This document shows, in pieces, positions 1-64,000 of a stretch of DNA of 64,000 bases. How positions within the stretch are numbered: position 1 is the first letter of the stretch; every line of letters begins with the position of its first letter. The notes beneath the pieces are model-generated. The model was not told the DNA's origin. It worked only from the letters and a program-made list of their open reading frames with translations, and did no database searches. The stretch is taken from positions 1,922,001 through 1,986,000 of the forward strand of contig NZ_CP065383.1 in NCBI RefSeq assembly GCF_015775515.1. Direction: 5' to 3'. A program made the position numbers and the translations under genes. The stretch comes from Atribacter laminatus (GTDB taxonomy: Bacteria; Atribacterota; Atribacteria; Atribacterales; Atribacteraceae).

Positions 1-435
1 TAAAAGTTTCAATCGCATAAACATGATATAAAAGGTGATTAAAAACATTGGAAGAGGAAACATTTGAGTTATCAGGATGCTGGTAAAAATACTTTTCCTT
101 CCCCGCCGATGGAAACGAGAAAGTGCATATCCTGAAAAAATTGCTAATAGGATACAGAATATTACAGTAGCACCGCAAACTATGAGGCTATTTTTAAAAT
201 AAGTTAGAAAATTTACTCCTCCAGCCCCAGCTCGGGAGATAAAAATCCGTTGATAGGCAGCTGCGGTTGGATTGCGGGGAATCCAGCGTGGTGGTGTTTC
301 AAAAAGATCATGATGATCTTTGAAAGAAGTCGATACCATCCAGGCAATTGGAAACAGAACAGCTATGAGCAAAATTATGATAACTAGGTACTGAGTGGTA
401 CTCGACAGGAGGCGGATGTTTCGGTAGCGCGACAT
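1..435 (-). CDS. CUT1 sugar ABC transporter permease (MalG type), 3'-truncated by window edge
   Basis: Inner-membrane permease of a carbohydrate ABC importer, the second of a pair. The readable 145 residues begin MSRYRNIRLL and contain a first membrane helix. They continue with the 'SFKDHHDLFETPPRWIPRNP' stretch that is typical of MalG/UgpE N-termini, then a second helix and 'GYALSRFHRRGRKS', the usual permease loop. The start codon lies 1 nt after the stop of the upstream permease (TGACATG), so the two are translationally coupled. The gene runs off the left edge, so the EAA loop and C-terminus are not visible. The substrate cannot be told from the permease. Confidence 0.88.
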   Translation of the reverse strand, partial: MSRYRNIRLLSSTTQYLVIIILLIAVLFPIAWMVSTSFKDHHDLFETPPRWIPRNPTAAAYQRIFISRAGAGGVNFLTYFKNSLIVCGATVIFCILLAIFSGYALSRFHRRGRKSIFTSILITQMFPLPMFLITFYIMFMRLKLL

Positions 436-436
436 G

Positions 437-1333
437 TCAATCTCCTTCCCCGAATTTTAAGGTTTTAATGTAGGATAGACTGAAAATCAACATAGCTATT
501 AAAGACAAAGAACCCATGGCTGCTCCCATCCCCATATCATAATTTCGAAAAGCAGTTCGGTATATCTGAATCCCCATGGTTGTCGTCTGATATACTGGGC
601 CTCCCTTGGTAAGAATCCAGATGATAGTAAAGTTTTGGAATTCCCAAATGATTTCCAGGATGGTTACGATGATGATTATTTCTTTGAGGCTAGGCAGAAT
701 TATATATCTCAGTCGCTGAAAAAAGGTTGCCCCATCAATAGTTGACGCTTCAAAAAGTTCCTTAGGAATAGTTTCGAGGCCGGCTAAAAGCATGAGCATA
801 AAGAAGGGAAAATATTTCCAACTAGTGGCTAGAATTACCGAAGGTAACGCTAAGCTGGGATTAACCAGCCACGATTGGAATTGTCTGATTAATCCCAAAT
901 CTTTCAAAAGAAAGTTCAATATTCCATACTGGGGATTGAATATCCAAAGCCATAATAATGCTACAACTGTAGATGGAATGACCCAAGGGAGAAGAAACAG
1001 GCTGCGAAAGAGACTACGATTTCGAATCGGACCATAGAGCAGGAGAGCAATAAGGAAACCGAAGAAAAAAGAAACCCCGGTAGAACCAAGACAATAGAGA
1101 AAGGTTCGATAAAGGGATATCCAGAATATCCGATTTCCAAACAACAGCATCCGAAAGTTCTGAAGGCCATTAAAGACCACTCCTCGTGCAGGATCGGTTA
1201 GCCGGTAATAATGGAATCCAAGAATGATCCCATTAATCAGTGGGTAGCCTATGGTTAAGATTAAAATGGTAGCCGAAGGAAGTATCAGGAGAAAATAGAG
1301 CCTTTTATCGCTTCGTTTTTTTCCAATTAGCAT
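437..1333 (-). CDS. CUT1 sugar ABC transporter permease (MalF/UgpA type)
   Basis: Inner-membrane permease, 298 aa, which is the normal family length. It has about six hydrophobic helices and a short N-terminus (MLIGKKRSDKR). The cytoplasmic EAA loop is visible as 'LFEASTIDGATFFQRLRYI', which contacts the ATPase. It follows the binding-protein gene by 23 nt and precedes the MalG-type partner by 1 nt, so the three form one operon. No ATPase gene is seen inside the window. It may lie beyond the left edge or be shared with other importers. Confidence 0.92.
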   Translation of the reverse strand: MLIGKKRSDKRLYFLLILPSATILILTIGYPLINGIILGFHYYRLTDPARGVVFNGLQNFRMLLFGNRIFWISLYRTFLYCLGSTGVSFFFGFLIALLLYGPIRNRSLFRSLFLLPWVIPSTVVALLWLWIFNPQYGILNFLLKDLGLIRQFQSWLVNPSLALPSVILATSWKYFPFFMLMLLAGLETIPKELFEASTIDGATFFQRLRYIILPSLKEIIIIVTILEIIWEFQNFTIIWILTKGGPVYQTTTMGIQIYRTAFRNYDMGMGAAMGSLSLIAMLIFSLSYIKTLKFGEGD

Positions 1334-1356
1334 TTTAAGTTCTTCTCCCAGTTCAT

Positions 1357-2700
1357 TTACATTGAAAGTTCTATATCAATCTGACGGACAGCTTCATCCA
1401 GAGCACCTTGAACATCCCGACCCATTAAAACCACTTCTTGGACGGCTGCCATGACGATTTCTCCAACTCGACCCCAACGAGGTCCCCAGCCAAGCGGTTT
1501 TTTCATGTACTCGGTCTGGTTCAATACTTGTCGGACAAAAGGATCGTCCTTGTATATCGGATCGTTAAGGAGTGAAATCCGTGTGGGCATGAGACCGGTA
1601 TCTTGGTAGTAGGTCTTGGTGATTTCAGGATCGCTGATGAGAAATTCCATATATTTCCAAGCTGCTTCTTTATTTTTACTATCTTTTGACAGGACCAGCA
1701 TATGAGAACTTGGGTTTGAATATCCATAGGGAACATCATCAGGGATGGCTGAACCCTTAGGAATAGGAGCCAGCGCCCAGTCTTTATCGAATTCTTCTTC
1801 ACGAGGATTCAATCCACGCAAAATTCCTCGAATCCAGGGTCCTTCCAGCATAAAACCGAGCTTTTCCTGAGCAAAAATGACTCGAATTTCTCTAATGCCA
1901 AGACCCGGATCCATGTATTTATTCTTTACCAGACTATTTACCCATTCCACGGCTTCGACTCCAGCAGCATTGTTGAGGATCACATTTCCTTCTTGGTCAA
2001 AAACCTCAGCTCCAAAATTCCATAACCAAGGATGTAAATAATCAGCTGAGAATGAATCTTTGGACATATTCAGTTCTATCCCTAAGATGTCATCTCCCAA
2101 CCCGGATATTGCCGCAATAGCTTGATTGAAGTCATCCATGGTTGGAGGCGGTTGATCGGGATTGAACCCAGCTTTTTCTAAGAGTACTCGATTATAGCAG
2201 AGGAGATTTGGATTATCATTCCAAACTAAAGCATATTGATCTCCTTGCGCCTTCCCCAAATCAATAGAACTGGGGAAAAGATCTTTTGAAAGATCTTCGG
2301 AAAGATAACCACTTAAGGGCTCCAAGCCACCCATAGCTGCCAATTGTTCCAACCAGATAACATCCACGGTGGTAATGTCTGGTGGATTCCCTGCTGCTAT
2401 CATAATGGCCAATTGGTCAGGCGTTTCTTCATAAGGGAGAGGGACGGTTTCAACGTCAATGTCTGGATTCATCTCTTCAAATTTCTTCTCCGCCTCCTGT
2501 AAAACGCTAATTCCCCCCGAAGTAACCTCTGCTGCCATCCAACTATGAAAAGTGACTGTGGATTTCGCAAAAGCGGGTATAGCAAGAGTGAAACTGAATA
2601 TTAAAAGAACCACGGCTAATGCCCATCGACTTTTATACATGGCAATTCCCCTTTCGTATAGGTTTTTTATTACTCTTAACTTTTTTAATTTTTTACTCAT
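1357..2700 (-). CDS. extracellular sugar-binding protein, family 1 (CUT1)
   Basis: Solute-binding lipoprotein-like or periplasmic subunit of the adjacent importer, about 445 aa. A hydrophobic signal segment (ALAVVLLIFSFTLAIPAFA) is followed by a typical SBP_bac_1 body, including 'FAQEKLGFMLEGPWIRGI' and 'AAWKYMEFLISDPE'. Two starts compete. ATG at 2700 has a near-ideal GGAAAGGAGGG site and overlaps the end of the upstream methyltransferase gene by 8 nt (ATGAGTAA). ATG at 2640 has a weaker AAAGGGG site but gives a standard signal peptide directly. The first choice adds 20 basic residues ahead of the hydrophobic core. I chose 2700 on RBS strength, and the end of the protein is certain. The substrate is unknown. 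Confidence 0.9.
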   Translation of the reverse strand: MSKKLKKLRVIKNLYERGIAMYKSRWALAVVLLIFSFTLAIPAFAKSTVTFHSWMAAEVTSGGISVLQEAEKKFEEMNPDIDVETVPLPYEETPDQLAIMIAAGNPPDITTVDVIWLEQLAAMGGLEPLSGYLSEDLSKDLFPSSIDLGKAQGDQYALVWNDNPNLLCYNRVLLEKAGFNPDQPPPTMDDFNQAIAAISGLGDDILGIELNMSKDSFSADYLHPWLWNFGAEVFDQEGNVILNNAAGVEAVEWVNSLVKNKYMDPGLGIREIRVIFAQEKLGFMLEGPWIRGILRGLNPREEEFDKDWALAPIPKGSAIPDDVPYGYSNPSSHMLVLSKDSKNKEAAWKYMEFLISDPEITKTYYQDTGLMPTRISLLNDPIYKDDPFVRQVLNQTEYMKKPLGWGPRWGRVGEIVMAAVQEVVLMGRDVQGALDEAVRQIDIELSM

Positions 2701-4126
2701 TTTCCCTCCTTTCCTCAAAGGAATTGATGATTTGATCCATTTTGTAAACAATGTTCTGAGAAAGTACTTTTTTTGAAATTCGGGTTAAATATCTATCGAT
2801 CTTTTGTTGAGCAGATAAAACAACATCGTTCATTCCAGAGTTCTGACAATTTTGATAATGGTCCAGGATAGAAATCGAGCTTTTCCAAAATTGACCACTT
2901 CTCAAGTGAGTGAGAGTAGAATCTTCAGTAAGGTAATTCCCTCGCTGACCAACTCGGCTTATTTCATTGAGATATATCATCTCCTGACTTACTTCCATAC
3001 CCCTTAAAATTCGTTTGATTTGCCCAATGATTTCTGCGTCAAGTATGAGTTGTTCCAAGCTTATGGTAAGACCGGTAGCGAACATTCCAGCATTAACGAT
3101 TAAATGATTACCAGCCAACGCTGAAATAAAAGCGCTGAGGGTTCTTTCCCAAGAGTTTTGCTCATCGTGAAAATGGGAATCAGAGTTGGGAGCTGTGGTA
3201 TGAGAAGGGATGTGATAAAATGCAGCCATTTGGGCACCAGCAACTCTTAAAATATTAGTTTCAGGGGTACCGATAACTGCCATATTCGATCGCATATCAT
3301 AAACCGTCCAGGAACTGGCATACATGACCGGTGTTTTTTCTCGTATCAGTTGTGAAAAAACAATACCTGAGAGGCACTCAGCATTATGCATGGTTAAAAG
3401 ACCAGCTAAAGAATAAGGAGCGGAAGCTCCAGCAATTGGTTCGGGAAGAACGGCAAGAGGAATACCGCTCGAACATACCTCATACAAAGCTTCAATAGTC
3501 CCTTTTTCCCAAAAAAGTGGACTGGTGGGGGAAAGCTGGCTAATTAAGAAGGGGCGTTTAGAAACCTCCGGATTAATGGCTTTGGCCATTTGAATTATTG
3601 CTCGGTTTATAAAAGCACTTTCAGACGAATAAAAGAGAGGCTTGGTTGAATTGTTTAGAGCAGCCTTGACAGCATAGAGAAGAGTAGATTCAGCCGGTGT
3701 ATCCTGTGGCATAACCGGAATACCTATCAGGTCAATTTCATCCAGCTGGTCAGCTATACAGACAAATTTTTCAACATCTTCAACCAAAGAATCTCTTCGT
3801 ATTCCAGTTTGGTGATCAAGAAAAAAAACCGCATTGTGCCCGCAGGCAAAAAGAGGCTCCCCCTGTCCGATCCTTTTCCAAGATTTATCGTCCACAGCAA
3901 AGAGGGCGAAAGAAGATGGAACTTGTTTCAAACAAGAGTTTACCACCGATGAGGGTATCCGGACCACTCCCGAATTATGGTCGACCGGTAAGCCTTTCTC
4001 AGCTAAAAAACTTCGGACCATATCACTGAGTACAACCACACCCTCTTGCTCGAGTATTTCGAGAGTTGCATCGTGGATGAGGTGGATTTCTTCTTGAGAT
4101 AATACTTCCGTTTGATTCAGTTTCAA
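2693..4126 (-). CDS. trimethylamine methyltransferase (MttB) family protein, non-pyrrolysine type
   Basis: 477 aa, full family length, read as one open frame without an internal UAG, so it is not the pyrrolysine-containing MttB proper. Non-Pyl members characterised elsewhere (MtgB, MtcB, MtpB) move a methyl group from quaternary amines such as glycine betaine or carnitine to a corrinoid protein. Family landmarks visible are the N-terminal 'EEIHLIHDATLEILEQEGV' and the 'VIGTPETNILRVAGAQMAAFY' region. The start is TTG at 4126 behind AAAGGAGGG. It lies in a sugar-type operon, overlapping the binding-protein start. No corrinoid protein (MttC) gene is in the window, so the methyl acceptor and substrate are unclear. 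Confidence 0.85.
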   Translation of the reverse strand: MKLNQTEVLSQEEIHLIHDATLEILEQEGVVVLSDMVRSFLAEKGLPVDHNSGVVRIPSSVVNSCLKQVPSSFALFAVDDKSWKRIGQGEPLFACGHNAVFFLDHQTGIRRDSLVEDVEKFVCIADQLDEIDLIGIPVMPQDTPAESTLLYAVKAALNNSTKPLFYSSESAFINRAIIQMAKAINPEVSKRPFLISQLSPTSPLFWEKGTIEALYEVCSSGIPLAVLPEPIAGASAPYSLAGLLTMHNAECLSGIVFSQLIREKTPVMYASSWTVYDMRSNMAVIGTPETNILRVAGAQMAAFYHIPSHTTAPNSDSHFHDEQNSWERTLSAFISALAGNHLIVNAGMFATGLTISLEQLILDAEIIGQIKRILRGMEVSQEMIYLNEISRVGQRGNYLTEDSTLTHLRSGQFWKSSISILDHYQNCQNSGMNDVVLSAQQKIDRYLTRISKKVLSQNIVYKMDQIINSFEERRENE

Positions 4127-4279
4127 GACGACTACCCTCCTTTATTATTATTTATATCATACATTCTGGCAAAATTTTCCCCAATTTTTTTAATTTTTAA
4201 AATAGATTTACCTTTCAACCATTTACAAGTATTTTAAATAGTAAAGATTGATAAAATGAACTTAAGAATTGATCACGAG

Positions 4280-5047
4280 CTATTCATCAAGAAAATACTC
4301 CCGGACTTTTTCTAATGATTTTTCATCAGACAGGGTTGGCCAATATTCGAGTCCAAAAAAACCATCATATCCGGTTTCCTGTATGGCTAAAAATATATTT
4401 CTATAATCTAATTCACCATAAAAATGTTCATGTCGTCCAGGAACACCGGCAGAATGGAAATGACCAATTAGTTCGATATTCTCTTGAATGGTTGAGATAA
4501 TATTTCCTTCCATGATTTGCATATGATAAATATCGTAGAGCACTTTGATTGAAGGGCTATTGACCTGTCGAATGATATCAAAACCAAGTACTGATGAATC
4601 TAGGAAATACCCTTTATGATCGACTTTTGAATTTAAAACTTCTAAGCAAACCACGATTCCAGCTTTTTCAGCCAAACTGCTAATAGCTTTTAAATTTTTT
4701 ATGATTTGATTCTTTTGAATTTCTATGGATTGTCCGTCATTTTCTCCGGTTAGAACAATAACTCTTTTAGAACCAATTAATTTGAGCAATTCGAGAGATT
4801 CGGAAAAGTGTTGAAGGTATATATTGGTGTCGGTGTGTAAACGGATATTTCCCCAGGGATCTTGCAGAGTACAGATGCCAATTTTAATGCCGGTTTTTTG
4901 GCAGTAATCGGCAATTCCCTTAAGATCCTTTCCGGATAAATCCCAAAATTCCACTGCGTTGTAACCGAGCCTATGGATGGACTGGATTTTTTCTAGATCA
5001 GTTTTTCCATTAAACAGCGGTTCAAAACAGACTGAAATCTCTACCAT
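4280..5047 (-). CDS. hydroxypyruvate isomerase-like TIM-barrel sugar isomerase/epimerase
   Basis: 255 aa, the size of Hyi and related AP endonuclease 2-type isomerases. Matching landmarks include 'CLEVLNSKVDHKGYF', 'VLYDIYHMQIMEGNI' (metal-binding Asp and His), 'GHFHSAGVPGRHE' and the C-terminal 'GFFGLEYWPT' with its catalytic-type Glu. The start ATG has a clear GAGGAGG site. It sits between the ROK regulator and the MttB-family gene on the same strand and is probably part of the same catabolic unit. Hyi proper interconverts hydroxypyruvate and tartronate semialdehyde. Related enzymes act on other keto-sugars, so the exact substrate is open. Confidence 0.85.
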   Translation of the reverse strand: MVEISVCFEPLFNGKTDLEKIQSIHRLGYNAVEFWDLSGKDLKGIADYCQKTGIKIGICTLQDPWGNIRLHTDTNIYLQHFSESLELLKLIGSKRVIVLTGENDGQSIEIQKNQIIKNLKAISSLAEKAGIVVCLEVLNSKVDHKGYFLDSSVLGFDIIRQVNSPSIKVLYDIYHMQIMEGNIISTIQENIELIGHFHSAGVPGRHEHFYGELDYRNIFLAIQETGYDGFFGLEYWPTLSDEKSLEKVREYFLDE

Positions 5048-5079
5048 TTTAACTCCTCCTCGAGGATAAATTGATTTGA

Positions 5080-5116
5080 TTTTGGTGAGGGTAACAATAA
5101 TTTACCCTCACCAAAA
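5080..5116 (-). terminator. 15-bp perfect hairpin after the ROK gene
   Basis: Arms 5080-5094 and 5102-5116 are perfectly complementary with a 7-nt loop. On the minus strand the hairpin is followed only by a T-rich, interrupted tract (ATCAAATCAATTT). It is therefore a weak terminator, attenuator or mRNA-end stabiliser between the regulator and the isomerase gene rather than a full stop. Confidence 0.6.
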
Positions 5117-5137
5117 AAAGGGACTAATTTCTATAAT

Positions 5138-6388
5138 TTATTGATTCCAAATCCGAGGGTTGTGTCTTTTTAAAAAGGCGGAGGTTAACCCTTGGTTATT
5201 TCCTGTTAAACGTTGGAAGTAATCATCGATCGCAAAAAAGAGAGTGCACATGATTTCTTCATTTTTTCCCAGAGTCACAGTTTTTACCCGAGGTAGGAAA
5301 AGGACTGATCGTTGAAGTCTTTGGACTATCCTTTCTTGAAGAATTTCAGAAAATATTTCGGTTACCTTGCCTCCAAGGACCAAAAAATCTGGGTTGAGCA
5401 TTGCAACCAAATTAACCGCTATTCCCTCGGCTTTTTCTAAAACCGGTTTTAAAATTGTTTCACAGTGGGAATTGCCCTTTAAAAAAGTATTGCGTAAAAT
5501 CATAATTTCATCGCTTTCCGATTGCCTTTGATTCCCGGGAAAAGAGTTGGGACATTTTTCTCGAAAATCCTTAAGGATAGTATTTAAAGAGATTTCGCTT
5601 TCCAGGGGAGGTATATCATGAAGAGAAATGGGGCCCATTTCATCCACAGGGTTACAAACCATATAACCAACTTCTCCAGCGGCTCCTTGAGAGCCCCGAT
5701 AGATTTTTCCATTTAGGAATAAACCAGCTCCAACTCCCCTTCCCAGGTGCAGATAGACTAAGCTGACATTTGGAACATCAGAACTCAGTATTCCTTCACC
5801 AAAAGCCATAGCGACTACCTTGTCAAAGACCAAAACCGGACAGGGAAATTCTCGAGAGAAAATTTCACGAATTTTTGCTCCTTCCCATTCAAAAAGGCTG
5901 GAAATTTTACCCATTTTATGGATAAGGTCTAATTCGGGATCGTAAATACCCGGGATTCCTATTCCCAAGGAAACCAATTGTGACCAGGACTTGTGATTTC
6001 TGATTAGAAATTCATTTAATATTTTTTTGAGAAACGCAGCTAACTCTATAGGGGTAGGGTATTTTTTGGTTATTATTTCTTCTTTATAAAGCAGTTGGCC
6101 AGAAAGATTAGATACGGCAAATTCGGTTATATTCCCGGGAACTAATCCTGCTACCAATTTGTTGTCGGGAACAAAAGAAAGAAGGATTGGTTTTCGCCCA
6201 CCTCGAGAGATCCCCTCAGAATCCTCACGAATTATTCCTTCCTTTAAACATTCTCTAATAATGTGGGAAACGACTGCTGGGCTGACATCAGCTTTTTCAG
6301 CTAGATCAGCCCGACTAAGAAGTGAATGATTCAATAAAAAACTAAGGATTTTTCCTCGGTTTAAAAACTTCATATCCCGATGTTTCAA
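5138..6388 (-). CDS. ROK-family transcriptional regulator (NagC/XylR type)
   Basis: 416 aa. The N-terminal winged helix-turn-helix is visible (about residues 8-75: 'RADLAEKADVSPAVVSHII', then the wing 'SRGGRKPILLSF'). A ROK sugar-kinase-like domain follows, with 'LGIGIPGIYDP' and 'VYLHLGRGVGAGLFLNGKIYRG'. Such proteins repress sugar operons until a sugar or sugar phosphate binds. The start is TTG at 6388 with a GAGGT site; ATG at 6373 is the alternative. It lies 45 nt downstream of the aminotransferase gene and is the best candidate to bind the palindrome at that gene's promoter. The usual zinc-binding cysteine cluster is not evident. Confidence 0.9.
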   Translation of the reverse strand: MKHRDMKFLNRGKILSFLLNHSLLSRADLAEKADVSPAVVSHIIRECLKEGIIREDSEGISRGGRKPILLSFVPDNKLVAGLVPGNITEFAVSNLSGQLLYKEEIITKKYPTPIELAAFLKKILNEFLIRNHKSWSQLVSLGIGIPGIYDPELDLIHKMGKISSLFEWEGAKIREIFSREFPCPVLVFDKVVAMAFGEGILSSDVPNVSLVYLHLGRGVGAGLFLNGKIYRGSQGAAGEVGYMVCNPVDEMGPISLHDIPPLESEISLNTILKDFREKCPNSFPGNQRQSESDEIMILRNTFLKGNSHCETILKPVLEKAEGIAVNLVAMLNPDFLVLGGKVTEIFSEILQERIVQRLQRSVLFLPRVKTVTLGKNEEIMCTLFFAIDDYFQRLTGNNQGLTSAFLKRHNPRIWNQ

Positions 6389-6433
6389 AGGATTACCTCA
6401 CAAAAAAGAATTGAGGGAAAACTGTTAAGAATT

Positions 6434-7741
6434 TCATAAATAGGCTCGAGCAACTTTACGAATTGCCTCTACAGTAAGGTCACAATCTTCTTCACTCATT
6501 TGGGGCGGAATGTCAAGGTGAACAGAACGATCTAATAGAACCAAGGTTTGGGGACACATTTCTCGATTGTAATTGGGAACTGATCCTTGATGGTAGGGGC
6601 AGTTATATGGACAACCTTCGGGAGTTGGAGTCCATTTATTCATGATCATTTCCCAATGGGAGTAAATATGCCAGTCGGGGATCCCTTTATTGAAAATAGA
6701 ACTGGCTTCAATACCTTCAGCCTTTAAAGCAGTGGCAAACTTTTCGGCTAATTGCCCGTTTTCTAAATAGAAAACCAATGAAACCCCTGTGTCCCCAGCT
6801 GGGTCATGAACGTACCTTAGCTCGATTCCTGGAATATCACTGATGCCATTTTTAATTCTGGATTTATTTTTGCGCATTCTGTTGAGTATGCCGTCAAGTT
6901 TGTGAAGCTGAGCAAGCATCACCGCACCGATGAGTTCGGACATCCGGAAATTAACTCCGGGGAAAAGTTCTCCCTGGTAACGAGCTGAAGCAAATCGCTT
7001 GGCTGGACCACCCGGTCTCCAACAAGCAGCAGTATCATGATAAGCTTGAGCACGATCAAAAAAGAGATCGTTTTCGGTGGTAACCATACCACCTTCACCA
7101 GCAGTGATAATTTTATGAAACTGGAAACTAAAGGCGTTGCAATCGCCAAAGCTCCCCAAATACTTTCCTTTATAGCTTCCCCCACAAGCTTGAGCAACAT
7201 CTTCAACGACTTTAAGATTGTGTTTTTTTGTGATTGAGAGAATTCGCTCCATATTGCAGGGGACTCCGCGCATATGCACGGGAATTACTGCTTTGGTTTG
7301 TGGGGTGATTTTCTTTTCCAAATCAACGGGATCAATGGTGAGCGAATTGTCTACCTCAGCGATAACTGGAATCGCTTTTGCCGCTAATATTGCAGCACAG
7401 GAGGCAAAGAAAGTATATCCCGGGACAATCACTTCATCACCAGGACCAACACCGACTGCCACAAGAGCAGTGATTAGCGCTGAGGTGCAAGAATTCACCG
7501 CCAATGAGTGTTTGACTCCTATTTTGCCGGAAAATTCTTCTTCGAGCATTTTGACTCGAGATGGATATTCTCCAGGTCCGTAATAACGGAAAAGATATTT
7601 ATTATCCAGAACTTCCAATACGGCTTGCTTTTCTTCTTCACCGATTTCCAAACCACCAGGAAACATAGGTATGGATGGAGTGGTTTTTACCGGTTTTCCA
7701 CCTTCAATGGCAAGTTTTTCTTTGTCTGAGTTAGGTGACAT
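6434..7741 (-). CDS. DegT/DnrJ/EryC1/StrS-family PLP aminotransferase
   Basis: 435 aa. Fold-type I PLP enzyme of the sugar aminotransferase group. Visible are the PLP-ring Asp in 'VVEDVAQACGG' (D181) and the Schiff-base lysine in 'FSFQFHKIITAGEGG' (K210). 'NSCTSALITALVAVGVGPGD' and 'VIVPGYTFFASCAA' are further family markers. The closest subfamily by eye is the glutamine:scyllo-inosose / AHBA-synthase-like set. It is the first gene of the minus-strand cluster, preceded by a strong sigma-70 promoter. In this setting it could transaminate a keto-sugar, either in catabolism of an amino sugar or amino-cyclitol or in synthesis of one. That role is inference. Confidence 0.9.
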   Translation of the reverse strand: MSPNSDKEKLAIEGGKPVKTTPSIPMFPGGLEIGEEEKQAVLEVLDNKYLFRYYGPGEYPSRVKMLEEEFSGKIGVKHSLAVNSCTSALITALVAVGVGPGDEVIVPGYTFFASCAAILAAKAIPVIAEVDNSLTIDPVDLEKKITPQTKAVIPVHMRGVPCNMERILSITKKHNLKVVEDVAQACGGSYKGKYLGSFGDCNAFSFQFHKIITAGEGGMVTTENDLFFDRAQAYHDTAACWRPGGPAKRFASARYQGELFPGVNFRMSELIGAVMLAQLHKLDGILNRMRKNKSRIKNGISDIPGIELRYVHDPAGDTGVSLVFYLENGQLAEKFATALKAEGIEASSIFNKGIPDWHIYSHWEMIMNKWTPTPEGCPYNCPYHQGSVPNYNREMCPQTLVLLDRSVHLDIPPQMSEEDCDLTVEAIRKVARAYL

Positions 7742-7772
7742 AAATATTCCCTCCTATTTTAACTTCGTTTTT

Positions 7773-7800
7773 ATTATAAAAAAATAAAGTTTAAAGTCAA
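7773..7800 (-). promoter_or_regulatory. sigma-70 promoter of the aminotransferase-led cluster
   Basis: Reading the minus strand, a TTGACT -35 box (7795-7800) and a perfect TATAAT -10 box (7773-7778) are separated by 16 bp. The AGGAGGG ribosome site and ATG of the DegT gene follow within 35 bp. Confidence 0.85.
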
Positions 7801-7801
7801 T

Positions 7802-7820
7802 AAATAAACAATGTTTATTT
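7802..7820. promoter_or_regulatory. 19-bp perfect palindrome, candidate ROK operator
   Basis: AAATAAACA-a-TGTTTATTT is a perfect inverted repeat around a central base. It lies 1 bp upstream of the -35 box of the aminotransferase promoter. Its length, AT-rich arms and position suit a dimeric repressor, most simply the ROK regulator encoded two genes downstream. The assignment is inference. Confidence 0.65.
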
Positions 7821-8025
7821 GTAGTCTATAAATATTTTTTTATAGCTATTTGGAATGGATTGGTTGCATGAAATGTAAAAAGAGAATAGATTTTGAAATT
7901 GTGGAATTAAGAAAAGATAAAATAGTGATTCGATATCTCGGATTTATTTAACTTAGGATTTAAAAAAATGTACTAAATAAAGTATCATATATTAGTATTT
8001 ATTATAAAATTAAGGAGGAAATACT

Positions 8026-8484
8026 ATGAACTTAAAGAAAATTTTTTGTTTTTTTATTCTCCTGTTTCTTGTTGTTGTTCTTCTTCTTGTGATATCTGGA
8101 TGTTTACCACAATCGTTAGAGCCTTCACCGACTCCCTCCCCGACAACCACACCTTCTATCGGTTCAGAGCCCCATATTGAATCTATGTTTCCTCTTTCTG
8201 GTACACCTGGAACGAAATTAACGGTTTTGGGATCAGGATTTGGAACCTCTCAAGGTTCAAGCCAACTCATATTTAGAAGATGGAAGCAAACATCTATTGA
8301 CTTAAACGTAATCACCTGGTCAGATACAAGTATTACTGCCGGCATTCCTCTGACAGCCGAAGGTATATACCAGCTTATTGTTTTAGTTAACGGTGTTGAA
8401 AGTAATGCACTTGAATTTAAGGTTTTTGAAGGAACAAATGCTTCACAACAGACAGTGCCATCATGTCCAAGTTGTGGAAGATAG
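8026..8484 (+). CDS. lipoprotein with one IPT/TIG domain
   Basis: 152 aa. A hydrophobic signal peptide ends in the lipobox VISGC with the lipidated Cys at residue 26. A Pro/Thr/Ser-rich linker follows (about residues 27-48), then one immunoglobulin-like IPT/TIG domain ('IESMFPLSGTPGTKLTVLGSGF' region to about residue 140). The tail has a CPSCG motif. It has an AAGGAGG site 5 nt before ATG. It probably sits on the outer face of the cell; no partner is evident. It is divergent from the aminotransferase cluster and shares the 284-bp intergenic region. Confidence 0.8.
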   Translation: MNLKKIFCFFILLFLVVVLLLVISGCLPQSLEPSPTPSPTTTPSIGSEPHIESMFPLSGTPGTKLTVLGSGFGTSQGSSQLIFRRWKQTSIDLNVITWSDTSITAGIPLTAEGIYQLIVLVNGVESNALEFKVFEGTNASQQTVPSCPSCGR

Positions 8485-8651
8485 AATAGATTTTTAAAAT
8501 AATGCACGTTTTAAAATAAAAAGGAAAAAATAGCTTATTTAATCATTTATGTTTAGTATTGTATTGAATGGAAGAAAAAATGTTCTTCGAATGCTCTTAA
8601 ATTTAAAGAGGGCAGATTATTGCTAAAAAAGAATAAACAAAGGAGGAAGAA

Positions 8652-9020
8652 TTGAAGGGAAGGATAATAAAAAGAGGTCAAGGAAAAATAATTATGGAAG
8701 GAGACGAATTAACTGAGATTTATGCTTTTACCGATAAAATTGTTTTTTCCGTAGGTACTCTCCTTCCCGGTCAACGTGCCTGTTTAGGTTTTGGTCATAA
8801 AAATGCCGATGAAATCTGTTATGTGATCCAAGGGAAAATTGTGATTCATTTTCCCGATGAAGAGGAGTATCATTTATTGGAAACAGGTGATGCGATCTTG
8901 ATTCCTCCGAGTGTATCTCATTATTCCATCAATGTGGGAGAAGAAAAATCGATCACGGTTTGGGCTGGTGCTGGACCAGATATGGAACATTTTCTAACTG
9001 AAGAAAAAGTTAAAACTTGA
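8652..9020 (+). CDS. small cupin-domain protein
   Basis: 122 aa, a single cupin barrel. The two cupin motifs are visible: motif 1 around 'FGHKNADEICYVIQGKIVIHF' (one His and a Glu) and motif 2 around 'LETGDAILIPPSVSHY' (His). The start is TTG at 8652, 5 nt after a perfect AAAGGAGG; the next ATG at 8694 has no site. It leads the RbsB-type transporter operon. Small cupins in such operons are often sugar epimerases or sensor-like proteins, and the function here is not known. Confidence 0.8.
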   Translation: MKGRIIKRGQGKIIMEGDELTEIYAFTDKIVFSVGTLLPGQRACLGFGHKNADEICYVIQGKIVIHFPDEEEYHLLETGDAILIPPSVSHYSINVGEEKSITVWAGAGPDMEHFLTEEKVKT

Positions 9021-9054
9021 AGAGGAGAAAATAGATTTTTGGTTCAAATTTTCA

Positions 9055-9083
9055 TTGACAATAAAAATATGGTGTGTTAATTT
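9055..9083 (+). promoter_or_regulatory. candidate promoter of the RbsB-type transporter operon
   Basis: A perfect TTGACA (9055-9060) is followed after 17 bp by TAATTT (9078-9083), a partial -10 match. It lies between the cupin gene and the binding-protein gene, so the transporter may be transcribed separately from the cupin. Confidence 0.45.
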
Positions 9084-9137
9084 CATTTTATTATATGCAA
9101 CACCGATCAAGGATTGTTGCGAAAAAGGAGGAAAAAT

Positions 9138-10130
9138 ATGCGGAATTTAGCTCGAGTATTTGTACTGGTCATGCTGGTTTTATTGGTTTTAAGCGCAACC
9201 GTGCTCGCCCAGGATAAGTTTGAAATCGTTATGGTTGCAAAGCATGAAGGAATTTCTTGGTTTGACGATATGCGAACTGGTGTTGAAGAATTTGGTAAGG
9301 ATCATGAAGATGTCACTTCTTACCAAATTGCTCCAGAGGGTGGAGACCCTGCCAAACAGGTTCAAATGGTTGAGGACCTGATTGCCAAAGGTGTTGACGC
9401 CATACTGGTAGTTCCAAATGACCCGAAATCAATGATTCCGGTCATCAAAAAAGCCAAAGATGCTGGTATTATTGTAATCAGCCATGAAGCAGAAGAGCTG
9501 AAAGGGATTGTTGATTATGATATGGAAGCTTTCCGGAATGAAGATTTTGGCGTTTTAATGTTCGAAAGTCTTGGCCGAGAGATGAACTATGAAGGCGAAT
9601 ATGTTGGTATGGTTGGTGCCTTGACCATGCAAACCCACATGCAATGGTTCCAAGCCGGGCATGATTACGCAGCAGAGAAATATCCCAACATGAAATTCAT
9701 CCTTCAAGAACCGGTTGAAGATTTTAACACTGAACAAACTGCTTATAATAAAGCAAGAGAATTGCTTCGTACCTATCCCAATATCAAAGGAATGTTTGGC
9801 TGTTCCGCTTCATCAACTATCATGCAAGCCCAAGCTGTTGAGGAACGTGGTTTGCAAGAACAGGTAGCTGTAGTCGGATTAACTCTTCCATCTATGAGTA
9901 AAACCTATCTGGAATCTGGTTCTCTCCGTCAAGCACAATGTTGGCGACCAGCTGATGCAGGTTATGTGTGCGCAATGATTGCTTATAAAGTTCTAAAAGG
10001 AGAACCACTTGAAACTGGTATTAGCCTTGGTAAAGAAGGATATGAGAGCGTGACCGTAGAAGATGGTATTATCTATGGCAACGCACCCCTGGTACTTACC
10101 AAGGAAAATGTGAATGATTTCCCCTTCTAA
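9138..10130 (+). CDS. CUT2 sugar-binding protein, LsrB/RhaS-like
   Basis: 330 aa from ATG 9138, chosen over the upstream in-frame TTG because AAAGGAGG lies 7 nt before it and a normal signal peptide follows (cleavage near VLAQD). The mature part is a Peripla_BP_4 fold: 'GDPAKQVQMVEDLIAKGVDAILVV' and 'AVVGLTLPSMSKTYLESG'. The pattern of the second half, 'RQAQCWRPADAGYVCAMIAYKVLKG', resembles autoinducer-2 (LsrB) and rhamnose (RhaS) binders more than RbsB. An LsrG-like gene elsewhere in the window (51835-52140) makes an AI-2-like or related linear or furanose ligand conceivable, but this is not proven. Confidence 0.88.
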   Translation: MRNLARVFVLVMLVLLVLSATVLAQDKFEIVMVAKHEGISWFDDMRTGVEEFGKDHEDVTSYQIAPEGGDPAKQVQMVEDLIAKGVDAILVVPNDPKSMIPVIKKAKDAGIIVISHEAEELKGIVDYDMEAFRNEDFGVLMFESLGREMNYEGEYVGMVGALTMQTHMQWFQAGHDYAAEKYPNMKFILQEPVEDFNTEQTAYNKARELLRTYPNIKGMFGCSASSTIMQAQAVEERGLQEQVAVVGLTLPSMSKTYLESGSLRQAQCWRPADAGYVCAMIAYKVLKGEPLETGISLGKEGYESVTVEDGIIYGNAPLVLTKENVNDFPF

Positions 10131-10155
10131 AAACTCCTTTTAATAATAATGAAAA

Positions 10156-10208
10156 CTTATCCAAATCTATGCCCAGCTTCCTAAAGGCTGGGCATAGATT
10201 TGGATAAG
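10156..10208 (+). terminator. 22-bp perfect hairpin between binding-protein and ATPase genes
   Basis: Arms 10156-10177 and 10187-10208 match perfectly over 22 bp, with a 9-nt loop. No U-tract follows, so it is more likely an mRNA-stabilising or attenuating element than a full terminator. It would raise binding-protein yield relative to the membrane components. Confidence 0.75.
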
Positions 10209-10228
10209 CCTCTTAAGGCGGAAGAATC

Positions 10229-11722
10229 ATGGGACCACAATTAATTTTAAAGCTAAGCAATATCAATAAAACTTTTCCTGGTGTGCAAGCTCTAAAAGGT
10301 GTTGACATGGATGTACACTATGGAGAAGTTCACTGTTTGGTAGGTGAAAACGGTTCGGGAAAGTCCACCTTAATCCGCATTATCTCTGGTGTTGAATCAC
10401 CTGAAAGTGGAACAATAGAAATTAACGGAAATACCTACAAAAAACTGACCGTTCGACAAGCCATGCGTGAGGGAGTACAGGTTATCTATCAGGATCTTTC
10501 TCTCTTTCCTGATCTCTCTGTTGGAGAAAACATTGCTTTTAATTGGCTGGTAGAAAATTCACAGTGGTTTATTAACCAGAAAGAATACCTTCAAAGAGCG
10601 AATGAAGAACTCGAACGCCTTGATTCTAAGATTGATATGAAGGAACAAGTGAGCAATTTATCAATGAGCCAAAAACAAATTGTGGCGATTGCCCGGGCAT
10701 TGGTTTTAGATGCTAAATTGCTTATATTTGATGAACCAACTACAGCTTTGACTAAAAAAGAAATTGATACACTATTAAAAACCATCGAAGAGCTGAAACA
10801 AAGAAATATTACCTCGATATTTGTCAGCCATAAATTAAACGAAGTATTTCGCATCGCTGATATCATAACAGTTTTGCGAGATGGAGAAAAAATCGGTGAT
10901 TTCGCTGCCAATGAATTAGATGAGAACAAATTGGCATTCTATATGACAGGGCGGGAGATAATATATGAAACATTTGAACCAGACGTTAAAAATGGGAAGC
11001 GAATTATCGAATTAAGGGAATTAACTCGAAAACCCCATTTCAGTAATGTTAGCTTATCAGTCGATGAAGGAGAAATCGTTGGTATTACTGGACCTCTTGG
11101 TGCTGGACGAACCGAGCTGGCACTATCTCTTTTTGGTTTAAATCACCCGCAGTCAGGTGAAATATTATTCGAAGATAAACGGGTACATATTGGCAATCCG
11201 GCCAAAGCTCGTGAACTTGGAATTACCTTATTGCCCGAAGATAGGCACAGCCAAGGGCTTTTTAGAACCAAATCCATCACCGACAACCTAACAGCTGCAA
11301 CCCTTGAACAATTGAAGCATTTTCTTGTAATTGATCAAACCAAGGCAAAAGAAGAAAGCAATAAAGTTTTCAATGAGCTTCGCATCAAAGCTTCTTCTAT
11401 GGATACAATTGTTGAAACATTGTCTGGTGGAAACCAGCAACGAGTCGTGTTGGGAAAATGGCTGGCGACTAATCCAAAATTATTTATCCTTGATAGCCCA
11501 ACGATTGGAATCGACGTTGGGTCTAAGTCGGAAATTTATGAAATAATCCATGAATTAGCCCGAAATCGAATGGCGATTATTATGATTTCTGATGAAATTC
11601 CCGAAATATACCATAACTGTAATCGTGTAATTGTCATGAGGGATGGGAAAATAACTGCAACTGTTAATACCAGTGATACCACCGAGGATGAACTTCGTAG
11701 CCTGGTGGAAGGAAGGTCTTAG
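10229..11722 (+). CDS. CUT2 sugar ABC transporter ATPase, RbsA type (two nucleotide-binding domains)
   Basis: 497 aa, the usual RbsA/MglA size. Domain 1 has Walker A GENGSGKST (39-47), signature LSMSQKQ and Walker B 'LLIFDEPT'. Domain 2 has the degenerate Walker A GPLGAGRTEL and the signature LSGGNQQRVVLGKWL, as is normal for this family where only one site hydrolyses ATP well. It lies downstream of the binding protein and directly upstream of two permeases, separated from the first by 1 nt. Cytoplasmic, attached to the RbsC-type permeases. Confidence 0.95.
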   Translation: MGPQLILKLSNINKTFPGVQALKGVDMDVHYGEVHCLVGENGSGKSTLIRIISGVESPESGTIEINGNTYKKLTVRQAMREGVQVIYQDLSLFPDLSVGENIAFNWLVENSQWFINQKEYLQRANEELERLDSKIDMKEQVSNLSMSQKQIVAIARALVLDAKLLIFDEPTTALTKKEIDTLLKTIEELKQRNITSIFVSHKLNEVFRIADIITVLRDGEKIGDFAANELDENKLAFYMTGREIIYETFEPDVKNGKRIIELRELTRKPHFSNVSLSVDEGEIVGITGPLGAGRTELALSLFGLNHPQSGEILFEDKRVHIGNPAKARELGITLLPEDRHSQGLFRTKSITDNLTAATLEQLKHFLVIDQTKAKEESNKVFNELRIKASSMDTIVETLSGGNQQRVVLGKWLATNPKLFILDSPTIGIDVGSKSEIYEIIHELARNRMAIIMISDEIPEIYHNCNRVIVMRDGKITATVNTSDTTEDELRSLVEGRS

Positions 11723-11723
11723 G

Positions 11724-12743
11724 ATGAATGGAAGAAGGTATCCAATCAGAGACTTAATGAAACGACAAGAATCGGTATTGTTTCTTATTCTGTTTGCCTA
11801 TTGTGCATTTGTTAGTATAGTGAATCCGGCATTCTTAGCGCTGGATAATATTTTTGATATTATAAAAAGTAGTGCCGGAATGATGGTATTAGCTATGGGA
11901 GTATTAGTGGTATTAGTTTCTGGTGGAATTGATGTATCCTTCACGGCTATGGCCATCTTTAGTGGATACATTACTATACGAATTATGATAGCGTTCGGCA
12001 TCGATAGTTTGTTTTTAGCTTATTTAGCTTCGGCTTTAATTGGTTTAATACTGGGTTTTTTAAACGGTATCATTATACATAAATTTAGATTAAAGCCCCT
12101 TATCGTTACTTTAGGAACACAAAATATTTTCATCGGGGCTTTATCGGTATTCTTTGGAACCAAATTCATTCCAGTTGGGCAGATGCCGAAATCTATTGTT
12201 CGATTCGGTACCAATTCCCTCTTATCCATTCCTCTATCGACTGGAGGAACAGCGAATCTCACTTTATTCCTCATTCCAGTTGCCTTGGTTGTATTTGTAA
12301 CCTGGTTTATTTTAAATCGGACCATGTTAGGAAGAAGCGTATATGCTTTGGGAAGTAGCCCAGTTGCTGCACAAAGAGCTGGGTTAAATATCGCATCAAT
12401 TCGTTATTTTGTTTATTCTTACATGGGTGTTTTGGCAGGAATTATGGGGATTATATACGCAGCTGAAGTTCGTTCACTAAATCCAATTTCCTTAGTAGGT
12501 GAAGAACTCACCATTATTGCTGCAACAGTCCTTGGTGGGGCTAAATTGACCGGCGGGAGAGGAACGGTTTTAGGGGCATTTTTTGGAGTGCTCATTATTT
12601 CTGTTTTAAATACAACTTTAATTCTTATCGGTCTTTCTTCTTCTTGGAACAATTTCTTTGTTGGAATCATCATTCTCCTCAGTGTTGGAATAACCGCTTA
12701 TCGAAATAAAAAAGAGAGCGAAAAGAACCTGATCTTTCTGTGA
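11724..12743 (+). CDS. CUT2 sugar ABC transporter permease, RbsC type (first)
   Basis: 339 aa from ATG 11724. This start is chosen because GGAAGG precedes it and an earlier in-frame ATG would lie deep inside the ATPase gene. It is a BPD_transp_2 permease with about eight to ten helices. 'MVLVSGGIDVSF'-type and 'VTLGTQNIFIGALSVFFG' family signatures are seen near residues 60-75 and 130-150. 'EELTIIAATVLGGAKLTGGRG' is the conserved late loop. It is followed at once by a second permease, so the transporter is a heterodimer like LsrCD or RhaPQ rather than a RbsC homodimer. Confidence 0.93.
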   Translation: MNGRRYPIRDLMKRQESVLFLILFAYCAFVSIVNPAFLALDNIFDIIKSSAGMMVLAMGVLVVLVSGGIDVSFTAMAIFSGYITIRIMIAFGIDSLFLAYLASALIGLILGFLNGIIIHKFRLKPLIVTLGTQNIFIGALSVFFGTKFIPVGQMPKSIVRFGTNSLLSIPLSTGGTANLTLFLIPVALVVFVTWFILNRTMLGRSVYALGSSPVAAQRAGLNIASIRYFVYSYMGVLAGIMGIIYAAEVRSLNPISLVGEELTIIAATVLGGAKLTGGRGTVLGAFFGVLIISVLNTTLILIGLSSSWNNFFVGIIILLSVGITAYRNKKESEKNLIFL

Positions 12744-12754
12744 GGAAAACACAA

Positions 12755-13747
12755 ATGGTAAAAATATCCAAAGAAATGATCATCCTTTTTGTAATATTTG
12801 GGATTGTATTGGTTGGAATTGCATTTCTATTGGGAGGAAGTTTCTATAACAGTCGTAACTTTGTCTCGATGGGTTTTCAAATTCCTGAGTTTGGTTTTTT
12901 AGCTTTAGCCATGTCCTTGGCAATGCTAACTGGTGGGATTGACTTATCCATAATTGGGAATATGAACCTATCCGGAATTTTAGCTGCCCTAATCCTTACC
13001 AACCAAACCTTGCTTACCACAGCTGGAACGGTAGTAACAGTTGCTTTAGCAATATTAGTAGCACTCTTATTTGGTTTAATTTGTGGTGCTTTAAATGGGA
13101 TACTTATTGGCTTTATAAGAATACCTGCAATGTTAGCAACCATAGGTACTATGTTGTTTTATACCGGTATTGGTATGGCAATTACCGGAGGACGAGGAGT
13201 GGTAGGCTTTCCAGAGGTTTTCATGTTGTTTGGGAATTCTCGATTTCTTGGATTACCAATTCCTTTACTCATCATGTTTATTGTTTTTGCCCTGATTGCC
13301 TTAGCTTTGGAACTCACCGTATGGGGACGAAGTGTTTATTTGACGGGAAATAACTATTTAGCAGCTCTTTTTTCCGGTATACGAACCAAGAAAACTGTTA
13401 TTTTAACCTACATGATCGGCGGATTAATGTGCGGTTTCAGTGCCCTGATCCTTATATCGAGAGTGAATTCAGCACGGATTGGTTATGGAGATACCTATCT
13501 TCTCCAAGCAATTCTAGTTTCAGTGATGGGAGGAATCAATCCTGAGGGTGGTTCGGGGAAGGTATTAGGAGTATTAGTGAGTATTTTAATACTTCAATCA
13601 CTTTCCAGCTCTTTTACCTTGTTTGCGATAACTCCCTATGCAAGAGGATTAATCTATGGTTTGATGCTTTTGATCATCATGATTGTCAATTATGTTTATG
13701 GAGAAGGATCTAAAAGATCATTAAGAAAAGCAAAAACAGAACAATAA
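12755..13747 (+). CDS. CUT2 sugar ABC transporter permease, RbsC type (second)
   Basis: 330 aa. ATG 12755 is preferred over an overlapping GTG at 12740 because GAGG lies 10 nt ahead of it, and the protein then starts with MVKISKEMI and a first helix. Family landmarks: 'MLTGGIDLSIIGNMNLSG', 'IRIPAMLATIGTMLFYTG' and 'LVSVMGGINPEGGSGK'. It is the partner of the preceding permease. A shortened paralogue followed by a VOC gene occurs at 40260-41579 in the same relative order as here. Confidence 0.93.
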   Translation: MVKISKEMIILFVIFGIVLVGIAFLLGGSFYNSRNFVSMGFQIPEFGFLALAMSLAMLTGGIDLSIIGNMNLSGILAALILTNQTLLTTAGTVVTVALAILVALLFGLICGALNGILIGFIRIPAMLATIGTMLFYTGIGMAITGGRGVVGFPEVFMLFGNSRFLGLPIPLLIMFIVFALIALALELTVWGRSVYLTGNNYLAALFSGIRTKKTVILTYMIGGLMCGFSALILISRVNSARIGYGDTYLLQAILVSVMGGINPEGGSGKVLGVLVSILILQSLSSSFTLFAITPYARGLIYGLMLLIIMIVNYVYGEGSKRSLRKAKTEQ

Positions 13748-13821
13748 CAATGAAATATCGAGAAAAATATTCCAGTTAAGAGGGTATTGGAATATTCGAG
13801 ATGTAATAAGGAGGAATCGTT

Positions 13822-14292
13822 ATGCAAGATGGAGAATTAATTCAGATTGGGTATTTAGTAAAGGATTTAGAGGGCGCCGTAAAGTTTTACATGGAAACCT
13901 TGGATGTTGGCCCCTGGGAAATATATACTTTTGCTCCTCCAGTGCTTCGCGAATCAATGGTACGAGGGAAGCCCTCAAACCATGATTTTCGCATTGCTAT
14001 AGCTTCACCAGGTCATATTCAGGTTGAACTCATTCAACCATTGACTGGTCGGAGCATTTATAATGAATACCTGGAGCAAAAAGGAGAGGGGTTGCATCAC
14101 GTCAAGTACTATTATAAGGATTGTCAAAAAGCAATTCAGGAATTTGGGAAAAAAGGAATAACCGTAATTCAAAGCGGAAAGTTTGATGAAGATGAATATT
14201 ATTACCTGGATACTTTAAAGTATTATGGAATGGTTATTGAAATCGGGAATGGGGGAAAGATCAGACCTCCTGAAAGAGTTATTTCAAAGTAA
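13822..14292 (+). CDS. VOC (glyoxalase/epimerase-fold) family protein
   Basis: 156 aa, two beta-alpha-beta-beta-beta modules. Features: N-terminal 'IQIGYLVKDLEGAVKFYMETL', central 'IQVELIQPLTGRSIYNEYL' (Glu ligand), 'GEGLHHVKYYYKDCQKAI' (His pair) and 'YYYLDTLKYYGMVIEI' (last Glu). The pattern resembles methylmalonyl-CoA epimerase-like VOC enzymes and suggests a metal-dependent isomerase or lyase. It is the last gene of the CUT2 operon, ending at a classical terminator. A close paralogue lies at 40260-40733. The substrate is unknown, perhaps a product of the imported sugar. Confidence 0.85.
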   Translation: MQDGELIQIGYLVKDLEGAVKFYMETLDVGPWEIYTFAPPVLRESMVRGKPSNHDFRIAIASPGHIQVELIQPLTGRSIYNEYLEQKGEGLHHVKYYYKDCQKAIQEFGKKGITVIQSGKFDEDEYYYLDTLKYYGMVIEIGNGGKIRPPERVISK

Positions 14293-14358
14293 ATTGATTT
14301 TAATTATCTGAATAAAATCCAAGGCTATTGGGTTATTATTTTGGTTGTAGGCTTCATA

Positions 14359-14391
14359 ACAGGGTGCAAAGAAATTGCACCCTGTTTTTTA
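14359..14391 (+). terminator. rho-independent terminator of the CUT2 operon
   Basis: An 11-bp perfect stem (14359-14369 with 14375-14385, core CAGGGTGCAA), a 5-nt loop and an uninterrupted T6 tract follow the VOC gene. Confidence 0.92.
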
Positions 14392-14958
14392 TTTATTATT
14401 TTATTTAAATCTAATATTTAATTATAGAAGGGTTAAAAAGATGAAATCCTAACGAATTAATAAAATGAGGATTTAAATTAATGGTGATGATAATACTTAT
14501 AAAAAATATTGATTTTGGTCTTAAGAAAATACCTCAACAATTGGCTCTGTAAGTACCGGCATAAATTTTATTTAATCTGACAATGAATGAACTGTAGGGT
14601 TTGTGTTTTCCAAATCAAACTAGACGATATAGAAGTGAACTGTATTGATTGCCTTTTCCGAGTATTTTCATTAGACTGATCACGAATTACTTGTTTATTA
14701 TTATTCCTCTTTTTTGTTAAGTTCTTTGTTGTTTATTGAGCTTATCGATTGTTGTAACCTTTTAATAAATAAAAAGCTTCTCTCAACTTAATGCAAAGCA
14801 ATAAACACCCAAAATTTAGTTAGGTTAAAATATTGAATTGTAAAGGGGAAAAGAGTATTTTTAAATTATTATGCATCATTCATCAAACTAATTATGGGAT
14901 AAAATAAAATTGAAATTCATGAAAAAAAAGAACCCTAAGAATGAAAGGAAAAATAATA
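14392..14958. other. gene-free AT-rich stretch
   Basis: I see no coding frame with a ribosome site, no convincing promoter pair and no strong inverted repeat in this stretch of about 570 bp. It must hold the promoter of the DUF2249/flavodiiron group. Confidence 0.5.
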
Positions 14959-15687
14959 ATGGAAAAAAATTGGATAAACAAAAAAGAATCATTTGAAGTA
15001 GTGGATGTAAGAAAATTAATGATTAACTTTTTACCCATTTTACTTAAAAAAGCCCAAAATATTCCCGTAGGGAAAGGACTTTGTATTATTCAGAGTTTTG
15101 AACCCATTCCACTTTACTCGGCTTTGGCGGATCTGGGATTTGATTATATTACAGAAAAAAAGTCCGAAAGGGAGTATCGGGTATATTTTTATAGATTAGA
15201 AGAAAGAGACGTCACCTATGAAACCGGAGCAGATATGCCTTTTAAGCCCACAGCGATCATTAATTACAAAAAAATTGATGATTTATTTGCCAGCCAGGTA
15301 GTAAATTTTTGGAAATATATTTGGGAAAAAGAAAACCCAGCTATTGATCTCAAAACAAAACTCCTTCTGTCTATGAGTAATGCAGTGGGTGGTTCACGTT
15401 TTAGACAGGCAACCCGAGAGCTCATCAAAGCCTATTCGTTAGGAACGACCACTGAAGAGCTGGATGAAATCTTTGCATTATTTGTTTGGAATCAGGGAAT
15501 CGGCAATTTTTCGTCAGAAATCGGACCTTCAACTTTATTCGGAGCCTATCAACAGATTAAAAACAGTGAAAAAAAAGGTATGGAGAGAAAAAAGATCGTT
15601 GACTCTCTGCTTGAAATTTTTGGAGATCAAAATCCTGAAGTTAACACGTTATATGAAAAAAGAAAAAAATTATGTAAAAAGTGTTAA
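14959..15687 (+). CDS. DUF2249 domain protein with CMD-like C-terminus
   Basis: 242 aa from ATG 14959 (AAAGGA ahead of it); ATG 14941 would add six residues but has no site. Residues 10-75 fit DUF2249 ('VVDVRKLMINFLPILLKKA' and 'SFEPIPLYSALADLGFDY'). The C-terminal half ('IDLKTKLLLSMSNAVGG', then 'RELIKAYSLGTTTEELDEI') looks like a carboxymuconolactone-decarboxylase/AhpD-type helical domain, but lacks an obvious CxxC. It sits 61 nt upstream of a flavodiiron gene. DUF2249 proteins are often met near nitrosative-stress genes. Role inferred: redox or NO response. Confidence 0.7.
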   Translation: MEKNWINKKESFEVVDVRKLMINFLPILLKKAQNIPVGKGLCIIQSFEPIPLYSALADLGFDYITEKKSEREYRVYFYRLEERDVTYETGADMPFKPTAIINYKKIDDLFASQVVNFWKYIWEKENPAIDLKTKLLLSMSNAVGGSRFRQATRELIKAYSLGTTTEELDEIFALFVWNQGIGNFSSEIGPSTLFGAYQQIKNSEKKGMERKKIVDSLLEIFGDQNPEVNTLYEKRKKLCKKC

Positions 15688-15748
15688 AATTTGAAAGAGA
15701 AGCAGGAAGCGAGATATGGATTGAAATTATAATAAAGGGGATGGGTTC

Positions 15749-16936
15749 ATGAAGAAAAAAATAAAAAATAACGTATATTGGGTGGGAAAAGTTGATTGGG
15801 AACTGAGGAAATTCCATGGAGATGAATTTTCCACGAATCATGGTTCTACCTATAACTCCTATTTGATTCAAGAGGAAAAAAATGTTCTCATTGATACAGT
15901 TTGGATTCCTTTTGCCGAAGAATTTGTTAAGAATTTGGCACAAGAAATTGATTTAAATAAAATAGATTATATTATAGCGAATCATGGAGAAGTGGACCAC
16001 AGTGGCGCCCTTCCAGCCCTCATGAAACACATTCCCAATACTCCCATTTATTGCACTGCGAATGCCGTGAAATCATTGAAGGGTCAGTACCATCAAGAAT
16101 GGAATTTTCAGGTGGTAAAGACCGGGGATAAATTGAGTGTTGGCGGAGGAAAAGAGTTAGTATTCGTTGAAATGCCAATGCTCCATTGGCCGGATAGTAT
16201 GGCAACTTACTTAACTAAAGATAATATCTTATTTAGCAACGATGCTTTTGGTCAGCATTTTGCCACTGACAAATTATATAACGACTTGGTGGATCAATGT
16301 GATTTATTTAAGGAAGCAATGAAGTATTATGCCAATATCTTGACCCCTTTTAGCCAAATTTTAAAGAAGAAATTAGCCGAAGTCATTTCATTGAACTTAA
16401 CCATTGATATTATTGCAACCAGCCATGGGGTTATTTGGAGAGACAATCCCATGCAGATTGTCGAGAAGTATTCCCAGTGGGCAAATGATTATCAAGAAAA
16501 TCAGATAACAATTATTTATGATACCATGTGGAATGGGACAAAAAAGCTTGCTGAGAGAATTTCTGAAGGAATTGGAATGGCTGATCCGGATGTTGAAGTA
16601 AAAGTTTTTAATCTGGCTAAAAACGATGACAATGATTTGATTACCGAAGTGTTTAAATCCAAGAAAGTTATTATTGGATCTCCAACAATAGGTAATAGTA
16701 TTCTTCATTCTATTGCCGGTTTTATTTATTTGATGAAAGAAATGAAATTTAAAGGGAAAAAAGCAACATCTTTTGGTTGTTATGGCTGGAGCGGTGAATC
16801 AACGAAAATTATGAATGAAAGTTTGGCTAATGCTGGATTTGAAATTATTAATGAAGGCTTCAGGAACAATTGGAATCCCGATGAAAGGCAGCAAAACGAA
16901 GCTATAGAATTCGGGAAAAAGATTGCCAAAGCATAA
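15749..16936 (+). CDS. flavodiiron protein (A-type flavoprotein, O2/NO reductase)
   Basis: 395 aa, the minimal two-domain form. The N-terminal metallo-beta-lactamase-like domain carries the diiron motif in 'ANHGEVDHSGALPAL' (H-x-E-x-D-H), then 'MLHWPDSMATYL' (His) and 'SNDAFGQHFA' (Asp), and a late His in 'TSHGVIWR'. The C-terminal flavodoxin domain starts at 'ITIIYDTMWNGTKKLAERI' (FMN phosphate loop). No rubredoxin domain is fused. It reduces O2 to water or NO to N2O in the cytoplasm of anaerobes, using rubredoxin or F420 electrons. The neighbouring RidA and DUF2249 genes suggest a small stress-defence unit. Confidence 0.95.
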   Translation: MKKKIKNNVYWVGKVDWELRKFHGDEFSTNHGSTYNSYLIQEEKNVLIDTVWIPFAEEFVKNLAQEIDLNKIDYIIANHGEVDHSGALPALMKHIPNTPIYCTANAVKSLKGQYHQEWNFQVVKTGDKLSVGGGKELVFVEMPMLHWPDSMATYLTKDNILFSNDAFGQHFATDKLYNDLVDQCDLFKEAMKYYANILTPFSQILKKKLAEVISLNLTIDIIATSHGVIWRDNPMQIVEKYSQWANDYQENQITIIYDTMWNGTKKLAERISEGIGMADPDVEVKVFNLAKNDDNDLITEVFKSKKVIIGSPTIGNSILHSIAGFIYLMKEMKFKGKKATSFGCYGWSGESTKIMNESLANAGFEIINEGFRNNWNPDERQQNEAIEFGKKIAKA

Positions 16937-16951
16937 AAAGGAGTGATAGCG

Positions 16952-17332
16952 ATGGATAGTATTCAAGTAGTAGTTGCTGGACCCAAAAACGTTCCGTATT
17001 CCGGTGCATTGTATGCTGGAGATTTTATTTATGTTTCAGGACAGGTTCCTCTTGATGAATCAAAACAAGTAGTGGGAGAGGATATTGAGACACAAACAAC
17101 TTTTGTTTTGGAAAAAATAGAAACCCTACTAGCAAAAGCTGGAGCAAATTTAAATCACATTGTGAAAACCACAGTTTTCTTGACAGATATGAAGAATTTT
17201 TCAAAGATGAATGAAGCTTATGGCAAGAAATTCAAAGATATCTATCCCTGCCGGAGCTGCATCGAAGTTGGGCAATTACCTGCGCCGGTTCTAATTGAGA
17301 TCGAAGCCATTGCCTATTTTCCGAAAAAATAA
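16952..17332 (+). CDS. ridA: RidA (YjgF/YER057c) family enamine/imine deaminase
   Basis: 126 aa from ATG 16952. The earlier in-frame GTG overlaps the AAGGAG site and is rejected. Features are 'YSGALYAGDFIYVSGQVPL' near the start and the C-terminal 'YPCRSCIEVGQLPAPVLIEIEA' region, with the conserved arginine and glutamate that bind the carboxylate of the imine. It hydrolyses reactive 2-aminoacrylate-type enamines formed by PLP enzymes. It lies 15 nt downstream of the flavodiiron gene, so the two are probably cotranscribed. Confidence 0.92.
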   Translation: MDSIQVVVAGPKNVPYSGALYAGDFIYVSGQVPLDESKQVVGEDIETQTTFVLEKIETLLAKAGANLNHIVKTTVFLTDMKNFSKMNEAYGKKFKDIYPCRSCIEVGQLPAPVLIEIEAIAYFPKK

Positions 17333-17379
17333 AAAGATCTCTTAAAGCAAACTCTCCCTGAATAACTAAAATATCATCC

Positions 17380-17408
17380 TTATCTCCCCTTTGCTAAAGG
17401 GGAGATAA
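17380..17408. terminator. 13-bp hairpin between convergent genes
   Basis: Arms 17380-17392 and 17396-17408 are perfectly complementary with a 3-nt loop (core TCTCCCCTTT). The U-tract is weak on both strands. It probably ends both ridA and the site-2 protease gene. A very similar CCCCTTTGCTAAAGGGG-type element follows the nucleoside hydrolase gene near 62264-62295. Confidence 0.65.
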
Positions 17409-17420
17409 ATTTGCGAATAA

Positions 17421-17460
17421 GTGACTTTTATCCTTATCTAATGCCACACAAGTGATGTAG
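17421..17460 (-). repeat. dispersed repeat R2 copy
   Basis: On the minus strand: an imperfect hairpin (CACTTGTGTGGCA) followed by TTAGATAAGGATAAAAGT. It matches the R2 core seen at 48901-48945, 25976-26017, 51661-51700, 62311-62334 and 62481-62520. Confidence 0.6.
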
Positions 17461-17498
17461 GAGTTAATTATCGGTTTCTCGTTACCATTATTTTCCGC

Positions 17499-18644
17499 TC
17501 ACTTATTAAGGTATTTATCTCCTTCCAATTCCATTTTTAAAGAGAAAAATTGGAGGAGATCTTTCAGGGTGATGACCCCTATCAATTGATCGTTCTCAAC
17601 AACCATCAAGCGACTATTCCCGGTGCGATTCATTAAGGATAGCGCTTGAGTGGCATCAGCATCAGGATGGATGGTATTATCGATTGAACAAGATTTAGAG
17701 ACTTCTCCAGCGGTTTGGGTGTTCCATTCTTCCTTGGGTATTTCTTTAATATCACGGGTAGTTAAGCATCCAACTAATTTACTATTCCGAACAACCGGAA
17801 ACATTTTATAATTGTAACGGTAAATATAATCCTCAACCACATCTTTAAGGACAACAGCTTCTGAAATAGTAACTAGATCGGTTTTCATAAATCGGCGAAC
17901 AGTTTCACCTTCTAAGGCTTTGGAGACCATGAGTCTTTGCATCGAAACCTGAGAGGCATTTTGAAGAAACATTCCAATTAAAAATAACCAAATGCCACCA
18001 ATAAAGGACCCCCGAAAAATGCTAAAAACACCAAGGAAAATAAGAGTAAAACCGAATATTTCCCCCATTCGTGAAGCAATGCGAGTCGCCCAACGCAAAT
18101 CTTTTTTTCTCCACCAGAGAATTGAGCGCAGAATTCGACCACCATCCAAAGGGAATGCAGGAATCAAGTTAAAACCAGCTAACGCCCAATTAATTATTCC
18201 TAAGTATCCAAAAACACCGGTAATTCCCATTGAGATTCCAAGTCTTTTTAGGATTAAATAGATACTGTAGAAAATCAAACCCAGGATAATACTAGTTACT
18301 GGACCAGCTAACGCCATATAGAATTCAGTTTTTGCATTAGCTGGTTCCTCGGTCATTTCGGCAACACCGCCAAACATAAACAGGGTAATCCCCCGAATTG
18401 GCAACCCGAAACGCCGGGCAACCAAGGAGTGAAATAGCTCATGAATGACAATCGAGACAAATAAACCGACTGCTCCAAATATACCCATCCACCAGTAAGT
18501 TATTGAAGATAAACCTTGATAATATTGGGGAAAGACTCCTAGTGATAACGACCAAATCATGAGAAAAAGGACGATTATCCAGCTAGGATCGATTTTTATT
18601 TCAAATCCGAATAATTTGATTATGGAGAGCGACTTACCAAACAT
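17499..18644 (-). CDS. site-2 protease family (M50) membrane metalloprotease with CBS pair
   Basis: 381 aa from ATG 18644. A GTG three codons upstream overlaps the GAGGTG site. It is an intramembrane zinc protease of the SpoIVFB/Rip group: HELFH (residues 68-72) gives the HExxH zinc motif, and 'NLIPAFPLDGGRILRS' gives the third ligand Asp. About six helices occupy residues 20-215, followed by a tandem CBS domain ('FMKTDLVTISEAVVLKDVV' and 'LIGVITLKDLLQFF') that normally senses adenine nucleotides. Family members cleave membrane-anchored anti-sigma factors or pro-proteins, and the target is unknown. It is transcribed alone, convergent with ridA. Confidence 0.93.
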   Translation of the reverse strand: MFGKSLSIIKLFGFEIKIDPSWIIVLFLMIWSLSLGVFPQYYQGLSSITYWWMGIFGAVGLFVSIVIHELFHSLVARRFGLPIRGITLFMFGGVAEMTEEPANAKTEFYMALAGPVTSIILGLIFYSIYLILKRLGISMGITGVFGYLGIINWALAGFNLIPAFPLDGGRILRSILWWRKKDLRWATRIASRMGEIFGFTLIFLGVFSIFRGSFIGGIWLFLIGMFLQNASQVSMQRLMVSKALEGETVRRFMKTDLVTISEAVVLKDVVEDYIYRYNYKMFPVVRNSKLVGCLTTRDIKEIPKEEWNTQTAGEVSKSCSIDNTIHPDADATQALSLMNRTGNSRLMVVENDQLIGVITLKDLLQFFSLKMELEGDKYLNK

Positions 18645-19233
18645 ATCAATCACCTCATTTAATTAGAGGTATTAGTAATAATTGACTTGCTCCAATATTT
18701 TCATTAGAAACCATAGCTGAGATAAAAAAAGGCTTGATTTGGAGTTTTTATTGTAGATGTTAATAGTATTTTTGCTTGATTGCTTCTTAGAGAAAAGTTA
18801 AATAGTGAGTTTTAAGATTATTGATCTATCCATTTAAAAAAACAACTTAAATGTGATAATTATTCCTTTATCATTAAGATGGATTGGTAAAAGTTAAAAT
18901 GGTGAGACAAGAGGAAAAGATAAGTGGAAAAAAAATGTAAGATTAAAATTTTTATGGAGAATAATAAAAAATGAAAATCTCACAACCTTAATAAGCGAGG
19001 ACTCAGGACGAGGTCATTATTAATTGTTCTTTTTTTAAAAAGTAAGAAATATAATCCCCATAGGCAATGAAAACACTGGGATTAAAGGAAGAACACTTTT
19101 ATGGTTTTTTCATATCTATTCATTATCCAACAAATACCTTTAAACTTGTATTTTGTTGATATTCAAAATATATTCAGAATAGGCGAAAAGTGATACCATT
19201 AATCAAATATTAAAAAAAAGAGGGGAAATTTGT
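18645..19233. other. gene-free region between divergent genes
   Basis: About 590 bp, very AT-rich. I see no supported ORF or RNA gene. It must hold promoters for the protease (minus) and the FMN-binding gene (plus). A 7-bp imperfect stem (TAATCCC/GGGATTA) near 19052-19083 is too weak to name. Confidence 0.45.
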
Positions 19234-19629
19234 ATGAAAAAATGGAAGAAATGGTTGCTTATAATCGGTATTATAATTGGTGTCTTTATTATTGGTATGT
19301 TTTATTATGCTATGGCTGGTATGCAAGAGATAAAGGAAATGGTAATAACTGATATTGATTTATCAGAAGTAAAAGATGGAGTATTCTCCGGTGAGTTTAG
19401 AGGAAATAGATGGTCTAATACTTTGGAGGTTACAGTTGAGGATCATAAAATAACCGATATAAAAGTTATTAAAGATTTTGGGATCTCAATACCTGGATTT
19501 TCACAAAAATTTATAGAGAGCCTAAAAGAAAAGCAAAGTTTAAATATTGATGCTATTTCTCAGGCGACCATCAACACTAAAGCGTATTTAAAGTCAATAG
19601 AAAACGCTCTCAAAAAAGGAATGGAATAG
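19234..19629 (+). CDS. membrane-anchored FMN-binding domain protein
   Basis: 131 aa. One N-terminal helix ('WLLIIGIIIGVFIIGMFYYA') anchors a single extracytoplasmic FMN_bind domain. The domain has 'VKDGVFSGEFRGNRWSNTLE' at its start and 'DAISQATINTKAYLKSIENAL' at the end, equivalent to the SGAT site where RnfG/NqrC-type proteins bind FMN covalently to Thr. Here Gly is replaced by Gln. GAGGGG precedes ATG. It lies 136 nt upstream of an orphan ABC ATPase. Possibly a small electron carrier at the membrane. Confidence 0.85.
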   Translation: MKKWKKWLLIIGIIIGVFIIGMFYYAMAGMQEIKEMVITDIDLSEVKDGVFSGEFRGNRWSNTLEVTVEDHKITDIKVIKDFGISIPGFSQKFIESLKEKQSLNIDAISQATINTKAYLKSIENALKKGME

Positions 19630-19747
19630 GTCAGACGCAATAATGACCGAGGGAGGAGAGGGGGTGAGAAAAAAAGAGAAACGGTAGAAGGAAAAGATGG
19701 GAATGAAAACCTAAAGGTCTTTACGGGTAAGAAAGGAGGAGGGAAAG

Positions 19748-20488
19748 ATTGAGAAACCAATAATAATGGTTTCAGAATTAACTAAGATATATCGAACTGG
19801 ATCAGTTGAGGTCATTGCTCTAAAAGATGTAAGTTTCCAAGTTAATAAAGATGAATTTATTGCGATAATGGGACCATCTGGTTCAGGAAAATCAACCTTA
19901 ATGTATATTATTGGGTGTTTAGACCGAGCAACCAGAGGAAGTTATTATTTTGAAGGCCAGGAAGTATCCCGATTAAAAGAAAATACTTTAGCTATCATAC
20001 GAAATAAAAAAATTGGATTCGTTTTTCAGACCTATAACCTGCTTCCACGTCTCAACGCTTTTCAGAATGTAGAACTCCCCTTAATCTATGCTGGAATCTC
20101 TGGTACTCAAAGGAAAAAAATTGTTAAAAATGCACTCATCCAAGTTGGGTTGGAAGACCGACTATTCCATCGTCCAAACCAACTTTCAGGAGGAGAATCT
20201 CAACGAGTGGGTATTGCTCGAGCATTGGTTAACGATCCAAGCATACTCTTGGCGGATGAACCAACTGGAAATCTTGATAGCAAAACCGGTGAAGAGGTAA
20301 TGCAAATATTTCAGAACTTAAATGAGCAAGGTAAAACGATTCTTCTAGTTACCCACGAAAGAGAAATTGCACAACATACTAAGCGGATCCTTCACTTTCA
20401 TGATGGAAGGTTAGTTGGAGATGAATTAGTCGAAAAACCGCTACAAGCCAGCGAACAACTAAAGCATATATCAACGTCGGTTCCCTAA
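19748..20488 (+). CDS. ABC transporter ATPase, MacB/LolD type, with possible ATT start
   Basis: About 246 aa. Walker A GPSGSGKST, Q-loop 'FVFQTYNLLPRLNAFQNVELP', signature LSGGESQRVGIARAL and 'LLADEPTGNLDS' define the MacB/LolD/FtsE exporter or mechanotransmission class. No permease gene follows, so it is an orphan here. The first ATG is at 19766, but the only Shine-Dalgarno (AAAGGAGGAGGG) lies 26 nt upstream of it. An in-frame ATT at 19748 sits at normal spacing and gives the family-like N-terminus xEKPIIMVSELTKIY. If ATT is not used, the gene starts at 19766. Confidence 0.88.
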   Translation: MEKPIIMVSELTKIYRTGSVEVIALKDVSFQVNKDEFIAIMGPSGSGKSTLMYIIGCLDRATRGSYYFEGQEVSRLKENTLAIIRNKKIGFVFQTYNLLPRLNAFQNVELPLIYAGISGTQRKKIVKNALIQVGLEDRLFHRPNQLSGGESQRVGIARALVNDPSILLADEPTGNLDSKTGEEVMQIFQNLNEQGKTILLVTHEREIAQHTKRILHFHDGRLVGDELVEKPLQASEQLKHISTSVP

Positions 20489-20533
20489 TGGGCGAAGATT
20501 TTTTGAATAAATACTACCTTACTTATTAGCGAT

Positions 20534-21679
20534 TTAAAAAGGTGGCCATTCATAGTTTGGTGAAAGATAAGTATCTTGACCAAAATTGATGAAGGACAAG
20601 GGAACCGTGTGGGTAGTTTTCTGCACTATCGGTTGGTTAGGAGTAAGAGTATTTTGATATGAGCCTTGAGCTGAAAAATAGGAATCCTGTCGGTTTAAAA
20701 AGAAATACCACCCTAAGCCTGAAGCTATAAGGAAAACGATAATGCCAGTAATTAGCTGATAACCACTTTTTTTATTCCAAAGAAGAAGACCAATGATAGT
20801 CAAAAATGAAATCGGAAGAAACAGCAGCTGATTTTGAAAAAGAACAAAAGAGAGAAAGATGACGCTAATCATCCAGAAAATTCTTACCTTACCTTGAAAA
20901 AAGAGCAATCCGAGAAAGGGATAAATAAACCAGAGTTTAGAAAAAAACATCAGTAAATTATATAAAGATGTAGTCAAAAATTCTGGGAATGAATATATCA
21001 GGTTCATTGGAGAAGTATTGAGAAATAAAAAGGGATTACCGGAAAAAACCCAATTAAAAAAGAGAATAGTAATTAGGAAAAAAGATGGAGGGAAGAGTGA
21101 TACCAGAAAAAGAGATACTTTTCTTGAGAGTGAATCGTGGAAAAATAACCATTGAAAAATAATAACCGGAATACAAAACCAGAGGAATGATAGATGAGTT
21201 AAAGTTCCCACACCAAGGCTTATGCCTGCGAGAAAGAAAAAGTAAATTGATTGGGTTTCGTGGTATTGAACGATATAAGCTATGACGATGACGATAAAAA
21301 GAGCGAGCAGAAAATATGATGGTGAGGAGATTGACAAAAGAAAAAAAGGAGAAGAAATAATCAAGAGAATAAAAAAAGGGGGAAGATTTTTATTAATAAT
21401 AATTTTGGATAATAGCCAAACTGCAAAAGTTCCTATTACCGGAGGTATGAGGTTGGGAAAATAGCCAATCAAAGCAAAGAAGAAAGGCAAAAAGGGATAG
21501 GCAAGAAAGAGTATTTTCGGTTGTTCGGCTCCGGAAGAAAAGAAGATTTGTGCCCGGTTACTATAAAAATCGACTTCGGACGATATCAACCCTTTTTCTC
21601 GTGCTAAAAGAGTAAAGAAATAAAAGAGAAAAAAGCAGAATACATAGAAAATAATAGCAGGAATGGTTTTTTTATTCAT
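20534..21679 (-). CDS. polytopic membrane protein of exopolysaccharide operon
   Basis: 381 aa with about ten hydrophobic helices, beginning 'AIIFYVFCFFLFYFFTLLA'. The layout, a charged loop after helix 1 ('REKGLISSEVDFYSNRAQIF') followed by many short helices and a soluble C-terminal tail of about 55 residues, resembles PMT/GT39-like or polymerase-like membrane enzymes. I cannot identify a catalytic motif. Its start overlaps the end of the GT2 gene by 8 nt (ATGAATAA), so it is translated with the synthase and probably serves the same polymer. Confidence 0.75.
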   Translation of the reverse strand: MNKKTIPAIIFYVFCFFLFYFFTLLAREKGLISSEVDFYSNRAQIFFSSGAEQPKILFLAYPFLPFFFALIGYFPNLIPPVIGTFAVWLLSKIIINKNLPPFFILLIISSPFFLLSISSPSYFLLALFIVIVIAYIVQYHETQSIYFFFLAGISLGVGTLTHLSFLWFCIPVIIFQWLFFHDSLSRKVSLFLVSLFPPSFFLITILFFNWVFSGNPFLFLNTSPMNLIYSFPEFLTTSLYNLLMFFSKLWFIYPFLGLLFFQGKVRIFWMISVIFLSFVLFQNQLLFLPISFLTIIGLLLWNKKSGYQLITGIIVFLIASGLGWYFFLNRQDSYFSAQGSYQNTLTPNQPIVQKTTHTVPLSFINFGQDTYLSPNYEWPPF

Positions 21680-23531
21680 CTTGTTTTTCCTCTAACTGTA
21701 ACCCATGAATAGTTTTTTCCCAGAAGAAGGGACGAGTAAAGAGCTGGAAAATACCTTTCCAAGCAGCAATGCTAGTCAACCACCAATATAAAGGATTTAA
21801 AAGTGAATAAAAAATTAGCTTGTCAATACCTCTTCTGAAAACTGCCAACATGCTTAGATAAATCCCTAAAAAATTACCGATGATAAGGTTAAAAACTCCT
21901 AAGTATAAAATGGGTCCGGAAAAATAGCTTTGCAGAAATTCACCCCGATTGAAAAGCCAGATAAAAAAGAGAATCCACAAAATGAGAGAACATGCCTGCC
22001 CAAGAGTGGTTCCACCAATAAATACTTGGAGGGTAAACCATCCTTTCCAACCTGAATTTCGGATAACCTGGAGAGGATGGCGATTATGAACTAAAAAAGT
22101 TTGTAGGTACCCCTTCAGCCATCGTGAACGTTGTCGAATCCAATTTTTTATCTGGCTATTCGCTTCTTCAAAAGTTGTTGAAGGAAGAACTCCGACCCGA
22201 TAGCCTCGATAGCTGGCTCTCATGCCTAAATCAGCATCTTCAGTAACATTATACGGATCCCATCCTCCTAATTCTCGTAGGATTTGGGTACGAAAATGAT
22301 TGGATGTTCCTCCGAGAGGTATGGGTAAATGATTGATATAAAGACCTGGAAGGAGGTAATCAAACCAGTAGGAATATTCTAAAGTGAATAATCGAGTGAG
22401 GAAATTTTGGTTGGCATTATAGAAATTGAGAGCGTTTTGAAAACACATAATATCCGGGGATGATGAGCGAAAATAAGCTACCGATTTTTTTAGCTGATCT
22501 CTTTCTGGGATATCCTCTGCATCATATATAGTGAGAAATTCACCCCGTGCAAAAGCCAGCCCAAAATTGCAGGCTCGAGGTTTGGTTTTGGGTATTCCTT
22601 CGGGAACAATGACAAAGCGAACGTTGTAAGGTGGTTTTTCGGCTTTACAATGAATCAAGGTTTCATGATCATCTTCTTCGATAAGAAATATGACATCAAG
22701 TTTTTCAGGTGGATAATCAAGATTTCGGATAGCGGTTGTCAGTTGACGAATCACGCTTTGTGGTTCGTAGTAAAGAGGTAATAAAATGCTATAAATGGGA
22801 AGATCACCGGAACGAATCTGATCCTCATTTTTTTTGAATAACGAGCTTGTTGCGTCAAGCTTTGCTCCGGAAGAGCTCAGTACGAATCGAAATATTACAT
22901 TCATTGCATAAAAAAGATTAGCTAAACCCAATAAAATTAGGACAGTTAATCGGGGGAGAGTAAAAATGCCAATAACAATGAGAGCACACAAAAATCCTAA
23001 GCCAATCCACTGAACAGGAGTAAAGACTCTTATTGCTGATTCCTCTGGAGAGCGATAAAAAAGACCGGAAGTTGCTTCTTGTAAAAATTTATCTTTAAAA
23101 AAGATGTGAGCCAGCCAATCTAATTCATAGAGCGTGATCAATTTAAAAACCAGTTTTTTTTCAGGAAACTTTTTCTCTAAAAAATGTTGAAGAGAAGAGT
23201 TTTTGGGGTTGGGAGTAAGGATTTCTAATTCATCCTGATTGTAGCGATAGGGGAAAAAGGAAAATTGAAAAAAGTCTTGGGAACTAAAAACCGAAAGCAG
23301 TTCCGGATCGATTTTTTGAGTAAGAAGTTTTAAATTTTCTCCAGCGTATTCAAAAGAACCTTGTTGGGTGATAACCTGATAGAGTTGGATAGGATTTACA
23401 AAACCAAGAGAAATAAGAATTTCTCCCAAAAGACTCCCGGTTTCCTTTTGGAGTTCAAGAGCCTGAGCTAACTGTTCTTTGGTTATTAAATTTTTTTCAA
23501 GTAATATTTCACCTATGGGTTTACTAATCAT
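21672..23531 (-). CDS. MshEN-GT2 fusion: cellulose-synthase-like membrane glycosyltransferase
   Basis: 619 aa. Residues 5-57 are two tandem 24-residue repeats of the GSPII_E/MshEN type ('IGEILLEKNLITKEQLAQAL' and 'LGEILISLGFVNPIQLYQV'), a fold that binds c-di-GMP in MshE. Two helices lie at about 175-215. The GT2 catalytic domain follows with DAED (337-340), EDAD (431-434) and QRSRW (467-471), the processive-synthase D,D,D,QxxRW set. Further helices close the C-terminus. It is an inner-membrane polysaccharide synthase. The Arg that opens each MshEN motif is replaced (Pro, Leu), so c-di-GMP binding is uncertain. The gene overlaps both neighbours and is the middle of a three-gene operon. Confidence 0.9.
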   Translation of the reverse strand: MISKPIGEILLEKNLITKEQLAQALELQKETGSLLGEILISLGFVNPIQLYQVITQQGSFEYAGENLKLLTQKIDPELLSVFSSQDFFQFSFFPYRYNQDELEILTPNPKNSSLQHFLEKKFPEKKLVFKLITLYELDWLAHIFFKDKFLQEATSGLFYRSPEESAIRVFTPVQWIGLGFLCALIVIGIFTLPRLTVLILLGLANLFYAMNVIFRFVLSSSGAKLDATSSLFKKNEDQIRSGDLPIYSILLPLYYEPQSVIRQLTTAIRNLDYPPEKLDVIFLIEEDDHETLIHCKAEKPPYNVRFVIVPEGIPKTKPRACNFGLAFARGEFLTIYDAEDIPERDQLKKSVAYFRSSSPDIMCFQNALNFYNANQNFLTRLFTLEYSYWFDYLLPGLYINHLPIPLGGTSNHFRTQILRELGGWDPYNVTEDADLGMRASYRGYRVGVLPSTTFEEANSQIKNWIRQRSRWLKGYLQTFLVHNRHPLQVIRNSGWKGWFTLQVFIGGTTLGQACSLILWILFFIWLFNRGEFLQSYFSGPILYLGVFNLIIGNFLGIYLSMLAVFRRGIDKLIFYSLLNPLYWWLTSIAAWKGIFQLFTRPFFWEKTIHGLQLEEKQDE

Positions 23532-23839
23532 TTTTTTATTGGGGGTTGAGTCATTCTTGAGTAAAAAACCCCAAAAAAGACCCCTACCAGGATGAGAGAA
23601 AGAGTTAAGAGATAAATTCGAAAACGTTGATAGAAATTTCCACCTATAATATTTTCAAAGAATGTATGAAAATTGAGCCCACCTATTAGAAATTTAGAAG
23701 ATTTTTGGACGAAATACTGGTTTTTCAAATAAAGGGTATCTGATTTATATAGGTGATGATATAATTCCAAGTTCTCAAAACCAAAACTAATAGTGGTTAT
23801 GGTAACAATAAACAATACTACTAGAAAGAATGTTTTCAT
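23528..23839 (-). CDS. small secreted/membrane protein leading the GT2 operon
   Basis: 103 aa from ATG 23839 (GGAGGGAG site). A signal peptide-like N-terminus ('TFFLVVLFIVTITTISFGF') is followed by a short exposed segment and a C-terminal helix ('LLTLSLILVGVFFGVFY'). It is not recognised as a named family. Its stop overlaps the GT2 start by 4 nt (ATGA), which suggests a small accessory subunit of the synthase. Confidence 0.65.
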   Translation of the reverse strand: MKTFFLVVLFIVTITTISFGFENLELYHHLYKSDTLYLKNQYFVQKSSKFLIGGLNFHTFFENIIGGNFYQRFRIYLLTLSLILVGVFFGVFYSRMTQPPIKK

Positions 23840-23994
23840 TATTTCTCCCTCCATGATAGTTTATCGGACAAATGGTGAATTTTATTATGTGTAACCGGGT
23901 TATGTTTTAGCAATTATCAGAAAATGAGTCGATAGATAGCTGGGAAGGATATAATATGATTATTCTTTCATGATGGTAAATGGAGATGATGATT

Positions 23995-25062
23995 ATGCCG
24001 ATTGCCCTTATAATGGCTGGTGGGAAAGGTGAGCGTCTCTGGCCGTTAAGTACCTCAAAAAAACCAAAACAATTTACAGCGTTAATGGACAAAACATTTT
24101 TTCAAATGACTGTTGACCGAGTTCTTCCTTTGGTGGGAGAAGACGGTATTTATGTGGTAACCCAGGAAAATTTTAAATCCGAAATCTTAAAGGAAGTTCC
24201 TTATTTATTAGAAAAAAATATCATCCTTGAACCAGTTGGGAGAAATACTGCTCCCTGTATTGGGTTAGGTGCACTCACAATAGCTCGTAAGAACCCCAAT
24301 GAAGTCATGATTGTAATTCCATCTGATCACCTGATTTTCGATGAAGAAAGATTTCGTGAAGTTGTTCGTTTTGGTTGTGAAGTCGGGATGAAAGATTATC
24401 TGATTACTTTAGGAATAACACCAACTGAAGCCCACACTGGTTATGGTTATATCCATTATGGGGATGAAAAATTTTGCAAACAAGATATAAAAGCCTGTCA
24501 GGTGCTTGGATTTATTGAGAAGCCGGATATTAAAAAAGCAAATTACTATTTTTCCAATCCTACCTATCTGTGGAACAGTGGAATATTTATTTGGAAAGCT
24601 CAAACCATTTTAGAAGAAATAACAACCCATATGCCCAGTCTTTTTCAGGGACTTAACACCATTCAACACTATTGGGGAAGGCCAGAGTTAGAAACCGTGA
24701 AATCTCAGGTATTCAATACACTTCCATCGACTTCCATCGATTACGGTATTATGGAGAAATCAGAGAGAGTGTTGGTAATCCCAGCTACTTTCCAATGGAA
24801 CGACATTGGATCTTGGTCGGCACTGGAAAAAGTATTTTCTCAGGATAAATCAAAAAATTTATCCATTGGTTCCTATTATGGATTACAGAGTCAAAATAAT
24901 ATTATCTATTCCCAAAAACCAATTATAACCTTTGGAGTTAATGATTTGATTATTGTTGAATCGGATTCTGCTGTTTTGGTGATGCACAAAAGTCTTGATC
25001 AAAAAATCAAAGAGTTAATACAGGAACTTAAAAACAACGACCAGTTCAAGCATCTTACCTAA
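23995..25062 (+). CDS. manC: mannose-1-phosphate guanylyltransferase (GDP-mannose pyrophosphorylase)
   Basis: 355 aa from ATG 23995 (GGAG 9 nt upstream); ATG 23980 would add five residues. The nucleotidyltransferase signature is 'LIMAGGKGERLWPLS', then 'EPVGRNTAPCIGLGA', 'VIPSDHLIFDE' and 'GFIEKPDIKKANYY'. It makes GDP-mannose from mannose-1-phosphate and GTP. The C-terminal cupin (PMI) domain of bifunctional AlgA/ManC enzymes is absent; a cupin of that type is encoded separately, convergent, at 25083-25685. It lies head-to-head with the polysaccharide synthase operon, so it probably supplies the sugar nucleotide. Confidence 0.92.
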   Translation: MPIALIMAGGKGERLWPLSTSKKPKQFTALMDKTFFQMTVDRVLPLVGEDGIYVVTQENFKSEILKEVPYLLEKNIILEPVGRNTAPCIGLGALTIARKNPNEVMIVIPSDHLIFDEERFREVVRFGCEVGMKDYLITLGITPTEAHTGYGYIHYGDEKFCKQDIKACQVLGFIEKPDIKKANYYFSNPTYLWNSGIFIWKAQTILEEITTHMPSLFQGLNTIQHYWGRPELETVKSQVFNTLPSTSIDYGIMEKSERVLVIPATFQWNDIGSWSALEKVFSQDKSKNLSIGSYYGLQSQNNIIYSQKPIITFGVNDLIIVESDSAVLVMHKSLDQKIKELIQELKNNDQFKHLT

Positions 25063-25082
25063 CTTTTTTTATTGGTTTAAAG

Positions 25083-25685
25083 CTAAATTATTTCACTTCG
25101 GTTAAAATCGTCTTCAATACGAACAATATCTTCTTCGGAGATACAATTACCGTTTTGAACTTCAATTATTTCCAGGAGTTCATCGCCGCGATTTTCCATT
25201 CGGTGGAAGGTCTGCATGGGAATATAGGTACTCTGATTCGGATCTAAAATGAAGGTTTGATCTCCAACGGTGACCAATGCTACTCCTTTGACTACCAACC
25301 AGTATTCATTGCGATGGTAATGCATTTGTAAGCTTAAACGGTAACCAGGATAAACAACAATTTTTTTAACCTTGTAGTGAGGTCCCTGGTCGATAATGGC
25401 ATAATATCCCCAGGGTTTTTCGATTTGAGTCGGTTCTTTTTGTGCAGAATCTTCAGAAAATTCATTTTTATTTCTTAGGTTTACTTCATTTTCAAGACAA
25501 ACTGATAAATTACTTTTTTCGTTTGCTTTTAGATAAATCGGAGTAGAAGGTGTTGATTTTTTTTCAGGTATAAAGAGGCCATTTGATAAAAAGTGATCAG
25601 TTTCAACCTCATCTAAGCTTTTTTTGTCAAATTGCTGGCTTATATCACTCTTTGAAGTTGGAGATTTACTATCTTTACGAGCCAT
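25083..25685 (-). CDS. PMI-type II cupin protein (mannose-6-phosphate isomerase-like)
   Basis: 200 aa. Residues 1-80 are charged and low in complexity. Residues 85-190 form a cupin matching the C-terminal domain of AlgA/ManC: 'EKPWGYYAIIDQGPHYKVKK', 'YRLSLQMHYHRNEYWLVVKG' (metal ligands H, H, E) and 'STYIPMQTFHRMENRGD' (last His). It may isomerise mannose-6-phosphate and fructose-6-phosphate or act as a cupin partner of ManC. It is transcribed toward manC, 20 nt apart. It has AGGAGG ahead of ATG and a GEMM-like riboswitch in its leader, so its expression is probably ligand controlled. Confidence 0.85.
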   Translation of the reverse strand: MARKDSKSPTSKSDISQQFDKKSLDEVETDHFLSNGLFIPEKKSTPSTPIYLKANEKSNLSVCLENEVNLRNKNEFSEDSAQKEPTQIEKPWGYYAIIDQGPHYKVKKIVVYPGYRLSLQMHYHRNEYWLVVKGVALVTVGDQTFILDPNQSTYIPMQTFHRMENRGDELLEIIEVQNGNCISEEDIVRIEDDFNRSEII

Positions 25686-25767
25686 TTTATAAATCCTCCT
25701 ATGGAAAACTTTCCTATGGAAATGGTTCGTATTTTACAAGTCATCATTTCGTTTTTTAGGTGGATTT

Positions 25768-25858
25768 TGGCGGCTCGACTGCCATGGCATATAAACGCTT
25801 TAGGCTCTTAGCTTTGCGCCTTTTCCTTTAGGAAAGTTTGCCTTTTCAGGTACCCATA
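25768..25858 (-). promoter_or_regulatory. GEMM / c-di-GMP-I riboswitch candidate
   Basis: Read on the minus strand, the leader of the PMI-type cupin gene contains the ordered conserved blocks of this class: GAAAAGGCAAAC, then a TTTCC-TAAA-GGAAA tetraloop hairpin, GGCGCAAAGC, AGAGCCTAAA, an ATGCCATGGCAG arm and GTCGAGCCGCC. The consensus is GGCAAAC, hairpin, GACGCAAAGC, GGNCTAA, GCCGGGTTGCC. The aptamer ends about 80 nt before the start codon. Between lies CCATTTCCATAGGAAAG...TTTTCCATAGGAGG, in which the ribosome site can pair with upstream TTTCC, suggesting translational control. No terminator U-tract is seen. One consensus A is G here. Confidence 0.75.
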
Positions 25859-25975
25859 CTTTTTCATATATTATCGGCAAAAAAGAAATTTCCTTTAGAA
25901 TAGAATTAATATATTTAATAAGTTAGACAAAAAATAAATATACTATTTGAATCAGAAAATTTATCGAATAAATAG

Positions 25976-26017
25976 CCATGCTACTTGATGGTAGCAGATG
26001 AGGATAAAATACTTATC
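25976..26017 (+). repeat. dispersed repeat R2 copy
   Basis: Imperfect hairpin GCTACTTGATGGTAGC followed by AGATGAGGATAAAATACTTA, close to the copy at 48901-48945 through the ACTTA end. Confidence 0.65.
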
Positions 26018-26061
26018 TAAAAGCGTCAAAGTGAGGAGCGCATCGATACATCTATAAAAAA

Positions 26062-26688
26062 CTACTTTCTACTATGTATACGATGAGATTTTCTTAATCG
26101 CTGACTGGCAAAAAATTCTAAAACCTCTTGCCAGGAATTGCTTTCTTCAATTGAGATGGTATCTTTATTTGCTTGATAATCAAATTTTTGAATGAAGGAT
26201 TTAAGATTTTCGTCTATATTTTTTAGACTTTTAAGAGTCTGTTCCCTAAGTTCCGATGAAATTGAAGGAGTAAGTTGTAATTCATTTTGGTGAATGATAC
26301 AAACGAAGGTATATTTTCCCCAGACATTTTTAAAATCCTTCCAATGCTTTTGAAGAATATTTTCAAGATGATGGATTTTATCTTTCCAAAGATTGCAGAG
26401 TGGACAATTTTTTAGGGTGGGATGGTTTTCATTTTTTAAATAGGTATTGAGCAAATCCTCATAGACAATACTCATACCCAAAATTGATGGTCGAGTATCG
26501 AAAACCCTTCGTAAATGATCCTGACAAAAACCTCCTTGATCGCGGAGTTTTTGACGGATCTCTGGATCGGTGACAAATTCATAGAATAATCCATCTAAAG
26601 ATTGTTCTTCAAAAGTTTTTTTATAACTGCAAATTGGACAACCATTTTCTGAGAAGAGTTCCAGTAAATCGTAATAAGTTTTATCCAC
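26062..26688 (-). CDS. DUF6062 family protein
   Basis: 208 aa from GTG 26688 behind AAGGAGATG. It carries two cysteine pairs, CPIC (residues 18-21) and CPLC (about 97-100), and a 'GGFCQDHLRR' motif, an arrangement that suggests structural zinc binding. These match the DUF6062 pattern by eye. No enzymatic motif is seen. It is transcribed alone between the exopolysaccharide genes and the GH114-like gene; function unknown. Confidence 0.75.
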   Translation of the reverse strand: MDKTYYDLLELFSENGCPICSYKKTFEEQSLDGLFYEFVTDPEIRQKLRDQGGFCQDHLRRVFDTRPSILGMSIVYEDLLNTYLKNENHPTLKNCPLCNLWKDKIHHLENILQKHWKDFKNVWGKYTFVCIIHQNELQLTPSISSELREQTLKSLKNIDENLKSFIQKFDYQANKDTISIEESNSWQEVLEFFASQRLRKSHRIHSRK

Positions 26689-26933
26689 GCTTCATCTCCT
26701 TGTAACAAATAAGCTCCATTTCGGGATGTTATCACAAATTTATTAAAGGAGAAAGAAATGAACCCAGCTGTGAACATAATTATTTGCAAATAGGAACCTG
26801 TTATTGTGAACCGGAGCAATTTAAGGTTGACTCAAGTGTCGATAAGAATGACAGTTTTATAATAAAAGGTGAGAAGGTTATCGTTAACATAGATGATTAT
26901 ACTTATTGGATTGATATTTCCAATCAATTCTAT

Positions 26934-27956
26934 TTATTGAAGTTCCTCGAAATATTCAAAAGAATCAATCAAATCTAAGTAAACTCCATCAAAACCAGCT
27001 TTGAGTATTTTATCAAGATAAGCATCTGGATTTCCAAAAATTATTTGCTGCCAATTTTTATCCCAGTAACGAATTTTATAATTTCCACTCCAATCTGGGT
27101 TTTCTTCTTCTAACCAAGGTGGAGGATTGATATCCCATTCTTTTTGCCAATAATAGCGATAATTTTCTGCTTCTCCAATTGAGAGATAGGATAGGACTAA
27201 ACGCTTACCACCATTCATTTTTTCTTTTAAATGGTCAATATCTTCATGGGTAAACATTTCATCCTTTGAAAAAAAGGCATCAATTATGAATAGGTCGTAA
27301 TTGGTGCGAGAAAGAGCTTCAATCATTTCTTCGGTATTAGAAAAGCTTGAAGGATTAATGAAATAGAGAAAATTCTTGGCATGAATTATTTTTTCAATAT
27401 TTTCGGAGTTTGCACGATAGGGCACCGAAGAGTTATCCGGAATAATATTGAGTTCTCGGCTTTCAGCAGGGAAACTAATAAATTGCTGTAAATTGTTACT
27501 TTCAAGGGAGTTCTTGATGTTGAAAGGCTCTGAGCAATAATCGGTAACTAAGACTGCTTTACCCAAAACTCGAATTTTATTCAAGAAACCAAGCCAATTT
27601 GAAGTTATGATTTCCGGTGTATGTTCATCATCGCCAAGAAAACCAAAATATAATTCTTCTTGGCCAACCCCATCTATTGCTGAGAGGTATTTGGAGATCA
27701 GCACACCTTCCGGTTCGCCATTACTAGTAAGAAGGCTAAGTCCATTCTGAGGAACAATTATAAAATAGGGATGAAATAGATGAGAATATCGGGAAATTAC
27801 CTGGATAAAATGTCGCATCTCATCTCGATAAAAAAAAGAATCACTATCAGAAAGGTTTTGGTTTATCAAATCTTGGCAATAGGTTACTCCCGATAGTACG
27901 ATAATAAAAAGGAGAATAGTATAAGCAATCTGATTTAAAAAGAATATTTTTCGCAT
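26934..27956 (-). CDS. secreted GH114 / TM1410-like glycoside hydrolase
   Basis: 340 aa with a signal peptide (cleavage near VTYCQ). The C-terminal half matches the TM1410/GH114 family: 'LVLSYLSIGEAENYRYYW', 'ENPDWSGNYKIRYWDKNW' and 'AGFDGVYLDLIDSFEYF', with the acidic residues expected in a TIM barrel. The N-terminal part is a second alpha/beta domain also seen in long TM1410 homologues. GH114 members include endo-alpha-1,4-polygalactosaminidase, an exopolysaccharide-degrading enzyme. Its place 3 kb from the polysaccharide synthase suggests processing of that or a related polymer. The ribosome site is weak. Confidence 0.85.
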   Translation of the reverse strand: MRKIFFLNQIAYTILLFIIVLSGVTYCQDLINQNLSDSDSFFYRDEMRHFIQVISRYSHLFHPYFIIVPQNGLSLLTSNGEPEGVLISKYLSAIDGVGQEELYFGFLGDDEHTPEIITSNWLGFLNKIRVLGKAVLVTDYCSEPFNIKNSLESNNLQQFISFPAESRELNIIPDNSSVPYRANSENIEKIIHAKNFLYFINPSSFSNTEEMIEALSRTNYDLFIIDAFFSKDEMFTHEDIDHLKEKMNGGKRLVLSYLSIGEAENYRYYWQKEWDINPPPWLEEENPDWSGNYKIRYWDKNWQQIIFGNPDAYLDKILKAGFDGVYLDLIDSFEYFEELQ

Positions 27957-28001
27957 TGCTTATTTTCATTGATAATTATTTAAACGAATTTTAAGAATTT
28001 T

Positions 28002-28433
28002 CTAAATCACCTCGATTTTAATATTGACCGGTCCACCGATATTTGATCCATCAAAAATAATATATGTATAGGTTCCAGATTGGGTGAGAATAAGTTCAGA
28101 GATATTGACACCATTTAATGAACTACCCAAGTCTGGCGTATAGATACTCGTCATCCCATCTGGATATTCAAGGGAACCGTAAGGTTCCATCATTGAGCTT
28201 GAACCGGTTAAGGTGATTCGAATTCTTTGCCCGTTATTGGCAAGAAATGTTACTTCTGCAAAACCACCACCTGCTCCTATCGTTCTATTCGTATTGACTA
28301 TAGTTGATGGGAGTTGTTGACCAGCTGGTAGGGGGGGTGGATTGAGTGAAAGGGTATTGATATTGCAACCAACGGCTATTGACAGAACGAAAAACAAGGT
28401 AAAAAAAGACAACCACAGAATGAATTTTCTCAT
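28002..28433 (-). CDS. small lipoprotein with beta-sandwich-like domain
   Basis: 143 aa. The signal peptide ends in the lipobox SIAVGC (Cys 23). The remainder is Gly/Ser/Thr-rich with alternating beta-strand patterns ('QRIRITLTGSSSMMEPYGSL' and 'SELILTQSGTYTYIIFDG'), resembling bacterial pre-peptidase C-terminal (PPC) or Ig-like sandwich domains. It has an AAGGAGGG site. It lies 45 nt upstream of the GH114-like gene on the same strand and may be cotranscribed. Function unknown. Confidence 0.72.
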   Translation of the reverse strand: MRKFILWLSFFTLFFVLSIAVGCNINTLSLNPPPLPAGQQLPSTIVNTNRTIGAGGGFAEVTFLANNGQRIRITLTGSSSMMEPYGSLEYPDGMTSIYTPDLGSSLNGVNISELILTQSGTYTYIIFDGSNIGGPVNIKIEVI

Positions 28434-28625
28434 CTTTTTCCCTCCTTAACTAAAATATATAGATTTATTATATTACTTCATATTTTTTTAGTATATCTAA
28501 AAATGGGAGAGGAAGTTGAAAATTTACCGGGATAATACAGTAATAAAAAAATTACTTCCTCATCATGGCTTTCACCCCATTTTTCTTTTTTTCTCTCTCC
28601 TGGTGAAAGAGGAACTCTTTATTCC

Positions 28626-28672
28626 GTCATCCTGAGGAATCGTTTTTAATCCGTGAGGATCTCATCTTTAAC
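28626..28672 (+). repeat. dispersed repeat R3 copy
   Basis: GTCATCCTGAGGAATCG, a short spacer, then CCGTGAGGATCTCATCTTTA. The two halves contain related TGAGGA/TCCTCA motifs. Other copies are at 38703-38751 (closest), 38653-38692 and 51576-51622. Confidence 0.65.
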
Positions 28673-28769
28673 AAATTGTGGATTTGAAGAATTGGAAAAG
28701 ATGAGACTCTCTCTCGCCTTAGTTGGTAAAATTCTACCGACCTCCTTTGAATAACAAATTGGCTAAATG

Positions 28770-28820
28770 AGATTGCCACGTTGTCCAACCGAAGAACGGT
28801 TGAACTCCTCGCAATGACGG
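28770..28820 (+). repeat. dispersed repeat R4 copy with altered centre
   Basis: Ends GAGATTGCCACG and CTCGCAATGACGG flank a different centre containing CCAACCGAAGAACGGTTG. The simple form of the element is at 49062-49097. Elements with these ends recur in many bacterial genomes. Confidence 0.6.
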
Positions 28821-29082
28821 ATTTAGATATAGATTTTCTTCCTCATCTAGTCTTATAAAATACTACCAGGTTTAATCCGGAAAAAGGTTATAATTACTTT
28901 ATGTTATTATTAACTGATAACCGGAAAGTTGACCAAAATTAAATGATTTTTTTCATCGAAAAGTGCAATGTTTTTATTAAGTTATTCTTTGCTAAATTGA
29001 ATCGAAAAGCTATCATATATAAAATAGTTAATAAGAATATTTAATTATGTTTGAAAAAAACGAGATAAAGGAATATTATTAA

Positions 29083-30486
29083 ATGAAAATTGCTTTATTG
29101 AGTATGAAAGAAAAACTTATTTTTCGAGAGACAATGAGAATATTCCACTATTCTATAATGTTGATACTGATTGTTTTATCCCTTTCTTTATCTGCTTATT
29201 CTGCTGAAAAACCTGTGGTTTTTTGGATTCCACTTAAGGATATTCCTGACTTTGGAGCCGTTGAATGGGGGTTGGCCAGCTTTGCTAAGAGATCTCTTTC
29301 CGAGGCTGAAAAACAGGGTGCTGAAATCGTCGTTTTCGAAATTGATACTTTCGGGGGACGGGTTGATGCTATGCTCTTTATGAAAGACCTGATCATGCAA
29401 GCTCCAATGAAAACCGTGGCTTTTATTAACTCAAAAGCCTGGTCGGCGGGTGTCTTTTTGGCACTGGCTAGTGAAGTGATTATTATGGTACCGGATGGAA
29501 GCATGGGAGCCGCTGAACCGAGAACCGGCCAGGAGACGGCAGAAACCCCGCCTGATCCCAAAACTGTTTCAGCAATTCGGGGGCAAATTGAAGCTTTAGC
29601 AGAAGCTCGTAATCGCGACCCTCAGCTATTCGCTGCAATGGTGGATCGAAACGTAGAAATAGCTGGTTTAAAAGAGAAGGGGGAATTGTTAACCCTGACG
29701 GCAACAACTGCCTTAGAAAGAGGAGCTGCCGATCATCTAGCTCAAAACCAGCAAGAAGTGTTTAAGGCATTGGGATTAGAAGATCCGGTTGTTGTTACAC
29801 CATCTCCTTCCTGGTCGGAAACTTTAGCTCGGATTTTAACCCATCCCACGATTATTCCAATTTTACTCCTTATTGCTTTTGGAGGAATTTTTCTTGAAAT
29901 AATGACACCTGGGTTTGGATTCCCGGGTATAGCCGGTATTATTGCTTTGCTTCTCTTTTTTGGAGGGAGATATTTTGCCGGTCTCGCCGGATGGGAGCCT
30001 TTAATGCTTTTTGTGGTTGGGATACTCTTATTAGCCTTGGAATTATTAGTCATTCCGGGCTTTGGTATAACGGGCATTACTGGTATTGGTGCTTTAGTGA
30101 TTTCTCTCTATATGGTTTTAAGGACTACCAGCATTCTATTCTGGGAAATTGCTTTTAGCCAATTACTATTTTATATCGCTATAATGGGAGGAATCTTTTT
30201 AATCCTCCTTTTCTTTTTACCCAATAATCCCATTTGGAAAAAACTGGGGTTACATAAAAAAGAGAAAGAAAAGGAAATTCCCGAAGAAAAAATTTTAAAT
30301 TACCAGAGCCTGATTGGGAAGAAGGGAGTCACTAAGTCTGTACTCCGGCCTTCGGGTATAGTGGAAATTGATGGCAAGCGATATGACGTGGTTACTCGTG
30401 GTGAATTTATCGAACTGGGCAAAGTGGTAACTGTTGACGAAGTGCAAGGGAACCGGATCATAGTCCAAATTAAGAGAGAGGTGTAA
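29083..30486 (+). CDS. nfeD: NfeD-family membrane serine protease (ClpP-class)
   Basis: 467 aa long-form NfeD. An N-terminal signal segment ends near AYSAEKP. The ClpP/SppA-like domain has '[13 protein letters not shown]' and the nucleophile Ser 121 in '[15 protein letters not shown]'. Four or more helices lie at about 250-395, and a C-terminal OB-fold NfeD domain at about 400-467 ('[20 protein letters not shown]'). It works with stomatin/flotillin proteins in membrane-protein quality control. Starts at ATG 29104 or 29134 are possible since no strong ribosome site precedes 29083. It lies 4 nt upstream of floA. Confidence 0.93.
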
Positions 30487-30490
30487 ATAT

Positions 30491-31468
30491 ATGGATATTA
30501 CCGGATACTTGGTACCGGCAATCATTATATTGATTCTGGTTATTGTATTTTTTTCACTGGTTCCATTGGGACTTTGGATATCAGCCTTAGCGGCTGGGGT
30601 GAAAATTAGCATTCTTAACTTAATCGGTATGAGACTGAGGCGTGTTCCTCCCGCGAGCATTATACTACCATTTATTAAAGCAACCAAAGCTGATATAAAG
30701 CTTGATGCCGAGTTGTTGGAAGCTCATTATTTAGCTGGAGGGAATGTTGACAGAGTAGTTATTTCAATGATTGCAGCCGAGAGAGCAGGCATACCGCTTT
30801 CATTTCAAAGAACCTGTGCCATTGACCTAGCTGGAAGGAATGTTTTAGAGGCGGTTCAGTTGAGTGTTCTCCCTAAAGTTATTGAAACACCGGAAGTTGC
30901 AGCAGTTGCCAAAGATGGAATAGAGCTTATTGTAAAGGCTCGAGTTACTGTCCGTACTAATATTGATCGTTTGATTGGTGGAGCAACCGAAGAGACTATA
31001 ATCGCTCGGGTTGGAGAGGGCATTGTAACCACCATTGGATCATCGCTTACTCACAAAGCAGTGTTAGAAAATCCAGATTCTATTTCTAAAACCGTTTTAG
31101 AAAAAGGTTTGGATGCTGGTACAGCTTTTGAAATTCTCTCTATAGATATTGCTGATATTGATGTTGGAGAAAACATTGGAGCCCGTTTACAAACTGACCA
31201 AGCTGAAGCCGATAAGAGAGTTGCTCAAGCCAAAGCCGAGGAAAGGAGAGCCATGGCTATTGCCAAAGAACAGGAGATGTTAGCTTATACCCAGGAAATG
31301 AGGGCAAAAGTTGTTGAAGCTGAAGCCGAGGTTCCCAAAGCGTTGTCACATAGTCTGCGAGAGGGAAAGTTTGGATTTATGGATTATTATTCCCTTCAAA
31401 ACTTACAGGCAGATACCAAAATGAGGGAAAAACTGGGTAAAAAGGAGGATAAGGGAAAACGTGAGTGA
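30491..31468 (+). CDS. floA: flotillin-like protein FloA
   Basis: 325 aa, the family's usual length. An N-terminal hairpin helix ('[19 protein letters not shown]') anchors it to the membrane. Conserved blocks include '[13 protein letters not shown]', '[15 protein letters not shown]' and '[13 protein letters not shown]'. A PHB-like core follows, then the Ala/Glu-rich '[20 protein letters not shown]' coiled coil. It organises functional membrane microdomains. The order nfeD-floA matches yqeZ-yqfA of Bacillus. Confidence 0.96.
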
Positions 31469-31661
31469 TTGGAATTATAAGAATGAAAACCCCTTCGCCG
31501 ATGATTTGGGAAACGATTCATTTGAACAAGTCATTGAGGAAAATTTTGATTCCTTTTACCTTTTTCATGAGGTTTTTTCGAAACCAGCTTGCTATCGAAT
31601 GAATCCACTGCTGGCTTTATATCCTTGGAAACCCCAGACATTGAGAATGTTTTATAAGTAG
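31461..31661 (+). CDS. small acidic protein downstream of floA
   Basis: 66 aa from GTG 31461, overlapping the floA stop by 8 nt and preceded by AAGGAGG (13 nt away). The sequence is acidic at the N-terminus ('[20 protein letters not shown]') and aromatic later. No family is recognised, and it does not resemble a known third gene of nfeD-floA operons. The overlap and ribosome site favour a real gene. Confidence 0.5.
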
Positions 31662-31710
31662 TCAAATGGAATCTTTAGAGTGATTTGGAATTAAAATAAG
31701 GATATGTTTT

Positions 31711-31752
31711 AAAAAGATCCTCATATCAATTTAAATCAATGAGGATCTTTTT
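31711..31752. terminator. bidirectional rho-independent terminator
   Basis: A perfect 14-bp stem (31711-31724 with 31739-31752, core AAGATCCTCAT), a 14-nt AT loop, and A/T runs on both sides that give a U-tract on either strand. It separates the convergent floA operon and polyol transporter operon. Confidence 0.9.
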
Positions 31753-31758
31753 AATTGT

Positions 31759-32574
31759 TTAATTAACCTTAAAGAAGTAAGGAAGGAATTTCACAAAGAA
31801 ATAGGACAAAATCAAAGGTGGGATGGAAAGAAGGATAACCGATGCGCAAATTTGTCCCCAAGGAACTTCCATTCCAACCACCGCAAAAGCAGCTGAAGCA
31901 ACCGGCATAGTCACTGCACGTTGAGAAGTAATGACAAAGGCTAGGAAGAATTCATTCCACAAAAGAATAAAGATAAAGATACACATACCCAAGATGCTGG
32001 GAATTGCTAAAGGTAAAGCTATGCGAGAAAAGACTTGAAATTGGGTACATCCTTCTAAGTGAGCAGCTTCCTCGCATTCAACGGGCACCTGCTTGAAACA
32101 TTCAATTGTTAACCAGATCATGGTGCTAATTGCAATGGTCAGATATGTAAATATGACTGCTGGCATGCTGTCCAGAAGCCTTAACCGCATCCAAATCAAG
32201 AAAAAAGGGAGGGCAACCGCGACCGGAGGCATGAATCTTAAAGACAGGATAAAAAAGCGAAGATCGGCACTTCTTTTAAACTTTATCCGAGCAAAAATGT
32301 ATCCAACGGGAACCCCAAAAATAAAACCCAAGAGAAGCGATATGGGAACTATGATAAGACTGTTACGGAGACCGTGCATAAGAGTTGGCATTTGAAGAAC
32401 TCTTTTATAGTTATCCATTACTGGAGTAAAGATTAACTTAGGAGGATAACTAATGATATCAACCCTTGACTTAAACGAAGACAAAAACATCCAGAGAATC
32501 GGGGCTAAAGCAATGATTAGAACGATAATTATGATAATTTTATAGAAAATATTCTTTCCATTTAATCGTGCCAT
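31759..32574 (-). CDS. CUT1 polyol/sugar ABC transporter permease (MalG type)
   Basis: 271 aa from ATG 32574 (MARLNGKN). The longer frame would run through the preceding permease gene and is rejected. Six helices. The EAA loop 'EEAAHLEGCTQFQVFSRI' contacts the ATPase. The first periplasmic part ('SFKSRVDIISYPPKLIFTP') is typical of the sorbitol/mannitol MtlG group. The start overlaps the upstream permease end by 13 nt. No ATPase gene is present in this operon. Confidence 0.92.
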   Translation of the reverse strand: MARLNGKNIFYKIIIIIVLIIALAPILWMFLSSFKSRVDIISYPPKLIFTPVMDNYKRVLQMPTLMHGLRNSLIIVPISLLLGFIFGVPVGYIFARIKFKRSADLRFFILSLRFMPPVAVALPFFLIWMRLRLLDSMPAVIFTYLTIAISTMIWLTIECFKQVPVECEEAAHLEGCTQFQVFSRIALPLAIPSILGMCIFIFILLWNEFFLAFVITSQRAVTMPVASAAFAVVGMEVPWGQICASVILLSIPPLILSYFFVKFLPYFFKVN

Positions 32575-33437
32575 CTGACTAGCCCCCTCCATACGATAGT
32601 AATCAAAACAATGGTGATCACCAGCATAACAATTGACATTGAAGAGGCGTAAGAGACCCGACCTGCTGAACCAATTCCCTGCCAATAAGCATACATATCC
32701 AAAGTTTCGGTAGCAATACCAGGACCACCTGCAGTTAGCACAAATATGAAATCAAACGAACGGAGGGATTCCATCATTTTAATAAAAAAGATTGAGAGAA
32801 AGGGCGGAATAATCACCGGGAAGATAATGAAGCGATAGAGTTGCCACCTTTTGGCTCCATCGAGTGAGCCAGCTTCGACAATTTCCTTGGGAATATCTTG
32901 TAAAAGAATAATGGTTAAAGCCGCAATCAAAAAGGACCACTGCCAGATGTCGATAGCCGCTACTGAGTAAAGAGCATAGGTGGGATTTTCTAAGAAGCCA
33001 ATAGGTCCGATTCTAAAAAAGCTTAAGAAGTAATTAATGATTCCAATTGATGACGAATACATTAATCGCCACATATAAGCTGCCCCCACACGGGGAAGCA
33101 GGGCAGGAATAATAAAGATAAAGAGACAGATGGTTCTAAAACCACCTTTTGCATTATCGTTTATTAGAGGAGCTAACAATCCGGCACCAAAAAAAACCGA
33201 AAATCCAACAGTAATAACCGACCAAAACAAAGAAATACGGAGAGAATTGAGAAAACGCCCATCAGTGAAGAGTTGTATATAATTTTTCAATCCGACGAAT
33301 CGAATTGGGCGGGAATTTCTTAGGTCCCAATTTTGCAGTGAATAATAAAAAGCGTTGAGCAGTGGATAGAAGGCTAAAAAAAACAGAATAATAAAAGTTG
33401 GAATCATAAACACTAAAAAAAATTGTTTTTTGGTCAC
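32562..33437 (-). CDS. CUT1 polyol/sugar ABC transporter permease (MalF type)
   Basis: 291 aa. Six helices, and the EAA loop 'IVEAGSLDGAKRWQLYRFI' lies in the second half. 'YYSLQNWDLRNSRPIRFVGL' follows helix 1 as in MtlF/SmoF-type permeases. It is separated from the binding-protein gene by 115 bp that hold a terminator-like hairpin, so expression is expected to be lower than that of the binding protein. Confidence 0.92.
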   Translation of the reverse strand: MTKKQFFLVFMIPTFIILFFLAFYPLLNAFYYSLQNWDLRNSRPIRFVGLKNYIQLFTDGRFLNSLRISLFWSVITVGFSVFFGAGLLAPLINDNAKGGFRTICLFIFIIPALLPRVGAAYMWRLMYSSSIGIINYFLSFFRIGPIGFLENPTYALYSVAAIDIWQWSFLIAALTIILLQDIPKEIVEAGSLDGAKRWQLYRFIIFPVIIPPFLSIFFIKMMESLRSFDFIFVLTAGGPGIATETLDMYAYWQGIGSAGRVSYASSMSIVMLVITIVLITIVWRGLVRWHD

Positions 33438-33516
33438 TATTGAGCCCCCTTCTTGTCATGCGGTTTAAATAAATAGGGAATAATCTTATTATTGATTTTT
33501 TAAAAAGTGAGAAAGG

Positions 33517-33552
33517 GGGTTTCAGAGAACCCCCTTTCTCACGGAAAAACAA
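33517..33552 (-). terminator. intra-operon hairpin with U-tract after the binding-protein gene
   Basis: A perfect 15-bp stem (33517-33531 with 33538-33552, core GAGAAAGGGGG) with a 6-nt loop, followed on the minus strand by TTTTT. It starts directly after the binding-protein stop codon. It would act as a partial terminator that keeps permease transcription low. Confidence 0.85.
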
Positions 33553-34833
33553 CTATTTTCCTAAGACTTCTTTTGCATAAGAAACTGCATCATCCAAAGC
33601 AGCCTGAATATCATATGATTGACCGGCATAAGCTTTAGTGAAGAGTTCTTCGAGCTTGACACCCAGATAATCACCAATTTCTGGCCATTCCGGTATTTGT
33701 AGTATGCACATTTGTTGAATTTTCATCATCTCAACCTGGGCTTCAACAAATTCTGCCGGATAGGCAGCGGCAAATTCGGGGCTGGCAAAAGTTGATTTAC
33801 GTGCGTTGGTGAGACCAGAACCTGCTACAACCTTCCGAATTTCATTTTCTTTACTGGTAAACCAACCTATGAACTTTCCGGCAGCAACTTTTAGTTCTTC
33901 AGTTGGACAACCTGCAACAGAAATTCCCAAACCATGAACCGCAGTATTGGAGATGGCACCCATGGGACCGGCGACTGGTTTTGAGTAGCCTACTTTGTCG
34001 TACACAACCGATCCTTTGGGATCCATAGTGTAATCCATTTTTAGGTTGGCATATTCAACAATTGCAACCTTTCCGGCATTGAAGTTATCCATTGCATCCG
34101 ACCAGGAAAGGGTAGGACTAGGGCTGTGTTTAATGAGTTCAATATAATACTCAACTGCTTTTACGGCTTCTGGCGAATTAAAAACTGGGACTCCATTTTC
34201 ATCAAGATACTGACCGCCAAACATCTTGAGATAGGGGCTAAATCTCCAGACGTTCATTCCCGACCCACGAAGTCCACGGACGGCGGTTCCGTATAGCTCA
34301 GGAGGATTATGGAAGTGTTTGACAACTTCTAAGTACTCATCGAGGGTTTGTGGGACGGCAATCCCATCTCTTTCAAAGAGATCTTTCCGATAAAACATAA
34401 CATTTCCTTCAAATGTCATTGGAGCACCGTAGGTTATATCATTGAAAGTTAGAACAGCTACTAGTGGTTCGGAAAAATCAGCGAAATCATTTTCTTCGGG
34501 GTAATAATCTTTAATGGGGACTAACCAGTTGTTGACTGCAAACTCGGCGACATTGGCTTCATCCATGTAATACACCTGATATTGACCAGCTTTGGTTGAG
34601 GCATCAAGACGGGATTTTGATCTTCGTTCTAATTCAGCAAAATAATGAAACACAACATCGATATTTTCTTTTTCTTCAAATTCTGGGAGGTATTGCTCAA
34701 GAAGTTCCCATTCTCGCCGGGGTTGGGTGAGAACGTTGATGGTAATTTTATTCTGTGCAGAAGCTAAACCGGGGATAAACAATAAACTCATAGTTATTGT
34801 GATTAATAAGAGTACAAATAGTGATTTTTTCAT
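33553..34833 (-). CDS. polyol-type extracellular binding protein, family 1
   Basis: 426 aa. The signal peptide ends near GLASAQN. The mature domain resembles sorbitol/mannitol binders (SmoE/MtlE type): 'QVYYMDEANVAEFAVNNWLV', 'DITYGAPMTFEGNVMFYRKD' and 'GSGMNVWRFSPYLKMFGGQY'. An AAGGAGG site precedes ATG. Together with the mannitol-1-phosphate dehydrogenase-like and FGGY kinase genes upstream, a hexitol or pentitol substrate is likely (inference). Confidence 0.9.
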   Translation of the reverse strand: MKKSLFVLLLITITMSLLFIPGLASAQNKITINVLTQPRREWELLEQYLPEFEEKENIDVVFHYFAELERRSKSRLDASTKAGQYQVYYMDEANVAEFAVNNWLVPIKDYYPEENDFADFSEPLVAVLTFNDITYGAPMTFEGNVMFYRKDLFERDGIAVPQTLDEYLEVVKHFHNPPELYGTAVRGLRGSGMNVWRFSPYLKMFGGQYLDENGVPVFNSPEAVKAVEYYIELIKHSPSPTLSWSDAMDNFNAGKVAIVEYANLKMDYTMDPKGSVVYDKVGYSKPVAGPMGAISNTAVHGLGISVAGCPTEELKVAAGKFIGWFTSKENEIRKVVAGSGLTNARKSTFASPEFAAAYPAEFVEAQVEMMKIQQMCILQIPEWPEIGDYLGVKLEELFTKAYAGQSYDIQAALDDAVSYAKEVLGK

Positions 34834-34872
34834 TCTTTCAGCCTCCTTAATTATTTATAAATGATAAAAATG

Positions 34873-34893
34873 CTACTTTGAGAAATTTGTCAC
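34873..34893 (-). other. possible 6-codon leader ORF before the polyol binding-protein gene
   Basis: In the 5' region of the binding-protein gene, AGGAGGTGATA is followed by GTG and five codons, then TAG (peptide MTNFSK). The Shine-Dalgarno is as good as that of the main gene. It may be a leader peptide or a chance match. Confidence 0.25.
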
Positions 34894-35081
34894 TATCACC
34901 TCCTAAAACAGAATTTAAATCATTATAACTAATATACACGACCAATAATGAAAAAACATCGAAATCTCAAAATATATCAATTATTCACTCAATGGTTTTA
35001 AATAGTATTTTTATTTTTTTAATTAAATTAAATAATTTATTATTAAAGAATCAAAAATATAAAAAAAATCAAATAAAAATA

Positions 35082-36791
35082 CTATAAATATCCTTCATCC
35101 CTTAGAATGTCGGCTACCCAGGAGGCGGCCATAGCTACAACTGTGGTACATTTGTCGAGGTGAGCTCCAGCTTCTTCGAACTCTTTTCGAACTTCTTTTG
35201 ATTTTAAACAAAAGGATTTTCCGAAGATTTGTTTGTGAATGTCAGCACAAATCACGCTTCCATAGGTTTCAATAAATTTATCATGGAGTTTTTGCGCCAT
35301 TTCATAGGCTTTGTACTGGGTTTCTTTATCACCATCAATGTCTAATTTTTCAAGTCGCCTTCCGACGTAGCTTCCCATTATCATTGTGCCCCCTGAATAA
35401 CCACCACAGGGACCGTCGCCAGTAATCGCCATGCCTCCGGAAAAACCACTCGCTGATTGGAAGAGAGAAGGATTTGATTTTCCGACATACTTAAAGAAAG
35501 CGGCAATGAGGCATTGAGCACACCCTCGATATTCCTTTTCGTACTCAAACCCAATTTCGTAAAGTTGTTTTTTTACTTTTATTCTGGATAAATCTTCATT
35601 TACATTTTTTGTTTCACTGAGTTTTTGATAATGATCGGAAATCAATTGAATCAATTCAACTTCCCGATCAAGCTGGCAAAACTCTCGAATGGCCTCTTTT
35701 ATCGAGTGATTTTTTAAGTATTCCTGAATGGTTCGTGATGCTTGATCTTCTTCTGAAACAAAAAGAAAGGCAGCAGCAACGGCTTTCGCCAGAAAATAGG
35801 GCATAATGCCATTTCGGATGCACATGAGAGCAGGTCCGATAAGCCGATCTTCTTTTTTCAGCTTTCGAATGGGATCGGCTCCTACCCGGTTAATTTTATC
35901 TTTTAACATGGGGTTTGCCATATTTTTTAGAACTCGGTTATTCCATTCCTTCATTTCCTCATCAGAATAACCAAACTCTTTTTGTAGCGCTCGGCTTGAT
36001 TCGTTGAGTGCTTCGACTGCCATTTGTTGAATTGCTTGATCTTGAATGGATTCAATAATATATTGATATTCTTTTTGCTCTCCCAGGTAGGCATACACAG
36101 CGTGAATGGTATTATAGGTATACATTTTTCTCTTTTCCTCGTGCGACATATTGGTGGTGTAAACAAAGCTTTTAAATTGGGGTGGTTCTCCCTTGAATGA
36201 CTTTCTATCCAAGGTAAGTTCCGGGTATCCATTGGTTAAAACGGTTAGCGCATCCTTTTCTTTCATTTCTGGAGTGGGCTCAATTCCCATTCGGATAATT
36301 AAGGTATCTACCAACCCAATATATTGGTAAAAATATTCCCTTCCGGCTTTAGAAAGCTCTTTAAAAAGATATTTTTTGAATTGCTCTGAGGGCTGAAAGG
36401 TATTTGTGCTCATGAGAATATCAAGAGGACGATTAATTTTATTCATAGATCGTTTTTCAATAATTAAAGCAATGTCTTTGGCGATCTGTTCGAAAGCTGA
36501 TGGGAAGACAACCAGTGATAAAATCGAACGTTCATTTATTTTTTGGAAAATTTGGTCTTTTTCGCTGATATGAAAAGCCTGAAAATCTTTAATAATGACT
36601 TCTTCTTTTTCTTCAAGACTGGGGAGGTTTACTATAGTGTATTGCTTTTGGGAATTTAATTGCTTTATTAACTCCCAATTGGAATCGACAAAGGTTAAGT
36701 TGTATCCTGCCTTAAAAAATAAATCTGCGATAAATCCTCGACCAATCTTTCCTGCTCCCCAAATGATAATATTTTTTGCTTGATTTGACAT
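35082..36791 (-). CDS. mannitol-1-phosphate 5-dehydrogenase fused to C_GCAxxG_C_C redox domain
   Basis: 569 aa, against about 380 for MtlD. Residues 1-400 are MtlD-like: Rossmann motif GAGKIGRGF (12-20), then 'DILMSTNTFQPSEQF' and 'MYTYNTIHAVYAYLGEQKEY', the active-site block. Residues about 406-569 match the C_GCAxxG_C_C family: GCAQC (C424, C427), 'SGFSGGMAITGDGPCGGYSG' (C462), VIC (C515), SFC (C528) and DKC (C548). One reading frame covers both with no frameshift. It would oxidise mannitol-1-phosphate (or a similar polyol phosphate) to the ketose phosphate. The second domain may bind a metal or pass electrons. Confidence 0.88.
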   Translation of the reverse strand: MSNQAKNIIIWGAGKIGRGFIADLFFKAGYNLTFVDSNWELIKQLNSQKQYTIVNLPSLEEKEEVIIKDFQAFHISEKDQIFQKINERSILSLVVFPSAFEQIAKDIALIIEKRSMNKINRPLDILMSTNTFQPSEQFKKYLFKELSKAGREYFYQYIGLVDTLIIRMGIEPTPEMKEKDALTVLTNGYPELTLDRKSFKGEPPQFKSFVYTTNMSHEEKRKMYTYNTIHAVYAYLGEQKEYQYIIESIQDQAIQQMAVEALNESSRALQKEFGYSDEEMKEWNNRVLKNMANPMLKDKINRVGADPIRKLKKEDRLIGPALMCIRNGIMPYFLAKAVAAAFLFVSEEDQASRTIQEYLKNHSIKEAIREFCQLDREVELIQLISDHYQKLSETKNVNEDLSRIKVKKQLYEIGFEYEKEYRGCAQCLIAAFFKYVGKSNPSLFQSASGFSGGMAITGDGPCGGYSGGTMIMGSYVGRRLEKLDIDGDKETQYKAYEMAQKLHDKFIETYGSVICADIHKQIFGKSFCLKSKEVRKEFEEAGAHLDKCTTVVAMAASWVADILRDEGYL

Positions 36792-36844
36792 ATTCGTTAT
36801 CCTTTCTTAGGTTTTTAACTTAGAGACATATTGTTTCGAAAAAA

Positions 36845-36874
36845 AATATGGTTTTTTTGAAGTAGTGTTGTCAA
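36845..36874 (-). promoter_or_regulatory. promoter of the mtlD-like fusion gene
   Basis: On the minus strand a perfect TTGACA (36869-36874) and CATATT (36845-36850) are 18 bp apart, about 53 bp before the start codon. Confidence 0.6.
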
Positions 36875-36943
36875 TATTTTCGGTTATTCATTGAAAATGG
36901 AAAAAATGCTTTTTTAGAAGTTTTTTCCCATCCAAAACTGATA

Positions 36944-38476
36944 TTAAATGAAAGAAAACAGTTGACTTATAGTTTTATTGAGTGTTTTATATTCATGGTA
37001 TTTTTCATTATACACTTTATTCATTTCTCTATTTGGAGAAAATTCCTGATATTCTAAATTTCGATTGACAGCATCAATACCTTCTTCGAAATTTGTAAAT
37101 ATACCGACTCCGATACCGGAAAGAATAGCTGCTCCTAAACAGCCGGCTTCCACATTTTTTGAAGATAATATTGTTTTACCGGTAATATCCGCTTTTAATT
37201 GAAGCCAAAAGTTTGATCGTGACGCTCCGCCCACCGATTTCATTTTATGAATTGTAGTTCCTGATATAGATTCCATCAGTTCGAGATTGATCCTCATTTC
37301 GTAAGTTATCCCTTCGAGAACAGACCGTGCTATGTCATTTTTGTTCGTTGCTAAAGTCAAACCATAAAAAACACCTTTCGCGTTTGGGTTCATAGTTGGA
37401 TTTCCACTCCCTGATAAATAGGGAATGAAATAAAGATTTTTAGGATGGCTTGGCATGTTCGCTTCAATCACTTGATAAACATTCTCTTGAGAGTCTTTTG
37501 TTTGATCATTATTTGTTTGGAAAAAATTGTCTTTAAACCATTGATAGGCAGCACCAGCAGTTAAAACTTGAGAAAAAGAGCAGTAGGTATTGGGATAGCA
37601 ATGGTTATAACAGCAAATTTTTGCATTGAACATGGTCTCATTGAGGTGAGGTTGTGAAAATGGGACAAGAATGACTTCAATGGTACCAGTTGTGTCCAAG
37701 GCCGAACCTTCAGAAACGACACCCATACCAATTGCTCCACAAGGTTGATCATGCCCTCCGCAGATAATTTGGGTTTTTTCTGAAAGAGCAGTTTCTTTGG
37801 CAACTTTTTTACTGAGATGGCCAATGGAGATGCCCGAAGGACAGGGTCGAGAAAGCTGATCTTCCCGTACAGAGCAAAGGTTTAAGATTTTCTCATTCCA
37901 GGATTTTTGATGTAAATCGAAAAACAGAGTTCTTGCCGCGCTTGAATAGCTAATTGTATAATCTGCCCCCAAACGAGACGCAATAAAATCTTCATAACAT
38001 AAAAACTTTACTGTTTTATCAAATATTCGAGGATAATGATTCTTTAACCATAATATCTTACAGGCTGAGTAGGTTGAATGAATCGGCATACCGGTTGTTT
38101 TAAAGACCCATTTTTCTCCGAGTTTTTCACTCAAAAAGGTTGTTTCACGCGCAGACCTGGTATCGAAAGCCAGAAGGCTGTTATGTAAGGGAACCAATTG
38201 GTGATCAAAGGGAGTAACTGTATCTCCCATGGCGGAAATGCTGATTGCTTTTATATTCCGTTTGTTATCCAGAGAGGCGAGTTCATTTAAGATTGAGACT
38301 ATAGCTTCCCAAACCTGGTTAGGAGTAAGTTCAAAGTGGCTTTTACTTTTTGAGGAAACCGCATATCCTCGATAGGACTTACCAATAACCTGGCCTCGAT
38401 TTGATAGCAGAATACCTTTTGCCGAAGAAGTGCCAATGTCTAATCCGATAACACTCATACCATTCACAACTTTCAT
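36944..38476 (-). CDS. FGGY-family carbohydrate kinase (xylulokinase-like)
   Basis: 510 aa. The N-terminal ATPase motif is 'VIGLDIGTSSAKGILLSNRG', then 'ISAMGDTVTPFDHQLVPLHN' with the substrate-contacting region. The second FGGY domain has 'GAAYQWFKDNFF', 'PYLSGSGNPTMNPNAKGVFYG' and 'SVGGASRSNFWLQLKADI'. It phosphorylates a ketopentose, hexulose or polyol. ATG 38458 (MSVIGLD) is a likely alternative start; neither has a strong ribosome site. It lies 152 nt upstream of the mtlD-like gene on the same strand and completes the polyol route. Confidence 0.92.
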   Translation of the reverse strand: MKVVNGMSVIGLDIGTSSAKGILLSNRGQVIGKSYRGYAVSSKSKSHFELTPNQVWEAIVSILNELASLDNKRNIKAISISAMGDTVTPFDHQLVPLHNSLLAFDTRSARETTFLSEKLGEKWVFKTTGMPIHSTYSACKILWLKNHYPRIFDKTVKFLCYEDFIASRLGADYTISYSSAARTLFFDLHQKSWNEKILNLCSVREDQLSRPCPSGISIGHLSKKVAKETALSEKTQIICGGHDQPCGAIGMGVVSEGSALDTTGTIEVILVPFSQPHLNETMFNAKICCYNHCYPNTYCSFSQVLTAGAAYQWFKDNFFQTNNDQTKDSQENVYQVIEANMPSHPKNLYFIPYLSGSGNPTMNPNAKGVFYGLTLATNKNDIARSVLEGITYEMRINLELMESISGTTIHKMKSVGGASRSNFWLQLKADITGKTILSSKNVEAGCLGAAILSGIGVGIFTNFEEGIDAVNRNLEYQEFSPNREMNKVYNEKYHEYKTLNKTISQLFSFI

Positions 38477-38652
38477 TTTAATTGAAAAAACAACGAGACT
38501 TCACTGGAGAATCTCGTCTTTTCTATTTTATCATCGAATTTTAAAATGGGATTAACCTTGCTTGAGAAAGATGGGAATATTTTCTATCCTGGGAATCCCA
38601 TCAAATACATTCCACCATTGAGGAGTGATTCAGGGGTGTGTGCCTTTCAATA

Positions 38653-38751
38653 GTCGCCCTGAGCGATGCTTTACCGCGTAAGGATCTCATCTGACACTGA
38701 AGGTATCATCCTGAGGATTCGTATTGAGAAGCCGTGAGGACCTCATCTTTA
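38653..38751 (+). repeat. two R3 repeat copies in tandem
   Basis: 38653-38692 is a diverged copy (GTCGCCCTGAGCGATG ... CGTAAGGATCTCATCTGA). 38703-38751 is a good copy (TATCATCCTGAGGATTCG ... CCGTGAGGACCTCATCTTTA). The second aligns over its whole length with 28626-28672. Confidence 0.65.
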
Positions 38752-38953
38752 CGTCTTTTTCTCGCCCTCTCCCCCTCGCACCTTTGCCACCTCTGCTTTT
38801 TCATTGCTATCTGGTGCCGCGAATAAGCAAGAAAATCTGTTCTGTAAATACAATGAAAGAGGATGGTAGGAATAAATTCTTTCTGTGTTAAGGAATTGTG
38901 TAAATCACTGAAAAGGAGCTGTTAATGGCTATTGGGTTTGTTTAAGAACGGAA

Positions 38954-38996
38954 TAAATGGAAGGATTCCCGGTAAAAATGAGAATCCTTCCATTTA
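38954..38996 (-). terminator. 15-bp hairpin after the secreted-protein gene
   Basis: Arms 38954-38968 and 38982-38996 are perfectly complementary (core ATGGAAGGATTC) with a 13-nt loop, 24 bp downstream of the minus-strand stop codon at 39020. A short T-rich tail follows. Confidence 0.7.
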
Positions 38997-39019
38997 AAAC
39001 AAAACGTATTTATAGAAAT

Positions 39020-39805
39020 TTATTGATGGGTAGGTGGTGGAGGGCTATAGGGTGGAAGAGGGCTGGGTGTTGGAGTTGGATAGACTTCGGTACATTTAAT
39101 CGTTACTGAAAAACAGGCGGTTTCTTTTTGATAGGTTGCATCTTTGGGAGTAAATTCCCATGACCCAACTAAAGGGATATCATTAGCTGAAGTCTCAATG
39201 TCAGTAACATCTAAAAAAGTGACAGTAGAATCAAGGTCAGTTTTTTTCAAGCTCCATTTATTCCAAAAACTTCCATCAGTACAAGGGAGTGTTTTGATGA
39301 GATTAACAATTATACTTGTACTGGTTGTGACCGGCGATACATCAACGACCCATACACCGGTTTCCGGGCTTCCCTTAGCTATTAAGGTTTGGGTTTCACC
39401 ACCAGCGACAACGTGAACTGTCACTTTTTTTTCAAAATTGCAATTACCCTCGACAGTTAAGGTATAATCGGTGGTGGCTAGAGGACTCACATTTTGAGAA
39501 CCAGATAAGGCTGTAAATGGTCCATAAGATGTTCCGAATTCAGAGGTAATTTTTATTGAGGTTACATCGCTTGAAACATTCCAGTATAGAACGGCTGTTT
39601 CGCCGGGACAGATAAGGACTTCGGACGGACATTCGTTAATCTCATTTGGGGATGGTGCTCCGATAAGAGTGGCAGCACAAAACCGAGCCCATGTTGTACA
39701 TACTTCAGGAGTGCAGCTATTCATAAGGAAAGTGAAACCAACAAGGGAAACGACGAAAATGATTAAAATTAAAATTTTTATGAAATGATATAATTTAAAA
39801 CTCAA
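39020..39805 (-). CDS. secreted/lipoprotein with Ig-like beta domains
   Basis: 261 aa from TTG 39805 behind GGGGGGAAAGG. A long hydrophobic N-terminal segment ends in MNSC (Cys 31), an atypical lipobox. The mature part has 'CPGETAVLYWNVSSDVTSIK' and 'LSGSQNVSPLATTDYTLTVE', a pattern common in bacterial Ig-like domains placed on the cell surface. The tail is Pro-rich ('TPTPSPLPPYSPPPP'). No enzyme motif. No operon partner is seen. Confidence 0.7.
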   Translation of the reverse strand: MSFKLYHFIKILILIIFVVSLVGFTFLMNSCTPEVCTTWARFCAATLIGAPSPNEINECPSEVLICPGETAVLYWNVSSDVTSIKITSEFGTSYGPFTALSGSQNVSPLATTDYTLTVEGNCNFEKKVTVHVVAGGETQTLIAKGSPETGVWVVDVSPVTTSTSIIVNLIKTLPCTDGSFWNKWSLKKTDLDSTVTFLDVTDIETSANDIPLVGSWEFTPKDATYQKETACFSVTIKCTEVYPTPTPSPLPPYSPPPPTHQ

Positions 39806-40259
39806 GACCTTTCCCCCCTTTAAAAAATCAAACTACTTATATATTTAAATACGAAAAAAATGGAATAGGGTTAACAGGGGGGTCAAGAGGGGGAAAAAAA
39901 GACCACGGAATCTAACGAACCTTCCTACCTTCATCTCACCAAGGAAATTATATGGCCACTCAACTCCCTCAGTGTTTCAGAACCGGACTTCCTTCTCTCC
40001 TGGTAGAGAGGTTTCGAACACTCACTTTCGCAAGGGAGGTTCTTTTTTCCAATTCTCCGGTTCTCCGATTCCTCAGAATCCGTGGTGTTAATATATTATC
40101 TTTAACTTATAAAAATGTCAAATTGTAGATGATTAAAAAAACCTTGATTATAGCCATTTATTAATGGATAAAATCCTTAAAACCCTTCCTTGACCAGCAA
40201 AACGCAATTCAAAACAAAAAACTTTAGTTCCCTTTCCTCTTGGCCTATTTGCTTCTCTT
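39806..40259. other. gene-free region with repeat-like DNA
   Basis: Pyrimidine-rich stretches (for example around 39970-40070) look like decayed dispersed repeats, but I cannot align them firmly to the four families. No ORF is supported. Confidence 0.4.
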
Positions 40260-40733
40260 TTAAGTTTCAGGATACCTTCTTTCCGGCTCGCGAATTTTTC
40301 CATTGTTACCAATTTCGTAAATTGTTCCTAAGGATGCTTCGGTATCAAGATAATAAAATTCGTCCTCATCGAATTTTCCACTTTGAATGACTTCAATACC
40401 CTTTTTCTTAAACTCTACAAGGGCTTTATGACAATCCTCATAAAATAATTTTATATGGTGTAGACCTTCGCCTTTTTTCTCCAAAAACTCATCGTAGACA
40501 CTGCGACCGGTTAATGGCTGCATGAGTTCAATTTGAATGCTTCCAGCCCAAGTAACGGCAAGGAGATATTTGTGGTTAGAAGGTTTCCCCCTTACCATAG
40601 AATCTCGGACATCTGGAGGTCCAAAGGTGTAAATATCCCAAGGACCAATATGAAAAGCTTCCCAAAAATATTTCATCGCAGCATCAAGATCTTTTACTAC
40701 ATGAGCAACTTGGATGACATCGCCATCTTTCAT
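40260..40733 (-). CDS. VOC family protein, paralogue of the 13822-14292 gene
   Basis: 157 aa, about two thirds identical by eye to the VOC protein at 13822-14292 over its whole length ('GPWDIYTFGPPDVRDSMVRG', 'IQIELMQPLTGRSVYDEFLE', 'GEGLHHIKLFYEDCHKAL'). The metal-ligand positions (His and Glu) are kept, so it can be active. A GAAAGGGAGG site precedes ATG. It follows a 5'-truncated RbsC permease gene, repeating the permease-VOC order of the other locus. Confidence 0.85.
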   Translation of the reverse strand: MKDGDVIQVAHVVKDLDAAMKYFWEAFHIGPWDIYTFGPPDVRDSMVRGKPSNHKYLLAVTWAGSIQIELMQPLTGRSVYDEFLEKKGEGLHHIKLFYEDCHKALVEFKKKGIEVIQSGKFDEDEFYYLDTEASLGTIYEIGNNGKIREPERRYPET

Positions 40734-40802
40734 ACTTTTTACCTCCCTTTCATTGAAAATATCAGTATAATATTAATATGTTGCCTCTATCTATTGAGCC
40801 AA

Positions 40803-41579
40803 TTAATGGCTGGAAATCGCTTTTTTTCGAGATTTGGATTTTTCATTAAAGTAATTTATTGCAAGGACTGCAATGATAATAAAACCCCACATAGCTCTGA
40901 TGAAAAAAGGATCCATACGTAATAAATTAACCCCACTGGAAATAACTTGCAGAATAACCACCGAAACGACCATACCAGACACCTTACCGACTCCTCCAGA
41001 AGGATCTACACCACCCAAGAAGCAGGCAAGGATAGAAACCAGGAGATAGGACTCAACATAGTTGGCTTTTACCGAGTTGAGCTGGCCAATCATGATGAAG
41101 GCAGTAATAGCTGAAAAAAGAGACGAGAGCAAGAATCCCTTAAGAATAATGGATTTGGTATCGATATTTGAAAATTTAGCTGCTGTATAATTGGAACCTA
41201 ACATATACAGACTGTAACCAAAAGTTGTTTTATCCAAAATAATGTATAAGATAAAAGTAAAAATAACAAATATATAAAATGGTATTGGGATTCCGAGGAA
41301 TAAACCATTTCCTATGGTAATCAGAGACTTAGGGAAACCGGTTAGAGTATATCCCTTGGTGAGAACAATATTTACTCCATTTAAAAGGGTCATAGTGCCG
41401 AGCGTTGCTAACATATCGGGTACCCTTAAATAACCGGTTAAAAAACCACTCAAAAGACCAGCACCCATAGCGGCAAGAATACCCATAGTCATTGAAATGA
41501 TGACCAACAAACCTGATGCTTCTGTTGGGTTCCCTCCGGTGAGGTGGCGAAGAGCCAGAGCTGTGATTATTCCAGTGAT
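40803..41579 (-). pseudogene. 5'-truncated RbsC-type permease remnant
   Basis: The frame is open from an in-frame TAA at 41580-41582 to 40803 (about 258 codons). It covers the second two thirds of an RbsC permease: 'GYLRVPDMLATLGTMTLLNG', 'LFLGIPIPFYIFVIFTFILY' and 'LACFLGGVDPSGGVGK'. It aligns with the second permease of the intact operon (12755-13747) from about residue 75 onward. The first helices and the GGIDLS signature are missing, and the frame abuts the end of an unrelated secreted-protein gene. The first usable start (TTG 41510) has no clear ribosome site. No binding protein or ATPase gene is near it. Confidence 0.75.
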
Positions 41580-41601
41580 TTAACTATTTGATAATTTGTT
41601 T

Positions 41602-44349
41602 TCACATAGTCTTATCAGTAAATTTAAGCGATTCAATAAAGTGTTTTTCAATTGGCAAAAAAGAATTCCAGAGTGAGTCCTTAGCTGCTAAAAAAATGAG
41701 CAGATTTTCTTGTTCAGCGTTGACTTTTTCAAAAAAGTAAAAACGAGCCCGAACCTTGTTTTGAACGTAATGCCCTTCAATAAATTGAGCCATTTTGTTA
41801 TCAATAATAAGACTATTTTCGTGATCAATAATTAAGTCCTCTTTTACTGGATCAAGAGAGCTTACTTTCATTACCGAAATAATACCATCAGGCAGGTTGG
41901 GATCTTCGCCGACATACCATCCACCAAGATTCATATTATCAGTTTCCGTGGATTTCCAGTGTTGAGGAATTTCAAAGGTAAAGTTTCCTCTTTGGACAGA
42001 TATCCATTCACCAATCTCAAAGGGATTTAATTTATCATTATGGGATGGAGATACAGATACTGTAAACATCGATTGAATTTCTTCATCGCTAAGCACTCGA
42101 TTGTAAACTCTCACTTCGTCGATGAGTCCATCGAAGAATTCAGAAAAGTCGGCTGGATTATCTCCTAAGGTAAAAGTATTGTTGCTAATCACACCGGTTA
42201 CACCAGTGGTTCCGTAGGAGATTTTTTCTCCATTTTTATAAAAAATAACATCGGTTGGGGTAAACACGACTGCAAGAAACTGCCATTGGTCCAAATCAAC
42301 ACTTTGTCCGGTTGCCCAGTCAGAACCGCCGATAAAAACGCTCCATCCATCGTTTTCAATCAGGAGCGAACGATCATATCCGCCATCGTCATGAGACCAA
42401 ATCTGTCTGCGTCCATTACCAGAACGGGGATACACCCAGCAAGTAATCGACAATATTGGTATTTTTTCCGGGTTGATGTCAAGAGGTGTTATAACTGTAC
42501 TGTCTATTCCATTGAAATCATATGCCTTTCCAAATTTCCCCAGAACGATTTTAGTAGAAGTTGAGAATCCATGATTTCCCGAGCCACTCATATCTTGGGA
42601 ATCATTATCGAAAGGGAGATAAAGAACCATACCGGTTTCCGGAGAAAGTGAACCAATTGGTGGGGAAGGGGGTAATATCGGAGATTCTTGATCAATCACA
42701 GTAAAGGGATCGCTGATTGCCAGTCGGGTATACCCATCGTTAATAAAAAAGCGAGCATCATATTCTCCGGGTTCGGAAGGAACCTCAAAAGTGAGTGAAC
42801 CCTCTTTTTTCCCGTCGGTATATTGCCAGGTTAGATAATCCCTATCAGAGGCATCTTTTTTGTATAAACCAATCCAATCTCTTTCATTAGTCGAAGCATT
42901 GAAGAAAGACACAGTTATAGTCTGGCCAGGCTTAAATACTTTATTGTTTAGCGACAAGCTGGGTTGGGGAAGAACTATTTTAAAGGACACCGAGGCAATT
43001 TCTTTACCATTGGAATCGGAGTCGTGCATACGAAAATCGTATTCTCCTGGTTCAGAAGGTGCAGTAAAGACCATTTCTCCTTGTGTTTGTCCAGATAAAT
43101 ATTGATAGGTTAAATCATTTTGATCGTTAACATTTTCATCACCATGTGGAATGTCGGAGGGAATGATTCCAATCCAAGCGCTGGATTCAAGTCCAGGAGG
43201 AGCAAAAAATAGGAGTTTAATTTCTTCGCCAGGGGAGAAGCTATCTTTTTCTAACTGAAGTTTAGTATGAACAGTTGATTTTTTAACCAAGAAAACAGCG
43301 CTTTTACCAAGTAAAGTCATCCCGTCATTTTCAAATATACGAACGTTGTATTCTCCTTCCTCTTCGGGAGCAGAAAGAGTTATGGTTCCAGAAGTTTTCC
43401 CATCTAAATATTTCCAGGTGAGGTAATCCCGATCGGAAGCAGAATTTTTGTAAAGACCAATCCAGTCCTTTGGATTGCCAGGTACTCCTCTAAATTCGAT
43501 GTTGAATTCGGTAGCGGGGTAAACCGGTTGTTTTGGTATATTGATAGTCACACCTGTTTCAGGGATGGTAATTTTTATTGATTCTAAGATTTGGTTGAAA
43601 ACCGGTTCGGCTTCTGACCATAGAAAATTGCGACTACCAGCTATGAAACCATAGGTTTTCTCAGTATGTAAAGGATTTTTCGAAAGTAATAGCCATATTT
43701 TTATGTTTGAGTCTGGAATCTGTCCTTCTATGAAACGAAATGGAACTTCGTTTATTATTTTCTCACTTTCCCGTTCTATGGTCATATAATTTAATTGATT
43801 TTCGATATCGGCTGTATTGATAATTCCAAAAGCAATATCTGGATCAGAAGGGTCTCCCTGGTACCAACCAACCATTTCTTCGTCGGGGGGCATTGGTTGC
43901 CAGTTTTTGGGAATTGTTAAAGTTGTAAAATCAATAGTCACCTCTTCCCAACCGCTGACCTCAACTTTTATTTTTTTGGCTTCAAAAATTTCACTTTTAC
44001 CTAGTAATTTCATGCCATCATTAGCAAAACCCCGGAATTGATAAGCTCCTTCTTCTGCGACGGGATTGAAAATGAGAGAGCCCTTGTTTAAGCCGTTTAG
44101 ATATTGCCATTCAAGGTAATCCCGGTCGGACGCATCAGCTTTATATAGCCCAATCCAGTCTTTGGGGTTTACTAAATCTGAACTAAACTCAATGGTAATT
44201 GGTTCACCAGGACGAACCGGTAAAGATTCCACATTTATTAACAGATTTTGTTCACTTTCTTGGGCGAAAAGAAAGGAACTGATGAAAAGCATGGTCATCA
44301 AGAACAAAAAGAGGATAAACGATTTGAAAAACCATCGTGATGAATACAT
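41602..44349 (-). CDS. large secreted multidomain protein with WIGLYK repeats and LamG domain
   Basis: 915 aa with a signal peptide (cleavage near LFAQE). There are four copies of a domain of about 90 residues marked by DWIGLYK...SDRDYL.W.Y..G and G.Y..R.F..DG, at about 33-128, 270-355, 360-460 and 463-555. They are followed by a LamG-like concanavalin fold (about 580-770: 'WVYPRSGNGRRQIWSHDDGG', 'GLIDEVRVYNRVLSDEEI'). Two further related domains, one after repeat 1 and one at the C-terminus ('FEIPQHWKSTETDNMNLGGW'), resemble PsbP/DUF1795 folds. Probably a surface carbohydrate- or protein-binding protein. No catalytic residues were recognised. Confidence 0.8.
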   Translation of the reverse strand: MYSSRWFFKSFILFLFLMTMLFISSFLFAQESEQNLLINVESLPVRPGEPITIEFSSDLVNPKDWIGLYKADASDRDYLEWQYLNGLNKGSLIFNPVAEEGAYQFRGFANDGMKLLGKSEIFEAKKIKVEVSGWEEVTIDFTTLTIPKNWQPMPPDEEMVGWYQGDPSDPDIAFGIINTADIENQLNYMTIERESEKIINEVPFRFIEGQIPDSNIKIWLLLSKNPLHTEKTYGFIAGSRNFLWSEAEPVFNQILESIKITIPETGVTINIPKQPVYPATEFNIEFRGVPGNPKDWIGLYKNSASDRDYLTWKYLDGKTSGTITLSAPEEEGEYNVRIFENDGMTLLGKSAVFLVKKSTVHTKLQLEKDSFSPGEEIKLLFFAPPGLESSAWIGIIPSDIPHGDENVNDQNDLTYQYLSGQTQGEMVFTAPSEPGEYDFRMHDSDSNGKEIASVSFKIVLPQPSLSLNNKVFKPGQTITVSFFNASTNERDWIGLYKKDASDRDYLTWQYTDGKKEGSLTFEVPSEPGEYDARFFINDGYTRLAISDPFTVIDQESPILPPSPPIGSLSPETGMVLYLPFDNDSQDMSGSGNHGFSTSTKIVLGKFGKAYDFNGIDSTVITPLDINPEKIPILSITCWVYPRSGNGRRQIWSHDDGGYDRSLLIENDGWSVFIGGSDWATGQSVDLDQWQFLAVVFTPTDVIFYKNGEKISYGTTGVTGVISNNTFTLGDNPADFSEFFDGLIDEVRVYNRVLSDEEIQSMFTVSVSPSHNDKLNPFEIGEWISVQRGNFTFEIPQHWKSTETDNMNLGGWYVGEDPNLPDGIISVMKVSSLDPVKEDLIIDHENSLIIDNKMAQFIEGHYVQNKVRARFYFFEKVNAEQENLLIFLAAKDSLWNSFLPIEKHFIESLKFTDKTM

Positions 44350-44577
44350 TCGATTTCCCTCCCTCAGGTTTTTTTGAGATATAAATCGGATTTCAGGAAC
44401 TAAGACTTTGATATACTATTTCTATTATAATAGTTGAGAGTAAAAAAAAGTAACCCACTCCGATAATTTTTTCTCATTAATTTAAAAATACGATAAAATT
44501 GAAAAGAGAAGATTTGGTAGATTACCAATTATTTAAGTAAAATAGTTCAAAATTAACCTATCTTGGGGGAATATAAA

Positions 44578-45372
44578 TTGATTAACATACCAGTATTTCA
44601 AATCGATGCCTTTACCGATAAACCTTTTATTGGGAATCCAGCTGCAGTGTGTTTGTTGATGGAAGAAAAAAGTGATGAATGGATGCTGAATGTGGCTCGA
44701 GAAATGAATTGTTCTGAAACAGCATTTTTGCTCAATAAAGAAATGGGAATATCGTTGAGATGGTTTAGTCCCAAAACTGAAGTCGGTTTGTGTGGCCATG
44801 CAACCTTAGCCAGTGCCCATGTTCTCTGGGAAAAAGGGATTGTCCCCAGAAATGAGGAAATTTTATTTTTCACCAAGGGAGGTTTATTAACGGCTCAATA
44901 TAAAGAGGGTTGGATAGAGCTTAATTTTCCAGCCATTGAAGAAAAAAAAGTGCTTCCTTCAGAAATATTGCTTGATGCCCTAAAAGTACCGGTCCTTTAT
45001 GTTGGAAAAAGTAAATACGATTACTTGGTGGAAATTGAGACCGAAGAGATATTAAAAGACATGAACCCAGATTTTGAAACGTTAAAAATAGCAGTACCTC
45101 GAGGAGTTATCGTTACTTGTCAATCGGATCGACCAAAATATGATTTTATTTCTCGGTTTTTTGTTCCTTCTTTGGGAATCAATGAAGACCCGGTAACCGG
45201 ATCGGCTCATTGTGTATTAGGCCCTTACTGGCAGAAAAAGCTCAATAAGTCCGAACTAATCGCCTACCAAGCTTCAGAGAGAGGTGGGGTTATCAAAGTC
45301 AAAATTGATGATGATCGGGTTTATATCAGTGGTAAAGCGGTTACCATTACTGATGGAGTTCTCTTGGTGTAG
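44578..45372 (+). CDS. PhzF family isomerase/epimerase
   Basis: 264 aa from TTG 44578, 8 nt after GGGGGA. This gives the family N-terminus 'INIPVFQIDAFTDKPFIGNP'; TTG 44563 would overlap that site. The catalytic Glu lies in 'NCSETAFLL'. 'VGLCGHATLASAHVLWE' and 'NEDPVTGSAHCVLGPYW' are the other family signatures. PhzF acts on trans-2,3-dihydro-3-hydroxyanthranilate, but most homologues have unknown substrates and there is no phenazine cluster here. Transcribed alone. Confidence 0.9.
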   Translation: MINIPVFQIDAFTDKPFIGNPAAVCLLMEEKSDEWMLNVAREMNCSETAFLLNKEMGISLRWFSPKTEVGLCGHATLASAHVLWEKGIVPRNEEILFFTKGGLLTAQYKEGWIELNFPAIEEKKVLPSEILLDALKVPVLYVGKSKYDYLVEIETEEILKDMNPDFETLKIAVPRGVIVTCQSDRPKYDFISRFFVPSLGINEDPVTGSAHCVLGPYWQKKLNKSELIAYQASERGGVIKVKIDDDRVYISGKAVTITDGVLLV

Positions 45373-45503
45373 CTTTCAAAAAAAGATTTGACTAGGTGCT
45401 ATTTTGAAAAAATAAGTTTTTCACAGCATCAAACGACGTAACTATAGAATAAGGATATTTTTCCTTATCACTGTATTTTTCTTAATCTTGGTCCTTTCAC
45501 TGA

Positions 45504-45914
45504 TCATTGATCTCTAAGTATTTCTTCATACTCAGGAACGCTATCTCTGCTAACCAGAGCCAGAATACCTCCTATAATAAATAAAACTCCTGGAACGATA
45601 AAACCGACTAAGAGAAAAACATATCCAGCAATGGCGGAAATAAGAAGAAAAACTCCTGCTAATTGATGCCGTTTCTTCACGTTTATTCCAGCAATTAAGC
45701 CAATAATGGCAAAGACCAGAGCACCGATTCCTCTTGCAACGACCATATCCCCAAATAAGGGTAAGAGACGATGAATATTCATAGGAACCTCAACTTCGTT
45801 AGGCATTATAGTTCCTACAAATTGCATGGCAATTCCGGCTATTATAACCACCGCAGAAAATATCATTCCTAAAATGCCACCAACTATTCCTAAAATTGTG
45901 GCAGTATTCCTCAT
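45504..45914 (-). CDS. small four-helix membrane protein (DUF4064-like)
   Basis: 136 aa with four hydrophobic helices: 'ILGIVGGILGMIFSAVVIIA', a polar loop, 'IGALVFAIIGLIAGI', then 'AGVFLLISAIAGYVFLLVGF' and 'PGVLFIIGGILALVS'. This matches DUF4064 proteins by layout. An AGGAGG site precedes ATG. No operon partner; function unknown. Confidence 0.72.
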   Translation of the reverse strand: MRNTATILGIVGGILGMIFSAVVIIAGIAMQFVGTIMPNEVEVPMNIHRLLPLFGDMVVARGIGALVFAIIGLIAGINVKKRHQLAGVFLLISAIAGYVFLLVGFIVPGVLFIIGGILALVSRDSVPEYEEILRDQ

Positions 45915-46399
45915 GCAATGAACCTCCTAATCATTTCTTGGTATAGAGTTTAACTGATTAGAGCTTTTCTTTAAATAGGAAAAGGAAAAGGTAATAAATA
46001 TTATTTGACTTTGAACTATCAGATGAGATCCCCATATCCTCGAAAAACGAAAGCTCAAGATAACTTTAGTATTTATATCAAACTAAATCTTCATTAAAGC
46101 AAATCCATTTTTATTACCTTTTTATCAATTCAAGATCTTCGAATAGATTTAAAAAGAAAAATTAACACTATTAAAATTCTTAAAAATGACGATATTCGTA
46201 TAAAATAGAAGATAGTTTTCTGTTATTAAAAGGAGAGTTTTAATAGTGAAAACAAGTTATTCTAACATTTCCTCTTTTTTGGCTTAATTATTATGCTTTA
46301 ACTATTACAATATTGATTAATTTATTCCTTATTCCTAGTTCAGCAAAAAGATAAATTATAAACTCGGTTTTAGCTTTGAGGTGAGGAGGAACATTTAAA
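45915..46399. other. gene-free region before the carboxypeptidase gene
   Basis: AT-rich. The only item of note is a 13-codon frame at 46246-46287 (GTG start behind AAAGGAG, peptide MKTSYSNISSFLA) that could be a leader peptide. No strong promoter or hairpin is evident. Confidence 0.4.
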
Positions 46400-47956
46400 A
46401 TGATTTTTGGTGCTTGTTTCATAAACAAAAAAATTTGGTTGATCTTTCTTATTTGTGGATTTCTCATTGTATATTTCGGATTGAGGGCTATAAATCCAAG
46501 CTGTATGGCATTAGCAAACCCGGAGAACGATACAAAAGTCACCTATCATACTTTGTTGATCAATAATAATGAAGAAATCACCTATTCGGCAACGGTTGGT
46601 TTCATCCCGATTATTGACCAAAAAAACCAAACCGAGCAAGCTCGAATTTTTTATATTGCCTATAACCGACAAGGAATTGAAAATTTGGAAAAACGTGCAG
46701 TTACTTTTGCCTTTAACGGAGGACCGGGAGCGGCATCAATGATGCTTCATCTAGGAGCTTTAGGTCCACGAGTAGTGGAAAAAAGTGCTGATGGAACCAG
46801 GTTGATAGCTCCACCTTTTCGATTGGTTGATAATCCTAATACTCTAATAGATATTACTGATCTGGTTTTTATCGATCCAGTAGGGACTGGCTATAGTCGG
46901 GTAACTGATGGAACTGATCCAACCCAGTTTTGGGGAGTTAATGAAGATATACATTGTGTTGCTCAATTCATCCAATTGTACTTGAATAAAAACGGGAGGA
47001 GCACATCACCGGTTTTTATAGCTGGGGAAAGCTATGGTGGAGTTCGAGGAGCAGGACTAGCTAAAGTTCTTCAAGATATTGGAGTATACCCATCAGGTTT
47101 GATATTCATATCACCGGTTTTTGATTTAGGAACGATTCAGTGGAGTTCATTAGACGATCGTGCTTTAGCGCTCACCATTCCTACTTATGCAGCCGCTGCC
47201 TGGTATCATAAAAAAATTGATCCAGATTACCAGGGAGATTTGGATTTGGTGTTGCGAGAAGTCAGAGCTTGGGTTGAAGACCATTATTTAAAGGCACTCT
47301 GGAAGGGAAGTGCTATGAATGAAGAAGAGAGAGATAAAATTGTTGAAAAATTAAGTCAATATACTGGTATTGCCGAGGATTTCATTCGGGAAAAAAATTT
47401 AAGAGTCTATGAAGATGATTTTGCTTCCGAGTTGCTCAACAATGCTGGTTTAGCACTGGGTATTTATGATATCAGGGTAACCTTTCCTGGAGACTATACC
47501 GATGAAGATGATCCTAGTTACTTTTTGATAGGCGGTCCTTTTAAGTCTTGCATGGCCAATTATCTTAAAGATGATCTTCAATTCGAAAGCAACCTTTCCT
47601 ATCTTTCTGGTTCAGCAGAAGTGTATGAAAAATGGAATTGGGAATCGGGGCGTCCAGCATCAAAGTATGAGGGAACAGTTAGCCTCGGGTATCCAGATAT
47701 AAGTGATCAATTATCCAAATCAATGCACCGTAGTGATTTTTTGAAGGTTTTTATTGCCAGTGGGATATATGATTTGGAATGTCCATATGATTCTGTTCTT
47801 TACAGCGTAAATCACCTTGACCTTCCAGCCGAACGACGGGACAATATTACCCATCGAGTCTATATGGGGGGCCATATGCTCTATACCAATCCAGAAGCCC
47901 ATGCCCAATTAAAAAAGGATTTACATGAATTCTATAAGGATATCCTTGGAGAGTGA
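46400..47956 (+). CDS. S10 family serine carboxypeptidase, membrane-anchored or secreted
   Basis: 518 aa. The N-terminal helix ('IWLIFLICGFLIVYFGL') is a signal or anchor. The alpha/beta-hydrolase core shows the oxyanion region 'FAFNGGPGAASMMLHLGALG', the nucleophile Ser 211 in GESYGG, the Asp in 'ASGIYDLECPYD' and the His in 'MGGHMLYTNPEA'. It removes C-terminal residues from peptides outside the cytoplasm. A GAGGAGG site precedes ATG by 10 nt. The following MBL gene starts at or just after its stop codon. Confidence 0.93.
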   Translation: MIFGACFINKKIWLIFLICGFLIVYFGLRAINPSCMALANPENDTKVTYHTLLINNNEEITYSATVGFIPIIDQKNQTEQARIFYIAYNRQGIENLEKRAVTFAFNGGPGAASMMLHLGALGPRVVEKSADGTRLIAPPFRLVDNPNTLIDITDLVFIDPVGTGYSRVTDGTDPTQFWGVNEDIHCVAQFIQLYLNKNGRSTSPVFIAGESYGGVRGAGLAKVLQDIGVYPSGLIFISPVFDLGTIQWSSLDDRALALTIPTYAAAAWYHKKIDPDYQGDLDLVLREVRAWVEDHYLKALWKGSAMNEEERDKIVEKLSQYTGIAEDFIREKNLRVYEDDFASELLNNAGLALGIYDIRVTFPGDYTDEDDPSYFLIGGPFKSCMANYLKDDLQFESNLSYLSGSAEVYEKWNWESGRPASKYEGTVSLGYPDISDQLSKSMHRSDFLKVFIASGIYDLECPYDSVLYSVNHLDLPAERRDNITHRVYMGGHMLYTNPEAHAQLKKDLHEFYKDILGE

Positions 47957-47961
47957 AATAT

Positions 47962-48843
47962 ATGGTTCTGAAAAAAAATGGTGTGAAGCCCTCTGAAAAA
48001 ATTAAAATCTATACCTTGGTTGATAACACAGCCGGTTACGGTTTTCAGGGAGAATGGGGGCTTAGTTTTTATATAGAAGCTCAAGGACATAAAATTCTAT
48101 TTGATACCGGAATGACCTCTCTGGCCTCCGAAAATGCTCGACTAGCAAAAATCGATCTTTCATCGATCGATACTTTGGTTCTGAGTCATGGGCATAATGA
48201 CCATACAGGAGGTTTAGCTGATTTCTTGAAATATACTGGGGATGTTCCAGTTATTTCTCACCCGGATATTTGGACCAAAAAATATGTCCAAGAAAACCAA
48301 AATTCTTTAGATTATATTGGAATTCCGGTTTGTCGAGAAGAATTAGAGAGCAGAGGAGCACAATTTCATCTAACTACAAAAACTTTTGAAATATGTCAAT
48401 CCATCATAACCACCGGTGAAGTAGAGCTCAACAATCCTTATGAAAAAATTGATGGTGATTTATTGGTGAAAACCGCTGGAGAATTTTATTGTGATCCAAT
48501 GATGGATGATTTGTCTTTAATTATCCAAACCGATCGAGGTTTAGTGGTTATTACTGGTTGTGCTCATCGGGGAATCGTGAACACACTCCAGCACGCTCAA
48601 AAAATTACCGGGGATCAGCGAATTTTATTTGCTATCGGAGGATTCCATCTCTACCAGGCTTCTCAAGAACGGTTGGATTGGACGGTTCAAACCCTGCTTT
48701 CTATGGGTATCCAAAAAGTGAGTCCCTGCCATTGTACTGGATTCCATGCCATGGCTCAGATTTATCAAAATATGCCCAAACAGTATCAACCGATTTACGC
48801 TGGATCAGTTATTGAATTAGAAACCGGGCTTGGTAACGGGTGA
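47962..48843 (+). CDS. MBL-fold hydrolase (dihydropterin/RFA-P synthase-like group)
   Basis: 293 aa from ATG 47962; GTG 47953 overlapping the previous stop is possible. The metal motif is LSHGHNDHTGG, with 'SLIIQTDRGLVVITGCAHRG' and 'ILFAIGGFHLYQAS' as later ligand-bearing blocks. This is the arrangement of the TM0207-like, 7,8-dihydropterin-6-methyl-4-(beta-D-ribofuranosyl)aminobenzene phosphate synthase-annotated group. The real substrate in bacteria is unknown. It forms a two-gene operon with the carboxypeptidase. Confidence 0.88.
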   Translation: MVLKKNGVKPSEKIKIYTLVDNTAGYGFQGEWGLSFYIEAQGHKILFDTGMTSLASENARLAKIDLSSIDTLVLSHGHNDHTGGLADFLKYTGDVPVISHPDIWTKKYVQENQNSLDYIGIPVCREELESRGAQFHLTTKTFEICQSIITTGEVELNNPYEKIDGDLLVKTAGEFYCDPMMDDLSLIIQTDRGLVVITGCAHRGIVNTLQHAQKITGDQRILFAIGGFHLYQASQERLDWTVQTLLSMGIQKVSPCHCTGFHAMAQIYQNMPKQYQPIYAGSVIELETGLGNG

Positions 48844-48900
48844 GATCCCCCCCCCTCAATGGGGGATTTCATTTGATGGTATTTTCAGGATAGATCCTCA

Positions 48901-48945
48901 TGCCACTTGTGTGGCACCAGATGAGAATGAAAATACTTACCCAGG
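48901..48945 (+). repeat. dispersed repeat R2 copy
   Basis: Imperfect hairpin TGCCACTTGTGTGGCA followed by CCAGATGAGAATGAAAATACTTA. It shares the hairpin with 17421-17460 and the tail with 25976-26017. Confidence 0.65.
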
Positions 48946-49061
48946 AATCGTTTCCCCCTTTAGAAAAGGGGGTTAGGGGGATTTGAGTTTTTGGAAACCA
49001 ATCGAATCCCAAACCCTCTCCCTTTATCCAAAGGGAGAAGAATAAAAAAGATTAAGCTCAA

Positions 49062-49097
49062 GAGATTGCCACGTCACTCCGTTCCTCGCAATGACGA
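49062..49097 (+). repeat. dispersed repeat R4 copy
   Basis: GAGATTGCCACGTCACTCCGTTCCTCGCAATGACGA: ends ATTGC and GCAAT are inverted around the centre. It is the simple form of the element at 28770-28820. Confidence 0.65.
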
Positions 49098-49151
49098 ATC
49101 AGAGTTCCTTCTCCCTTGATGGGAGAAGGTGAGGATGAGGATGAAAACAAA

Positions 49152-49249
49152 GATTCGACATGCCATGGCATGTCGCTACATTAATCGGGTGCAATAAATT
49201 GTGTCCCTCCATTTTATATTCTTTGATAGGGACTTGATTTATCATACCT
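49152..49249 (+). repeat. composite palindromic repeat R1, copy A
   Basis: Three palindromes in fixed order: CGACATGCCATGGCATGTCG, then a decayed GTGCAATAAATTGTGT, then GACTTGATTTATCATA. It is preceded by GATGAGGATGAAAA. Copies B (51702-51799) and C (62378-62475, inverted) keep the same order and spacing. Confidence 0.75.
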
Positions 49250-49333
49250 ATGTATTTTCAGGATAAAAAGGAACAATAAATATAAATTATTCAATAAAAT
49301 ATTTAAAATAAACCAGGAAAGGAGGGAAATAAA

Positions 49334-51487
49334 ATGAAATTGAAATGGGCATTTTTGATAGAAGTATTTTTGGTAGTCTTTATGGTTGCTTCTTTTTCCA
49401 TTCCAGTTTTTTCCTACAACAACGATAACCAAGCCCGAACAATGGAGGGCGGACCCCATCGAGCCATTAATTATTATGCCATTCAGTCATTTTTAAATAA
49501 TAGAAGAAGCGATTCCATCTTTAACAAGTACGATTTTACCAACGGAAGTGATTTAGCCGGGATCACGGTCATTCAACCTGGTGATTGGAAAGATGACATT
49601 CTTGAAGGGGAAAGAGAAGGAAAATGGTATCAATGGGTGGTAGAAGGTGGCTATACCGCCGATGAGCCGGAAAGGTACATGTCACTCCGTCATTTTTATG
49701 ACCCATTAGGTGTTAATCAAGGAGCAAACTATCTCACCGATCATGTCAATGAATTTATGACGTCAATTATTATGGGAACCAATCCCAAAATAGATGCAAA
49801 ATGGTGGGGAGCATTGTATTCGCCCTATTCGATTGATGAGGGGAAGGAATTTATGATTTTGGCTTTTTCGTCGGCGAATTTGCCGGTAAAGGAAAAACTG
49901 TTCGCAGCTGCTTGGAGGTCATTGGGTGAAACCATGCATTTATTAGCCGATATGACAGTTCCTGCTCATGTTCGTAATGATTCCCATCCTGGCGTTGAAT
50001 GGACGCAGTATATCACCGATAAATATCGGGCCGATCCTTATGAAGAATTTGTTGATCAAAAGGTTGTTGAAAATTGCTTGGGTTCTCCTGATTCAGAGTT
50101 GGTTGAGGTAATTAACCAAATTCCCAAAAATGAAGATGGTTTCTTGAATGTTTTAAGTCTGTTTGATTGTGTGGCAACTTACACCAATCGAAATTACTTT
50201 TCACTTGATACCATAGCGGGTATTGAAAAAGCGCTAGGTCAAGCAATAACCAACAGTAATGGTATGCCAGAATACCCATCGCCACGTTTGGAGGACTTGG
50301 AAACTGATGGGGAAGGGTATTATTACCGAAATGACTATTTTGGGAAAGTCTATTTAGTTCGAATGCTTTATCAGGAAAAGTTTTCGTTATTTGGTAAATT
50401 AAGCCTAATTCCAAAACCTGAAATTGATGATCAATGTTCTTTAAGCCAAGCCCAGCGTTTAATACCGGCAGCTATTTATGCCAACGAGAAATTAGTAGAA
50501 TGGTTTATTCCAAGAATTGAAGTTATAATTGATTCTTTTATTCTCAATGAAGCAGGAACAGATGGAAGAGAAGGTATCATCAAGGGTCGAGTCGTTCATA
50601 GTCCATCAGGTATGTATGATCAACCCCTTTTGTTTACCATGCCGACCGATGGAATGATTAGTATGGAGATAAATGGAGAAATCTTCGAAATTCAACCGGG
50701 AGCAATTTCAATTCAAAAAGGAGTCATAGAGGGAAAGGTTCAATCGGTACCTGCCGGAACAATCAAAGATTTAAGCTTATTGGTGGATATCGGTGGGATT
50801 CTCGTTTCATCGTCAGATCTGAAAATCTATAATCTTCAGATGCATCCTGAGAAATTAGATGGTTTGAGTAAAAAGAAATATGGCTTTTACGTGCAATCGG
50901 ATAATCCTCCTTCCTGGGTGAGCTATATTTGGGATTTTGGTGATGGAAGGGTCGAAGAAACCAGTGGCACATCATTAACCCACACTTATGAATCAGAGGG
51001 AGAATATCAGATTCGAGTTCAGATGAAAGATTCCAATACTGGAAAGGTTTTAGCTATCACTCATGGAAAAGCATATATTTCTCGTCAAGAAGAATCTCCA
51101 GAGGAAGTTGTAGTCGTTACGCCTAAACCAACAATAATAGCTGAGCCAACCCCAATCGAAGTGATTCCTTCCCCGGTTGTTACCCAAACACCAGCTCCAA
51201 CTCCTAATGAAGAAGCACACCGACAACAGGTTCTTACCGAATACCGATCAATTTATCCTGGTTATTTATCCTGGTTTCATAAAATCGGTCGTGTTGAGGT
51301 TGTTGCCAATGCCGATGAAGTTGGATCCGATCTCTATCGGGTAGCTTATATACTATGGCAGATTATCGAAGATGGGCCCAGAAAAGGCGAAGAATACAAG
51401 GCAGTTGAACTTGATTTGAATTTTAATTTAGGCCAGCTGGAGGCTGATTTGGGGCTGATGAAGAAAAATTTAGGATTAGAAGAATAA
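49334..51487 (+). CDS. secreted zinc-dependent phospholipase C/P1-nuclease-like protein with PKD domain
   Basis: 717 aa. The signal peptide ends near VFSYNN. Residues 35-400 match the zinc phospholipase C/S1-P1 nuclease fold: 'GGPHRAINYYAI' (first His), 'SLRHFYDPLGVNQG' and 'GETMHLLADMTVPAHVRND' (H-x4-D-x4-H zinc ligands). A PKD domain lies at about 520-600 ('PPSWVSYIWDFGDGRVEE', 'HTYESEGEYQIRVQM'), then a Pro/Thr-rich linker and a small C-terminal domain. It may cleave lipid or nucleic acid phosphodiesters outside the cell. It has an AAAGGAGGG site and is transcribed alone. Confidence 0.85.
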   Translation: MKLKWAFLIEVFLVVFMVASFSIPVFSYNNDNQARTMEGGPHRAINYYAIQSFLNNRRSDSIFNKYDFTNGSDLAGITVIQPGDWKDDILEGEREGKWYQWVVEGGYTADEPERYMSLRHFYDPLGVNQGANYLTDHVNEFMTSIIMGTNPKIDAKWWGALYSPYSIDEGKEFMILAFSSANLPVKEKLFAAAWRSLGETMHLLADMTVPAHVRNDSHPGVEWTQYITDKYRADPYEEFVDQKVVENCLGSPDSELVEVINQIPKNEDGFLNVLSLFDCVATYTNRNYFSLDTIAGIEKALGQAITNSNGMPEYPSPRLEDLETDGEGYYYRNDYFGKVYLVRMLYQEKFSLFGKLSLIPKPEIDDQCSLSQAQRLIPAAIYANEKLVEWFIPRIEVIIDSFILNEAGTDGREGIIKGRVVHSPSGMYDQPLLFTMPTDGMISMEINGEIFEIQPGAISIQKGVIEGKVQSVPAGTIKDLSLLVDIGGILVSSSDLKIYNLQMHPEKLDGLSKKKYGFYVQSDNPPSWVSYIWDFGDGRVEETSGTSLTHTYESEGEYQIRVQMKDSNTGKVLAITHGKAYISRQEESPEEVVVVTPKPTIIAEPTPIEVIPSPVVTQTPAPTPNEEAHRQQVLTEYRSIYPGYLSWFHKIGRVEVVANADEVGSDLYRVAYILWQIIEDGPRKGEEYKAVELDLNFNLGQLEADLGLMKKNLGLEE

Positions 51488-51575
51488 ATTTGTTTAGTTC
51501 GTGAGGTTTTTTAGCAGCAAAAGATGAGGGTAATAAAAGACCGAGGGGGAGAGTGGGAGAAGGTCATGTCTTTTT

Positions 51576-51622
51576 CGTCATTTTGTGGAGCGTATTGTCC
51601 GACGTGAGAATCTCATCCTTTA
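51576..51622 (+). repeat. dispersed repeat R3 copy (diverged)
   Basis: CGTCATTTTGTGGAGCG ... GACGTGAGAATCTCATCCTTTA. The second half matches 28651-28672. An inverted half copy (GATGAGATCCTCACG) follows at about 51651-51665. Confidence 0.5.
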
Positions 51623-51660
51623 ATGTATTTATGAAGAAAAGACCTAAAAGATGAGATCCT

Positions 51661-51700
51661 CACGCGCAAAATTGTGCAGTACCATATGAGGATGAAAAAA
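51661..51700 (+). repeat. dispersed repeat R2-like copy
   Basis: CGCAAAATTGTGCAGTACCATATGAGGATGAAAAA, directly abutting R1 copy B as in copies A and C. Confidence 0.55.
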
Positions 51701-51701
51701 A

Positions 51702-51799
51702 GATTCGACATGTCATGGCATGTCGCTACCTTAATCGGGTGCAATAAATTGCACCCCTACATTTTAAATTATTTTGTAGGGGCTTGATTTATCAAGCCC
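51702..51799 (+). repeat. composite palindromic repeat R1, copy B (best preserved)
   Basis: CGACATGTCATGGCATGTCG, GTGCAATAAATTGCAC and GGGCTTGATTTATCAAGCCC in order, all three palindromes intact, spaced as in copy A. Confidence 0.8.
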
Positions 51800-51834
51800 G
51801 CAAGTGGATTTACAGGTTAGATATTTATTTCATT

Positions 51835-52140
51835 TTACGATAATGGAATCTGTGGTGCAAGGGCTCGATAGGGTATGCCTTCTCGTGGTTTGGCCATCCA
51901 AGGCGCAACGGTTTCTTTCCATCTCAAGTAATGGGGAGTCTGTTTATGGGCTGCAGCAGCTTCTAAAGAATCATAAGCCTCATAGAGGAGAAATTGAATC
52001 GGATCATTATTGCTTTGCAGGACATCAAAACGAAGATTACCTGGTTCTTTGGCTGAATAATTATGGTTTTCCAAGCTCGCTTGTATGAAATCATTCACAT
52101 TTTCCGGCTTCACCCAGACATATACGCAGGTCACATACAT
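51835..52140 (-). CDS. LsrG-like antibiotic-biosynthesis monooxygenase (ABM) domain protein
   Basis: 101 aa, a single ABM ferredoxin-like barrel. It aligns with Escherichia coli LsrG along its length: 'VNDFIQASLENHNYSAKEPG', 'NLRFDVLQSNNDP', 'YEAYDSLEAAAAHKQTPHYL' and 'VAPWMAKPREG'. LsrG isomerises phospho-AI-2 (P-DPD) in the cytoplasm. No LsrF or LsrK gene is near it, so the role is uncertain. A GGAGG site precedes ATG. An LsrB-like binding protein lies at 9138-10130. Confidence 0.85.
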   Translation of the reverse strand: MYVTCVYVWVKPENVNDFIQASLENHNYSAKEPGNLRFDVLQSNNDPIQFLLYEAYDSLEAAAAHKQTPHYLRWKETVAPWMAKPREGIPYRALAPQIPLS

Positions 52141-52162
52141 AATTCAACCTCCATCTATTCAT

Positions 52163-52468
52163 AAATTTTAAACAATATTCATCAACTTGTTTTAGGAAAT
52201 CCCTGACCACCTGGAGGTATTCCTCGGTCTTTTCTAAGTGGTGACTGTGTGATGTGCTTTAAAAAATGACCGGCCGTTCATTTCCGATAAGTGCAACGGG
52301 TTCTAAATAATCATGAGGAAAACCGGGACCTCCATGAAGAGCGAGCAGTGGAATTCCTTGGCTTTCAGCCCCACTGATTTGATACCAGACTTTTTTCCCT
52401 CGACTAGTGATAAAACCTTCCTGGGAAGAAAGGCCATTGATGGAAGAAATGCGATTTTTGTTCATCAA
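52163..52468 (-). pseudogene. proline iminopeptidase, internal-deletion remnant
   Basis: The first 69 codons encode the N-terminus of a proline iminopeptidase/alpha-beta hydrolase, with 'LLALHGGPGFPHDYLEPVAL' holding the HGGPG oxyanion motif. A TAA at 52259-52261 follows. Directly after it, in the same frame, comes 'HHLEKTEEYLQVVRDFLKQV', the usual C-terminus of the same family. The roughly 200 residues between, with the catalytic Ser, Asp and His, are gone. This is a deletion pseudogene lying upstream of the LsrG-like gene. Confidence 0.8.
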
Positions 52469-52813
52469 AAAAACCTCGAATGGAAAGGAATTGATTATAA
52501 ATCAATTTCTAAAATTATAAACAATTTTAAGGAATCGTCAAAATATATCATTAGCTTTTTTAGATTCTCTATGCATTGATTGGAAACAATTGAAAAGTTT
52601 TGGAGATATTTTAAAGAGCTGTTTGTTGAATGGAGAAAAGGATGCCTTAGCTCTGGAAAAAATCGAGCAAGAAAGATTTTTATAGAAGGTTTTTAGTCTT
52701 ATAAAAGAAATGATGTCTTTGTAAATAGCAATCCCTCTCTGAGCAATACAAACGATTGTAATATATAACCCTAATAAAATGGCACTCAAATAATCATTTA
52801 TATTAAAAAATAG

Positions 52814-52841
52814 TTGACACAAGACAAACGTTTGTTATACT
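52814..52841 (+). promoter_or_regulatory. sigma-70 promoter of the LacI-family gene
   Basis: A perfect TTGACA (52814-52819) and TATACT (52836-52841) with a 16-bp spacer, 21 bp before the start codon, with GGAGGG between. Confidence 0.85.
52824..52835. promoter_or_regulatory. LacI-type operator inside the promoter spacer
   Basis: ACAAACGTTTGT is a perfect 12-bp palindrome with the central CG step typical of LacI/PurR/CcpA operators. It fills the spacer between -35 and -10, so binding would block RNA polymerase. Autoregulation by the gene immediately downstream is the natural reading. Confidence 0.75.
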
Positions 52842-52861
52842 GATGGCATGGAGGGAACAAG

Positions 52862-53872
52862 ATGCCGACAACTATAAAAGATATTGCGAAATATTTAGGT
52901 ATTTCACCAGGGACGGTTTCCCGAGCTCTTCAAAGAAGCGCTAGAGTTTCAAAAGAAACCATCCAAAAAGTAGAAGAAGCAGCCAAAAAGTTGAAATATC
53001 GGCCAAACATAACTGCTCAAAGGTTAGTATCAGGAAGAACTCACAATATTGGAGTTATTTTAAGTAAAGATATCCGCGAGTATACCTCAGTTCAATTATT
53101 TAACTCAATCATCCTCAATGGTATTTTGGAAGTTGCTGAAGCTCATAATTATAATCTTAATTTTGCCATAGACTCTCAAGGCAAAAAGCAAGGGGCTTTA
53201 TTCCGAATTTTACAAAACCACGATGTTGATGGGGTATTAATCATCAATGTTGTGAGTGAAGATATCATTGCTACCCTTCGGACTAGCGGGATACCTGTTG
53301 TTTTAATTGATAATCATTTTGATAACCACTCGGAATTCGCTGTGAATAATGACGATCGCTATGGCGCTTATATTGCAACCAAGCATTTGATAACTTTAGG
53401 GTACCCATCAGTGGGAATGATGGGGATTACTGAAGAAGCATTTCATCGGGAATGTCTATCCGGATATATGCAAGCCCTTACTGAATATGGGTTAAGAGTA
53501 GAACCATATTTTATTCAAAAAGGAACTGGAAGTATGGAATCCACTTATGAATTAACACGAAAAATGATTAAAAACAACCATCTCCCCAAAGCCTTTTTTG
53601 TTGTAACCGATGAAATGGCGATTGGTGTTATACGGGGTCTTATTGACTCTGGATTAAGTGTTCCACAAGATGTTGCTGTGGTTGGTATGGATGATATCCC
53701 ACTGCTTGATTATGTAGACCCTCCTTTGACCACGGTGAGAATTTATATAGCAGAAATGGGCAGAACCGCAGTAGGGATGCTTCTTGATTTAATTCGGGGA
53801 CAATATCATGGAAAAAACCAAATTGCCATCCAACCGAAGTTAGTTATTCGTAAAACATGTGGGGCAAAATAG
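52862..53872 (+). CDS. LacI-family transcriptional repressor
   Basis: 336 aa. The N-terminal helix-turn-helix is 'TIKDIAKYLGISPGTVSRAL', with hinge 'RPNITAQRLVSGRTHNIGVI'. A type-1 periplasmic-binding-like sensor domain follows, ending in 'GMDDIPLLDYVDPPLTTVRI'. The ligand is probably a sugar. It precedes, on the same strand, an M24 gene and a CUT1 transporter/GH38/nucleoside hydrolase operon that it may control, although I did not find its palindrome ahead of those genes. Confidence 0.94.
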   Translation: MPTTIKDIAKYLGISPGTVSRALQRSARVSKETIQKVEEAAKKLKYRPNITAQRLVSGRTHNIGVILSKDIREYTSVQLFNSIILNGILEVAEAHNYNLNFAIDSQGKKQGALFRILQNHDVDGVLIINVVSEDIIATLRTSGIPVVLIDNHFDNHSEFAVNNDDRYGAYIATKHLITLGYPSVGMMGITEEAFHRECLSGYMQALTEYGLRVEPYFIQKGTGSMESTYELTRKMIKNNHLPKAFFVVTDEMAIGVIRGLIDSGLSVPQDVAVVGMDDIPLLDYVDPPLTTVRIYIAEMGRTAVGMLLDLIRGQYHGKNQIAIQPKLVIRKTCGAK

Positions 53873-54079
53873 CGGTTTATTATGCTACTACGTATTTAAA
53901 AAAAACAAAAAGTCAAGCGAATGCTAAGCAGCTAAAAGATTAGGGGAAAGGAAATAAAAGTGGTATTGAAACTCTTGGCTAAGAGCCGGTTACTGGCTTT
54001 ATAAACAAGGGTGATAGATTTAAAAAATTAAATTATTAAAAACGACTCAGTAAGACATTAACAATTGGGAGGATAAAAA

Positions 54080-55312
54080 ATGGGATTTAACTTAGAAAGT
54101 TTTATTGCACAATGTCAGCCAATTGATCTTTCGGTTCACATCCCTCGACAAGAATTTGAAGACCGAGTTGAAAGAATCCGAGCCGAAATGAAAAAACGCC
54201 AGGTTGATGTTGCAATTGCTTTTGGCAATGAATTAAGGCCTGGTGATACCGGCTGGATTACTAATTATGATCCACAAATTGAACCAACTGCTGTTGTGAT
54301 TGGTCTCCAGAAGGTTTTTGTTTTAGGTGGTCCAGAAGGGAAACTTTATGCAGAACAATCTATGCAAGTTGGAGAATTTCGTTGTCTCCAGGAACTTAAA
54401 ATCCCCGAAGAAGACTATCCAGGTTTTGATTTTTTTACACTTAATGAAATCTTCAATGAAGCATCTAGTTTTCCACCAAAATCTGTAGGTTTACTAACCT
54501 GTTTGGATATCATCACTCAGGCTTTTTATGAGCTTATTATTAATACTCCCGTTCAAAAAGTTGATATGACCGATTTTCTACTCAAAGCTCGATATTTTAA
54601 AAGTAAAAATGAACTAAAGTGTATGCGGGCAGCTTCGCAAATTGCAACTTATGCTATGCAGGCAATGATTCAATCCATAAAACCAGGTAAACGAGAGTTG
54701 GAGATAGCAGCCGTTGGAGAATTTGTGATGAAGCATTTTGGAGCCGACCGCATTGGGGTATCAACCATTGTTGCCTCTGGGGAGAGGGCTTCTTCGGTTT
54801 TAGGAAGGGCTTCGAATCGGATTATTAAAGAAGGAGAAATGATTTTATTCTCGATAAGCCCTCGTTATGAAGGAATGGCATCTTGTGTGGGTCGATCGGT
54901 CATTGTGGGAGAGCCAAACACCAACCAGAAAGAGATATTTCAACATGTTCATCATGCGTATCAGCTTTCTATTGAAAGAATTCAATATAACGCACCCGCC
55001 CGAGATGCAGATTTGGTGGCACGGAATTATTTAAAACAATATGACTTAGAGCCCCTTTATAGCCAGATTCATAATATTGGATGGACAGAAGCTATGGAAG
55101 GGTATGGGGCGGCAACTCAATATTCAGAGTTCTTATTCCCCAAAGGAATTGCTCTGCAGTTAGATATCGGAATATTTGCAAAACCATTTAAAAGCCTTAA
55201 GGCCGAAACTGTAGGAATAAGATTGGAGGATCCTCTCTGTATTACCCATGAGGGCATTACTGAAAATATGACAACTTTACTGCCCGATGTTCAAGAGTTA
55301 GTTAAATTTTAA
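54080..55312 (+). CDS. M24 (aminopeptidase P/creatinase fold) family protein, likely non-metal
   Basis: 410 aa: a creatinase-type N-terminal domain (to about 165) and a pita-bread C-terminal domain. Metal-dependent members have D-x-G...SD.TR, H, E and E ligands. Here the first Asp position reads LFSISPRYEG and the second reads ASCVGRS, so both Asp are lost, and the EPG position reads LDIGIF. His remains ('IHNIGWTEAMEG') and the last Glu remains ('GIRLEDPL'). It is thus likely a metal-free enzyme like creatinase or a pseudo-peptidase. A GGGAGG site precedes ATG. Confidence 0.85.
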   Translation: MGFNLESFIAQCQPIDLSVHIPRQEFEDRVERIRAEMKKRQVDVAIAFGNELRPGDTGWITNYDPQIEPTAVVIGLQKVFVLGGPEGKLYAEQSMQVGEFRCLQELKIPEEDYPGFDFFTLNEIFNEASSFPPKSVGLLTCLDIITQAFYELIINTPVQKVDMTDFLLKARYFKSKNELKCMRAASQIATYAMQAMIQSIKPGKRELEIAAVGEFVMKHFGADRIGVSTIVASGERASSVLGRASNRIIKEGEMILFSISPRYEGMASCVGRSVIVGEPNTNQKEIFQHVHHAYQLSIERIQYNAPARDADLVARNYLKQYDLEPLYSQIHNIGWTEAMEGYGAATQYSEFLFPKGIALQLDIGIFAKPFKSLKAETVGIRLEDPLCITHEGITENMTTLLPDVQELVKF

Positions 55313-55361
55313 AAAAAAGGAGGCGATACCAAAAATTACTTGTAGAAAAGGTAGCGAGATG

Positions 55362-55451
55362 GGGAGAGTAAGTCACCCCCACAAAGTTGTTACTCTCCCA
55401 TTTACCCCGCACTCCCTCTTTTCTGTTATTTGGGTATAGAAAAGAGGGAGT
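55362..55451 (+). terminator. two consecutive hairpins before the binding-protein gene
   Basis: A 10-bp stem (55362-55371 with 55390-55399) is followed by a 14-bp perfect stem (55411-55424 with 55438-55451, core CTCCCTCTTTTCT). No U-tract directly follows. They lie between the M24 gene and the transporter genes and may end the M24 transcript or protect the downstream mRNA. Confidence 0.6.
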
Positions 55452-55545
55452 TGAACCATAAAAAAATTGATGGTTGATTGGAAGGGGGAAGTGTTGTTTG
55501 GGAGAGTGAAACCAGATCAAATTAAAAATTTTAGGGAGGGTTGTT

Positions 55546-56826
55546 ATGGACAGCTTAAAAATATTTCGTTCAATTATGATGTTCACTATAGTTTTGCTTA
55601 TGATAATAGTACTATTTTTACCTGCTTTTGCACAAAAAACGACCATTGAATATGCAGTTTGGGGTCAACCTTATGAAGTCGAAATGGAGCAAAAATATCT
55701 TGACCTTTTTATGAAAAAAAATCCGGATATTCAAGTAAACCTCACAACCGCACCATTTGGGCCACATCATGAGAAACTTTTAGTTCGAATTGCCGGTGGA
55801 AACGCTCCCGATGTATTTGTTTTATCTGAATTAGCCGTAACACAATATATTCAGCGCAAACTTCTTGCAAATCTCGATGAATACATTAAAAGAGACAACA
55901 TTGATCTATCTCAATTTTATGATGCCTGTCTTGCTTATGTCGATTCCGATGGTGAACCTTATGCTATTGGAAGAAGAGGTGGGAGTATTTATGGGTTGCC
56001 CACATGGAATAGTCCCTGTCTCATAAGTGTCAATTTAGACATGATGGGTGAAGCCGGTTTAACTGTAAATGAGGACTGGGATTGGGATATTTTTCTTGAT
56101 TACTGTAAAAAGTTGACTTTGGATAAAAATGGAGATGGAAAAAGTGACCAATTTGGAACTCAAAATATCCTGGCCTGGCAGCCAGCAGCGTGGTCCTTTG
56201 TAGCCAGTAATGGTGGAAAATGGTTTAACGATGACGAAACCGAATCGACCTTAACTTCTCCTGAAACTATGGAAGCTTATAAGTTCTTAGCTGATATGAG
56301 CTTAGTCCACCACGTTGCTCCTACCAACCGCGAAAGGAAAGGTTGGGCTTTAGCTGAAGAATTTGTTGGTAAAAATGTTGCCAGTGCATGGAGCCATCCT
56401 TGGGGATTGGAAGCTTGGAGCGCCGCTGATTTTGAATGGACTCCGGTTCTCCCGCCGATGAAAAATGGAAACCGGGCTCTTGAGTTTGAAACTTGTACTA
56501 TTGGAATGTTTTCGAATACCAAGCATCCCGAAGAAGCCTGGGAATTGGTGAAATTTTTAGGAACCGATCCTGAATGTCTACAAATTATGCTTGACTACAA
56601 TGTAGCTCCAGCTATTAAGTCTTGGGCGGATAAGGTAAGCGATCCCAAAATGAAGAAATTCATTGAATCCATGGCTTATGGGGTCGCACCTCAATTTATT
56701 GCTCAGTGGCCAGAAGTTGAAGAAATATTAAATTCTGAGCTCGATTTGGTATCAGAAGAGTTAGCCACTGTTGAAGAAGCCCTCGAAGCTGCTCAGAGCA
56801 AAATTAACGCCTTACTTCAGGAGTAA
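55546..56826 (+). CDS. extracellular sugar-binding protein, family 1 (third CUT1 system)
   Basis: 426 aa. The signal peptide ends near PAFAQK. SBP_bac_1 pattern: 'LVRIAGGNAPDVFVLSELAV', 'YGLPTWNSPCLISVNLDMMG' and 'TIGMFSNTKHPEEAWELVKF'. GGGAGGG precedes ATG. Two permease genes follow after a hairpin-bearing gap. The downstream GH38-like and nucleoside hydrolase genes suggest a glycoside or nucleoside-type substrate; this is inference only. Confidence 0.92.
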   Translation: MDSLKIFRSIMMFTIVLLMIIVLFLPAFAQKTTIEYAVWGQPYEVEMEQKYLDLFMKKNPDIQVNLTTAPFGPHHEKLLVRIAGGNAPDVFVLSELAVTQYIQRKLLANLDEYIKRDNIDLSQFYDACLAYVDSDGEPYAIGRRGGSIYGLPTWNSPCLISVNLDMMGEAGLTVNEDWDWDIFLDYCKKLTLDKNGDGKSDQFGTQNILAWQPAAWSFVASNGGKWFNDDETESTLTSPETMEAYKFLADMSLVHHVAPTNRERKGWALAEEFVGKNVASAWSHPWGLEAWSAADFEWTPVLPPMKNGNRALEFETCTIGMFSNTKHPEEAWELVKFLGTDPECLQIMLDYNVAPAIKSWADKVSDPKMKKFIESMAYGVAPQFIAQWPEVEEILNSELDLVSEELATVEEALEAAQSKINALLQE

Positions 56827-56904
56827 TTGGATAATGAAATTGGTGTCAGTTTTAAAAAAGGGAAAATTCTAATTTTAAGCTGTATTAATTTCCCTAAGGG
56901 ACAG

Positions 56905-56935
56905 AGTGCTGGAGATGTTCTTAATCTCCAGCACT
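56905..56935 (+). terminator. 12-bp hairpin between binding-protein and permease genes
   Basis: Arms 56905-56916 and 56924-56935 are perfectly complementary (core GTGCTGGAGAT) with a 7-nt loop. An A-rich tail rather than a U-tract follows. Same position in the operon as the elements at 10156-10208 and 33517-33552. Confidence 0.7.
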
Positions 56936-56963
56936 TAAAAAAAGATAAGGATGGATCGGCTAC

Positions 56964-57857
56964 ATGTTATCAAGGGTTAGAATCAAGGAAAACCTCTGGG
57001 GTTATTTGTTTATTATGCCCTGGCTTATTGGGTTTATTCTCCTATGGGGAGGACCGGTAGTAAGTTCATTTATTATCAGTCTTTACAACTGGTCAATTCT
57101 CGATCCACCCAAGTGGTTAGGATTAAGAAACTATGAAAGATTGGTTACCGATCAGTTATTTTGGCAATCTTTAAAGGTTACCGGAATTTATATCATCATC
57201 GTTGTCCCGGCCTTATTATTTTTAAGCTTATTTGCTGCTATGTTACTAAATAATAAACTTCGTGGGGTCCGACTTTTCCGCACCATCTACTATACTCCAG
57301 TGGTTGTCTCGGGAGTAGTGCTGGCAGTAGCCTGGCTCTGGCTTCTTAACCCAAATTATGGTTTTGTGAATTATTTCCTACGTACAGTATTTGGAATTGA
57401 AGGACCCCGCTGGTTAAATAGTTCTTTTTGGGCGCTCCCATCGGTAATCACAGTGAGTTTATGGCGAATTGGAACTACTATGGTTATTTTTCTTGCTGGT
57501 ATACAGGAAATTCCTGCCCAACTTTATGAAGCAGCGGATATCGATGGTGCAAAATGGTTAGCTAAATTTCGATACATTACCTTGCCCATGCTTTCTCCGG
57601 TAATCCTATTTAATGTGTTTATGTTAATTATCGAATCATTTCAAGTATTTACACCAGTGTACGTAATGACCGAAGGAGGACCTCACTATGCAACTCTGAT
57701 GTATGTTTTATACCTCTATAACAATGCTTTTGGTTTTCTCAAAATGGGTTATGCATCAGCGTTAGCTTGGGTTTTCTTCATGATTATGATGGTATTTACC
57801 ATTATTTTGTTGAAATCATCCAGCCGATGGGTATTTTATCAGGGAGGAGAGAAGTAA
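56964..57857 (+). CDS. CUT1 sugar ABC transporter permease (MalF type, third system)
   Basis: 297 aa. Six helices. The EAA loop is 'LYEAADIDGAKWLAKFRYI'. 'LYNWSILDPPKWLGLRNYER' follows helix 1, as is usual for the UgpA class. The ribosome site (AAGGATGG) is poor and 12 nt away, which again favours low permease synthesis relative to binding protein. It is followed 1 nt later by the partner permease gene. Confidence 0.92.
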   Translation: MLSRVRIKENLWGYLFIMPWLIGFILLWGGPVVSSFIISLYNWSILDPPKWLGLRNYERLVTDQLFWQSLKVTGIYIIIVVPALLFLSLFAAMLLNNKLRGVRLFRTIYYTPVVVSGVVLAVAWLWLLNPNYGFVNYFLRTVFGIEGPRWLNSSFWALPSVITVSLWRIGTTMVIFLAGIQEIPAQLYEAADIDGAKWLAKFRYITLPMLSPVILFNVFMLIIESFQVFTPVYVMTEGGPHYATLMYVLYLYNNAFGFLKMGYASALAWVFFMIMMVFTIILLKSSSRWVFYQGGEK

Positions 57858-57858
57858 T

Positions 57859-58722
57859 ATGACAAAAAAACCACCTCAAGTTCAACTCGGTTATTCAAAA
57901 CCTTCTCTTACTCGAATTTTTTTGTATATCATTATGATTGCTGGCGGAGTAGTGCTTATTTTTCCTATTGTTTGGATGGTGATCACCGCTTTAAAGGGAT
58001 CAGAAAGCCTGACTGCCTATCCACCAAACCTCTTTCCTTGGCCAATGATGTGGAGAAATTTCATCGATGGTTTAAAAATTCTTCCCTTTGCAACCTTTTA
58101 TAAAAATTCTCTGATTATTACCACCAGTTGTATGGTTGGAGATGTTTTAACTTCGGCTCTGGTGGCTTATGGTTTCAGTCGTTTTAAATTCTATGGCCGT
58201 GAAGTGTTGTTTATTCTGGTTCTTTCGACTATGCTGCTTCCTTTGCAGGTAACTATTGTTCCACGGTTTATCCTTTTTCGAAAATTTGGTTGGGTGGATA
58301 ATTTTTGGCCAATCATAATTCCAGCTTTTTTGGGAGGAAGTGGGTTTTATATATTTCTTCTTCGGCAATTTTTCTTGGGGATTCCCAATGAAATTGCCGA
58401 TGCGGCTAAAATTGACGGGTGCGGTCCTTTGGGGATTTTTTGTAGGATATACCTTCCACTTTCTAAACCGGCTTTGGCAACCATCGCCATATTTTCCTTT
58501 ATGTATAATTGGAATGACTTCTTTGTCCCCCTGGTTTTTTTAAACTCTAAAGAAAAATACACTGTACAACTGGGTTTAAATCTATTTATGGACCAATATA
58601 ATGTTAATTGGAGTTACCTGATGTCTAACGCTATTTTAGCAACGCTCCCCTGTTTTATCATATTCTTTTTTGCCCAGAGGTTTTTCATTCAGGGAATTGC
58701 AATGTCCGGTGTAAAGGAATAA
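57859..58722 (+). CDS. CUT1 sugar ABC transporter permease (MalG type, third system)
   Basis: 287 aa. Six helices. 'ALKGSESLTAYPPNLFPWPM' and the EAA loop 'IADAAKIDGCGPLGIFCRIY' define the MalG/UgpE class. GGGAGGAG precedes ATG, overlapping the end of the preceding gene. No ATPase gene is found downstream; the next gene is a hydrolase. Confidence 0.93.
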   Translation: MTKKPPQVQLGYSKPSLTRIFLYIIMIAGGVVLIFPIVWMVITALKGSESLTAYPPNLFPWPMMWRNFIDGLKILPFATFYKNSLIITTSCMVGDVLTSALVAYGFSRFKFYGREVLFILVLSTMLLPLQVTIVPRFILFRKFGWVDNFWPIIIPAFLGGSGFYIFLLRQFFLGIPNEIADAAKIDGCGPLGIFCRIYLPLSKPALATIAIFSFMYNWNDFFVPLVFLNSKEKYTVQLGLNLFMDQYNVNWSYLMSNAILATLPCFIIFFFAQRFFIQGIAMSGVKE

Positions 58723-58759
58723 CGATAATTGATCGAGAAATGAGGAGGAGACTGATACC

Positions 58760-61315
58760 ATGGAAAAAAATAAAAAATGGATATGGGTTTGCTGCCAACA
58801 CCCAATGCCACTTTTGGTTCAAGATCAGGGAATACCTGATGTTTTAGAAAGAATTCCACCCTGGGGTGATCCGGATTTACCCAGTTATATAAAAAAATTC
58901 AAAGAAGTATTTGACTCTTTAGATAAATTTCCTCATCTTCGTATTGACTTCGAAATATCGGGAAGAGAACTTGAAGATGTAGCTGAATGTGATCCAGCCC
59001 TAATAACACGCATGAAGGAACTTATTAAAGCTGGAAAACTCGGTTTTGTGGGTGGAGACTATTCCCAATCTCACTGTCATGTTTATGGGTCAGAATCCAG
59101 TATACGACAAATCCAATATGGGAAAGAGGTCTTTCGGAAATTGTTAGAGTATGAAATTGATATTTTCTTCCATCAGGAAACCGGTTTACATGATCAACTT
59201 CCCCAACTCCTCAATTCCTTTGGGTATTCAATTGCAGTTCCACCCCGTTTTCCCTATGTTATTCGTTTTGTAGAGAATAAATCTCCAGAAATAACTGTCC
59301 ATTATGGAGTTGTTGAGTATGTCAATGGTGAAGATTTTACTCATTGGAAAGGTTTGGATGGGTCGGTCATCCCACTCTATCTCTCCATGCCAGCTCCTAG
59401 TGAATCGAAGGAAATATATGATGTCTTCGATCGGTATAGTCGTCCCAATAGCAGGAAAAGAAGAACCGGAGGTGCATCACCCTTTGAGTCATTCATGGAA
59501 AGGGAGAAGCAGAAAGACCCAGTCAACGTACCAACACTTTTAATTGAAAATCCTGACATGAAAAGGTTGGACGATGGATATTACTTGGAAAGAGATAACA
59601 CTGGTGAATTTTCCTTACTTGGATCAGCTCTCCATCAACGCTTGCAATCCTCATCGATAACCTCGGCAGCCCACCTTTATGCCTATTGGTCGTATATTGA
59701 AGGAGTTTGGGCAGAAGAAATGTCTCGAAATAATAAAAAAGCTGAAATAGCAGCACTTCAAGCTGAAGCTTTGAATGCTATGAATTGGATTTTAAATGGT
59801 ACTTCGGAAAAACCTGAACAATTTGATGAAATTTGGAAAATGATTCTTTCCTCTCAACACCATGATGTATATTGGATTGAAACCACTGATTTAAAGAGAA
59901 AATCTCTCTCATGGTTGGATGAGGCTATAAAAAGTTCAGAAATGATCTCCCATGATGTAGAATCAGAATTAGCCAATCAAATTGATACCAGCTGGATATC
60001 ATCGGGGAAAGCCTTGGTTCTCTATAGTACTCTTTCTCGAACTCGCAAATTGGCAGAAAAGTTTTTTCTCCAATTTGAAAAAGGAGAGTATTCTTCGTTT
60101 CATCTTTACAATTCTAAAGGAGAAAAACAAGAGTTTCAGTTAGTTGAAAAAGAAACCTGGGAAGATGGAAGTATAAAGAAATGCGATGTCCTTTTCCAAC
60201 CTGATATACCAGGTTTTGGATACCAAACCTATATGATTCAAGCTTGTGATTCTAATCCATCAGATCCCATTGAGATTGAACTTTCCTTTTATAACTACGA
60301 GAATGATTTTTATTCGATTAAAATTTTAGGTGATGGAACCATCTCTTCCTTACAGGAAAAGAAAAGCGGAGTAGAGCTTATAAATCCGGAAAAATATTAT
60401 GGAAATGAAGTACGGGGGCAGCTTAGCGATGGTGATTGGGTTACCAATCGCTCATCGAGTTCCAGTGTTCGATTGATAAAAGGAGACTTGGCTGATATCT
60501 TATTCACTCAAGGTCAAATTGGACCAATAATGTCGCAATTAAAAATTTATCTTTATCGTGATTTGCCGGTAATTGACTTTAATCTATCCCTCGATTTTGG
60601 AAATGAGGGACTGAGTCTGGGTGATTTCTGGGATGATACGATGAAGTTGAACCTCTATTGGCCGATTAATACCAACCAGCATATCTGGTACGATATCCCC
60701 TTTGGAACAAGAACGGGAAGACCTGGTCGACCATTATATTGTATTGACTGGATTGATATAGGAAATGAAAAAGCTGGATTGAGCTATTTCAATCGGGGAA
60801 CGACCAAACACCGAATAGAAGACGGGGTTTTGATGAATTGTTTGGCTTGGGGTGGAAATAATTTTTCCAACCGCAATCCTGGTCTTTGGGAAAATGTAGA
60901 ACGATATGATATTCGTTTATATGGAAAACACAACATTCAGTATTCGATTCTTGCTCATTCCAGAGATTGGAAAACCGCCAATAGCTATAAGTGGGTGGAA
61001 AAATTAAGTCATCCCATCCACGCGAAGCTTACCGGAAAACATCCTGGTGTATTCCCAAATAGCTTATCGATTTATGAAAATAATAACCCGGAACTGATTC
61101 TAACTTCAATCCGCCGAGGAGAGAAACCTCAGGAAATTGTGGCTCGGGGCTTTGAGAACCAAGGAAAAACCATATTAGTTCAGTCTGGCTTTCTGACGGA
61201 AAATGACCAGAGAATTCAATACCATTCACTGAATGGAAAGAATATTCAATCGGTTTCACCCTACCAAATATTTGAAATCACACTTAAAAAAGGAAATCGA
61301 GATTTAGGAGGCTAA
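58760..61315 (+). CDS. GH38-like glycoside hydrolase family protein with atypical active site
   Basis: 851 aa, the size of GH38 alpha-mannosidases, without a signal peptide, so cytoplasmic. Order: N-terminal barrel (about 1-280; 'DFEISGRELEDVAECDPALI', 'GKLGFVGGDYSQSHCHVYG'), helical middle with 'ILSSQHHDVYWIETTDLKRK' (the family FHD motif), then beta-sandwich C-terminal domains. The usual zinc HxD at the start reads CCQHPMPLL, and the nucleophile motif (PDxFG...LPQ) reads QETGLHDQLPQLL, so the canonical Asp residues appear replaced. It may use other residues or be a divergent relative. It lies in the operon after the transporter. Confidence 0.8.
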   Translation: MEKNKKWIWVCCQHPMPLLVQDQGIPDVLERIPPWGDPDLPSYIKKFKEVFDSLDKFPHLRIDFEISGRELEDVAECDPALITRMKELIKAGKLGFVGGDYSQSHCHVYGSESSIRQIQYGKEVFRKLLEYEIDIFFHQETGLHDQLPQLLNSFGYSIAVPPRFPYVIRFVENKSPEITVHYGVVEYVNGEDFTHWKGLDGSVIPLYLSMPAPSESKEIYDVFDRYSRPNSRKRRTGGASPFESFMEREKQKDPVNVPTLLIENPDMKRLDDGYYLERDNTGEFSLLGSALHQRLQSSSITSAAHLYAYWSYIEGVWAEEMSRNNKKAEIAALQAEALNAMNWILNGTSEKPEQFDEIWKMILSSQHHDVYWIETTDLKRKSLSWLDEAIKSSEMISHDVESELANQIDTSWISSGKALVLYSTLSRTRKLAEKFFLQFEKGEYSSFHLYNSKGEKQEFQLVEKETWEDGSIKKCDVLFQPDIPGFGYQTYMIQACDSNPSDPIEIELSFYNYENDFYSIKILGDGTISSLQEKKSGVELINPEKYYGNEVRGQLSDGDWVTNRSSSSSVRLIKGDLADILFTQGQIGPIMSQLKIYLYRDLPVIDFNLSLDFGNEGLSLGDFWDDTMKLNLYWPINTNQHIWYDIPFGTRTGRPGRPLYCIDWIDIGNEKAGLSYFNRGTTKHRIEDGVLMNCLAWGGNNFSNRNPGLWENVERYDIRLYGKHNIQYSILAHSRDWKTANSYKWVEKLSHPIHAKLTGKHPGVFPNSLSIYENNNPELILTSIRRGEKPQEIVARGFENQGKTILVQSGFLTENDQRIQYHSLNGKNIQSVSPYQIFEITLKKGNRDLGG

Positions 61316-61317
61316 AA

Positions 61318-62235
61318 ATGCCAAAGATTATTCTTGATACCGACATAGGGTCCGATGTTGATGATGCCATGGCTCTGCTTTTTGCTCTTCACTCCCCAGA
61401 ATTGGATATAAAAGGGGTGACCACCGTTTATGGTGATGTTCGTCTGCGAGCAGAAATAGCTTTAAAACTTATTGATTTGGATGGAAAGAAAGGAATTCCA
61501 GTTGCTGTTGGTTCGGAATTTTCCTTGCTTCGAGAAAGAAATATTTGGAGAGATGGTATTGAGGGGAAGGGGATAATTACCGGAGAAGAGACCGATCTCA
61601 TCCCAATCAATGAATCGGCAGCGGATTTTATCATACGGATGGTCCATGAAAATCCTGGAGAAATTGTTTTAGTTGCGGTTGGGCCTTTAACAAATCTCGC
61701 GGTTGCCTTAATTAATGATCCAACTATAATTCCAAAGATAAAAGAGATCATTTTTATTGGTGGGATGGCTCGGGTTGGTGACAATAGCTTGGACGTGCCG
61801 GCTATAGAATACAATGTTCGTTGTGATCCCGAAGCTGCAAGATTAGTCTTTCGTTCGGGTATTCCAATAGTTATGCTAGGCATGGATGTAACCCGAAGAA
61901 ATGCAACTTTTATCGATAGTAAAGATTTAAAGAAAATAAAAGAGGTTGGAGCTCCAGTTCATCTTATGGCGGTAACCCTGCTTGAGATTTATTGGGATTA
62001 TCTTCAGAAAGATGGGAGTTGGATGCACGATGCCCTGGCTCTGGCTTTTACCATTGATCGCTCATTAGTTAAAACCAGAAAATTATTTGTAGAAATCGAA
62101 ACCAAGGGAATTTGTACAACTGGTCTCACCCTGGTGACCGACCAAAAAGATAGAAGCAATGTTGAGGTTGGGGTTTCACTTGATGAGAAACGATTTCTTC
62201 CATTTTTTTTGGAACGGATCTGTCGTCAAACTTAA
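61318..62235 (+). CDS. inosine/uridine-preferring nucleoside hydrolase family
   Basis: 305 aa. The calcium-binding DxDxxxDD motif appears as 'DTDIGSDVDDAMALLFALHS'. 'VAVGPLTNLAVALINDP' (N-rich substrate loop), 'IIFIGGMARVGDN' and 'EYNVRCDPEAARLVF' follow, with a late catalytic-type region 'SWMHDALALAFTID' (HD). It splits ribonucleosides into base and ribose in the cytoplasm. AGGAGG precedes ATG, 2 nt after the previous stop. The 3' end carries a CCCCTT...AAGGGGG hairpin (about 62264-62295). Confidence 0.92.
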   Translation: MPKIILDTDIGSDVDDAMALLFALHSPELDIKGVTTVYGDVRLRAEIALKLIDLDGKKGIPVAVGSEFSLLRERNIWRDGIEGKGIITGEETDLIPINESAADFIIRMVHENPGEIVLVAVGPLTNLAVALINDPTIIPKIKEIIFIGGMARVGDNSLDVPAIEYNVRCDPEAARLVFRSGIPIVMLGMDVTRRNATFIDSKDLKKIKEVGAPVHLMAVTLLEIYWDYLQKDGSWMHDALALAFTIDRSLVKTRKLFVEIETKGICTTGLTLVTDQKDRSNVEVGVSLDEKRFLPFFLERICRQT

Positions 62236-62263
62236 AAAATATAAAAGTCAGTAAATTGGGAAA

Positions 62264-62295
62264 TTCCCCTTTTGTCTCTCTTTGCTAAGGGGGAA
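62264..62295 (+). terminator. hairpin after the nucleoside hydrolase gene
   Basis: TTCCCCTT and AAGGGGGAA are inverted around TTGTCTCTCTTTGCT. It resembles the CCCCTTTGCTAAAGGGG element at 17380-17408, so it may be a repeat that doubles as terminator. Confidence 0.5.
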
Positions 62296-62310
62296 GATTG
62301 AATTCTAAGT

Positions 62311-62334
62311 AAATATTATCATCCTCATCTGTTG
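62311..62334 (-). repeat. dispersed repeat R2 core
   Basis: On the minus strand: CAACAGATGAGGATGATAATATTT, the core of the R2 family without a clear hairpin. Confidence 0.45.
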
Positions 62335-62377
62335 TTAGGAAGGTGGTTTGGAAGACTATCAAGTAGATACATCTAAT

Positions 62378-62475
62378 GGCTGGATAAATCAAACCACAAA
62401 GAATGATTAAAAATTTAGTGGTGCAATAAATTGCGTCCATATTTAATGTAGCGACATGCCACGGCATGTCGAATC
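62378..62475 (-). repeat. composite palindromic repeat R1, copy C (inverted)
   Basis: On the minus strand: GATTCGACATGCCGTGGCAT, then a degenerate GCAATTTATTGCACC and GGTTTGATTTATCCAGCC, in the same order as copies A and B. Confidence 0.7.
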
Positions 62476-62480
62476 TTGGG

Positions 62481-62520
62481 TTTTCATCCTCATCTGGTGC
62501 AGCTATGCAGCATGAAGGTC
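62481..62520 (-). repeat. dispersed repeat R2 copy beside R1 copy C
   Basis: On the minus strand: hairpin TGCTGCATAGCTGCA followed by CCAGATGAGGATGAAAA, abutting R1 copy C as in the other two R2-R1 pairs. Confidence 0.6.
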
Positions 62521-62544
62521 TTTCCTGATAATCAAAAAAGCGCA

Positions 62545-62553
62545 TGGTATAAT
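62545..62553 (+). promoter_or_regulatory. extended -10 promoter of the SDR gene
   Basis: TGGTATAAT: a perfect TATAAT (62548-62553) with the TGn extension that replaces a strong -35. It places the transcript start near 62560, upstream of the GGAG site (62578-62581) and downstream of the only in-frame ATG (62512). Confidence 0.65.
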
Positions 62554-62589
62554 GACCAAGAAATAACTGAAAGGAAAGGAGAGATTGAT

Positions 62590-63324
62590 CTGTCTCAAAC
62601 CATATTTTTAAAAAATAGAGTGGCTATAGTAACAGGTGCCAGTCGGGGAATAGGAAGGTCAATAGTCAAATCCTTAGCCGATGAAGGAGTTCACTTGGCA
62701 CTGGTTGCACGTTCGCTGGAAAAGATGAAAACCCTAGAACAAGAAATCCAAACCAAAAGGATAAAAGTTCGCATTTTTCCGGTTGATATTGCTGACCCAG
62801 ATGTTCCCGAAGAAGTTGTTAAAGAAACCATCGAGGAATTTGGAAGATTGGATTTTCTTATCAACAACGCGGGGATAGCTCTCTCCAAACCCGTGGTTGA
62901 AACTACCGTCGAGGAATGGGATCGACAAATGATGGTCAACGCTCGAGCTCCCTTTTTATTCTCTCGAGAAGTTATTCCTTTTTTAAAAAAATCTGATATA
63001 CCATCAATAATAAATATTTCCTCGGTGGTTGGCTATAAAGGATACGTTCTTCAGGGAGCCTATACAGCATCAAAGCATGCTCTCATGGGAATGACCAAGG
63101 TGTTAGCCCAGGAAGTGCACCAGGATGGTATTCGAGTCTATGTGATAGCTCCAGGAGGAGTCGATACCGATTTGGCTTGGAATATGAGACCAGATCTCGA
63201 TCGATCTATTCTCATCTCACCTCAAGAAATTACCGACCTAATTCTCTATCTCCTTAAACACCGAGGAAACGCTATGATTGATGAGATCAATGTTCGTCGG
63301 GTTACCAACCAGCCCTGGAAGTGA
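62590..63324 (+). CDS. SDR-family oxidoreductase, probable CTG start
   Basis: 244 aa from CTG 62590. Classical short-chain dehydrogenase: NAD(P) motif TGASRGIG, 'LINNAGIAL', the catalytic Ser in 'INISSVVGY' and YTASK, then 'VYVIAPGGVDTDL'. AAAGGAGAG lies 8 nt ahead of the CTG and gives the normal N-terminus xSQTIFLKNRVAIVTG. The only ATG in frame, 62512, lies inside a dispersed repeat and upstream of the likely promoter. Substrate unknown; 3-oxoacyl-ACP reductase-like or sugar dehydrogenase. Its 3' end overlaps the convergent hydF gene by 23 bp. Confidence 0.88.
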   Translation: MSQTIFLKNRVAIVTGASRGIGRSIVKSLADEGVHLALVARSLEKMKTLEQEIQTKRIKVRIFPVDIADPDVPEEVVKETIEEFGRLDFLINNAGIALSKPVVETTVEEWDRQMMVNARAPFLFSREVIPFLKKSDIPSIINISSVVGYKGYVLQGAYTASKHALMGMTKVLAQEVHQDGIRVYVIAPGGVDTDLAWNMRPDLDRSILISPQEITDLILYLLKHRGNAMIDEINVRRVTNQPWK

Positions 63325-64000
63325 AGAGAAGGTCGAATTCTGGAAAAATTTTTAATACTCGGGGAATTAACCCCTGAACATAGGCAATAAAAACGCCGTA
63401 ATTAGTGATTGCCACTCCCGATTCCCGAGCAGAATGAAGACGATACAGCATTTCCTTATGATTGATCATGCATCCTCCGCAGTGTATAATTAGCCGATAT
63501 TCATTGATGTTTTCCGGAAAGTCATTACCAGCGGTAATATCAACTTCAATACCAAAGCCAACTCTTTGTCGAAGCCAGCGGGGTATTTTCAATCGTCCAA
63601 TATCATCAGCCTGAGGATGGTGGGTACAAGCTTCAGCTATCAGAACTTTGTCCATCGGCTTGAGAGAGTCAATCACCTGAACTCCTTCAACCAGAGTGGT
63701 TAAGTCTCCTTTGTTTCGAGCGAATAAAATCGAAAAACTGGTCAAAGGTTGATCAGGAGGGAGGACAGCGGCTACTTTGTGAAAAACCTGAGAATCGGTG
63801 ACCACCAAACGAGGGGGATATTTTTGCTTATTCAAAATTTCGGCTAATTCACTTTCTTTGGCAATGATGGCTGAAGCTCCGGCATCTAATATTTCACGTA
63901 TGGTTTGGACCTGGGGGAGGATCAGCCGCCCCTTGGGAGCACCGAGGTCAATCGGGACAACTAAAAGTACTACGTCTTTAGGCTGAATTAAATCTTTGAT
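63302..64000 (-). CDS. hydF: [FeFe]-hydrogenase maturation GTPase HydF, 5'-truncated by window edge
   Basis: The last 232 residues are visible; the GTPase domain lies beyond the right edge. The middle region matches 'VVLLVVPIDLGAPKGRLILP'. The C-terminal [4Fe-4S] cluster domain has the conserved C-T-H (in 'AEACTHHPQADDIGR') and HCGGC motifs (C-x-H ... H-C-x-x-C). HydF is the scaffold that carries the 2Fe precursor and loads the hydrogenase HydA, working with HydE and HydG. Its presence points to hydrogen metabolism in an anaerobe. Confidence 0.95.
   Translation of the reverse strand: MKDLIQPKDVVLLVVPIDLGAPKGRLILPQVQTIREILDAGASAIIAKESELAEILNKQKYPPRLVVTDSQVFHKVAAVLPPDQPLTSFSILFARNKGDLTTLVEGVQVIDSLKPMDKVLIAEACTHHPQADDIGRLKIPRWLRQRVGFGIEVDITAGNDFPENINEYRLIIHCGGCMINHKEMLYRLHSARESGVAITNYGVFIAYVQGLIPRVLKIFPEFDLLFTSRAGW

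Follow-up and report, generated by a model that had tools for sequence, protein, structure and literature searches.

An N-terminal MshEN-GT2 synthase neighbours a riboswitch-led phosphomannose isomerase gene in Atribacter laminatus

The Pel system is under dual c-di-GMP control through FleQ and PelD, and BcsA-type enzymes use UDP-glucose as their substrate. The sequence-only reading followed up here held that known c-di-GMP-controlled synthases use PilZ or PelD-type receptors, a generalisation contradicted by E. coli NfrB, an MshEN-controlled GT2 synthase of GT2-MshEN build with a Kd for c-di-GMP of 1 µM (PMC8669469, PMC8669472). Fusion of MshEN with a glycosyltransferase was pointed out by Wang et al. 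2016 (PMC5013675). Mutating the motif glycines led to full or partial loss of NfrB-dependent phage infection (PMC8669472, PMC8669469), and the nfr cluster of Achromobacter xylosoxidans includes a BcsB homologue (PMC8669472). In the GSPII-B domain of Thermus thermophilus PilF, Lys and Leu occupy the motif arginine positions and c-di-GMP is bound with a Kd of 6 nM, and the first position of the MshEN consensus has been widened to (R/K/L); GSPII-C, in which one of three motifs begins with Pro so that the part of this motif is ambiguous, binds at 324-460 nM (PMC11731258). By contrast, an engineered PilF GSPII-A construct lost its binding once the motif II Arg was exchanged for Ser (PMC12002112).

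The window analysed here is a stretch of 64,000 nucleotides from Atribacter laminatus, a little-studied subsurface bacterium of the Atribacterota. A GT2 synthase bearing an MshEN domain and a c-di-GMP riboswitch lie 2.2 kb apart within it, among the following features (window positions; basis in brackets):

20534-21679, minus strand: GT-C-fold membrane protein (structure search with a predicted model)
21672-23531, minus strand: processive GT2 synthase with N-terminal MshEN, 619 aa (open reading frame, family profiles, predicted model)
23097-23525, minus strand: MshEN domain, residues 3-145 (structure match 5htl_B; NF053729)
23361-23432, minus strand: MshEN motif II, residues 34-57, starting with Leu instead of Arg and keeping Leu35, Gly36, Leu50 and Gln57 (alignment, site table)
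23448-23519, minus strand: MshEN motif I, residues 5-28, starting with Pro instead of Arg and keeping Gly7, Leu21, Leu25 and Gln28 (alignment, site table)
23528-23854, minus strand: mini-BcsB, 108 aa, probable true start 23839 (synteny, C-terminus profile, dN/dS)
23537-23638, minus strand: membrane anchor of mini-BcsB, residues 73-106 (BcsB C-terminus profile)
23980-25062, plus strand: manC, the mannose-1-phosphate guanylyltransferase half, TIGR01479 positions 3-352 (family profiles)
25083-25685, minus strand: PMI cupin, TIGR01479 positions 353-466, with an N-terminal extension of ~80 aa (family profiles)
25676-25731, minus strand: candidate expression platform, its 5' strand complementary to the cupin start-codon region (predicted folds)
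25766-25852, minus strand: c-di-GMP-I riboswitch aptamer (RF01051)

The open reading frame, the predicted fold and the processive-GT2 signatures D337/D340, T430-E431-D432 and Q467-R-S-R-W471, all unchanged across 14 aligned orthologues, bear out the synthase with an N-terminal MshEN-like domain that had been read from the letters, and the family profile matches do the same for manC and the PMI cupin; mini-BcsB and the GT-C-fold protein are two genes of the interval that this reading did not contain. In the predicted model the catalytic part is structurally closest to the mannosyltransferase PcManGT (Z 28.0, model residues 194-601), with BcsA 9fnn_A at Z 26.3 (residues 189-612), a comparison of modelled folds that amounts to no substrate assignment. 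We consider GDP-mannose the most likely sugar donor. The protein resembles BcsA-BcsB in its catalytic and channel fold and its BcsB-like partner, and differs in scoring 69.1 against the TIGR03030/CelA cut-off of 699.1, in lacking PilZ (profile searches gave no match in the protein or anywhere in the genome), in adjoining an anchor-only bcsB with the full-length gene elsewhere, in its GT-C partner and in its linkage to manC. It is also set apart from NfrB of the NfrBA-YbcH system, which carries MshEN at its C-terminus rather than its N-terminus, partners the outer-membrane NfrA and has UDP-ManNAc as its proposed substrate; the score against the NfrB equivalog NF008411 is 31.9 (cut-off 1170), and the portions of the NfrB literature examined mention neither a riboswitch nor manC.

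Structure prediction of the synthase N-terminus and comparison with c-di-GMP-bound MshE, as the sequence-only reading had proposed, returned the MshEN fold, the model matching 5htl_B with Z 17.7, an rmsd of 2.6 and 27% identity over 139 of 139 residues. The curated c-di-GMP motif model of NCBIfam, NF053729, is passed (67.2 bits, cut-off 38), and PDB sequence matches include PilF (3.5e-24), the best, whose strongest stretch falls within GSPII-B, and MshE (2.6e-9). Pfam MshEN PF05157 stays under its cut-off (16.8 against 23.1 bits); the assignment stands on NF053729, the PDB sequence matches and the fold. As judged from the sequence, the strict published consensus is incompletely matched. Compared with the extended consensus, (R/K/L)LGxx..., motif II fits except for Phe at position 11 and Ile at 21, and motif I deviates with Pro at 1, Ile at 2 and Asn at 10; this Asn is found in the genus, and Gly takes its place in 8 of 9 other Atribacterota rows of the alignment. 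The motif arginines are replaced as in GSPII-B, the two domains sharing Leu at the start of motif II, whereas GSPII-B is fused to a pilus ATPase rather than a GT2 enzyme, starts motif I with Lys rather than Pro, and has an Asp contact to guanine that is not conserved here; the additional Asp contact seen in MshE_C is likewise not conserved in the alignment, where it was placed by eye.

Across 14 Atribacterota orthologues the ligand-contact columns, taken as the published positions without the residue that opens each motif, are invariant in 6 of 10 cases compared with 7 of 41 remaining motif-region columns (Fisher p 0.011), and their mean entropy is 0.25 compared with 1.06 bits (p 0.0007), in a test that ignores relatedness and in which the contact leucines double as core residues. 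Both motif glycines are invariant in this set, of whose 14 rows 13 retain the Gln of motif II; in other phyla only 6 of 38 rows do so. Among these other phyla, Bacteroidota relatives keep the synthase despite a degraded pocket, so an MshEN domain can persist without one; to our knowledge, Bacteroidota are mostly without c-di-GMP. From the sequence we infer that the Atribacter domain would bind c-di-GMP.

The small gene upstream overlaps the synthase start by 4 bases and occupies the place of the relatives' full-length BcsB-like genes; in the genus, the synthase is preceded only by a "mini-BcsB" anchor of ~100 residues, and the full-length bcsB lies elsewhere. It consists of a signal-peptide-like start (by eye), a short linker and a C-terminal membrane anchor, and scores 18.7 bits against a BcsB C-terminus profile, where the best of 400 shuffles reached 6.8, so we rejected a chance likeness to BcsB. 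A Pfam search found no PF03170 domain in the 108-aa gene, whose homology is confined to the anchor, whereas the domain is present in all five full-length BcsB-like proteins tested from relatives. The distant bcsB of the same genome, assigned by homology and not by Pfam, matches the full-length protein of one relative with an E-value of 7.5e-74. The C-terminal anchor of BcsB is said, from work by Omadjela in 2013, to suffice for BcsA activity, a statement that was not found in the literature searched; mini-BcsB would be a natural counterpart of such a reduced anchor.

At the other end of the synthase, the start of the GT-C gene overlaps the GT2 end by 8 bases. The predicted model of its product finds ArnT (5f15) as best match, with Z 15.6 over 321 residues, and the first 41 rows of the structure list are all GT-C-type enzymes, after which Z falls from 7.5 to 4.9. 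Plain Foldseek gave nothing under 0.001 (best E 0.08), Pfam gave no match above cut-off, and a profile search of PDB sequences gave nothing credible (best E 0.84).

Together, manC and the cupin correspond to the two halves of bifunctional ManC/AlgA, but they are two convergent genes here, and the PMI half, the sole PMI recognised in the genome, has a riboswitch and its N-terminal extension. The riboswitch suspected ahead of the cupin proved to be of the c-di-GMP-I class, RF01051 matching with 69.8 bits (gathering score 35), and no other Rfam match in the window reaches the gathering threshold; the whole genome holds three such riboswitches and 17 GGDEF matches. Of ten family genomes searched, eight, spread over three genera, yielded the orthologous cupin, each time with a c-di-GMP-I riboswitch upstream. 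The five other genus copies form a leader/start-codon duplex of 10-12 bp in the predicted fold, and the window copy, with one mismatch, folds differently in prediction. A terminator scan of the window gave nothing terminator-like in the leader, whose anti-Shine-Dalgarno stretch, judged by eye, shares bases with the probable P1 strand; folding with an enforced aptamer did not release the ribosome-binding site or the start codon of any of the six copies, whether at 37, 45 or 55 °C.

Since manC, on the plus strand, converges on the cupin, the synthase and the riboswitch-cupin unit do not form one operon, and we rejected the idea of one operon with two inputs. What stands of the proposed shared locus is the short distance and the conserved pairing of riboswitch and cupin; the riboswitch precedes a precursor enzyme gene and not the synthase. 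The suggested check of co-occurrence showed that synthase, manC and cupin stay together in all six genus genomes and in G007. The same does not apply to the secreted GH114/TM1410-like hydrolase once counted in the gene set. It matches profile positions 17-119 of 231 and ends mid-barrel, its counterpart in G004 has the same end point and a 5' part broken by stops, and no homologue was found in the flanks of G001, G002, G003 and G005, which demonstrates absence for G001 and G002 only because the flanks of G003 and G005 do not extend to its position; we therefore rejected this half-barrel as part of the system.

The replaced leading Arg of each motif had been counted against c-di-GMP binding. The argument is weakened by GSPII-B, which binds with neither arginine, and keeps some force through the Pro of motif I and the loss of binding with Ser for Arg in GSPII-A; by analogy, lost motif arginines would not disqualify binding. 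A purely structural MshEN that does not bind c-di-GMP, as in PilF GSPII-A, would leave the riboswitch on the cupin as the only real c-di-GMP input, and this is possible if somewhat doubtful. The Pro and Leu at the motif starts, the genus Asn at motif I position 10, the sub-threshold PF05157 score, the Bacteroidota members that clearly lost the pocket while retaining the synthase, and the Ser-for-Arg result (PMC12002112) would all fit it, but in Atribacterota the Gly, Leu and Gln residues of the pocket vary little or not at all, and less than their surroundings, GSPII-B binds without Arg, and GSPII-C binds with Pro starting one of its motifs (PMC11731258).

It is unlikely, in our estimation, that the cupin under riboswitch control works for the breakdown of mannose or for GDP-sugar supply in general, instead of for this polymer, and lies near the synthase incidentally. 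Mannose fermentation needs PMI too, and strain B11T uses mannose "similar to" A. laminatus RT761 (PMC11227167); manC, on the opposite strand, keeps cupin and synthase apart as two units, and G008 carries its cupin behind a riboswitch-led lipoprotein gene, on a different contig from the synthase. Against this stand the linkage of cupin, manC and synthase described above and the presence of manC or a PMI cupin near MshEN-GT2 genes in members of the Bacillota, Aquificota, Synergistota, Cyanobacteria and Chlamydiota, phyla as given by the record titles (outside Atribacterota, 10 of 67 loci have a manC homologue, a PMI cupin homologue or both in a flank of at most 8 kb). Equally improbable to us is that mini-BcsB is a functionless, decaying bcsB remnant and the synthase relies on the distant full-length BcsB alone. 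A near-full-length bcsB-like gene does lie away from the synthase in five of six genus genomes (the G002 copy has an in-frame TAA), and the dN/dS of the small gene (0.23-0.48) exceeds that of the GT2 gene (0.08-0.10); yet these values remain below 0.5, and the gene is open in all six, with a conserved anchor and the short overlap with the synthase start.

We give an even chance to the full explanation, in which the whole module is a c-di-GMP-linked exopolysaccharide system. In such a system MshEN would allosterically activate the synthase upon binding c-di-GMP, mini-BcsB would provide the membrane anchor required by BcsA-type synthases, full-length BcsB would be supplied by the distant gene, and the GT-C partner may draw on a lipid-linked sugar to modify or lengthen the chain at the outer face of the inner membrane. 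ManC would make GDP-mannose from mannose-1-phosphate, downstream of the PMI step, and because the riboswitch would control translation of the only recognised PMI, the same signal would also gate precursor supply. GDP-mannose supply and polymerisation are likely gated by one signal.

N-terminal MshEN-GT2 proteins are present in many phyla, with BcsB-like genes upstream of the synthase in many loci. A c-di-GMP-I riboswitch occurs in 7 of 40 such genomes outside Atribacterota; in four of these seven (G044, G046, G063 and G080) it lies elsewhere, because its position exceeds the extent of the synthase contig. MshEN-controlled GT2 synthases are already known, and their arrangement with a PMI riboswitch is new to the literature searched; that literature, outside which lay subscription papers and supplements, gave no description of an N-terminal MshEN-GT2 with BcsB or with a riboswitch-controlled PMI, although examples may appear in the supplements of Wang et al. 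2016. Quite tentatively, these loci may encode widespread, uncharacterised secretory polysaccharide machines (BcsB, N-terminal-MshEN GT2 and GT-C, with ManC/PMI) activated by c-di-GMP via an arginine-free MshEN pocket, with Atribacter-like bacteria also gating their sole phosphomannose isomerase by riboswitch and having BcsB naturally split into a catalysis-supporting anchor peptide and a free periplasmic subunit.

The synthase class spans many bacterial phyla, and the literature searched contained no paper describing it; its Atribacter member would be a natural case in which to test whether a synthase can recognise c-di-GMP without the arginines. Because a sensor-like domain in the synthase neighbours a c-di-GMP RNA switch ahead of the sole recognised PMI, a single messenger may govern the polymer-making machinery as well as its feedstock, acting on precursor supply through RNA and on polymerisation through protein.

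The DNA considered here holds the following features:
20534-21679 (-), GT-C-fold membrane protein
21672-23531 (-), 619-aa processive GT2 synthase with an N-terminal MshEN domain
23528-23854 (-), small gene (mini-BcsB)
23980-25062 (+), manC
25083-25685 (-), PMI cupin
25446-25685 (-), N-terminal extension of the cupin, about 80 aa, beyond the PMI domain
25766-25852 (-), c-di-GMP-I riboswitch aptamer
26934-27956 (-), GH114/TM1410-like secreted protein, ending half way through its barrel

The sequence-only reading had proposed an MshEN-like domain at the N-terminus of the GT2, with structure prediction as the check. The AlphaFold model of the full-length protein (pLDDT 88.3, pTM 0.88) bears this out, with residues 3-145 matching MshE crystallised with c-di-GMP at Z 17.7 (rmsd 2.6, 139/139 residues, 27% identity). 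Searching the PDB with residues 1-165 by phmmer retrieved PilF (E 3.5e-24) and MshE (E 2.6e-9); the best single PilF stretch (34.0 bits, chain 168-270) falls in the domain named GSPII-B in PMC11731258. Against a cut-off of 38, the NCBIfam model NF053729 gives 67.2 bits across residues 5-57; Pfam PF05157 reaches 16.8 bits, under its cut-off of 23.1.

Analysis of the c-di-GMP pocket used 14 Atribacterota rows (the window and 13 others), excluding four further loci that were near-duplicate, partial, frameshifted or fragmentary. Motif I (residues 5-28) opens with Pro in ten rows, Leu in three and Arg in one, and motif II (residues 34-57) with Leu in 12 and Pro in two. Ten further alignment columns correspond to published contacts: six of them show no variation (the glycine of each motif, Leu25, Gln28, Leu35 and Leu50), Leu21 and Gln57 each deviate in one row, and the remaining two are Ile or Leu. 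Invariance is found in 6/10 contact columns versus 7/41 remaining ones (p 0.011), a p-value that ignores relatedness in a set where several contact leucines double as core residues. In PilF GSPII-B the arginines are replaced by Lys and Leu with a reported Kd of 6 nM, the consensus has been broadened to (R/K/L) at the first position, and in GSPII-C, with a Kd of 324-460 nM, Pro opens one of three motifs (PMC11731258). An engineered GSPII-A construct with Arg changed to Ser in motif II lost binding, and GSPII-A is also without both glutamines (PMC12002112); changes at Arg9, Asp12 and Gln32 of MshE are reported to have at most fivefold effects (PMC5013675). On balance, the MshEN domain of the window GT2 probably binds c-di-GMP.

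Near-full-length MshEN-GT2 occurs in 16 of the 41 phylum genomes surveyed, including all six of the genus. G008 carries a broken copy and G013 an N-terminal fragment lying at the end of a contig; the remaining 23, including all 16 outside the order, gave partial or weak matches only, or none. One scan of named genomes with the orthologue alignment yielded 447 relatives; because the scan patterns sit in the catalytic part, MshEN presence is established only for the best 80 of 447 examined. In 79 of these 80 the match starts at residue 18 or earlier; going by record titles, the set spans Bacillota, Halanaerobium, Aquificaceae, Thermomicrobium and other Chloroflexota, Synergistaceae, Cyanobacteria, Desulfobacterales and Bacteroidota. 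NF053729 matches 40 of 49 compared rows at E 0.01 or better, and the motif II Gln is present in 10/11 Atribacterota rows versus 6/38 others. Most of the pocket is gone in the Bacteroidota and Kryptonia rows; at L134, L135, L136, L138, L140, L143, L150, L153 and L155, loci from these groups, the catalytic part is conserved beside the degraded pocket. CRISPR direct repeats lie about 5 kb or less from the synthase at L035:1-837 (G014) and L036:3420-5392 (G012).

The manC product covers positions 3-352 of TIGR01479 and the cupin positions 353-466; the two add up to the known bifunctional enzyme, split in the window. The cupin query matched only itself in the genome, and neither type I PMI (PF20511) nor PGI/PMI (PF10432) was found there. 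Within flanks of up to 8 kb a side, manC homologues and cupin homologues each occur at 8/67 non-Atribacterota loci and either one at 10/67, a count that enters kin separately (e.g., two Aquificaceae, two Synergistaceae); from genome size, we estimate a chance expectation of about one percent. Unique N-terminal extensions are reported in 34 genes of RT761 (PMC7736352). In G004 the place of the GH114/TM1410-like gene holds a fragment whose 5' part is interrupted by stops.

Eighty bases separate the end of the aptamer from the cupin start. In 8/8 family genomes where the orthologous cupin was found, it is preceded by a c-di-GMP-I riboswitch (G000-G005, G007 and G008, the last with a lipoprotein gene in between), and G006 and G009 gave no cupin match. 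Predicted folds of G001-G005 contain a 10-12-bp duplex between bases 5' of the cupin and its start-codon region; the window leader has one mismatch in this duplex and a different predicted fold, and its folding is somewhat stronger than that of shuffled sequences (z -2.09).

In relatives, the gene upstream of MshEN-GT2 encodes a BcsB-like protein, and all five tested pass PF03170 (34.0-61.2 bits vs 21). In the window's genus a 103-108-aa gene occupies this place. A BcsB C-terminus profile, built on eight other Atribacterota proteins (two shortened by contig ends), scored 18.3-22.3 bits on 5/5 genus copies tested, with 400 shuffles at 6.8 or below; dN/dS, excluding near-identical pairs, is 0.23-0.48 for the small gene vs 0.08-0.10 for GT2. 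The full-length BcsB-like gene of the window's genome is 0.29 Mb distant, adjoining grpE-dnaK (identified by eye), and the 19 kb read there contain no synthase. G001, G002 (where it contains an in-frame stop), G004 and G005 carry its relative on a non-synthase contig; it was not found in G003 (genome 87% complete). Outside the genus, the bcsB match shares the synthase contig in G008, G009, G010, G012-G015, G018, G020 and G023, but in G007 and G016 it sits on a different contig. G006, of the window's family, has a near-full-length BcsB-like gene, yet no full-length MshEN-GT2 match.

The downstream membrane protein is fast-evolving. Its AlphaFold model (pLDDT 78.2, tail under 50) best matches ArnT (Z 15.6, 321 residues); rows 1-41 are all GT-C-type enzymes, after which Z falls from 7.5 to 4.9, and a plain Foldseek search returned only weak matches (best E 0.08). 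Equivalents in other phyla were joined mainly by position and loose alignment (12-22% identity), with a BLAST match in only 3/67 loci outside Atribacterota.

NfrB is described as a GT2 enzyme with an MshEN domain linked to polymer output (PMC8669469, PMC8669472), and in Achromobacter xylosoxidans the nfr cluster is reported to include a homologue of BcsB (PMC8669472). The window GT2 differs from NfrB in its reversed domain order and is not NfrB by the latter's curated model. Pel is one polymer under c-di-GMP control at two levels, and such control is not new in itself. The literature searched held no description of a riboswitch on a precursor enzyme next to an MshEN synthase; with MshEN-GT2 and two-level control precedented and this pairing not met, the arrangement is therefore new only as a variant.

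The genome around the window is a single contig of 3,101,225 bases, and A. laminatus RT761, at 3.1 Mb, is described as the largest genome among Atribacterota (PMC11227167). The window's genome contains 17 GGDEF matches, one MshEN match that scores above the Pfam cut-off (within a 568-aa frame) and three c-di-GMP-I riboswitches; PilZ gave no match in the genome search. The two further riboswitch loci, L042:4948-5791 (+) and L043:3595-5187 (-), are followed by a C39-type-peptidase-like lipoprotein and a lipoprotein carrying the zinc-protease-like motif HELGHVVGF (both labels assigned by eye), with no NCBIfam family for either. Among 17 riboswitch loci selected within the genus and order, the C39-peptidase-like type follows the riboswitch in 9. 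A surface-protein programme in the window's order may be under c-di-GMP control.

Follow-up and report, generated by a model that had tools for sequence, protein, structure and literature searches.

A c-di-GMP-I riboswitch candidate with a P2-copying linker before a mannose-6-phosphate isomerase-type gene of Atribacter laminatus

The c-di-GMP-I riboswitches are an RNA class that is itself already known. The aptamer described here resembles Vc2 of Vibrio cholerae (RF01051) in its full-length model match, in the equivalents of G20, G21-C46 and C92, and in the P1/P2/P3 layout, and it differs from riboswitches such as Vc2 in having a UAAA/CAAA P2 loop and a cytosolic sugar-phosphate enzyme as its target. 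The proposed mode of control is similar to that of Cd1 of Clostridioides difficile, an OFF switch in which the ligand-free fold destroys the aptamer and the OFF element is compatible with the intact aptamer (PMC9262584); however, control by Cd1 is exerted on transcription, and there the switching strand contacts the 3' side of the aptamer (G147-C87, C148-G86), whereas here translation would be controlled and the switching strand would pair with the 5' core and P2 strand. At the protein level, the product of a neighboring gene combines an MshE-type domain (NF053729) with a family 2 glycosyltransferase, as in the NfrB-type c-di-GMP-controlled glycosyltransferases (PMC8669469), but the MshE-type domain lies at the N terminus, and none of the aligned orthologs retains either of the two motif arginines. 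Other GEMM-I leaders of Atribacterota have the same aptamer and, within the order, mostly also a sigma-28-type promoter; unlike the present one, those examined mostly precede secreted lipoproteins, and no comparable P2-mimic linker was seen in them. In the open-access papers searched, we found no c-di-GMP riboswitch connected with a GDP-mannose gene or with one for mannose-6-phosphate isomerase, and the target gene, the P2-mimic platform and the sigma-28 pairing look new as judged from that literature.

Using cmscan with all Rfam families, we searched the window, i.e., the whole 64-kb stretch of DNA that was analyzed, and found no match to families other than RF01051 (c-di-GMP-I / GEMM-I). The RF01051 match lies on the minus strand at 25766-25852, with 69.8 bits at E = 1.3e-11 (the gathering score is 35), and the alignment is full length (model positions 1-87 of 87). 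The first-pass annotation had proposed a GEMM riboswitch from conserved blocks on the minus strand of 25685-25858 and had named this model as the appropriate check; all the blocks are present, in the order quoted, and the score is well above the threshold. The elements of the aptamer are the following:

25766..25852, minus strand: c-di-GMP-I (GEMM-I) aptamer, RF01051 (cmscan, 69.8 bits)
25852..25856, minus strand: P1 5' strand UGGGU, pairing with 25761-25765 in six genus sequences
25761..25765, minus strand: P1 3' strand AUCCA, partner of the P1 5' strand
25831..25842, minus strand: GGCAAACUUUCC, formed by the aptamer core with the 5' strand of P2 and complementary to the linker mimic

The equivalents of G20 (G25842) and C92 (C25770) are both intact and, with the P1 helix present as well, the junction whose absence would have spoken against the original proposal is in place. 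The P1 strands are paired in 100% of cells in 6/6 genus sequences, among which they vary by G-C/G-U changes with pairing kept; in the sister genus (G007), the P1 position reads GGAA:UUCC, i.e., the bases are different and the pairing is kept. We consider membership in the c-di-GMP-I class to be virtually certain. The tetraloop hairpin of the first-pass annotation is found in its expected place in the order of blocks, but the P2 loop (25827-25830, minus strand) is UAAA, or CAAA in some relatives and G007, and not GNRA, which is the P2 loop of most other GEMM aptamers compared. In the class, a GNRA tetraloop of P2 docks on P3 and is auxiliary, the model score not needing it. The non-GNRA loop may weaken docking and affinity.

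The GEMM-I aptamers include cGAMP-sensing members, which carry A20 (GEMM-Ib), whereas position 20 is G in our aptamer. In the enzymes that make cGAMP (Hypr), Ser replaces Asp at the specificity position. The genome has 17 GGDEF domains, every readable signature keeps Asp at this position, and no Ser was found there among the domains with a readable signature; a Hypr cyclase was rejected on these grounds, two further domains being degenerate. Because G20 is kept and the readable GGDEF signatures keep Asp, c-di-GMP is likelier than cGAMP, and we predict from sequence that it is very probably the ligand. Thus, of the two messengers that had been suggested at first, c-di-GMP is favored and cGAMP has become less likely. 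A response to 3',3'-cGAMP, or to both cyclic dinucleotides, would be in line with the existence of A20 members in the class, one of them elsewhere in the phylum, yet the G at position 20 and the absence of Ser from the readable GGDEF signatures make it highly improbable. The A20 aptamer of the phylum (L015, G045:C29:20570-20657) belongs to another family and carries the cGAMP-type residue in the context AGCAAAC.

The predicted target gene and two of its neighbors are the following:

25083..25685, minus strand: gene for a PMI-type cupin of 200 aa, predicted target of the riboswitch (PF01050, E = 8.5e-41, residues 79-191)
23980..25062, plus strand: mannose-1-phosphate guanylyltransferase (ManC-like) gene without PMI domain, convergent neighbor (TIGR01479 3-352, PF00483, PF22640)
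21672..23531, minus strand: family 2 glycosyltransferase gene with N-terminal MshE-type c-di-GMP domain (NF053729, 67.2 bits, cut-off 38; PF13632)

The gene had been read as a PMI-like cupin, and the PF01050 match (139.2 bits, cut-off 23.6) bears this out; the metal-binding motif QxHxHR is present in the translation (QMHYHRNEYW). The cupin covers only the C-terminal domain of the GMP-PMI model (TIGR01479, positions 353-466 of 467, 143 bits) and the ManC-like gene only its N-terminal part (315 bits), in place of a single chain with both domains and more than 372.95 bits. The two parts match opposite ends of TIGR01479; therefore, the usual GMP-PMI fusion is split here, with one gene on each strand. 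Only one strong PF01050 match exists in the genome, that of the cupin (140 bits; three others have at most 24 bits), and neither a type I PMI (PF20511) nor a bifunctional PGI/PMI domain (PF10432) was found in the genome; judged by known families, the cupin is likely to be its sole mannose-6-phosphate isomerase. The proteins closest to it are from Candidatus Atribacteria, and when solved structures were searched by sequence for close relatives of the PMI, only distant oxalate decarboxylase cupins were returned. We infer that the cupin participates in GDP-mannose supply. An exported GH114 / TM1410-family glycoside hydrolase gene (26934-27956, minus strand) is located near the sugar genes. The MshE-type domain consists of two 24-residue motifs RLGxx..Q with a 5-residue spacer (PMC5013675); in the neighboring glycosyltransferase, the 24-5-24 spacing and both Gln are kept, and both Arg are replaced.

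The GEMM aptamer is directly upstream of the cupin in 6/6 genus genomes, with nearly equal spacing, and the MshE-type glycosyltransferase and ManC genes adjoin the cupin in the same six. In G007, GEMM is also found directly before the same PMI-type cupin, and in G008 a gene for a C39-like lipoprotein stands between GEMM and the cupin, an arrangement that hints at how the cupin acquired riboswitch control. The glycosyltransferase and ManC genes share one contig in G007 and G009; the lack of GEMM-cupin in G009 was rejected as a true absence, as the contig stops inside the leader. From synteny alone, the cupin and its riboswitch may be linked to polymer synthesis.

Downstream of the aptamer, the linker (~80 nt) and the start of the gene contain the following elements:

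25703..25714, minus strand: linker switching strand GGAAAGUUUUCC, a copy of the P2 hairpin strand, forming a duplex with 25831-25842
25721..25730, minus strand: start-codon hairpin 5' arm ACGAACCAUU, 10/10 positions invariant, pairing with 25677-25686 in 98% of cells
25677..25686, minus strand: start-codon hairpin 3' arm, covering AUG and codons 2-3, pairing with 25721-25730
25695..25700, minus strand: Shine-Dalgarno (SD) sequence AGGAGG, invariant in six genomes

Two strands of the linker, ACGAACCAUU and GGAAAGUUU-CC, are invariant across the six genomes. The second one pairs with the aptamer core/P2 5' strand GGCAAACUUUCC at 11/12 positions, and the 3' end of GGAAAGUUUUCC, UUUCC, doubles as an anti-SD. 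The energy of the mimic duplex (25831-25842 with 25703-25714) is -15.1 kcal/mol in this species and from -14.3 to -15.3 kcal/mol across the genus; dinucleotide-shuffled linkers paired as well in 0, 1, 1, 0, 1 and 2 of 1000 cases for the six genus sequences (0/1000 for this species). Of the mimic columns that pair with the aptamer, taken together with one flanking base, 12/12 are invariant, versus 21/46 of the remaining linker columns (Fisher p = 0.0004, a guide only, since it comes from six related genomes), and the variable position of the mimic strand is its single unpaired one. The six genus sequences are too similar to show covariation in the platform helices, where double changes number zero. 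For G007, the strand of P2 and the linker read AAAUUCUCC and GGAGCGUUU, versus AAACUUUCC and GGAAAGUUU in the genus, with 8/9 positions still paired, and sequence inspection revealed that one of the 8 pairs is kept via changes on both sides; taken alone, the G007 duplex is unexceptional (84/1000 shuffles are as good). It should be noted that P2 and the linker hairpin are both near-palindromes, which accounts for part of the complementarity. The idea that the P2-mimic platform is general to Atribacterota GEMMs was rejected because no equally strong duplex was found among the other leaders tested; the duplex of one of them (L005) beats 396/400 shuffles, yet it is weaker than the one described here.

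No transcription terminator-like site was found in the leader. Because of this, and because the SD is sequestered by the TTTCC elements in the conserved fold, translational gating, as first suggested, is the best reading, and we predict control at translation with good confidence. The suggested pairing of TTTCC with AGGAGG survives as part of the conserved start-site hairpin; the lowest-energy fold of this species instead pairs the SD with the aptamer 3' strand, and this fold is not conserved. Because it copies the P2 hairpin, the switching strand has greater specificity than the TTTCC elements alone.

Representing the leader as two exclusive states, we propose the following OFF switch: (i) without c-di-GMP, the linker strand GGAAAGUUUUCC would bind GGCAAACUUUCC in the core and P2 of the aptamer, so that the aptamer would be broken, the anti-SD removed and the start-codon hairpin excluded, and the cupin would be translated; (ii) with c-di-GMP, the aptamer would hold and the linker would be freed, and the freed linker would form the hairpin ACGAACCAUU:AAUGG(C/U)UCGU together with UUUCC:GGAGG, hiding the AUG and SD and turning translation off. 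The aptamer-mimic pairing and the start hairpin are mutually exclusive unless a pseudoknot is formed. The calculated costs of opening the region from SD to AUG, with the aptamer enforced versus mimic-paired, are 8.4 versus 5.7 kcal/mol in G000, 11.5 versus 4.6 in G005, 13.5 versus 4.0 in G002, 12.2 versus 6.0 in both G001 and G003, 13.1 versus 6.7 in G004, and 15.1 versus 5.5 in G007. Aptamer formation raises the cost in 7/7 leaders (six genus leaders and G007); therefore, the ligand would close the start site. Nearest-neighbor energies ignore tertiary contacts and the ligand, and because such energies cannot settle the direction, we predict OFF only as the somewhat more probable one. At full length, the aptamer state in G002 and G007 is favored over the mimic state by ~4-6 kcal/mol, and switching there would therefore have to be kinetic.

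In this species, the aptamer 3' strand can also pair with the SD and codons 2-3, and this third fold equals or exceeds the mimic state in stability; it would hide the SD without ligand and therefore would give an ON switch. In such a translational ON switch, the ligand-free 3' strand (CGAGCCGCCAAAAUCCACCU) would hold the SD helix, and c-di-GMP, by forming P1, would remove AUCCA and free the SD. This fold is the lowest-energy one of the species' own leader, the aptamer and the SD helix are mutually exclusive, and the switch would raise mannose supply alongside c-di-GMP-activated polymer synthesis. An OFF switch would lower mannose supply while c-di-GMP activates the neighboring MshE-type glycosyltransferase, provided that its domain binds and is activated, and this counts against OFF. 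However, the SD helix costs 11-16 kcal/mol in five relatives, so it is not conserved, and the start hairpin still hides the SD and AUG when the aptamer is enforced. An ON model built from the own-leader lowest-energy fold alone looked convincing and was dropped for lack of conservation of the helix; we regard the ON direction as rather unlikely.

Equilibrium folding of whole leaders was uninformative as a predictor of direction, the SD being hidden in both states in most relatives. Such folds, which hide the start site with or without the aptamer, together with the non-GNRA P2 loop (UAAA/CAAA), would also fit a relic, i.e., an aptamer that regulates no longer, with the SD hidden by the start hairpin in either state. 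Yet six species have retained the aptamer core, the pairing of P1 and the strands of the platform, and the sister genus has retained the aptamer; loss of function would allow drift, so this conservation argues against a relic, which is very unlikely. The translational OFF switch remains the favored reading.

Upstream of the aptamer, we found one more element:

25871..25897, minus strand: sigma-28 (FliA/SigD/WhiG)-type promoter TAAA-N15-GCCGATAA, 12/12 consensus positions

The consensus of sigma-28 promoters is TAAA-N15-GCCGATAA. The site (TAAAGGAAATTTCTTTTTTGCCGATAA) is located 18 nt upstream of the aptamer, and each of the six genus genomes has it with a score of 11-12/12. Sites scoring 11-12/12 precede 18/27 GEMM aptamers examined in the order and 0/16 in other families of the phylum. 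The form that precedes most GEMM-I aptamers of the order is TAAA-N15-(G/T)CCGATA (GEMM leaders L001-L032, L058-L077). Genome-wide, the looser pattern TAAA-N15-GYCGATA (14 sites versus 12 in the control) was uninformative alone; the tighter pattern TAAAG-N14-KCCGATAW, drawn up after inspecting the three GEMM leaders, which make up 3 of its 8 sites, gave 8 sites versus 1 in the reversed control. The genome encodes a sigma factor of the FliA/WhiG family (232.5 bits against a cut-off of 189.6), no flagellar genes were recognized by eye in the 19 kb around its gene, and the published description of the genus Atribacter gives it as non-motile (PMC7736352). Use of the sigma-28-type promoter is predicted from these data. 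A further site of this type (L151, G000:C1:13959-13985, minus strand) is found 9 nt before a gene covering a GGDEF domain; hence, the factor may also control c-di-GMP synthesis. The whole model, in which a sigma-28-type promoter is followed by a c-di-GMP-I riboswitch that controls translation of the only recognizable mannose-6-phosphate isomerase, is in our view fairly probable.

The genome of the species (one contig, 3,101,225 bases) contains three RF01051 aptamers. The other two precede secreted lipoprotein genes, one C39-peptidase-like and one metalloprotease-like according to their translations, which were read directly and not by family search. Up to 15 GEMM-I aptamers per genome are found elsewhere (G028, G033, G043 and others), some as close tandem pairs.

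We tentatively suggest, as a possibility that falls short of probable, an order-wide two-key regulon in which an orphan sigma-28-family factor would act on transcription and c-di-GMP riboswitches on translation, and which would gate the sole entry to mannose-6-phosphate via a P2-copying platform, beside a glycosyltransferase sensing the same messenger by a protein domain. If this is true, one second messenger sets the sugar precursor supply through RNA and probably the neighboring glycosyltransferase through protein. The Atribacterota are a little-studied phylum with very few isolates. GEMM aptamers and sigma-28-type promoters occurring together across the order offer a regulon that can be put to the test, in a group whose described genus, Atribacter, lacks motility (PMC7736352).

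Follow-up and report, generated by a model that had tools for sequence, protein, structure and literature searches.

Genus-wide fusion of an MtlD-type dehydrogenase and a C_GCAxxG_C_C cysteine domain in Atribacter laminatus

Introduction

Proteins of the C_GCAxxG_C_C family are common among anaerobes, but to our knowledge no function has been assigned to them. The appearance of such a domain at the C-terminus of a polyol dehydrogenase of Atribacter laminatus, which belongs to a genus of deep-subsurface bacteria, raises the question of whether the fusion is genuine and, if it is, what the cysteine half contributes to the enzyme. The gene lies in a stretch of 64,000 nucleotides (contig NZ_CP065383.1, positions 1,922,001 to 1,986,000; GC content 38.0%), hereafter called the window, of a genome represented by one contig of 3,101,225 bases.

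Results

Organization of the fused gene

The gene is a single frame of 569 codons starting from ATG, with no internal stops (Table 1). In agreement with the preliminary description of the locus, this frame joins a full-length MtlD-type protein (residues 1-391) to a complete cysteine domain. All three Pfam domains score above their gathering cutoffs: Mannitol_dh with 82.2 bits (cutoff 27, E 6e-23), Mannitol_dh_C with 99.2 bits (cutoff 30.7, E 3e-28) and C_GCAxxG_C_C, aligned at residues 424-562, with 80.2 bits (cutoff 27, E 2e-22). The last domain also scores 48.7 against TIGR01909, for which the curated cutoff is 47.4. No in-frame ATG, GTG or TTG codon was found at residues 384-424 in the five full-length fused genes; internal re-initiation is therefore unlikely, and a separate C-terminal product made in this way was rejected.

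Table 1. Features of the fused gene and its surroundings, and loci with stand-alone C_GCAxxG_C_C (CGC) genes. Positions are those of the window unless a locus is named.
Feature	Position	Strand	Basis
Fused CDS, MtlD-type dehydrogenase and C_GCAxxG_C_C domain, 569 aa	35082..36791	-	ORF, Pfam, genus-wide conservation
Mannitol_dh Rossmann domain (PF01232), residues 7-206	36174..36773	-	Pfam and alignment with 3h2z
Mannitol_dh_C domain (PF08125), residues 219-391, catalytic-type K222-x4-N227-x2-H230	35619..36137	-	Pfam and 3h2z alignment
Variable linker, residues 392-415	35547..35618	-	Relaxed constraint
C_GCAxxG_C_C domain (PF09719), residues 416-569	35085..35546	-	Pfam, TIGR01909, family alignments
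Shine-Dalgarno-like AGAAAGGA, 8 nt upstream of the fused-gene ATG	36800..36807	-	
Promoter-like TTGACA-18-CATATT, upstream of the fused gene	36845..36874	-	Consensus match only; scan gave no excess over shuffles
FGGY carbohydrate kinase, upstream neighbour	36944..38476	-	Pfam
ABC sugar-type solute-binding protein, downstream neighbour	33553..34833	-	Pfam; conserved in genus
ABC sugar permease 1	32562..33437	-	Pfam
ABC sugar permease 2	31759..32685	-	Pfam
SorC-CGC-SDR-E1a-E1b-E2-FGGY	L044 (G043)		
SorC-CGC-E1a-E1b-E2	L045 (G041)		
CGC-E1a-E1b-E2	L049 (G048)		
FGGY-CGC-2HADH-ZnADH-SDR-ABC	L082		
Two tandem diverged C_GCAxxG_C_C genes, 209 and 216 aa	L041, 9368-10699 (A. laminatus genome, about 712-714 kb)		

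Reality and distribution of the fusion

The fusion is present in all six genomes of the genus. Five independent assemblies contain it at full length, with 80-92% identity, and in the sixth genus member the contig begins at residue 320 of the fused protein and still crosses the junction. The dN/dS ratios of both halves, about 0.08-0.18 in most pairs, indicate purifying selection, while those of the linker (residues 391-415, about 0.3-0.8) point to relaxed constraint. The preliminary description had allowed for a stop codon lost by sequencing error between two genes and for homologues that are always separate in close relatives. Both were checked and ruled out, the former because the fusion is kept in six of six independent genus assemblies with both halves under purifying selection, the latter because the genus members keep the halves joined. 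Since six genomes, several of them from independent MAG projects, show the identical fusion with equal length and intact frame, and since selection acts on each side of the junction, the chance that an assembly or sequencing error joined two separate genes is negligible, and the split-gene reading was discarded on the grounds of genus-wide conservation. The MtlD-type/C_GCAxxG_C_C protein is a genuine, selected fusion.

A scan of the genome collection for the fusion returned matches from Candidatus Atribacteria MAGs only. Outside the genus it was not found in about 540 genomes, comprising a broad set of 386, the remaining members of its family, order and phylum, and further genomes from four more phyla; 103 genomes of the search in other phyla had no MtlD-type match at all and count as weak negatives. 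Relatives were likewise not found in viral contigs. The fusion, which is made from two known families and confined to one genus, is apparently undescribed in the literature searched, as the portions available of publications naming the C_GCAxxG_C_C motif contain no mention of a polyol-dehydrogenase fusion. It is a local variation on known components.

A separate observation concerns codons 391-490 (window 35321-35621), that is, the linker and the first half of the cysteine domain. Here the window and genome G002 have a variant in common whose DNA identity to G003 and G005 is only about 70%, compared with 94-97% in the flanking stretches. Such mosaic divergence suggests allele exchange or gene conversion within the fused gene.

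The MtlD-type half

The Rossmann motif GAGKIGRGF is intact in the fused protein and is followed, after strand 2, by D36 (aligned with 3h2z). K222, N227 and H230, which align to RKLFTLNTGH of 3h2z, are invariant among the genus fusions. When 38 MtlD domains were placed in a tree, those of the fusions grouped only with an unfused MtlD-type protein from a sister genus (G007; 40% identity to the fused protein), joined by a long branch with full support. The gene for this unfused protein has a class II aldolase gene on one side and, on the other, a gene that resembles a zinc-type alcohol dehydrogenase (assigned by eye). The canonical MtlD proteins of Atribacterota are placed elsewhere in the tree, including the second copy of the A. 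laminatus genome, which is located at 593 kb within a SorC-PfkB-mtlD-ZnADH-E1-MFS-FGGY cluster (the MFS label was given by eye). The fused protein falls below the NCBIfam M1PDH equivalog cutoff (259 vs 356 bits at best), a test that discriminates poorly, given that the canonical paralogue fails it as well (286 vs 356).

As judged from the tree, the MtlD half represents a second, divergent lineage, far from the canonical MtlD of the same genome. The former designation of this half as a full mannitol-1-phosphate dehydrogenase is a family label only, given the deep divergence of the lineage. Because the genome encodes a separate canonical MtlD, the substrate of the fused enzyme may be a polyol phosphate other than mannitol-1-phosphate. 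For the same reason, the ability of A. laminatus to grow on mannitol and sorbitol (PMC7736352) could rest on the canonical copy and its cluster.

The cysteine half

All six cysteines pointed out previously (C424, C427, C462, C515, C528 and C548) are indeed present, but the family alignment reduces the family-wide set to C424, C462, C515 and C548, with C424 missing in a single row (L082), where the ORF call starts downstream of it. C427 is common to the nearest CSQC/CAQC subgroup, H544 is a subgroup residue too, and C528 was seen in the family alignments in fused proteins only. AlphaFold gave a helical model of the domain at low confidence (pLDDT 36 for the whole protein and 41 for the domain, with an alignment of four close sequences only).

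Neither a phmmer search with the cysteine domain nor a profile of its close subgroup matched any entry in the PDB. A profile built from 12 diverse family members gave one significant match, the split-Soret cytochrome c 1h21 (E 2.4e-4), in which the four family cysteines are matched over two stretches, the second of them weak. The first stretch narrowly passes PF09719 (27.6, cutoff 27). EPR reportedly pointed to a [2Fe-2S]-like centre in this cytochrome, for which cysteine ligands were proposed. No CxxCH haem site occurs in the 569 residues of the fused protein, the sole CxxC being CAQCL. As the same four cysteines align in split-Soret cytochrome c, for which an extra non-haem iron centre is reported, an Fe-S cluster on C424, C462, C515 and C548 is the most likely candidate for the cysteine domain. 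The earlier idea of a redox or iron centre in this domain thereby gains indirect support from the profile match; the domain could also bind Zn or work through thiols.

Four C_GCAxxG_C_C relatives (in G187, G073, G220 and G358) have one in-frame TGA each and are probably selenocysteine forms. In Bacteroides thetaiotaomicron, a C-GCAxxG-C-C gene shares an operon with a metal transporter and is upregulated 2-3 fold under iron depletion (PMC10434189), a weak iron link for the family on which we do not rely.

Neighbourhood and stand-alone relatives

The fused gene is followed by genes for an ABC sugar-binding protein and two permeases in all five genomes that reach this region (the window, G001, G003, G004 and G005). 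G003 and G005 lack the upstream FGGY kinase at this position, and G002 has no room for it. Other genus members also keep, close to the fused gene, a gene for a Glyoxalase_4 (VOC) protein (window 40260-40733), whose product is possibly part of the same pathway. Next to it, an RbsC-type ABC permease of 235 aa (window 40803-41510) looks truncated in comparison with the 328-aa version in G005; in that genome the glyoxalase-fold gene comes after a complete ribose-type cassette (binding protein, ATPase and two permeases).

Within the phylum, several independent loci (L041, L044, L045, L049 and L082; Table 1) have stand-alone C_GCAxxG_C_C genes in operons for sugar or 2-oxoacid dehydrogenases. The pair in L041 adjoins genes for an IlvD/EDD-type dehydratase, an SDR, an FGGY kinase and ABC sugar proteins. 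An operon of a SorC regulator, C_GCAxxG_C_C, E1 alpha/beta and E2 recurs in L044, L045 and L049, and links the family to a pyruvate-dehydrogenase-like complex. Outside the phylum the immediately adjacent genes are diverse and encode radical SAM, carboxymuconolactone decarboxylase-like, URO-D and zincin proteins. Two of the four independent C_GCAxxG_C_C loci lie within 5 kb of an FGGY kinase; this association alone reaches only P about 0.03, since sugar genes are so common in the A. laminatus genome (24 FGGY kinases over the cutoff, with 7.6% of the genome within 5 kb of one). The association with sugar genes is thus to be regarded as suggestive and lineage-specific, and it is weak outside the phylum.

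Discussion

Taken together with the family context, the data lead us to favour, tentatively, a two-domain polyol-phosphate dehydrogenase whose C-terminal metal module would make activity, stability or docking depend on redox, iron or oxygen. A phosphorylated sugar alcohol, which probably enters by the ABC transporter encoded just downstream, would be oxidized by the MtlD-type half in an NAD-dependent manner, as family and context suggest. The C-terminal half would be a cysteine-ligated metal module, most likely carrying an Fe-S cluster if the split-Soret homology is a guide. Relatives have this module as a protein of its own, whose gene adjoins those for sugar and 2-oxoacid dehydrogenases, and here it is tied to its partner in cis, where it may couple dehydrogenase activity, stability or the docking of a partner to redox state, iron or oxygen, and probably does not act as the electron acceptor. 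The sensing of redox state, also put forward in the preliminary description, is a possible role, as is a regulatory one.

The other half of that proposal, the passing of electrons during polyol oxidation, is not supported. MtlD-type enzymes transfer hydride to NAD, and without a flavin, for which the fused protein has no domain, a one-electron Fe-S domain cannot readily take hydride-derived electrons, so that direct transfer is unlikely. The fused protein also lacks a CxxCH haem motif, and the fusion is not required for mannitol use, as other members of the order carry unfused MtlD and Thermatribacter velox grows on mannitol as well (PMC11227167). Therefore, even with an Fe-S domain made likely by homology to split-Soret cytochrome c and a host that is an H2-producing fermenter (PMC7736352), it seems quite improbable that the domain relays electrons from polyol oxidation or NADH to ferredoxin, hydrogenase or another acceptor; a redox-, iron- or oxygen-responsive accessory module is the more likely fit. 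An equally long shot is the broader notion that an Fe-S module links the polyol-phosphate dehydrogenase to a non-NAD redox partner such as ferredoxin or hydrogenase, to which the enzyme would pass electrons or from which it would receive a signal setting its activity, with stand-alone C_GCAxxG_C_C proteins doing likewise in trans for the sugar dehydrogenases of anaerobes. If this were true, a large orphan family would gain a function.

An unlikely but somewhat better candidate is a bifunctional enzyme, in which the cysteine domain carries out a further reaction of that pathway, for instance on the ketose phosphate from the MtlD half, with the intermediate channelled. Fusion and operon partners often have a pathway in common, and the sugar operons of the phylum repeatedly hold stand-alone versions. 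Selenocysteine versions of the family, which are catalogued (PMC13188914), and the in-frame TGA of several distant members moreover point to a reactive thiol. However, the operon partners are so varied (E1/E2, SDR, 2-hydroxyacid dehydrogenase, IlvD) that no single missing step is apparent, the context outside the phylum is not sugar-related, and no resemblance to catalytic families was found. The same selenocysteine variants, unusual for a structural Zn site, weigh against a module that is structural or serves oligomerisation and plays no part in redox chemistry, as does the iron centre reported for the sole solved relative. The conserved cysteines and H544 could equally bind Zn, and the low-confidence helical model is compatible with such a module, yet we consider it rather unlikely.

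Whichever role applies, a genus-wide natural fusion to an assayable NAD enzyme is a rare handle on a widespread orphan family, as polyol-phosphate oxidation with and without the cysteine domain offers a readout, and the sequence link to the iron centre of split-Soret cytochrome c provides a specific, testable hypothesis. The phylum-wide operon pattern suggests that in Atribacterota the C_GCAxxG_C_C family partners with sugar dehydrogenases.

Comparison with known systems

The window domain agrees with the C_GCAxxG_C_C family (PF09719, TIGR01909) in having all four family cysteines and in passing both curated cutoffs. Members of this family are normally stand-alone proteins of about 140-200 aa, whereas the window copy is fused and has the subgroup CAQC motif and the extra C528. 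With split-Soret cytochrome c 1h21 it has in common a C_GCAxxG_C_C core with four aligned cysteines; the latter, however, is a dihaem cytochrome c, while the window protein is devoid of CxxCH and carries the domain on a dehydrogenase. Like the Shigella M1PDH 3h2z (MtlD; PF01232 and PF08125), the fused protein has the full-length two-domain fold (E 7e-47), from which it differs by the extra 150-residue C-terminal domain. Natural fusion of MtlD is also known from the bifunctional HAD phosphatase-M1PDH (NF046057, 7ocn), although that enzyme carries a HAD phosphatase at its N-terminus, and the window protein a cysteine domain at its C-terminus.
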